From positions 32,612-53,250 of the IMG/VR virus record IMGVR_UViG_3300030117_004770: a DNA stretch of 20,639 nucleotides. One strand, written 5' to 3'. The translations under genes and the position numbers were made by a program. The notes beneath the pieces are model-generated. The model was not told where the DNA came from. It did no database searches and was given only the letters and a program-made list of their open reading frames with translations. Source of the DNA: a virus. Shown here piece after piece: positions 1 to 20,639 of this stretch; positions within the stretch are counted from its first letter, which is position 1; every line of letters begins with the position of its first letter.

Positions 1-2049
1 TACGTGTTCTACTCTTTGAATGAGGGAACAATAGCCTCTACAAGAATATCTAAAAGGGGTGGTAACAAAGTAGAAGCCATGTATGGCTTTGTTGTTGAAT
101 ACGATAACATTGACCCTGATTGGGATAAGGTAGTAGAAGAAGTCCTAGCTAAATGCGGTCCATTCCCACCAACTGTTATAACTAGAACTCCTTCTGGTGG
201 TATTAGACTTATATGGGAGTTTGAAGGAAAGCTCCTGATAGACTACAGAATGTTTAATGCTTTTGTTAAAGCACTTGCTGACAAGTTAAGAGTGAGGCGT
301 ATGTTTGCAGGTTTTGATGAATCTTGTTTAGACGCAGCTAAGTATTGGTTTCTAGGTGAGATCATTCACGTTACTGGAAAAAGATTAGAAAAAGACTTTT
401 ATAAAAAGCTATTAATAAAAACTAGTATTAAACATCCACCACAAGCACCAAGTGCTTTAAGTATTCCACTAGAGGACATTGAAAAAGAAGTACGTGAGAA
501 CGAGAAATACAAAGGTAGATGGACTTCAGGATTTAATGTAGGAGATAGGGGGCCGTTGTTCTGGATAGATGATGGTATAGAAAGAGATGGATGTCAGGTG
601 ACTCTAGATGGTATGGTATGTTACTCAGATAGAGCAGGAAAAGGTTTCCTAACTTGGAAAGAAATATTTGGGCAGACTTTTGTAGATGACTATGAGAATA
701 AAAAACTAGAGCACCTCGTAGATAAATATTGGTTTACAGGTAGAACTTTCTACACTTTTATCAATGGGAAGGCATGTACCTTAGATAAGGACCAACTTAA
801 ACTAGAGCTGAGACAAGCAGGTTTTAGGACAACAAGGAATGGTCAACCACTAACTGAAGTAGAAAACGCTATCTTAATAATACAACAAAATAGTAGGATA
901 GATGAAGTAGCTCCTATAATATTTGATAAAAGAAAAATAGTGGAGTCAGGTCCAAATAAAATTTTAAACACCAGTACCCTTAAACCAGTACAACCTGCGG
1001 GAGACGCTGACAAAAATAAATGGAAGTTTATAGATACATGGCTTACTCAATTCTTTAAAAATAAAGAATCTCTCGATTATTTTTATGGGTGGTTACAAAG
1101 AATTTATTCTGCTGTCTATGAGAAAGAGGCTAAACAAGGACATGCACTTATATTAGTAGGACCAACAAACAAAGGTAAGTCTCTGTTGTCTAATAAATTG
1201 ATCGGTGGTTTACTTGGTGGGTTTGCTGATGCTTCGGATTACCTTAGTGGTGATAGTAAATTTAACAAAGAATTAGGTAGGGTAGCTGCTTGGGTTATTG
1301 ATGATACAACTTCGGCTGCTTCTTTTGCAGAACAACGTAGAGCCACTGAGTTAATTAAAAAAGCAACTGCTAACCCAAGAATTGAGTATCAAGCAAAGTT
1401 TGAAGACACTATAACTATCAGTTGGTCTGGTAGAGTAATCATGTCTTTGAACATGGACCCTACCAGTTTGTCAGTTATACCTGCTTTGGACTCTAGTAAC
1501 AGAGATAAAATACTAGCACTACGTATTTCTGATAAGGCAGAAAGCAACTTTGCCAAGCTATTAGGAGTCGAAGAAGCCAGTAATACGATCATAGAAGCAA
1601 GAATAGCTGAAGAGCTTCCATACTTTGCTCAATGGCTACTACACGAATTTAAAGTTCCTAAACACATAAAGGGTGACTCAAGATTTGGCATCAAATCTTT
1701 CATTGATCCTGAGATAGAAGAAGTTGCCTTTGCTAATTCAACAAGGTCTATTTTAATAGAAACAGTAGAATTTTTTGTACGTAAGTTTAGAGACTACGAT
1801 GATACAAGAACTGTATGGAGAGGCTTCGCTACAGACTTCATGCAAATTGTAACTGAATTGAATGGAGGTAAACCATTGAATAATCTAACCGTAAACACAG
1901 AATTTATGCGTCGTAGCATGCAATCGCTAGAAGAAGCTTGTAAAGCAGACCCTACTATTAGACCAATAACTTCGCAGTACAAGAAACATAACAAAATTTA
2001 TTCCATTGATTTAGATCCGAAATGGGATATAAGTGATCTTGATGACTAG
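1..2049 (+). CDS. Primase-helicase (AEP-like primase plus SF3/D5-like helicase), 5' truncated
   Basis: The reading frame is open at the left edge (base 1 is already in frame), so the true N-terminus lies outside; residue numbers here count from the GTG at base 4. The front resembles an archaeo-eukaryotic primase: an acidic FVVEYDN motif (29-35), a PSGGIRLIWEF strand (63-73) at the usual S-x-H position but with Arg instead of His, and a third acidic patch, FDES (104-107). The back is a superfamily 3, D5-like helicase: Walker A GPTNKGKS (386-393), Walker B WVIDD (430-434), sensor-type Asn in RVIMSLN (477-483) and a possible arginine finger in SNRDK (498-502). This order matches phage primase-polymerase/helicase proteins of the DUF5906/NrS-1 type. 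The expected role is priming and unwinding phage DNA in the host cytoplasm. Its last bases overlap the next gene, which suggests translational coupling. The helicase call is firm; the primase part is inferred from weaker motifs. Confidence 0.88.
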   Translation, partial: YVFYSLNEGTIASTRISKRGGNKVEAMYGFVVEYDNIDPDWDKVVEEVLAKCGPFPPTVITRTPSGGIRLIWEFEGKLLIDYRMFNAFVKALADKLRVRRMFAGFDESCLDAAKYWFLGEIIHVTGKRLEKDFYKKLLIKTSIKHPPQAPSALSIPLEDIEKEVRENEKYKGRWTSGFNVGDRGPLFWIDDGIERDGCQVTLDGMVCYSDRAGKGFLTWKEIFGQTFVDDYENKKLEHLVDKYWFTGRTFYTFINGKACTLDKDQLKLELRQAGFRTTRNGQPLTEVENAILIIQQNSRIDEVAPIIFDKRKIVESGPNKILNTSTLKPVQPAGDADKNKWKFIDTWLTQFFKNKESLDYFYGWLQRIYSAVYEKEAKQGHALILVGPTNKGKSLLSNKLIGGLLGGFADASDYLSGDSKFNKELGRVAAWVIDDTTSAASFAEQRRATELIKKATANPRIEYQAKFEDTITISWSGRVIMSLNMDPTSLSVIPALDSSNRDKILALRISDKAESNFAKLLGVEEASNTIIEARIAEELPYFAQWLLHEFKVPKHIKGDSRFGIKSFIDPEIEEVAFANSTRSILIETVEFFVRKFRDYDDTRTVWRGFATDFMQIVTELNGGKPLNNLTVNTEFMRRSMQSLEEACKADPTIRPITSQYKKHNKIYSIDLDPKWDISDLDD

Positions 2050-2308
2050 AGATGAAATAAACGAGTTTTGTGAAATAAACGCTCCTGATGAAGCGGTCAT
2101 AGTGCCTGATAATTTAGATGAAGCTTTCATAGGATTAGCTTTAGAAGAAGACCCTACAAGAGCCGTATACTCAATAGAACGGTGTGTAAACATACTCGCT
2201 AGGGAAATGTCACCAGATGAGGCTGAAGAGTACTTCTGGTTCAATGTAGCGGGGGCAGGAGGTGAGGGATATCCTATTTACATATCTACACCAGAGGAAA
2301 CTTATTGA
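2042..2308 (+). CDS. Small conserved phage protein of unknown function
   Basis: This 88-aa acidic protein begins at ATG 2042, overlapping the end of the primase-helicase by 8 bp. A GTG at 2033 in the same frame would add three residues and has a GGGA upstream, so the start is uncertain. The pattern LDEAFIGLA ... RAVYSIERCVNIL ... SPDEAEEYFWFNVAGAGGE is one I recognise from a small protein family spread across many phages. These share an 'AfIGia', 'YsiekCi' and 'eEAeEyfefNv.Ga..Ge' signature, and I know of no established role. There is no signal peptide or membrane segment. It is co-transcribed with the replication gene, so a role in early or replication functions is possible but unproven. Its stop overlaps the convergent nuclease gene. 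Confidence 0.8.
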   Translation: MTRDEINEFCEINAPDEAVIVPDNLDEAFIGLALEEDPTRAVYSIERCVNILAREMSPDEAEEYFWFNVAGAGGEGYPIYISTPEETY

Positions 2309-2832
2309 AATAATGTAGGTGACTTTAGATCACCTATATCAATATGTAATCCAGAACTTTTATAAACAAAGCCGTCAGTATCTTTATCTCCTCTTTGTTT
2401 ATACTCAGCTTGCTTCAATAGTTTCGTGGTGGGTAACCAACCTACAATCCAAACAATCATGAAGTCCTTACGGACTCTAGTAAAAAAATAAACGTCGTTA
2501 TCTGGCATGAACTGCTTCTTGCAATTAACAGAAGCAGAGTAATGAGGCTTTGGAGGAGTTGCACAAGACTTTGATTTAACTTCTATCTTTCTTTTCTTGT
2601 ACTCAATGTCATGTGTATACACGGAGTCACCTACGTACTTACTCCTCTTCAAATATTTTTGAACTGCTATTTCTCCTAAATACCCTGCCATGCGCCCTAA
2701 ACCCTGAGTAAATGAGTTAGGCAACACTCCCAATTTACAAGACCGTTTGTGGGCGATAACTAAATCATCGCTCGTGGGACGATAAACAACAAAATTGTCC
2801 TCGACCTCAAATCGTTTTTTGTTTCTAGCCAA
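2302..2832 (-). CDS. PD-(D/E)XK superfamily nuclease
   Basis: This 176-aa protein has the layout of a PD-(D/E)XK nuclease. There is an acidic helix residue in MAGYLGE (E54), then an Asp in THDIEYK (D75), and a strand with the catalytic E-x-K in KIEVKSKS (E84, K86). A hydrophobic strand follows (DVYFFTRV, then FMIVWIVGW, residues 113-132). Such proteins cleave DNA with Mg2+ and in phages serve as resolvases, exonucleases or homing-type enzymes. The exact substrate cannot be told here. The chosen start is TTG at 2832, one base after the stop of the upstream gene. An in-frame ATT at 2838 is an alternative, the upstream in-frame stop is at 2845-2847, and no clear Shine-Dalgarno is seen. The next ATG (residue 48) would leave only six residues before E54, making it unlikely. 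The gene ends tail to tail with the plus-strand arm. Confidence 0.78.
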   Translation of the reverse strand: MARNKKRFEVEDNFVVYRPTSDDLVIAHKRSCKLGVLPNSFTQGLGRMAGYLGEIAVQKYLKRSKYVGDSVYTHDIEYKKRKIEVKSKSCATPPKPHYSASVNCKKQFMPDNDVYFFTRVRKDFMIVWIVGWLPTTKLLKQAEYKQRGDKDTDGFVYKSSGLHIDIGDLKSPTLFQ

Positions 2833-2833
2833 A

Positions 2834-3136
2834 TCAATCTTGGTTTATTCGTTTGAGGAATGTCTCCCATGCAGGGAAAAATATCTCCTCCATGCAGCGA
2901 ACAACCGCCTCTTGATCATAATTCTCTAACCAACCTACACCGCTCAGTAATAAGCTAGCCTCCATCATTTCATGCCTTATTGTGTGCAAAAGGATTTTGC
3001 CTTTGAGATTTTTATTTATCTCAATAGTTTTCTTATCGTGTAGATACAATCCGTAGTCAGGGCTATCGCCATTAAAAGGAACTAAGGCGAGCTTTACTCG
3101 TCGGCCAGCAATAGAAACTGTCTTTGGAAGGTCCAC
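2834..3136 (-). CDS. Small metallopeptidase-like phage protein with HExxE motif
   Basis: This is a 100-aa protein. The start is set at GTG 3136 because an AAAGGTGG Shine-Dalgarno lies seven bases upstream. A TTG at 3154 would extend it by six residues but would overlap the amidase and lack such a site. The centre reads KILLHTIRHEMMEASLL, followed by a conserved-looking acidic helix (DQEAVVRCMEE). This matches the layout of small phage proteins with an HExxH zinc site and a downstream Glu, like SprT/ImmA-type minimal metallopeptidases. Here the second His is replaced by Glu (HEMME), so a normal zinc site is doubtful and the protein may be inactive or bind metal differently. It directly follows the amidase, with only one base between the amidase stop codon and its start codon, so it is probably translated with the lysis cassette. 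Confidence 0.6.
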   Translation of the reverse strand: MDLPKTVSIAGRRVKLALVPFNGDSPDYGLYLHDKKTIEINKNLKGKILLHTIRHEMMEASLLLSGVGWLENYDQEAVVRCMEEIFFPAWETFLKRINQD

Positions 3137-3137
3137 A

Positions 3138-3692
3138 TTACCACCTTTCTGCAAGCTCCGAATATAGTGTAAGACCCCCTGCTATAGCACAAGCTATCCC
3201 CTTTTTATGTTTTAGGGCTAATTCCCAATCCTCTTTATTAGACCCAAAAAATGGTTCTGCGATACAGGCTGGCATTGAGGTAGCTCTTAAAAAGTAAGCC
3301 CCTCTACTTCCTTTTTTACGTGGTTTGATACCCCTGCTAGTGAACTGAGGAAAAGAGTCCTCAAATGAGTCCCTTAAAGTACGAGCAAGTAATCTGCCTT
3401 TTTCAGAAGTATGCCAGTACAACCATTCGTGTCCTGTTGCTTTAGGGGTTGCTGCATTAAAATGTAACTCAACGACTGTGTCTACTCGATCTTCATCAAG
3501 TTTACGGGCTAACCACCTCATTGCCGTTACATAACTACCCCCTTTATAAGTGTGGTAAACCTTATATGGTTGTTTTAATTCCTTGCCAATCATATCGGCA
3601 AGCTCGGAATTGTAGTCCCATTCAGTGACTCCAGTTACAGAGGCAGCACCTGAGTCATTTGGTCGGCTGTGTCCCACGCAGATTGCTATCAT
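3138..3692 (-). CDS. N-acetylmuramoyl-L-alanine amidase (Amidase_3), endolysin
   Basis: This 184-aa, single-domain zinc amidase is expected to cut the bond between N-acetylmuramic acid and L-alanine in peptidoglycan. The Amidase_3 signature is complete: first zinc His in ICVGHSR (H8), zinc Glu in VTEWDYN (E24), second zinc His in VVELHFNA (H77), the GHEWLYW strand (88-94) and the catalytic Glu in CIAEPFFGSN (E146). There is no signal peptide and no cell-wall binding domain, so it needs a holin to reach the wall. It sits directly after membrane and lipoprotein genes of a lysis cassette, and its start overlaps the end of the lipoprotein gene by 38 bp. The start is ATG 3692, with AGG close upstream. 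The endolysin assignment is strong; single-domain size and a spanin-like pair fit a Gram-negative host. Confidence 0.92.
   Translation of the reverse strand: MIAICVGHSRPNDSGAASVTGVTEWDYNSELADMIGKELKQPYKVYHTYKGGSYVTAMRWLARKLDEDRVDTVVELHFNAATPKATGHEWLYWHTSEKGRLLARTLRDSFEDSFPQFTSRGIKPRKKGSRGAYFLRATSMPACIAEPFFGSNKEDWELALKHKKGIACAIAGGLTLYSELAERW
3141..3148 (-). promoter_or_regulatory. Strong Shine-Dalgarno (AAAGGTGG) that fixes the start at 3136
   Basis: Read on the minus strand, AAAGGTGG precedes GTG 3136 with seven bases between AGG-core and start. It lies over the last codons of the amidase gene. It is one of very few convincing Shine-Dalgarno motifs in this window, where most genes have plain A/T-rich leaders. 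Confidence 0.6.
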
Positions 3693-3924
3693 TACCTATA
3701 ATTATAGCACGTCTGTACGAAAAATCACTGTGAAACTTCTGACCACGACCCATGAGATTACCCTCTTTAAAGGGATAATCATACCCTTTTATTAGGGTGA
3801 TGGTTGGTGGATCATATATTGCGCTTTCGTTCAAGCTGGAGTCGCCCACTAAGTCTCTCAATACGCAACTTGGCGTAAGGGCTACCATCAGCAGCAAGCT
3901 TGTCAATCTTATCTTCCAAATCAT
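3655..3924 (-). CDS. Small lipoprotein, putative outer-membrane spanin (Rz1-like)
   Basis: This 89-aa protein starts with a short basic stretch and a hydrophobic run, IRLTSLLLMVALTPSC, ending in Cys20. That is a lipoprotein signal with a slightly irregular lipobox (Thr at -3, Pro at -2, Ser at -1). The mature part contains YDPPTITLIKG and FSYRRAIIIGN and has no second membrane segment. The gene begins inside the upstream 64-aa coiled-coil gene in another frame, runs past its end, and overlaps the amidase start. An Rz1 gene starting within Rz in a different frame is the classic arrangement for outer-membrane spanins, which join the inner-membrane spanin to disrupt the outer membrane at the end of lysis. 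The role is inferred from position, lipobox and size. A lipoprotein with another envelope role is the main alternative. Confidence 0.62.
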   Translation of the reverse strand: MIWKIRLTSLLLMVALTPSCVLRDLVGDSSLNESAIYDPPTITLIKGYDYPFKEGNLMGRGQKFHSDFSYRRAIIIGNDSNLRGTQPTK

Positions 3925-4006
3925 AAAGGTATCTACGTTGCTTACCTCTAGTATAGTTGATATAAGCTTCTAATGCTAATAATATTGTGCGGAATAAATA
4001 CCTCAC
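3812..4006 (-). CDS. Small membrane-anchored coiled-coil protein, putative inner-membrane spanin (Rz-like)
   Basis: This 64-aa protein starts at GTG 4006, which shares four bases (GTGA) with the stop of the preceding holin-like gene. A short N-terminal hydrophobic stretch, YLFRTILLALEAYINY (3-18), could act as a membrane anchor but is weak. The rest is highly charged and helical (YLYDLEDKIDKLAADG ... LRIERLSGRLQLERKR), with coiled-coil character. Its position between a holin-like gene and the amidase, and the overlapping lipoprotein gene in another frame, fit the inner-membrane partner of a two-component spanin. The protein is short for an Rz and the membrane segment is marginal, so it may instead be an unrelated lysis-cassette helix. 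No Shine-Dalgarno is seen; translational coupling to the upstream gene is likely. Confidence 0.5.
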   Translation of the reverse strand: MRYLFRTILLALEAYINYTRGKQRRYLYDLEDKIDKLAADGSPYAKLRIERLSGRLQLERKRNI

Positions 4007-4167
4007 TTCTTTTTAGATAAAATTGACCAAATAACACCGATAAGTGTAACAGCAGCGGATACGCCAGTAGTTACTTCATTATCAGTGGCAATGCCACTTT
4101 GAGTCATGAACCCTCCACCGAAGGTGAGGATGTGACGGATTATGCCTAATATTGAATCTTTATTCAT
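4003..4167 (-). CDS. Small holin-like membrane protein (54 aa)
   Basis: This short gene is easily missed, but its start and stop are both shared with its neighbours. ATG 4167 overlaps the upstream stop as ATGA, and the TGA overlaps the next gene's GTG as GTGA. The protein has two hydrophobic stretches, SILGIIRHILTFGGGF (5-20) and VTTGVSAAVTLIGVIWSIL (32-50), joined by a polar turn, and ends in SKKK. The pattern LGIIRH(L/I)LT ... G ... TLIGVIWSI.SKK is one I recall from the Pam3-gp28 type putative phage holins. It would form holes in the inner membrane so that the amidase without a signal peptide can reach the wall. The cassette position supports this. Which of the two adjacent small membrane proteins is holin and which is antiholin or accessory cannot be told from sequence. 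Confidence 0.72.
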   Translation of the reverse strand: MNKDSILGIIRHILTFGGGFMTQSGIATDNEVTTGVSAAVTLIGVIWSILSKKK

Positions 4168-4337
4168 TTTTTCTTTTTTATTAAATTATATAACGTGATG
4201 ATAGCTACCGTAATACCTAAAAGACCACCAATGACTTGAATAACCCATTGGATAAATTCAGCATAAGGTATAGTAACCGCTATGAGAGAACCAGTTATCC
4301 CCGTAATCCCTTTAGTTATTATCTCACTATTACTCAT
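4164..4337 (-). CDS. Small membrane protein in lysis cassette, possible holin or antiholin
   Basis: This 57-aa protein is counted from ATG 4337. A GTG at 4355 in frame would add six residues. An AAGAG motif stands about 17 bases before the ATG and directly against the GTG, so it settles neither. It has hydrophobic segments around residues 10-24 (GITGITGSLIAVTIP) and 29-52 (FIQWVIQVIGGLLGITVAIITLY), then ends in IKKKK, a cytoplasmic basic tail as seen in small holins. It shares its stop codon (ATGA) with the following 54-aa holin-like gene, so the two are probably made in fixed proportion. The pairing suggests a holin-antiholin or two-component holin system; this is inferred from position and topology only. 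Confidence 0.6.
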   Translation of the reverse strand: MSNSEIITKGITGITGSLIAVTIPYAEFIQWVIQVIGGLLGITVAIITLYNLIKKKK

Positions 4338-4357
4338 AATATTAAAATATAGCACTC

Positions 4358-5524
4358 TTATGGCGTTTTTCTAGTTGTATTCCATGCTGCTAGATATGTG
4401 TCAATAGCGTCTAAAGCAGGATAAGTTGGAGTAGCATTATAATTAAAAGAACCATCTACATAAGGGTAAGAAGGTGTTCCAATAATAGGAATTTTGTTTA
4501 CCGATTTATAACAACCTATCAAATTCAAAGTGTTATCATCATCTACGAAAAATACAGGGTCGCTAGAATCTTTTATTCCAGCACCATTAAACCAATCATC
4601 GTAACTAATTTGCCCAGAAGACGCTTGTTGGGATGTAACACCAGTAGTATGCAAGTTGTTACCTGTACTAAATAAAGATTGCATTGTACCTAAAATACGC
4701 CAAGTGACTCTTTGTTTGAAAGGATCTTGGTTGAAATGAGAACTTCGTGTTCTAGTGTCTAAAAGATATGTAAACTGCGCTGGTGGGTCTTGTTTTGGTG
4801 ATAATCCTCCTGATGCACCTGTAAATTTTTTAATAGAGTATTGTGTTAGACTTTCATCTACTGAAGTGATTGTACCACCATCATCGGCTTCTAAAATAGC
4901 TATAGATAAATCCTCAAATTGATCACCTAAACCAAAAATATCATGTAAGTCAATTAATGAAGAGTACCCTCCAGATGTTGAAAAAGATCCTCCAGACTGT
5001 GCAAACCTATACTTAAATCTTTCGCCTTTAGCATTAGTAAATGTTAATCTCCTACCTACCCCTCCTGCATGGTGAGTAGCTAAAACCACCGCTCTTGGGC
5101 CAATCAAAGTCCCTCTACGGCTACTATCAAAACCATTACTATCATGAAAAGCGACCCCTGTTAAATCAAACCTAGCAGCCCAACAACCAGAATCACGATT
5201 CAAAATATTTTCCGTTTCAGTACCATCAGTTTGTATAAAGTACTGATCGTGCATCGGAACTTTTGTAGAAATGTTCGGTGGACCAGCCCCAGTAAAATTA
5301 CCACTCCCATCTGGGCCAGACCGAGGCGTAGGGTATTTTGCTCTGTAAGCTCTCAAAGCGTCTAATACAGCGGTTCCTTCGTAACCGTACGCATGTAGAA
5401 GCTCGTGAAAAGTAGTGAACTTGTTTTTAGCTTCAGAGACATCATAAATAGGTATGATGTCATTATAGCTAAATTGGGTATCAACTAGCTTGTCATTAAC
5501 TGGTGTGTCTCCTAATCTTGGCAT
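4358..5524 (-). CDS. IYD-module protein fused to a trypsin-like serine peptidase domain
   Basis: This protein has 388 aa. Residues 1-45 (MPRLGDTP ... IIPIYDVSEAKNKFTTFHELLHA) match the short N-terminal module seen in two other proteins here (65 and 62 aa). The rest looks like a trypsin-fold domain: GTLIGPRAVVLATHH (138-152) at the catalytic His position, probably H151; EDLSIAIL (204-211) at the Asp position, D205; and KDSSDPVFFVDD ... LNLIGCY (318-339) at the Ser position, S320. The usual GDSGSP is changed to KDSSDP: the Asp-Ser pair is kept but the oxyanion-hole glycine is not. I recall similar proteins in Verrucomicrobia- and Planctomycetes-like bacteria. It could be a virion-associated protease or an inactive, binding-only derivative. 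ATG 5524 follows the stop of the upstream paralogue immediately, with no gap. Confidence 0.6.
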   Translation of the reverse strand: MPRLGDTPVNDKLVDTQFSYNDIIPIYDVSEAKNKFTTFHELLHAYGYEGTAVLDALRAYRAKYPTPRSGPDGSGNFTGAGPPNISTKVPMHDQYFIQTDGTETENILNRDSGCWAARFDLTGVAFHDSNGFDSSRRGTLIGPRAVVLATHHAGGVGRRLTFTNAKGERFKYRFAQSGGSFSTSGGYSSLIDLHDIFGLGDQFEDLSIAILEADDGGTITSVDESLTQYSIKKFTGASGGLSPKQDPPAQFTYLLDTRTRSSHFNQDPFKQRVTWRILGTMQSLFSTGNNLHTTGVTSQQASSGQISYDDWFNGAGIKDSSDPVFFVDDDNTLNLIGCYKSVNKIPIIGTPSYPYVDGSFNYNATPTYPALDAIDTYLAAWNTTRKTP

Positions 5525-5713
5525 TTAACTGAATGTAAGTCCTAACGATTCTCCTAATTCTTTTACAGTAATCGTCTTTATTTTTCCTGTAGATTCGTCG
5601 TAAAATGATAACATATCATTTCTAGCGATCTTGTTAAAAGCATCACTATCTGATGAAAGAAGGCTATCACCCTCTAATTTTTCTAATGTTGGTGTGTCTC
5701 CTAAAGTTGGCAT
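5525..5713 (-). CDS. Short IYD-module protein (62 aa), paralogue of the downstream N-terminus
   Basis: This protein consists of almost nothing but the module: MPTLGDTP at the start, then ARNDMLSFYDESTGKIKTITVKELGESL. It shares MP(T/R)LGDTP with the N-terminus of the next gene, and the two genes also match closely at DNA level over their first 23 bases. The pattern D-x-(I/L)-x-x-YD-x-S ... K-x-x-T-x-x-EL is familiar from the ends of phage tail-fibre and structural proteins, where it may mediate attachment or oligomerisation. A free-standing copy may be a small virion component or an assembly adaptor; its function is unknown. The start is ATG 5713 with an A/T-rich leader and no Shine-Dalgarno. 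It probably arose with its neighbour by tandem duplication. Confidence 0.65.
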   Translation of the reverse strand: MPTLGDTPTLEKLEGDSLLSSDSDAFNKIARNDMLSFYDESTGKIKTITVKELGESLGLTFS

Positions 5714-5731
5714 GTTGTTTATAGTTTATTT

Positions 5732-6115
5732 TTATAAGAAAATCCTGTTAGGCGCATTTGCTGGTCTTGGGACAGACACTTCTTCGCCCTCCTCGTTCAG
5801 TTCAGTCATGGCACTATGCCATATAATAAAATCTTCAGCGGGGGATAAATCCCTGTCAGCAAGATCACGGAATAGTACCCACCATGCATCATCACTTACC
5901 ATGATTGAATGTTCGTATTCAGTGCCATCTTCGTCTCTAAATGTTTCAGTTTCCCCTGTATCAATCCAGTTCTCACCAATAACTGAAAAACCATAATCTT
6001 CTCCCTGTTGTATGATATGAAGTTCGCCCTCTGCACCAACAGTAGCAAACCCATTAGCTTCTGCAAAAGCAATAGACTGCTCTTTTGAATCAAATTTTAG
6101 AAGTATATCTTTCAT
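5732..6115 (-). CDS. Acidic protein downstream of the fibre, possible fibre accessory or assembly protein
   Basis: This soluble acidic protein of 127 aa has no membrane segment or signal peptide. The N-terminus, ILLKFDSKEQSIAFAEANG, reads like a small beta-alpha unit. The middle is rich in Asp, Glu and Trp (ENWIDTGE ... SDDAWWVLFRDL), and the C-terminus ends in PANAPNRIFL. Genes like this often follow phage tail-fibre genes and encode assembly helpers or small distal components, but I do not recognise a named family. ATG 6115 overlaps the upstream stop by one base (TAATG), so translation is coupled. The upstream 113-aa protein begins with a similar pattern (YLIFNTPEEAEERSAEAAKKKG), and the two may be diverged paralogues. 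Confidence 0.6.
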   Translation of the reverse strand: MKDILLKFDSKEQSIAFAEANGFATVGAEGELHIIQQGEDYGFSVIGENWIDTGETETFRDEDGTEYEHSIMVSDDAWWVLFRDLADRDLSPAEDFIIWHSAMTELNEEGEEVSVPRPANAPNRIFL

Positions 6116-6456
6116 TAATCAGCAAGTGGTGGGTCTTCAGAATCATCTTCTTCATTAATAAAAGGAGCTGAAGGGTAAACCCAATCTTCTGGTAAATCAT
6201 CTACCAACTCATCGTCCTCTGTTAATAAGTTTTGATCAGGGATGCTTACATGCTCTTCCCCTGATTCTTCATCAGTCCAAGTGTTTTTCTTTATTTCGAT
6301 GTATGCTCTTGGATCTTCTTCAGCGTTCTCTGTAACCCAGCCCCAAACGTATTTGGTTCCTGATCCATATTTCCAAAAGGCTAAACCTTTTTTCTTAGCT
6401 GCCTCTGCGCTGCGTTCTTCTGCTTCTTCTGGTGTGTTAAAGATAAGATATGCCAT
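6115..6456 (-). CDS. Acidic protein immediately downstream of the giant fibre
   Basis: This 113-aa protein is very acidic towards the C-terminus (EEDDSEDPPLAD). The N-terminal part, YLIFNTPEEAEERSAEAAKKKGLAF, predicts a strand then a helix, followed by GSGTKYVWGWVTENAEEDPRAY. No family is recognised. Its start lies two bases after the fibre stop codon, so it is almost certainly co-translated with the fibre. A fibre chaperone or a small virion accessory is a reasonable guess from position alone. The next gene overlaps its stop by one base. No Shine-Dalgarno is present. Confidence 0.6.
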   Translation of the reverse strand: MAYLIFNTPEEAEERSAEAAKKKGLAFWKYGSGTKYVWGWVTENAEEDPRAYIEIKKNTWTDEESGEEHVSIPDQNLLTEDDELVDDLPEDWVYPSAPFINEEDDSEDPPLAD

Positions 6457-6458
6457 AA

Positions 6459-9400
6459 TTAATAAATGTTGTAATGTGAATTGATATTGCTTTCGATGCC
6501 TGACTGATTGCCGTGTTGATCGGAGTCGTACCAGATCATCTCAGAAAACTTTACGTCTTCTAGGTTCCAATCTTCGTTAGTACCAAATGTGTTTCCTATA
6601 TTCACTTCAGGCCAACCAGTGGTTGATGCACTTCGGTGATAAACAAGTTTTCGCCCTTTTATTGCTTCGTATATATTATCTTGATTGTTTTGGGTAGGTT
6701 CAGATCCGTTAACCTCTAAAACTGGACTTCCATAAGCAGCACTAAGGCTAGTGGCTGATGTGTAATCGTCCCTTGCAGGAAAACCATATTTTAATGAACC
6801 ACTACCACTACTTGGGTATATAAATTGAGTGTCATTAGCATCATGAACGAAGAAAGCATCCAAGTCCGTTATGCCAGTCAGTCCATGTATAGTGAGTGAT
6901 CTTTGTGGATTACCCCTAATAAAATCCCAAGCAGGATGATTGCCTGACTTAATGAGTGACCCTGTTCGTATGATCTGACATTGATTAGCAGCAGTATCTT
7001 GAACTGCATGGCAGTTGTTTCCTGTCTGATCGTATAGAGTTGTGACGAAGCCATCACTATCTTTTGATCTAACTTTAATGTTTTTGAAGTATATAGTTTG
7101 CCCTGCGACTGATGCACCTGTGATTCCGAAGTTATCATTTGTAGCATCACCGACAATGAGTGATGTGTTTGTTGTCGGTTTAATGTAAAGCTCACCACTA
7201 TTAGGAAGATTCCCTTTGAGTGTTACGCTTCTCCAAGTGGTGTCAGCTATAATCTTGGCGTTTTCTACGCTTTTGGTTCCATGAGTGTTAACAAAAGCAG
7301 CACCTAACAACCAGAACCTATTATTAAACCCACTGCCTCCTGTCAGATAGTCAAAAGTAACTTCATAATTTGTAACAGTGTCAGTGCCTAGATTGCCTCT
7401 TTTGAGATGGAAACGACCGCCACTCGATGAATCAACAGTGACTCTAAGTACATCTGTTCTTCCTGCAATCCCATCGTTATTACCTGTGAAGTTATCAATA
7501 GTCATATATGTACCTGATGGGAAACCTACTACCTCATAACCATTGGTATCAGCACTGAAGTCTGACTCGTGATCGTAAACATCAAAATGATTCAACATAT
7601 TCTGCTCGATTTCAAACCGCTTGGGCGATGAATCCATGTTTGGGAAGAATACCATTTCTGATATTTTTCCTGTGAAGTTGTAGGTTGAGTTAGAAGATCC
7701 CCCATAATGACCAACCTCTAAATTACCCCAACTACTTGTACTCGCATTGTGCTGACTGAATAGCTTTGTAGATCCTGTTAGAGCGTCATGGACATCATTT
7801 CTATCTGAAAAGGATTGCAATGTTCCATTTACATAATAACTCGGAGTTCCGAAATTAGCTTCAATACTACTATCTCCAGAACTATCATCAGCAACAGCAG
7901 CAAAATTACTTGTGTCAGTCGGGTCGGCAGGATAGATGTAGGGGTCATCAGAAGTATCTTGGATAGCATAGATGTCTAACCTGTCCTGTCCTGCAAGAGT
8001 GCTGTTCTGAAGTGTATCACCTCCATCGAAGTAAACGGAAGCCTTGCCACCATTATCGGTCACGAGTTCAGACCCCATCACGATGCGAGGTTGTAATGCT
8101 GCGTTCTCTTGAATAAAATCTTTCTGTCTCCCGCCACCTTGATCATGCCATGTAACTACGTGCAAATCACCAGTTATCGCTGTACCATTGGTGGCTGTAA
8201 GATCCCTAAGTTTGGTAGTCTCAAGCTGCGCCCCCCACTGGATAATACCTTTTGTCGTGTCTCCTGCGTATGCAGAATGACTGCCATTGGTTTGAGCAAC
8301 ATTTATTCGTACTGCACCTAAGTATGATCCGCTTGTGTCTACGTTAGCAGAGGTGGTAAACTTCATACTCACACGGAACCATCCGTTACCTTCATCAGTT
8401 ATTGATGTTTCTACATTTGATGAAGTCTGACCAGAAATAACAGTTCCATTAGTCAAATCAAAAGCAGCGTTGACCACATCGATCATGTTGTTCGATGAGT
8501 CTCGTTGCCATGCGAAAAGTTTAACATTCCTGTCATTGACCGACTTTATATATGTTGAGAACACATAGGTTTGGCTCGGTTGCATTTGTATAGTATCAAC
8601 TATTGAATGCTCACTCGTTTGGTTTGTTTCTAAGAGCTTAAAGGCATCTTGGCTACCTGTTGGTGAAGTCTCATTGTAGCTTACCTCCTGTAATGTATTA
8701 TTGTGATTCCATGAGCCTGATACGCCTGATGTATAAGTGCTATAGGTGAGCAAGTTCATTGTCGGAACAAACTCTTTAATTGTAGTCGCTATCGTGTCGC
8801 TTGTATCATTATCTGGCGAGACTGTGTAAACTGGTGTACTAGCATAGGTCGGGGTGACTACATCGCTAAGTTCGGTAATAATGACATTATCAATCTTGAG
8901 TTCAGTTGCACCTATGGATTCTATAAAGAGGGAATCACTAGTTGCTATACCTTCAAAGGTATGTGTTCCGTTAGCGGAAGCAGCAGTGAATGCATTATAA
9001 GTCAATGCGTTAAATGGAACTTTAGGTCTTACAGACCCGCTCTGATAATCCTCAACGTCAAATTGCACACGATACTTTTTGCCTTTTGTGAAAAGGCTGT
9101 ACTGTTGTAAATTTTGAGTACTATTGGTATTAAACACACCCTTTCCACCTGATACTGATACTAAACTAGAATTACTAGGAGTCCACTGTTTAGGGCCAGT
9201 TCCACTAAAGGTGCTGTCATAACCTGTAACAACAGTATTGGTCGGTGTATGTGTTGTCTCGTTAAGCATCGCCCCATAGACATAGACGGACTTGGAAGTT
9301 GCGTTTCGATCAGGTTCAATGGTTACACTTTGAACGCCATCATGGTTAACTGGTACTACGGATACACTTAACCTGTACCAACCATCTCCAACTGATTCCA

Positions 9401-12400
9401 ACTGTCCATATGCGGTGGTACTTGCCTCAACAGTTTCACCTAGATTGATTGTTGCTACACCTGAAGATTCTCCTGACCAGTCTACAGTGGCTCTTTGAGT
9501 ATTTGGACTGGTATTATTATCGTAAAAACTAATCCTTGTTTTACTACTGGTGTTTGCTTTGAGGTAAGCTGAAAAAGTATATTGCTTGGAAGATGATAGT
9601 TCTAGATCTGGGTTCGAAGAAATTGTGTAATAGATTCCGCTCCATGCATTGCTACCACTTGCTTGTAAGAGATAAGCGTTATTGCCACCAAAGGGATCAG
9701 TAATACTAGGAGCTTCTGTTGCTGATCCACTAGAATTAGAAGTCCATTGACGAAAGTCTTCAGAGTAAGCTAACAAATTATTAGTGCAGTTAACGATAGG
9801 TGAAGAAAGGCTTATCTCGTTATTACTATCTGCAAAAACTTCGACCTCTTGATCTGTGTCGGCATTCCTGCAACGCATCAAGCTCTTGCCTGAGTGATTT
9901 GAATTGATGAGTCTTGTGCTAACCCCCGTTGGTTCTGGTGATATTTCTTTAACCGATACATTGTCTACTATACCTGCGAACGCAGCATCTGCTGATAATT
10001 GGATACTCGCATTACCTGTTACTGCGGTCAGTACCTCACTGTAAGACCCACTAGCTGCTCTAGCTGTCCCATCAACATTTGTTCCACTTGTTAATTTAAA
10101 TGTTAAAGTCCCTGCTGTTCTTACCAGATCGTAGCTAATTTGATATTTTCTCCCTGCGATCAATGGAACGCTTTGATAAGTTGCACTGGGTGACGATTGA
10201 GCCGTTCTCTCTATATAATCATTTGTGGTGTTAATTGACCATCCTGTTCCCGTTGTCCATGCGCTGGTGTCAGCGAAGGTTCCATTAGTGATCAACTCAG
10301 AGGCATCGGCTGTGATATTCAACGGCAAAGTTTTTTGCTCTTCTGCTTTATGAAAGTTTTCTGTTATGCCACCATCTATGTCAGAAGCTGAAAAAGATTG
10401 CTCTCGCTCATCATAGGTTCGTCTGATTTTGACTACCTTCTGTGTAGAATTTCCCTCAAAAATATTACGAAGAGAATGAGCTGCCTTTATACCCTTATAT
10501 TTTGTACCTAAAAAATTAGAATTACTTAAATTTTTTAATCTAGAGTCACTTAAAAACTTATTATAATACCGCATCCTTCTAATCCACCCATTGTAGTTCT
10601 CATTATTGCTTCCACGATAACCTATGCGAATGCGGTTAATTCCTGCTGGAATATCGAACGCTGAATTTGTAGATGTGCCTACCTCAGTAACTCTAACACT
10701 TCCGACTGTTAGTTGAGTCTCTCCTTGTGATTGGATCATCACAAGTTCATCGGGTACGGATGTTGTTGAGGCTACTCCTATGGCTGTAAAAGTTCCAGTG
10801 GAAGACCGAACATTTGAGTCGCTGAATGGCGCACGAACCTTTACTCCCCCTTTAGTCCAACTTGTTATATCAAATACAACTTTGTATGTTCGTCCTGTTA
10901 CTAAATTAAGGTCTTTGTGTATATCTTGAGCACCAGAACCTGTATTAAAAACCGCTCCACTACCCGTTATGTCTATTTCAGACGTATCATTAGTCTTACT
11001 AAATCCATTCGCAGCAGTAGGGGCTTGGTTGAGAAGAAGGTCTTGACCGAAACTTTGTTTTATATCACCACCATCAAAAGAAGCTTTGTGTCTATCGTCA
11101 TGTTTAAAAGCATGGGCAATTTTAAAAACTTCCCCATTTGATATATTAACATTATCATTAAGTGTTAGTTCATCAGAACCACTATCAACAACTTGCACTC
11201 TAAGTGTGTCATCAGCATTTGCCACAAATCCCTGAATGGATCGAGCAAAATCACCAACGGAATCATCAAAAACATACATCCTTTCAACATATGAAGTGTC
11301 GTAATTATTTTGAACCTCTCCTTCAGTAACAAATGTACCTTCGGTGGTCTTAAAAAAATCATCGACATCATCTACCTTGAATTGATCTACTTTTCTGGTG
11401 GCCTCGGCATTAGTTCCCCATGTAGGGATGAAAGATGTGCTGTTGTTGGCGAACTGCTCTAGTTGGCTTCCAAACAACAAAATCCCTCCACCATTGCCTG
11501 AGAAGGTTCCACCATTAGCTTCTTCTTTGATGTTGTGATCTAGGTATAGTGAAACTTCTTTGACTGAGACGTTGTCTACTGTAAAAGAGAAATCGCCTGT
11601 ACCCGCTTTATCAAACTGAATAACATTTGAGTTGCTGTTTGTCGTCCATTCAAATGATACATTTTGTGGGCTTCCTGTGAAGGTAGTCGTTGTTTGAGCT
11701 GGCTGTAATCCTCCTAGGTTCGATCCATTATCCATAAGAACTACCTGTTTTCCAGCAGTTCCATTCAATGTAGCCGTCACTCTATATCGTCTTCCTACTG
11801 TGTAAGAAATTAGTTGATTAATAGTTTGGTAACCGCCACCTGTAACTGCAATCGTAGCAACTCCCGATCCAATGGTCGCGCCAGATGATGTTGCCCAACT
11901 GCTATCAGTCTCATCACTAAAGTCTCCATTAGTTACCAACTCAATGTTATGAGTAAAGTATTTGATAGAAATCCTGTACCACCCGTTTGGATACTCCTCT
12001 ACATTTGTTAAATGTGATCCATTGTCATAAACTTTTGTACCTGTCGTTAAATCAAATTGAGGTCCAGTGTTTGCAGCAGTCCCAACCGCAGCATTAATGC
12101 CTAAAATGTTGTATCCATCTGCCTTAGCAAAGACGCTGTATACGTAAGTGGTATTGTTTGTAATTGTGTAGGCTCGACGATGGTAATGATAATTATTGTC
12201 ATCCGTCGCATTGATTGAATACGCTCTTGTGTTACCTGTAGGATCAAGAACGGAGCTTGGGCCTGACGTGATATAATGATTGTTAAAACCAGACTGGCTA
12301 GATAATGAAAATGACTCCGTATCTAGATTAGTCTTTTCTTTCTCCGTTAAAATTCCTCTAAATGCACCATCTTTAGTATAATCTAATCTAGGCGCATAAT

Positions 12401-13697
12401 AATTAAGGCTTGTAGTAGCGTTATAGTCAGTCGGTTGAGTTCCAAAAGTTGCTTCTAATTGAGGGCCATAGAATAAAGTTGATAGATATCCTGTTGATCT
12501 ATCTGGTCTTACTCGAAAAGTAAATGAACTAGTCGTGACATTAGAAACAAATTTGAACGAGCATCGTACCCATCCGTTCCCTACATCAGTGAATGTAATG
12601 TTGGTTGGAGTATAATTGCCTGATGTGGCATTCAAGCCCATTGTCCCATCCGAATGGACGTTAACATCGATTGCTGAAACATGTGAATAAGCGGGCGAAT
12701 AACTTGCGTCGCCCGTTACTGAAATTTGAAAGAGTTCTGAGTCAACTCTCTTAGCATAAATCGAAGCAACGTAGCATTGCCCATTGGCTAGTGAGATTGA
12801 TTTTTCAAATCTTGCGTTGACTTCGTGTTCGTCAGTCGCAGTCCCTTCCGTTTTAAAATAAGGTTTTACAGCGTATTTGTTTAACTGCGCCCCGAAAAAG
12901 GTCACATCTTTTCCAGTGTTTGAGGAGGCAGGGGTAGTAGAATCAGGTATAAGCCTCAAAGAAAGATTAGTAGAAGTAGCGGGAGGTGTGAATTGAAAAC
13001 TTATTCGATACCACCCACCCCCGACAGAGTCATATTTTATCGTGTTAATACTATCCGTAGATGCTGTCTCAAAAGCTCCATTAGCTACGTTTACCGATAC
13101 TTCTAGTCTTCCTCTTACAGGATAAGGACTAGGACCAGTAGTAATTGCATTATCATTTAATTGAATTCTAAATAAGCTTGAGGGGTTTGAAGTCGGTAAC
13201 TTAACATAAACGCTTGCATAATAAACTACATTTGCTGTGACAGATATCCCTGTAATTTCCCTACGGTCTGCATTAGGGAAATCTCCTGATCCTGATCCCG
13301 AAAGAGTAAAAGCTGCGTTCCCACCGAATGGATCAGACGCACTAGTTGTTGTACAATTAATAGGAGTCCATTGATCAAAGGCTTCTGATTTAGGGACAAG
13401 GTTTTCTAAGCCATCATGAGCATCAAGCTTAAATGCAGATGTACCCCCAAAAGGATCTGCGTTGTTACTACTAATTATGTTAGACCCATCTAAAGAACTC
13501 CATAGAGCAAAGTTACTCGATTGCGTTAAAAGATTATTTGGTGCAAATTTGAGATAGCCATCGCTACCCCTCATTGTGGCGTTTGATAAACGAGTATGCG
13601 TAACGCCACGAGGTAATGAATCCTGCAAAAAGTTGTAGTTCCTTTTTACATCACCTAAACCACTAGATGAAGTTAGTTTTGTACCTAAACCTAACAT
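6459..13697 (-). CDS. Giant modular tail fibre / receptor-binding protein (2412 aa)
   Basis: The protein is a chain of beta-sandwich, carbohydrate-binding-like modules. After a short N-terminus (RLSNATMRGSDGYLKFAPNN, 36-55) comes a family of modules marked by NLL-x-x-S-x-x-F-x-x-W, DPFGG-x-x-A, GWYR and Y/F-G-x-QLE. GWYR variants occur near 228-231, 376-378, 572-575, 1439-1442 and 1772-1775. A second type resembles CBM_4_9, starting NG-D/T-F and ending DNVSVKE (585-719, 1132-1254, with relatives at 891-1008, 1490-1613 and 2042-2210). A LamG-like domain spans about 780-1060. Two arabinofuranosidase-B/LamG-like domains are recognised by RRTYDEREQ-type starts (from 1068 and 1256) and W/Y-x-DQ-x-G ends (1848 and 2221). 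Several modules are interrupted by others. It is probably an extended virion protein that binds host surface glycans. There is no signal peptide, and no catalytic site is recognised. Its size is exceptional for a phage fibre. Confidence 0.85.
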   Translation of the reverse strand: MLGLGTKLTSSSGLGDVKRNYNFLQDSLPRGVTHTRLSNATMRGSDGYLKFAPNNLLTQSSNFALWSSLDGSNIISSNNADPFGGTSAFKLDAHDGLENLVPKSEAFDQWTPINCTTTSASDPFGGNAAFTLSGSGSGDFPNADRREITGISVTANVVYYASVYVKLPTSNPSSLFRIQLNDNAITTGPSPYPVRGRLEVSVNVANGAFETASTDSINTIKYDSVGGGWYRISFQFTPPATSTNLSLRLIPDSTTPASSNTGKDVTFFGAQLNKYAVKPYFKTEGTATDEHEVNARFEKSISLANGQCYVASIYAKRVDSELFQISVTGDASYSPAYSHVSAIDVNVHSDGTMGLNATSGNYTPTNITFTDVGNGWVRCSFKFVSNVTTSSFTFRVRPDRSTGYLSTLFYGPQLEATFGTQPTDYNATTSLNYYAPRLDYTKDGAFRGILTEKEKTNLDTESFSLSSQSGFNNHYITSGPSSVLDPTGNTRAYSINATDDNNYHYHRRAYTITNNTTYVYSVFAKADGYNILGINAAVGTAANTGPQFDLTTGTKVYDNGSHLTNVEEYPNGWYRISIKYFTHNIELVTNGDFSDETDSSWATSSGATIGSGVATIAVTGGGYQTINQLISYTVGRRYRVTATLNGTAGKQVVLMDNGSNLGGLQPAQTTTTFTGSPQNVSFEWTTNSNSNVIQFDKAGTGDFSFTVDNVSVKEVSLYLDHNIKEEANGGTFSGNGGGILLFGSQLEQFANNSTSFIPTWGTNAEATRKVDQFKVDDVDDFFKTTEGTFVTEGEVQNNYDTSYVERMYVFDDSVGDFARSIQGFVANADDTLRVQVVDSGSDELTLNDNVNISNGEVFKIAHAFKHDDRHKASFDGGDIKQSFGQDLLLNQAPTAANGFSKTNDTSEIDITGSGAVFNTGSGAQDIHKDLNLVTGRTYKVVFDITSWTKGGVKVRAPFSDSNVRSSTGTFTAIGVASTTSVPDELVMIQSQGETQLTVGSVRVTEVGTSTNSAFDIPAGINRIRIGYRGSNNENYNGWIRRMRYYNKFLSDSRLKNLSNSNFLGTKYKGIKAAHSLRNIFEGNSTQKVVKIRRTYDEREQSFSASDIDGGITENFHKAEEQKTLPLNITADASELITNGTFADTSAWTTGTGWSINTTNDYIERTAQSSPSATYQSVPLIAGRKYQISYDLVRTAGTLTFKLTSGTNVDGTARAASGSYSEVLTAVTGNASIQLSADAAFAGIVDNVSVKEISPEPTGVSTRLINSNHSGKSLMRCRNADTDQEVEVFADSNNEISLSSPIVNCTNNLLAYSEDFRQWTSNSSGSATEAPSITDPFGGNNAYLLQASGSNAWSGIYYTISSNPDLELSSSKQYTFSAYLKANTSSKTRISFYDNNTSPNTQRATVDWSGESSGVATINLGETVEASTTAYGQLESVGDGWYRLSVSVVPVNHDGVQSVTIEPDRNATSKSVYVYGAMLNETTHTPTNTVVTGYDSTFSGTGPKQWTPSNSSLVSVSGGKGVFNTNSTQNLQQYSLFTKGKKYRVQFDVEDYQSGSVRPKVPFNALTYNAFTAASANGTHTFEGIATSDSLFIESIGATELKIDNVIITELSDVVTPTYASTPVYTVSPDNDTSDTIATTIKEFVPTMNLLTYSTYTSGVSGSWNHNNTLQEVSYNETSPTGSQDAFKLLETNQTSEHSIVDTIQMQPSQTYVFSTYIKSVNDRNVKLFAWQRDSSNNMIDVVNAAFDLTNGTVISGQTSSNVETSITDEGNGWFRVSMKFTTSANVDTSGSYLGAVRINVAQTNGSHSAYAGDTTKGIIQWGAQLETTKLRDLTATNGTAITGDLHVVTWHDQGGGRQKDFIQENAALQPRIVMGSELVTDNGGKASVYFDGGDTLQNSTLAGQDRLDIYAIQDTSDDPYIYPADPTDTSNFAAVADDSSGDSSIEANFGTPSYYVNGTLQSFSDRNDVHDALTGSTKLFSQHNASTSSWGNLEVGHYGGSSNSTYNFTGKISEMVFFPNMDSSPKRFEIEQNMLNHFDVYDHESDFSADTNGYEVVGFPSGTYMTIDNFTGNNDGIAGRTDVLRVTVDSSSGGRFHLKRGNLGTDTVTNYEVTFDYLTGGSGFNNRFWLLGAAFVNTHGTKSVENAKIIADTTWRSVTLKGNLPNSGELYIKPTTNTSLIVGDATNDNFGITGASVAGQTIYFKNIKVRSKDSDGFVTTLYDQTGNNCHAVQDTAANQCQIIRTGSLIKSGNHPAWDFIRGNPQRSLTIHGLTGITDLDAFFVHDANDTQFIYPSSGSGSLKYGFPARDDYTSATSLSAAYGSPVLEVNGSEPTQNNQDNIYEAIKGRKLVYHRSASTTGWPEVNIGNTFGTNEDWNLEDVKFSEMIWYDSDQHGNQSGIESNINSHYNIY
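6462..10496 (-). other. Nested AbfB/LamG-like domains at the fibre C-terminus
   Basis: An outer start (AAHSLRNIF ... VVKIRRTYDEREQSFSASDIDGG, residues 1068-1130) is matched by the last end (DGFVTTLYDQTGN to SHYNIY, 2214-2412). An inner start (GKSLMRCRNADTDQEVEVF ... ISLSSP, 1256-1303) is matched by the first end (HVVTWHDQGGGRQ to MLNHFDVY, 1840-2041). Between and around them sit CBM-like modules at 1132-1254, 1306-1487, 1490-1613, 1648-1832 and 2042-2210. The ends pair like brackets. The pairing is inferred from motif order. Confidence 0.5.
10518..11360 (-). other. Fibre LamG-like module E (residues 780-890 and 1009-1060) split by module F (891-1008)
   Basis: The LamG-like domain begins TTEGTFVTEGEV, continues through FKIAHAFKHDDRHKASFDGG and breaks off near GQD. 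It resumes at AFDIPAGINRIRIG and NGWIRRMRYYNKFLSD, which normally follow directly. The 118-residue insert contains RTYKVVFDITSW and VRVTEVG and resembles the sandwich at 1490-1613 (both share a KVRAPF/RPKVPF strand). Confidence 0.55.
11388..12329 (-). other. Fibre module C (residues 457-584 and 722-770) split by a CBM_4_9-like module D (585-719)
   Basis: Module C runs from NLDTESFSLSS through YPNGWYRISIKYFTHN. Its last strands appear only after residue 722 as ILLFGSQLEQF ... SFIPTWGT ... ATRKVDQF, which is the usual end of such modules. The intervening 135 residues form a self-contained module from ELVTNGDFSD to VDNVSVKEV. The tripeptide HNI stands at both junctions (FTHNI and LDHNI). Confidence 0.55.
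12408..13535 (-). other. Fibre module A (residues 55-97 and 285-430) split by module B (99-284)
   Basis: Module A starts NLLTQSSNFALW and reaches DPFGGTSAFKLDA, then stops making sense as a jelly roll. It resumes at GTATDEHEVNA and YVASIYAKR, GNGWVRCSF and FYGPQLE. Between them lies a complete second module (NLVPKSEAFDQW, DPFGGNAAF, GGGWYRISF, FFGAQLN). Joining the two halves of A restores the order seen in the other modules of this protein. It is followed by the linker APRLDYTKDGAFRGIL. The split is inferred from motif order. Confidence 0.55.
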
Positions 13698-13700
13698 CTA

Positions 13701-13955
13701 CTATGCAGCTTTGTATGCTAATACTTTTCCTGAAGCCAATTCAAATGCTGTAATCTGCCCATAAATAGTGAACCCAGCAGAAAAGGTGGTACTACCAGTT
13801 ATAGTATCGCCATCTAACTCAGCCCAAGTAAGAGAAGAGAATACAGTATCCTCAACCATTGTAATGGCGCAAAATTCTCCAGAAGCTGATCCTGAACTTT
13901 TAAATGTTGCACCCTCTTGACCAAAGGATTGTTTTTCTATGTTGTTTGTTGCCAT
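13701..13955 (-). CDS. Small conserved virion-associated protein (84 aa)
   Basis: The C-terminal half of this 84-aa protein reads SSLTWAELDGDTITG ... SAGFTIYGQITAFELASGKVLAYKAA, a pattern I recall in short proteins located next to tail-fibre genes in marine phages. It is Ser/Thr/Gly-rich and likely all beta, without a signal peptide or membrane segment. It lies three bases before the fibre start and follows the 331-aa neck-like gene, so it is placed in the tail module and may be a small adaptor or trimeric tip component; its function is not established. The start is ATG 13955, with an A-rich leader and no Shine-Dalgarno. Confidence 0.65.
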   Translation of the reverse strand: MATNNIEKQSFGQEGATFKSSGSASGEFCAITMVEDTVFSSLTWAELDGDTITGSTTFSAGFTIYGQITAFELASGKVLAYKAA

Positions 13956-13979
13956 AATTGTTTGTTTTTGTTAAATTGT

Positions 13980-14975
13980 TTAATACATCCCCCGCATACC
14001 AGAGCCTATTCCATTAGGTGCTACATGTAGTGCAGGTTTAGCAGCTCCTCTAAAGGAGTCGGAGTCTTTTTCTAAAAGTCTTTCACATACACCCCAATGA
14101 TATTCTGCTCTTTGTATGTCTCCATTATCTTCTGATAATTTACCTAATAAAGCGTGTTTCACAATAGCATCTTCTGGTACGTATATAGGGTCTTCTGAAG
14201 AATCGGTGTCAATATCAATGTTTAAAGGAACCCACCTTCTTTTTGTTAAAATATGAGCTGAAGATTCACTATCTGTTCCTCCGATTCTATATCTCCTATA
14301 CCTTATTTCGCCTTGCCCGCTTGGGATATCAGCAAGAATAACCTCTTTGCTATTGTCACTAGTCTGTACTGCCTTCAGCCTTGTGAGATGTCCTGCTGGA
14401 ATATCTTTATAAATTATTCTTTCAATATGAACTACATTAGTCTCAGTAGAATTTTTAGATGTTACCCCTACTGAACTATTAGACATAGTTATTGTAACGG
14501 TGTCTGGTGCTGTAGTTGTTGCTCTTCGGCAAATAATTTTTATCTCTGCGGAAGCATCATTAAAAATCTCTCCATTAATATTTGGGCCTATATCAGTAAT
14601 ATTTAAAGTGTACTGAGTAGTACCATCTAAATCTCTAAAAGTCGTGTGATAACCATCATCAATGAACGAAGATATAAGTGTACTATCATCATCATTCGTA
14701 CCAAAAAGTTTATAGTCGTGCCATAACGAACGGGTAGGTACTACATTATTGTCTATAATCCCAGCTACGATTGAGTCTGTGTCTTGTGGTAAAGCTATAT
14801 ATCCTTTAGAAGCTTCTTGAGTATGCTCCACGTATAAATCACGCCAATAACCCATTTTATATAAACGAGGCATAACCTCATTCAAGGCTTTTCTAAAACC
14901 TATATGTGATAAGTTTGCAGCGTCAAGGTATTGACTATGCGTTGTGTATAGATAACTGACGGTAGTAGCTGGCAC
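13980..14975 (-). CDS. Neck / tail adaptor-like structural protein
   Basis: This 331-aa protein starts at GTG 14975 behind an A/T-rich leader. The N-terminus is helical (HIGFRKALNEVMPRLYKMGYWRD). The middle is beta-rich (YTLNITDIGPNINGEIF ... TITMSNSSVGV). The C-terminal part contains DAIVKHALLGKLSEDNGDIQRAEYHWGVCERLLE (about 268-303), a helical signature I associate with head-tail connector or tail-tube-like proteins of marine podoviruses. Together with its place between capsid-side genes and the fibre, this suggests a neck or tail-completion component of the virion. The exact counterpart (adaptor or tubular protein) cannot be decided by eye. There is no catalytic motif. Confidence 0.55.
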   Translation of the reverse strand: MPATTVSYLYTTHSQYLDAANLSHIGFRKALNEVMPRLYKMGYWRDLYVEHTQEASKGYIALPQDTDSIVAGIIDNNVVPTRSLWHDYKLFGTNDDDSTLISSFIDDGYHTTFRDLDGTTQYTLNITDIGPNINGEIFNDASAEIKIICRRATTTAPDTVTITMSNSSVGVTSKNSTETNVVHIERIIYKDIPAGHLTRLKAVQTSDNSKEVILADIPSGQGEIRYRRYRIGGTDSESSAHILTKRRWVPLNIDIDTDSSEDPIYVPEDAIVKHALLGKLSEDNGDIQRAEYHWGVCERLLEKDSDSFRGAAKPALHVAPNGIGSGMRGMY

Positions 14976-15015
14976 GTTTTAATATAAAAGAAATAACAGG
15001 GATTTCAACTATTGA

Positions 15016-15705
15016 CTATTCCCATATTCGATGTCCTAAATCTTGATCACAAATATCACTATGTCCTTCTTTCTGTGCTGCTAACCATGTCGCAGGGCAA
15101 TATACGTTCCAGTCTTTACGTCTATGGGCTACTTCGTATTGATGATCTACATGATGATTCTGTCTGCCCATATAATCAGGAGCGTGGTTGAGGTGAACAT
15201 ACACTTTTTTATATATTTTACGTTTTAAAGCGTAGGCGTGAGTCCTATTTACTGACATAGCTCTCATAACTCTCTGAATACCTATATGTTCTGGCTCTCT
15301 CCTATGCTGTCCACCTAAGTATATTTGATCCCAATTAGTAGGTACATTATGCATAAAAGCATTTAACATAGGTAATGCTTCAGGTATAAATTCAGCGTCA
15401 TCTTCAAGTATTAGAATTGATCCAATGGTTTTATTTAAGATGTTCTGCTCCATTATAACGTCTTCGATAATTCTTATATGAGACCTCAAACACCCCCATG
15501 CACCAGCTCCTGCCTGAAAGTAACTTGGGAAAGAGGTTCTATTTCCCATAATAGCAGGGTAAACTACAATATCCTCTGGGTCGGCTAAGTTACTTTCTTC
15601 TATATCGTTTAAGAAACTTTTGAGTCTTTGTTCTCTATCAGGTCTATTTATTACATAAATCCTGTCGAACCAGTCAGTAAGCTGTTTATACCCGTTATAA
15701 GCCAC
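15016..15705 (-). CDS. Glycosyltransferase family 25 (LPS glycosyltransferase type)
   Basis: The 229-aa sequence carries the family 25 layout: YVINRPDREQR (17-27) at the N-terminus, GAWGCLRSH (68-76), the metal-binding DxD-type motif in ILILEDDAEF (97-106), WDQIYLGG (125-132), THAYALKR (155-162) and a C-terminal DHQYE ... ATWLAAQKEGHSDI (187-218). Such enzymes transfer a sugar, often galactose, from a nucleotide sugar onto lipopolysaccharide or protein. There is no membrane anchor, so it would act in the cytoplasm. GTG 15705 directly follows the stop of the upstream gene. Its location inside the virion-structure operon rather than among early genes is unusual. It may glycosylate a phage structural protein or alter host surface glycan late in infection. 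The family call is strong; the acceptor is unknown. Confidence 0.85.
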   Translation of the reverse strand: MAYNGYKQLTDWFDRIYVINRPDREQRLKSFLNDIEESNLADPEDIVVYPAIMGNRTSFPSYFQAGAGAWGCLRSHIRIIEDVIMEQNILNKTIGSILILEDDAEFIPEALPMLNAFMHNVPTNWDQIYLGGQHRREPEHIGIQRVMRAMSVNRTHAYALKRKIYKKVYVHLNHAPDYMGRQNHHVDHQYEVAHRRKDWNVYCPATWLAAQKEGHSDICDQDLGHRIWE

Positions 15706-16869
15706 CTATGTTGAATTAGAAGGGATTCCACCATCGCTTCCTTGAGGAGAGTTCTCTTGAAGAGCTAAAATACTACTAATTGACGATATACTGCCTGTGT
15801 CTATATATCCCGTACCATTGGATGGAGCACTACTGCCCGCAGCTCCGAAACCTCCAAAAAATCCTCCTGTGTGCTCTGGTGTTTCTATTATAGAAGGCTC
15901 TTCACCAAACTCATTGTCTGTTGGTGGTATAAAAGAAGGTTCATCTATTTCTTCTATTATGGAAGGATCTCCATTAAATATTGGGACTTCAGGGTTTGGT
16001 TGATTAGGTTGTGCATTTTTATTACTTTCCCCTGATGGTATAAAGTTAGGGTTATTAGTAGCTGTAGGTAGGTTATTGTTTCCAGTGCTTTGACGGGGAG
16101 CTTCAAAAGTACCCGCAGGGTTATCATCAGTAGCCGTAGTAGTTAAGGAGAATGTAGCCCCATCGGAATCGGCTGGGGCTTCTGACCCATCAATAATTGT
16201 GGTAGCATAGTAAAGATGATCTTCTATGCTTTGAGTAATTGAAGTTTCTCCACTAGCTGTTTCATTAAATGATCCTATTTTAATATGATATCTACCCCTA
16301 TTAGGAGCCTCTCTAAGAAGTTTATTATTAACTTTTTCTAATTTCCCACAAGGTTCTTCCTCTGGAATCTCATCTTCTTGTGGTATAAAACTTAATGTAC
16401 ATTCACTAATTGTGTGGTTAGCTGCATCAATATAAAATTTAAGATATACGGTCCCATATTTTCCTTTATTAGATAAAATAGAAAACTTCCTATTCTCTCC
16501 TTTTTCTCCTATAAAACTAGCTGGTGTTATGTTGCCAAAACTAGGTAATGGACTTTGGCCTTTTATACCAAACCGTGTAGTTCCTCCCACATCAAAACCT
16601 TCAACTTGGATAGCTGCTATGCTAAAATATAAAACCCCATAGTAACATACGAACTGTGTTCGTTCACCTTGCTCTAAAACTTCTAATTGGAAAGGATGTT
16701 TTTTACCATCAGAAAGATCTGTTGGGTTAATTGAAATAGCATCAGCCCCAGAATAATCGTTAGTTATAGCCCCAAAGTTTACCTCATCAAAGTTATCAGG
16801 CCATGACTCAACATTTCCTACTCCTGTAGTGTCTATTGAAACTTCATTATTATAAATTTCTTCAGACAT
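15706..16869 (-). CDS. Virion-like protein with long low-complexity C-terminal tail
   Basis: The first 225 or so residues of this 387-aa protein are beta-rich and look folded (FVCYYGVLYFSIAAIQVEGF ... KYGTVYLKFYIDA ... RYHIKIGSF). The rest is rich in Pro, Asn, Ser and Glu. A loosely repeated unit appears there: NPNFIPSGES (273-282), DPSIIEEIDE (301-310), EPSFIPPTDN (310-319) and EPSIIETPEH (324-333). A Gly/Ser-rich end follows (GGFFGGFGAAGSSAPSNGTG). No family is recognised. It lies between two structural-type genes and next to the glycosyltransferase, so a virion role is likely, with the tail perhaps extended and surface-exposed. It starts at ATG 16869, two bases after the upstream stop. Confidence 0.6.
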   Translation of the reverse strand: MSEEIYNNEVSIDTTGVGNVESWPDNFDEVNFGAITNDYSGADAISINPTDLSDGKKHPFQLEVLEQGERTQFVCYYGVLYFSIAAIQVEGFDVGGTTRFGIKGQSPLPSFGNITPASFIGEKGENRKFSILSNKGKYGTVYLKFYIDAANHTISECTLSFIPQEDEIPEEEPCGKLEKVNNKLLREAPNRGRYHIKIGSFNETASGETSITQSIEDHLYYATTIIDGSEAPADSDGATFSLTTTATDDNPAGTFEAPRQSTGNNNLPTATNNPNFIPSGESNKNAQPNQPNPEVPIFNGDPSIIEEIDEPSFIPPTDNEFGEEPSIIETPEHTGGFFGGFGAAGSSAPSNGTGYIDTGSISSISSILALQENSPQGSDGGIPSNST

Positions 16870-16871
16870 CT

Positions 16872-18314
16872 TTACGCATAATTACCAGTAAAAGGCTGTA
16901 TATTTGGAGGAAATATCGTTTTCTTGATTCTTACATAACCCCCTTTATTGGGTTCTTGAGTATCTGAAACAACTATCTCAGAAGGCCAGTCAACATAATT
17001 AGTTGCTGGATAGGAAAATCTAGAAGATGCAAACTTATATTTAGGATGCCCTGTCCCTGTTGTTATAGCTATGTCAATAGCATTATGTAAAGTAGGTTGT
17101 ACTTGTAGCCTTGCTAGAGGAGTTGAAAAAACAACAGGTAAAGGATGCATTGGGTTTATTGCAGTTAGTGTCTGTTTTGTTTTTGACCAAGTAATCTCAT
17201 ACTGAGTTTTAGTAGGGCCGTCGTATCTATTTCTTTTGTAAACAGGAATAACAACAGACTCCCCTCCCCCATCTTTTAACTTCCACGTATACCCAACGAT
17301 ACCTCCGTTCTGTTCATTATCTACTGCATCCCCTAAACCAGATACACCGTTAAGTACAGGAGGCCAAACATATCTTTCTTGGGTTTCGTACTTAGCAATA
17401 ACTGATAACCCCGCAGAATCTCCTGATGTTATTACTGAAGGGACTACTTGTTTTTCACTTAAAACATACCAGTTATCTGATATTTGTTTTCCTTCTCTTC
17501 TTACACCTAACTTATCAGTACCCCAAAAATTAGAATTCCCCGCAGGTGTCCCTCCAAGATCTGAGTGTCCTGTAGCATACTCTAGGTCTCCTGATTTAAA
17601 AGAATTGGCAGTAGTCGTACCAGTACCAGCGTCAAGGTCTCCTGAAGTACTAAATGTTTTCGTAGCTTTTATTTCTTCAGAATGGAAGAATAAAGTTTCT
17701 TTATCTACTAAAGCCCCCAAAGCAGGGTTTGAATCAGCCCCACTAGCAGTCACATCAAAGGAGAAAGTTCTATCTACATATACATTACGAATGGGTACTT
17801 TTCTTACAAATACTCTTTGCTCTATTACATATAAAGAATCTAAAACTTCGTTGCCCGACCTTACTTGTTTTTTCTCAAATAATATATAATTATCACTACC
17901 AGAAAACGGGTCACTAGTAGTGGTTGGCATAGCTGAATTCAAAGCAGGACTACTTTCATCATAAGAACTACGCAGAATTACGTAAGTTCGTGTAACAGAA
18001 TCGTATCGAGTACTTGAGGCTCCCGCAGCTTGAAACTCCCAATTATACTGGTCTTGGTTGTCACGATTTACAACATAGTACCATAACTGATAATGCCCAT
18101 TCTCGTCGTTAGCACTTTTTATTAAAGCTAACTTATGACTAGGGAAATTTGTAGTATCGGGATGTGGGGTTCCGTAGGGTGTGTCATCAGCGGTAGCAGC
18201 CGACTTTATACTTTTAATAGCATCTTTAGTTTCAATAACTACTAAGTCTGCTACTTTAGGGGTAGTAAACTCAATAATCCGTTGCCTTCTGGTTGGCGAC
18301 GTAGCTCTAGCCAT
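16872..18314 (-). CDS. Putative virion structural protein (480 aa)
   Basis: Most of this 480-aa protein predicts as beta strand, with stretches such as YQLWYYVVNRDNQDQYNWEF (76-95), LYVIEQRVFVRKVPIRNVYV, NWYVLSEKQVVPSVIT, and KYETQERYVWPPVLNGVSG. Several segments look like repeats of a Y-V-(L/I)-x-(E/R)-x-x-V strand. There is no signal peptide, membrane segment or catalytic motif. I recall proteins of this kind as hypothetical structural proteins in marine phage genomes, without a defined role. Its position between head-side genes and the neck-like protein suggests a tail or neck component. The start is ATG 18314, with AAAAGAC upstream and a stop-start spacing of one base from the previous gene. 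Confidence 0.6.
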   Translation of the reverse strand: MARATSPTRRQRIIEFTTPKVADLVVIETKDAIKSIKSAATADDTPYGTPHPDTTNFPSHKLALIKSANDENGHYQLWYYVVNRDNQDQYNWEFQAAGASSTRYDSVTRTYVILRSSYDESSPALNSAMPTTTSDPFSGSDNYILFEKKQVRSGNEVLDSLYVIEQRVFVRKVPIRNVYVDRTFSFDVTASGADSNPALGALVDKETLFFHSEEIKATKTFSTSGDLDAGTGTTTANSFKSGDLEYATGHSDLGGTPAGNSNFWGTDKLGVRREGKQISDNWYVLSEKQVVPSVITSGDSAGLSVIAKYETQERYVWPPVLNGVSGLGDAVDNEQNGGIVGYTWKLKDGGGESVVIPVYKRNRYDGPTKTQYEITWSKTKQTLTAINPMHPLPVVFSTPLARLQVQPTLHNAIDIAITTGTGHPKYKFASSRFSYPATNYVDWPSEIVVSDTQEPNKGGYVRIKKTIFPPNIQPFTGNYA

Positions 18315-18315
18315 G

Positions 18316-18876
18316 TTAGTCTTTTGCTAAAACTACAACTGTTAGATCATCGCCACTAGCTGCGAATGTTATAGTTATGTTAACATCTGTAGGATCTGCT
18401 CTTGGGATAAGCAAGGCTGACCTTGTAAGACTATTTCCACTACCTAAAGTAATGTCACCAAACTTATTGTCTGTTGATGTAATTACTATGTCTCCAGTAT
18501 TTGTGGAATCTGTCTCATAATGCATGGCTACAATCTTAGATGCTGCTGGAATAATATCTCCCACTGCGTCTGTTGGAGATGATGGTGTCCCACCATTAGA
18601 GGCGAAACCAGTAAAAGTATGCCCTGTCCTATCTAAAACCGAAGGAGAATCACCAGCAGCAGCAGAAAATTTATGTAGGTCGAGATCCCAACTTATCTGA
18701 TCAGATGCAGCCGTTGATGTGAACTTTACAGAATATATAATATCTGCTTCAGAACTAGTAGGGTTTACGCTTAGTGTCCTACCTATCCGTATATCGTTTT
18801 GTACGTTAGTTCCCTGACCAGCCATTGTTGCTATGATGCTGGTGCGAATATTAATACCCGATAAACTCTGGCTCAT
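18316..18876 (-). CDS. Putative virion structural protein, possible decoration or tail protein (186 aa)
   Basis: The protein has 186 aa, is Ser/Thr/Asp-rich and is almost entirely beta in appearance (ADIIYSVKFTSTAASDQISW ... SKIVAMHYETDSTNTGDIVI ... ITITFAASGDDLTVVVLAKD). No cysteine, membrane segment or enzyme motif is present. The single-domain beta-sandwich look is typical of head-decoration or small tail proteins, and the gene follows the capsid region, but I do not recognise the family. ATG 18876 has an AT-rich leader (TATATTAAA just upstream) and no Shine-Dalgarno. The intergenic spacer before it is only 22 bp. Confidence 0.58.
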   Translation of the reverse strand: MSQSLSGINIRTSIIATMAGQGTNVQNDIRIGRTLSVNPTSSEADIIYSVKFTSTAASDQISWDLDLHKFSAAAGDSPSVLDRTGHTFTGFASNGGTPSSPTDAVGDIIPAASKIVAMHYETDSTNTGDIVITSTDNKFGDITLGSGNSLTRSALLIPRADPTDVNITITFAASGDDLTVVVLAKD

Positions 18877-18898
18877 TTTAATATATCTTTATTAAAGT

Positions 18899-19264
18899 TT
18901 AAGCTAATTCAGCAGCCTCTCTGAAAATCATGATAGAAGCCTCTGATGGAGTAATTTCACCCGAAGCTAACGCTGAAGAAAGTTCAGGCATCGCCTCTAA
19001 CAAAAGTTTTAATTCCTCCATTTGTTGCATTGACATGTCTGAATCATCCATAGGACTTCCGTATATAGAAGAATAAAGATCTTCCATAATTTCTTGTTCA
19101 GGCATTTCAGCCTCAACCATATCCATACTATCTTCCATAACAGGTTCTTTATCTACAGAAAGATCATCTCCTTCTTGCGGAATAACCGCTACAATTTCAT
19201 CTAACATTTCATCAGCGTCAGGCTGTGCATCAAGATTTTTTTTACTTTCTTTATGTGATGGCAT
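18899..19264 (-). CDS. Acidic helical protein, possible scaffold or head-assembly protein
   Basis: This strongly acidic, Met-rich protein of 121 aa contains disordered-looking stretches (DAQPDADEMLDEIVAVIPQE, EDSMDMVEAEMPEQEIMEDL) and a C-terminal helical part (MQQMEELKLLLEAMPELSSA ... EASIMIFREAAELA). Acidic, helical, low-complexity proteins near the capsid gene are often scaffolding or assembly factors. Scaffolds, however, usually lie upstream of the major capsid gene, whereas this one lies downstream, so the role is a guess. Its transcription unit may begin after the hairpin at 19285-19328, which separates it from the capsid genes. The start is ATG 19264 with a T/A-rich leader. Confidence 0.55.
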   Translation of the reverse strand: MPSHKESKKNLDAQPDADEMLDEIVAVIPQEGDDLSVDKEPVMEDSMDMVEAEMPEQEIMEDLYSSIYGSPMDDSDMSMQQMEELKLLLEAMPELSSALASGEITPSEASIMIFREAAELA

Positions 19265-19284
19265 AATAATTTAATTTTTGTAAA

Positions 19285-19328
19285 AATAACCCCGATCCCC
19301 TCCTTTTGCAAGAGGATCGGGGATTATT
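19285..19328 (-). terminator. Intrinsic terminator-like hairpin after the 65-aa IYD gene
   Basis: A perfect 9-bp stem (CCCCGATCC at 19290-19298 with GGATCGGGG at 19314-19322) can be extended by five A/T pairs around one bulged base. On the minus strand the stem is followed by TTATTTTTAC, a T-rich run, as expected for a rho-independent terminator. It would end or attenuate transcripts from the capsid genes before the acidic protein gene. Confidence 0.72.
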
Positions 19329-19345
19329 GTGAATTCTTAGATTGC

Positions 19346-19543
19346 TTATGCTGGGTCTAAGGTAGCTTGCAAAGCGAGAGCTAACTCAGATAAAGTTATC
19401 TTTTTAGCTACTTGTTCAGACGTATCATAAATCTGAATGAAGTCATCTCCATGCGCTCTAGTAGCTACATCAGTAGTTACTCCAGCATTAGTTCCAGTTA
19501 AAGCAGCAACCTGTTCGGTTGGTGCATCATCTAAAGTTGGCAT
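19346..19543 (-). CDS. Short IYD-module protein (65 aa) next to the capsid gene
   Basis: The protein starts MPTLDDAP and ends with DDFIQIYDTSEQVAKKITLS followed by ELALALQATL. This is the same order of motifs as in the 62-aa protein at 5525-5713 and the N-terminus of the peptidase-like protein at 4358-5524: MPxLxDxP, then YDxS, then K-x-x-T-x-x-EL. It is about 14 kb away from those copies, which points to reuse of one module in the head region and in the tail/lysis-side region. No known function; a virion attachment or oligomerisation role is inferred. It is flanked by hairpins at 19285-19328 and 19572-19599, so it may have its own expression level. Start ATG 19543, no Shine-Dalgarno. Confidence 0.68.
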   Translation of the reverse strand: MPTLDDAPTEQVAALTGTNAGVTTDVATRAHGDDFIQIYDTSEQVAKKITLSELALALQATLDPA

Positions 19544-19571
19544 AATTTTTAATAGTTAGAATTAATATTAT

Positions 19572-19599
19572 GTGGGGTTCCTTTTTACGGGAACCCCAC
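19572..19599 (-). terminator. Hairpin directly after the capsid gene, terminator or transcript-end stabiliser
   Basis: A perfect 10-bp stem, GTGGGGTTCC (19572-19581) with GGAACCCCAC (19590-19599), encloses an 8-base loop. On the minus strand it is followed by ATAATATTAATTC rather than a clean T-run, so termination is probably partial. It lies seven bases past the capsid stop codon and could also protect the 3' end of a capsid transcript. Confidence 0.6.
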
Positions 19600-19606
19600 T
19601 TTAGAA

Positions 19607-20639
19607 TTAAGCAGCAGGTGTACTACTTGTACGCTTGAATGCGATTACATAACCAAAGTCAGTCTTGATCGGCTTAGATGCTGATGCAAGAACACCACGG
19701 AAGTATCCAATGGTTCCATCTGGGTTAGTAGTTTCACTCTTTATGTTGTTCCAAGTAAAGTCACCTTTGTAATTTACTGGATCAAAAGTTACACCGCTTC
19801 CAGCACTAATTGGTTCTGGAATCATTGATTCAAAAACCTCTTCGTGAAGGACGTAAGCAAGCTCATAATCAGCAGAATCGTAATTTGTATCCACACTAGT
19901 TAATCCATCCTCAGTCGTATATGCATTTATACGAGCGATAGCTGTAGTAGCACTTGCGTTAATTGCATTGAATCTTGGAGCAAGATCATCAACTAAGTGA
20001 TAGAAACCACGGAATGACTTTTCAATACCTAATGGAGCGATAAGATCACTTACTGCTGCACTATTGTAACGAACGTCATCACGGAAACCTGCTTCAGTCT
20101 GAAGCTGATAAGATGCCTCAGATGAAAGGACAAGTCCAAATACTGGACGGCCATTTTCACGGCCATAAGCTTTATTTCCTGCGCCAGCACGAACAAGCTC
20201 GAAGTAGATCTTATCCATAATAGCATTAGAAATGTTAGCTGTAGGTAATCCAGCACCAGCAGAAGCTGCTAAGTTGATATTGAATGTTGGTATTCCTGTG
20301 AATTGTTCATTAGCAGCAGTACTCGCATCAATAGAATCAACAACCTTTGTTGGTGAAGGTGTACTTGAAGAAAGACAGTTAACGAACTTTCCACAAAGAC
20401 GGTCGTATTCATCTCTGTAACGACTTTCCCATGTGTATCTAGATGACTCAGCAAGAAGATCAACGATAGCACGAAGCTGCTCACCACGATGAGCTGCAAA
20501 ACGTAAATCTTCAATAGAAATACGTGGTGATTCGATTGACATCTTTTTGAGGTTGTAATTGCGAAGTGTCTTTGCAACATTGACATAAGAAGTTCCTGTC
20601 AACGGTCCAATTTCTGTCTGCATTGTATCAGCAAGATTT
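19607..20639 (-). CDS. Major capsid protein, N-terminus outside the window
   Basis: The reading frame stays open to the right edge: five codons upstream of the first ATG (20623) are in frame with no stop, so the true start is probably beyond the window. Residues counted from that ATG include SPRISIEDLRFAAHRGEQLR (about 32-51), ANISNAIMDKIYFELVRAGAG (about 131-151), GRPVFGLVLSSEASYQLQTE (about 158-177), PLGIEKSFRGFYHLVDDLAP (about 195-214) and AYVLHEEVFESMIP (about 257-270). The GR-PVF-L-SSE ... RPLGVE-SFRGFYHL-D pattern is one I recall from major capsid proteins of uncultured marine phages with an HK97-type fold. It would form the phage head shell. A hairpin follows its stop codon. Confidence is good from sequence style, but no structural check was possible. 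Confidence 0.78.
   Translation of the reverse strand, partial: NLADTMQTEIGPLTGTSYVNVAKTLRNYNLKKMSIESPRISIEDLRFAAHRGEQLRAIVDLLAESSRYTWESRYRDEYDRLCGKFVNCLSSSTPSPTKVVDSIDASTAANEQFTGIPTFNINLAASAGAGLPTANISNAIMDKIYFELVRAGAGNKAYGRENGRPVFGLVLSSEASYQLQTEAGFRDDVRYNSAAVSDLIAPLGIEKSFRGFYHLVDDLAPRFNAINASATTAIARINAYTTEDGLTSVDTNYDSADYELAYVLHEEVFESMIPEPISAGSGVTFDPVNYKGDFTWNNIKSETTNPDGTIGYFRGVLASASKPIKTDFGYVIAFKRTSSTPAA

Follow-up and report, generated by a model that had tools for sequence, protein, structure and literature searches.

The window analysed here (20,639 bases; positions 32612–53250 of the 53,250-base uncultured virus record IMGVR_UViG_3300030117_004770) encodes a protein that is very likely an adsorption fibre made of putative sugar-binding beta-sandwiches, in which four scaffolds (domains A, C, E, and an AbfB/LamG-like domain) each carry modules in a loop. 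Comparison with relatives at the sequence level demonstrated that the split halves are consecutive parts of domains that are unbroken in those relatives and that the inserts are whole modules. It likewise demonstrated that many viral proteins have the AbfB-like domain divided at one shared loop and that this domain can hold its own copy. Growth by in-frame insertion of complete modules at a few permissive loops, together with tandem addition within loops and cassette exchange, is the best-supported explanation of this architecture.

Fibre gene and database matches

The fibre gene was read on the minus strand from 13697 down to 6462 as 2412 residues without interruption. Its features are listed in Table 1, where residue numbers count from the gene start. 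The protein was assigned to the PHROG family annotated as 'tail protein' with an E-value of 3.8e-58. The Pfam scan reported CBM_4_9 (PF02018) as the sole family, in three stretches and with 40.4 bits against a gathering cut-off of 25.9; at the cut-off of PF09206, the AbfB catalytic domain, there was no Pfam match anywhere in the protein. Among the structural genes of the window, a glycosyltransferase family 25-like gene (PF01755, E-value of 9e-6) was located at 15016–15705 on the minus strand; its product might decorate virion proteins or change host sugars. A 388-aa protein encoded at 4358–5524 on the same strand gave no match in Pfam and PHROG searches.

Table 1. Positions of the fibre gene and its domains in the window.
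Feature	Position	Strand	Evidence
Fibre gene, 2412 aa	6462..13697	-	stop codon 6459–6461; PHROG 5939
A1, first part of host domain A (residues 52–93)	13419..13544	-	modA columns 1–41 at residues 52–91
B, inserted complete CBM-like module (residues 94–286)	12840..13418	-	modA columns 3–179 at residues 98–287; gap in relatives
A2, rest of host domain A (residues 287–446)	12360..12839	-	modA columns 51–191 at residues 293–444
C1, first part of host domain C (residues 447–584)	11946..12359	-	modC columns 1–140 at residues 447–585
D, inserted CBM-like cassette 'ELVTNGDF...DNVSVKE' (residues 585–714)	11556..11945	-	junction vs L096
C2, rest of host domain C (residues 715–770)	11388..11555	-	modC columns 151–192 at residues 724–765
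E1, first part of host domain E (residues 771–876)	11070..11387	-	modE columns 4–109 at residues 771–876
F, inserted CBM-like module (residues ~877–1004)	10686..11069	-	uncovered by relatives; junctions vs L002, L090; deletion-search edges 877–1004
E2, rest of host domain E (residues 1005–1060)	10518..10685	-	modE columns 105–161 at residues 1003–1057
N1, N-half of outer AbfB/LamG-like domain (residues 1068–1130)	10308..10496	-	HMM 22.3 bits
G, CBM-like cassette, outer loop (residues 1131–1249)	9951..10307	-	resembles D and modules of other phages
N2, N-half of inner AbfB/LamG-like domain (residues 1250–1303)	9789..9950	-	likeness to L001–L005
H, complete CBM-like module, inner loop (residues 1304–1495)	9213..9788	-	Pfam CBM_4_9; structure match
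I, CBM-like cassette, inner loop (residues 1496–1618)	8844..9212	-	sequence comparison with relatives
J, complete CBM-like module, inner loop (residues 1647–1832)	8202..8759	-	modC columns 11–176; structure match
Ci, C-half of inner AbfB/LamG-like domain (residues 1838–2041)	7575..8186	-	HMM columns 51–262, 56.7 bits
K, module in outer loop after inner domain (residues 2042–2212)	7062..7574	-	slot position
Co, C-half of outer AbfB/LamG-like domain (residues 2213–2412)	6462..7061	-	HMM columns 51–262, 123.9 bits

Split host domains A, C, and E and empty sites in relatives

Relatives of the fibre were collected in overlapping sets: 6 from a first viral-contig scan, 80 loci detected with the C-terminal half as query, and 24 with the N-terminal region. 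Searches of bacterial and archaeal genome contigs with the N-terminal region gave no relative. Two of the loci, L097 and L012, represent opposite ends of a single viral contig (3300030106_005380), whose fibre gene is apparently cut by the contig ends.

Module HMMs for A, C, and E were trained on relatives only, with the window excluded. On the fibre protein, the pieces of each host domain were found in order and interrupted by a complete other domain. The motif order and nesting proposed in the original prediction, A(B), C(D), E(F), and an outer AbfB/LamG-like domain around an inner one, were thereby confirmed well above chance, and its coordinates proved correct within about 30 residues. Module B belongs to the same family as its host, the match between the two parts of A being a complete copy. 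Domain E is LamG/CBM40-like. By sequence, domain C is homologous to the RcGTA head spike fibre as well as to the E217 and Pa193 fibres; C1 alone matched 6tb9 with an E-value of 4.3e-5, and the profile comparison gave an E-value of 1.8e-51.

Insert edges were determined by a best-single-deletion search against the closest relatives, the B and D junctions being set against L096; with more distant relatives, other edges were also obtained. Free pairwise alignment with cheap gaps gave scattered edges and was replaced by this search. B, D, and F are whole modules, in frame, and at loop positions. Neither direct repeats nor target-site duplications exceeded chance at their ends.

In all of the approximately 20 relatives possessing the region, A, C, and E are unbroken, and they are split in the window only; B, D, and F are likewise present only in the window. 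An alignment of 18 relatives gave the same picture: among holders of the region, most columns of A, C, and E were covered, whereas coverage dropped to about 10% for B and D and to nearly nothing for F. Relative L001 (1931 aa), for example, is without B, D, and F, and its A, C, and E run through. The strongest evidence is provided by L014 (910 aa), in which A, C, E, and the AbfB-like domain are all unbroken, as they are in its near twin L013. The unbroken AbfB-like domain of L014 is 57% identical to the window protein over residues 2213–2412 (Co). The window protein thus corresponds roughly to the L014 fibre with about 1500 residues added in four loops.

The same data could be read in the opposite direction, with the nesting being old and short relatives such as L014 having lost their inserts. 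We regard loss as rather unlikely. It would be consistent with L014 and its twin being the only empty forms found in the close family and with the high DNA identity of L014 to relatives with a filled outer loop in the stretch leading to that loop (90% over 644 bases with L005 and 82% over 729 bases with L103). However, the absence of B, D, and F from every other relative points to gain, which is the simplest direction for these three modules as judged by sequence, and beyond this family the AbfB-like domain is commonly unbroken; the outer loop may have either gained or lost its contents.

The nested AbfB/LamG-like domain and its recurrence in viral proteins

The C-terminal part of the protein (residues 1068–2412) contained two HMM matches to the C-half of the AbfB/LamG-like domain, at 1842–2041 and 2213–2412. 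The outer N-half was matched at 1071–1109 with 22.3 bits, compared to 5.2 bits for the best of 300 protein shuffles. The inner N-half, N2, gave a non-significant 0.1 bits when taken alone; it is 53–63% identical to the corresponding segment of L001–L005, and the N-half HMM scored 17–23 bits on the N2 of L002, L003, and L004. When unbroken AbfB-like domains were aligned with residues 1244–2042, 24 of 24 matched N2 with their initial segment and Ci with the remainder, and modules H, I, and J (535 residues) appeared in this alignment as a single gap. The outer AbfB/LamG-like domain thus encloses a second split copy, and this inner copy holds H, I, and J in tandem within one loop, so an inserted domain acts as a host in its turn. 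The K slot is occupied by CBM-like cassettes in relatives; no close relative of K itself was found.

A profile built from 20 unbroken domains was used to survey the AbfB-like domain in other viral proteins. About 18 distinct proteins displayed the arrangements N-N-C-C, N-full-C, or N-C-C, and two more were single-split, with a common split point around columns 45–53 of 262; the same survey gave approximately 38 single copies without a break and a small number in tandem, counts which do not represent a frequency because the proteins were gathered with the window as the query. The most direct comparison is between L063 and L073, whose inner domains are without and with a module, respectively, while the flanks are 84.5% identical upstream and 93.5% downstream. 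This filled/empty pair shows N2 and Ci of that protein to be parts of one domain, and the loop to be a site that accepts inserts. It also provides a second case of an inserted domain serving as a host. Growth by loop insertion, as originally predicted, is supported both for B, D, and F, which occur in the window only, and by the L073/L063 pair. In L075 (8398–9582), about 100 non-AbfB-like residues interrupt one AbfB-like domain at the usual loop. In L056 (3–2582), three AbfB-like domains follow one another end to end, which represents tandem growth alongside nesting.

Trimeric fibres can swap strands. The AbfB-like halves could accordingly pair crosswise (N1 with Ci and N2 with Co) or be exchanged between the subunits of a trimer, and N2 and Ci are never contiguous within the close family of the window. 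Such pairing is nevertheless very unlikely, since the N-full-C proteins (L065, L053, L063, L074, and L033) keep the inner copy contiguous and L063 is the unbroken form of the N2 and Ci of L073.

Predicted structures

Two models were considered. Model 1 (AlphaFold, residues 1–1066) was of low confidence, with a mean pLDDT of 54 and a pTM of 0.31. In this model, a continuous domain of the Pa193 fibre (residues 181–397) spanned residues 446–770 with 177 aligned positions, a Z-score of 18.1, and an rmsd of 3.4; the 9b45/8env domain thus covers C1 and C2 across D. In the same low-confidence model, CBM40/NanC domains spanned 775–1063, i.e., E1 and E2 across F, with 154–157 aligned positions and a Z-score of about 14. 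For both C and E, the match length came close to that of the two halves added together, insert excluded. The alignment used for model 1 included unbroken bridging relatives, which favours joined halves, as well as one relative of D; these matches consequently provide support rather than independent proof. Model 2 (residues 1244–2042) had a mean pLDDT of 72, with 82–88 in N2 and mostly 80–90 in Ci. Its structure matches were loop modules such as H and J, and the AbfB-like domain was absent among the 50 matches listed.

The original prediction had proposed that the halves fold together, with structure prediction as the check. For C and E, joining of C1 with C2 and of E1 with E2 into one domain across the insert is supported by the modelled structures, in which continuous domains extend across D and F. 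The pairing of A1 with A2 and that of the AbfB-like halves is suggested by homology.

It is scarcely plausible that the segments form a series of small, independent domains whose so-called halves do not fold together. The low confidence of model 1 and the weak score of the inner N-half alone would fit such an arrangement, but relatives have each pair of halves as a single uninterrupted domain, continuous PDB domains span C1 with C2 and E1 with E2, and the 42-residue A1 and the 56-residue C2 are mere fragments of a domain known elsewhere. An assembly chimera of repeated modules is extremely improbable: the contig is metagenomic, its module families are repetitive, and B, D, and F occur in the window alone, but the frame of 2412 aa is open, the three inserts are whole and in frame at loops, and about 20 proteins, spread over many contigs, show nesting of AbfB-like domains.

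Exchange of loop modules

Host halves were better conserved between the window and its relatives than most loop modules, which were mostly 17–36% identical to their counterparts, with exceptions such as J (78% to L001). On sequence evidence, loop modules are exchanged between phage fibres. One cassette was found in two different loops, the inner loop of L004 and the outer loop of L019, with 91% DNA identity over 327 bases. Module D of the window, located inside domain C, shares 77% DNA identity over 345 bases with an L103 module that is enclosed by a CBM-like module in the outer loop. The DNA identity between cassettes sets in with the module's first motif and ends with its last. A search for the module-end pattern, aimed at synonymous conservation at module edges, found 18 modules, a number too small for such a comparison.

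A module within a module is also present in L004, and the same place is empty in L002. At this site, L004 (1413–1760) and L103 (10912–11319) both have a CBM-like module inside a CBM-like module, with different inserts.

Discussion

We propose that A, C, E, and the terminal AbfB/LamG-like domain each took up complete modules in one surface loop while keeping their own fold. In the inserted sandwiches, the first and last strands would lie side by side, and a module with such adjacent ends could occupy a beta-turn as a side branch. New modules would arrive by recombination between the fibre genes of phages meeting in one host, and every added module would add or swap a glycan contact, leaving the scaffold and the virion anchor unchanged. 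Binding of glycans by the modules and their setting of the host range are probable by analogy; this reading draws on the module families and the known roles of fibres.

Growth of giant multidomain fibres is usually pictured as beads added to a string, and CBMs are usually strung end to end beside enzymes. The CBM-like modules of this fibre, related to CBM_4_9 (PF02018) and to CBM22/16/4 structures, fill its loops and are placed inside other domains instead. The initial suggestion that the fibre grows by loop insertion rather than only end to end is supported for B, D, and F and by the L073/L063 pair, and end-to-end growth occurs as well, as seen in the H-I-J tandem and in L056. Host domain C has homologues, by sequence and predicted structure, in RcGTA Rcc01080 (6tb9), E217 gp45, and Pa193 gp46 (8env, 9b45); the domain is continuous in those proteins, whereas in the window a 130-aa module occupies one of its turns. 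The likeness of the terminal domain to the catalytic domain of alpha-L-arabinofuranosidase B (PF09206) comes through its relative L034, which passes the Pfam cut-off; in contrast, the terminal domain of the window has no such match and is split, and any enzyme activity is only putative.

Domain insertions are found in 20% of multidomain proteins, and the Si3 insertion of cyanobacterial RNA polymerase exhibits recursive domain insertion up to six levels (PMC13114784). Similarly to Si3, the fibre shows A1-B1-C-B2-A2 nesting of small beta domains, with inserted domains becoming hosts (PMC13114784). Si3 belongs to a housekeeping enzyme and reaches up to six levels, whereas the fibre has two levels and four host domains; on the phage side there are also relatives with empty sites, as well as cassettes that turn up in several loops. 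Domain mosaicism of phage receptor-binding proteins, with modules shuffled among fibres and spikes, has been described (PMC10684548); that work treats domain combinations, and the word 'nested' is absent from its text. Our literature search, whose coverage left most subscription journals outside, found no paper on nested insertion in phage fibres. As far as searched, a phage fibre with four separately split hosts, a series of empty and filled forms, and the repeated use of one loop in one domain family are new.

Since one family contains empty, once-filled, and doubly filled loops, insertional growth is directly legible in the sequences and open to testing with trees. The loops of these beta-sandwich domains are natural permissive insertion sites that could be used for protein engineering, and the approach offers a way to spot split domains missed by annotation tools. 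A bolder interpretation, which we consider doubtful at present, is that the nested loops form a branched, tree-like receptor-binding array and that cassettes hop between standard loop sites via preferred, perhaps dedicated, recombination. If this were true, branching insertion would be one of the chief means by which these phages assemble and readjust their host recognition.
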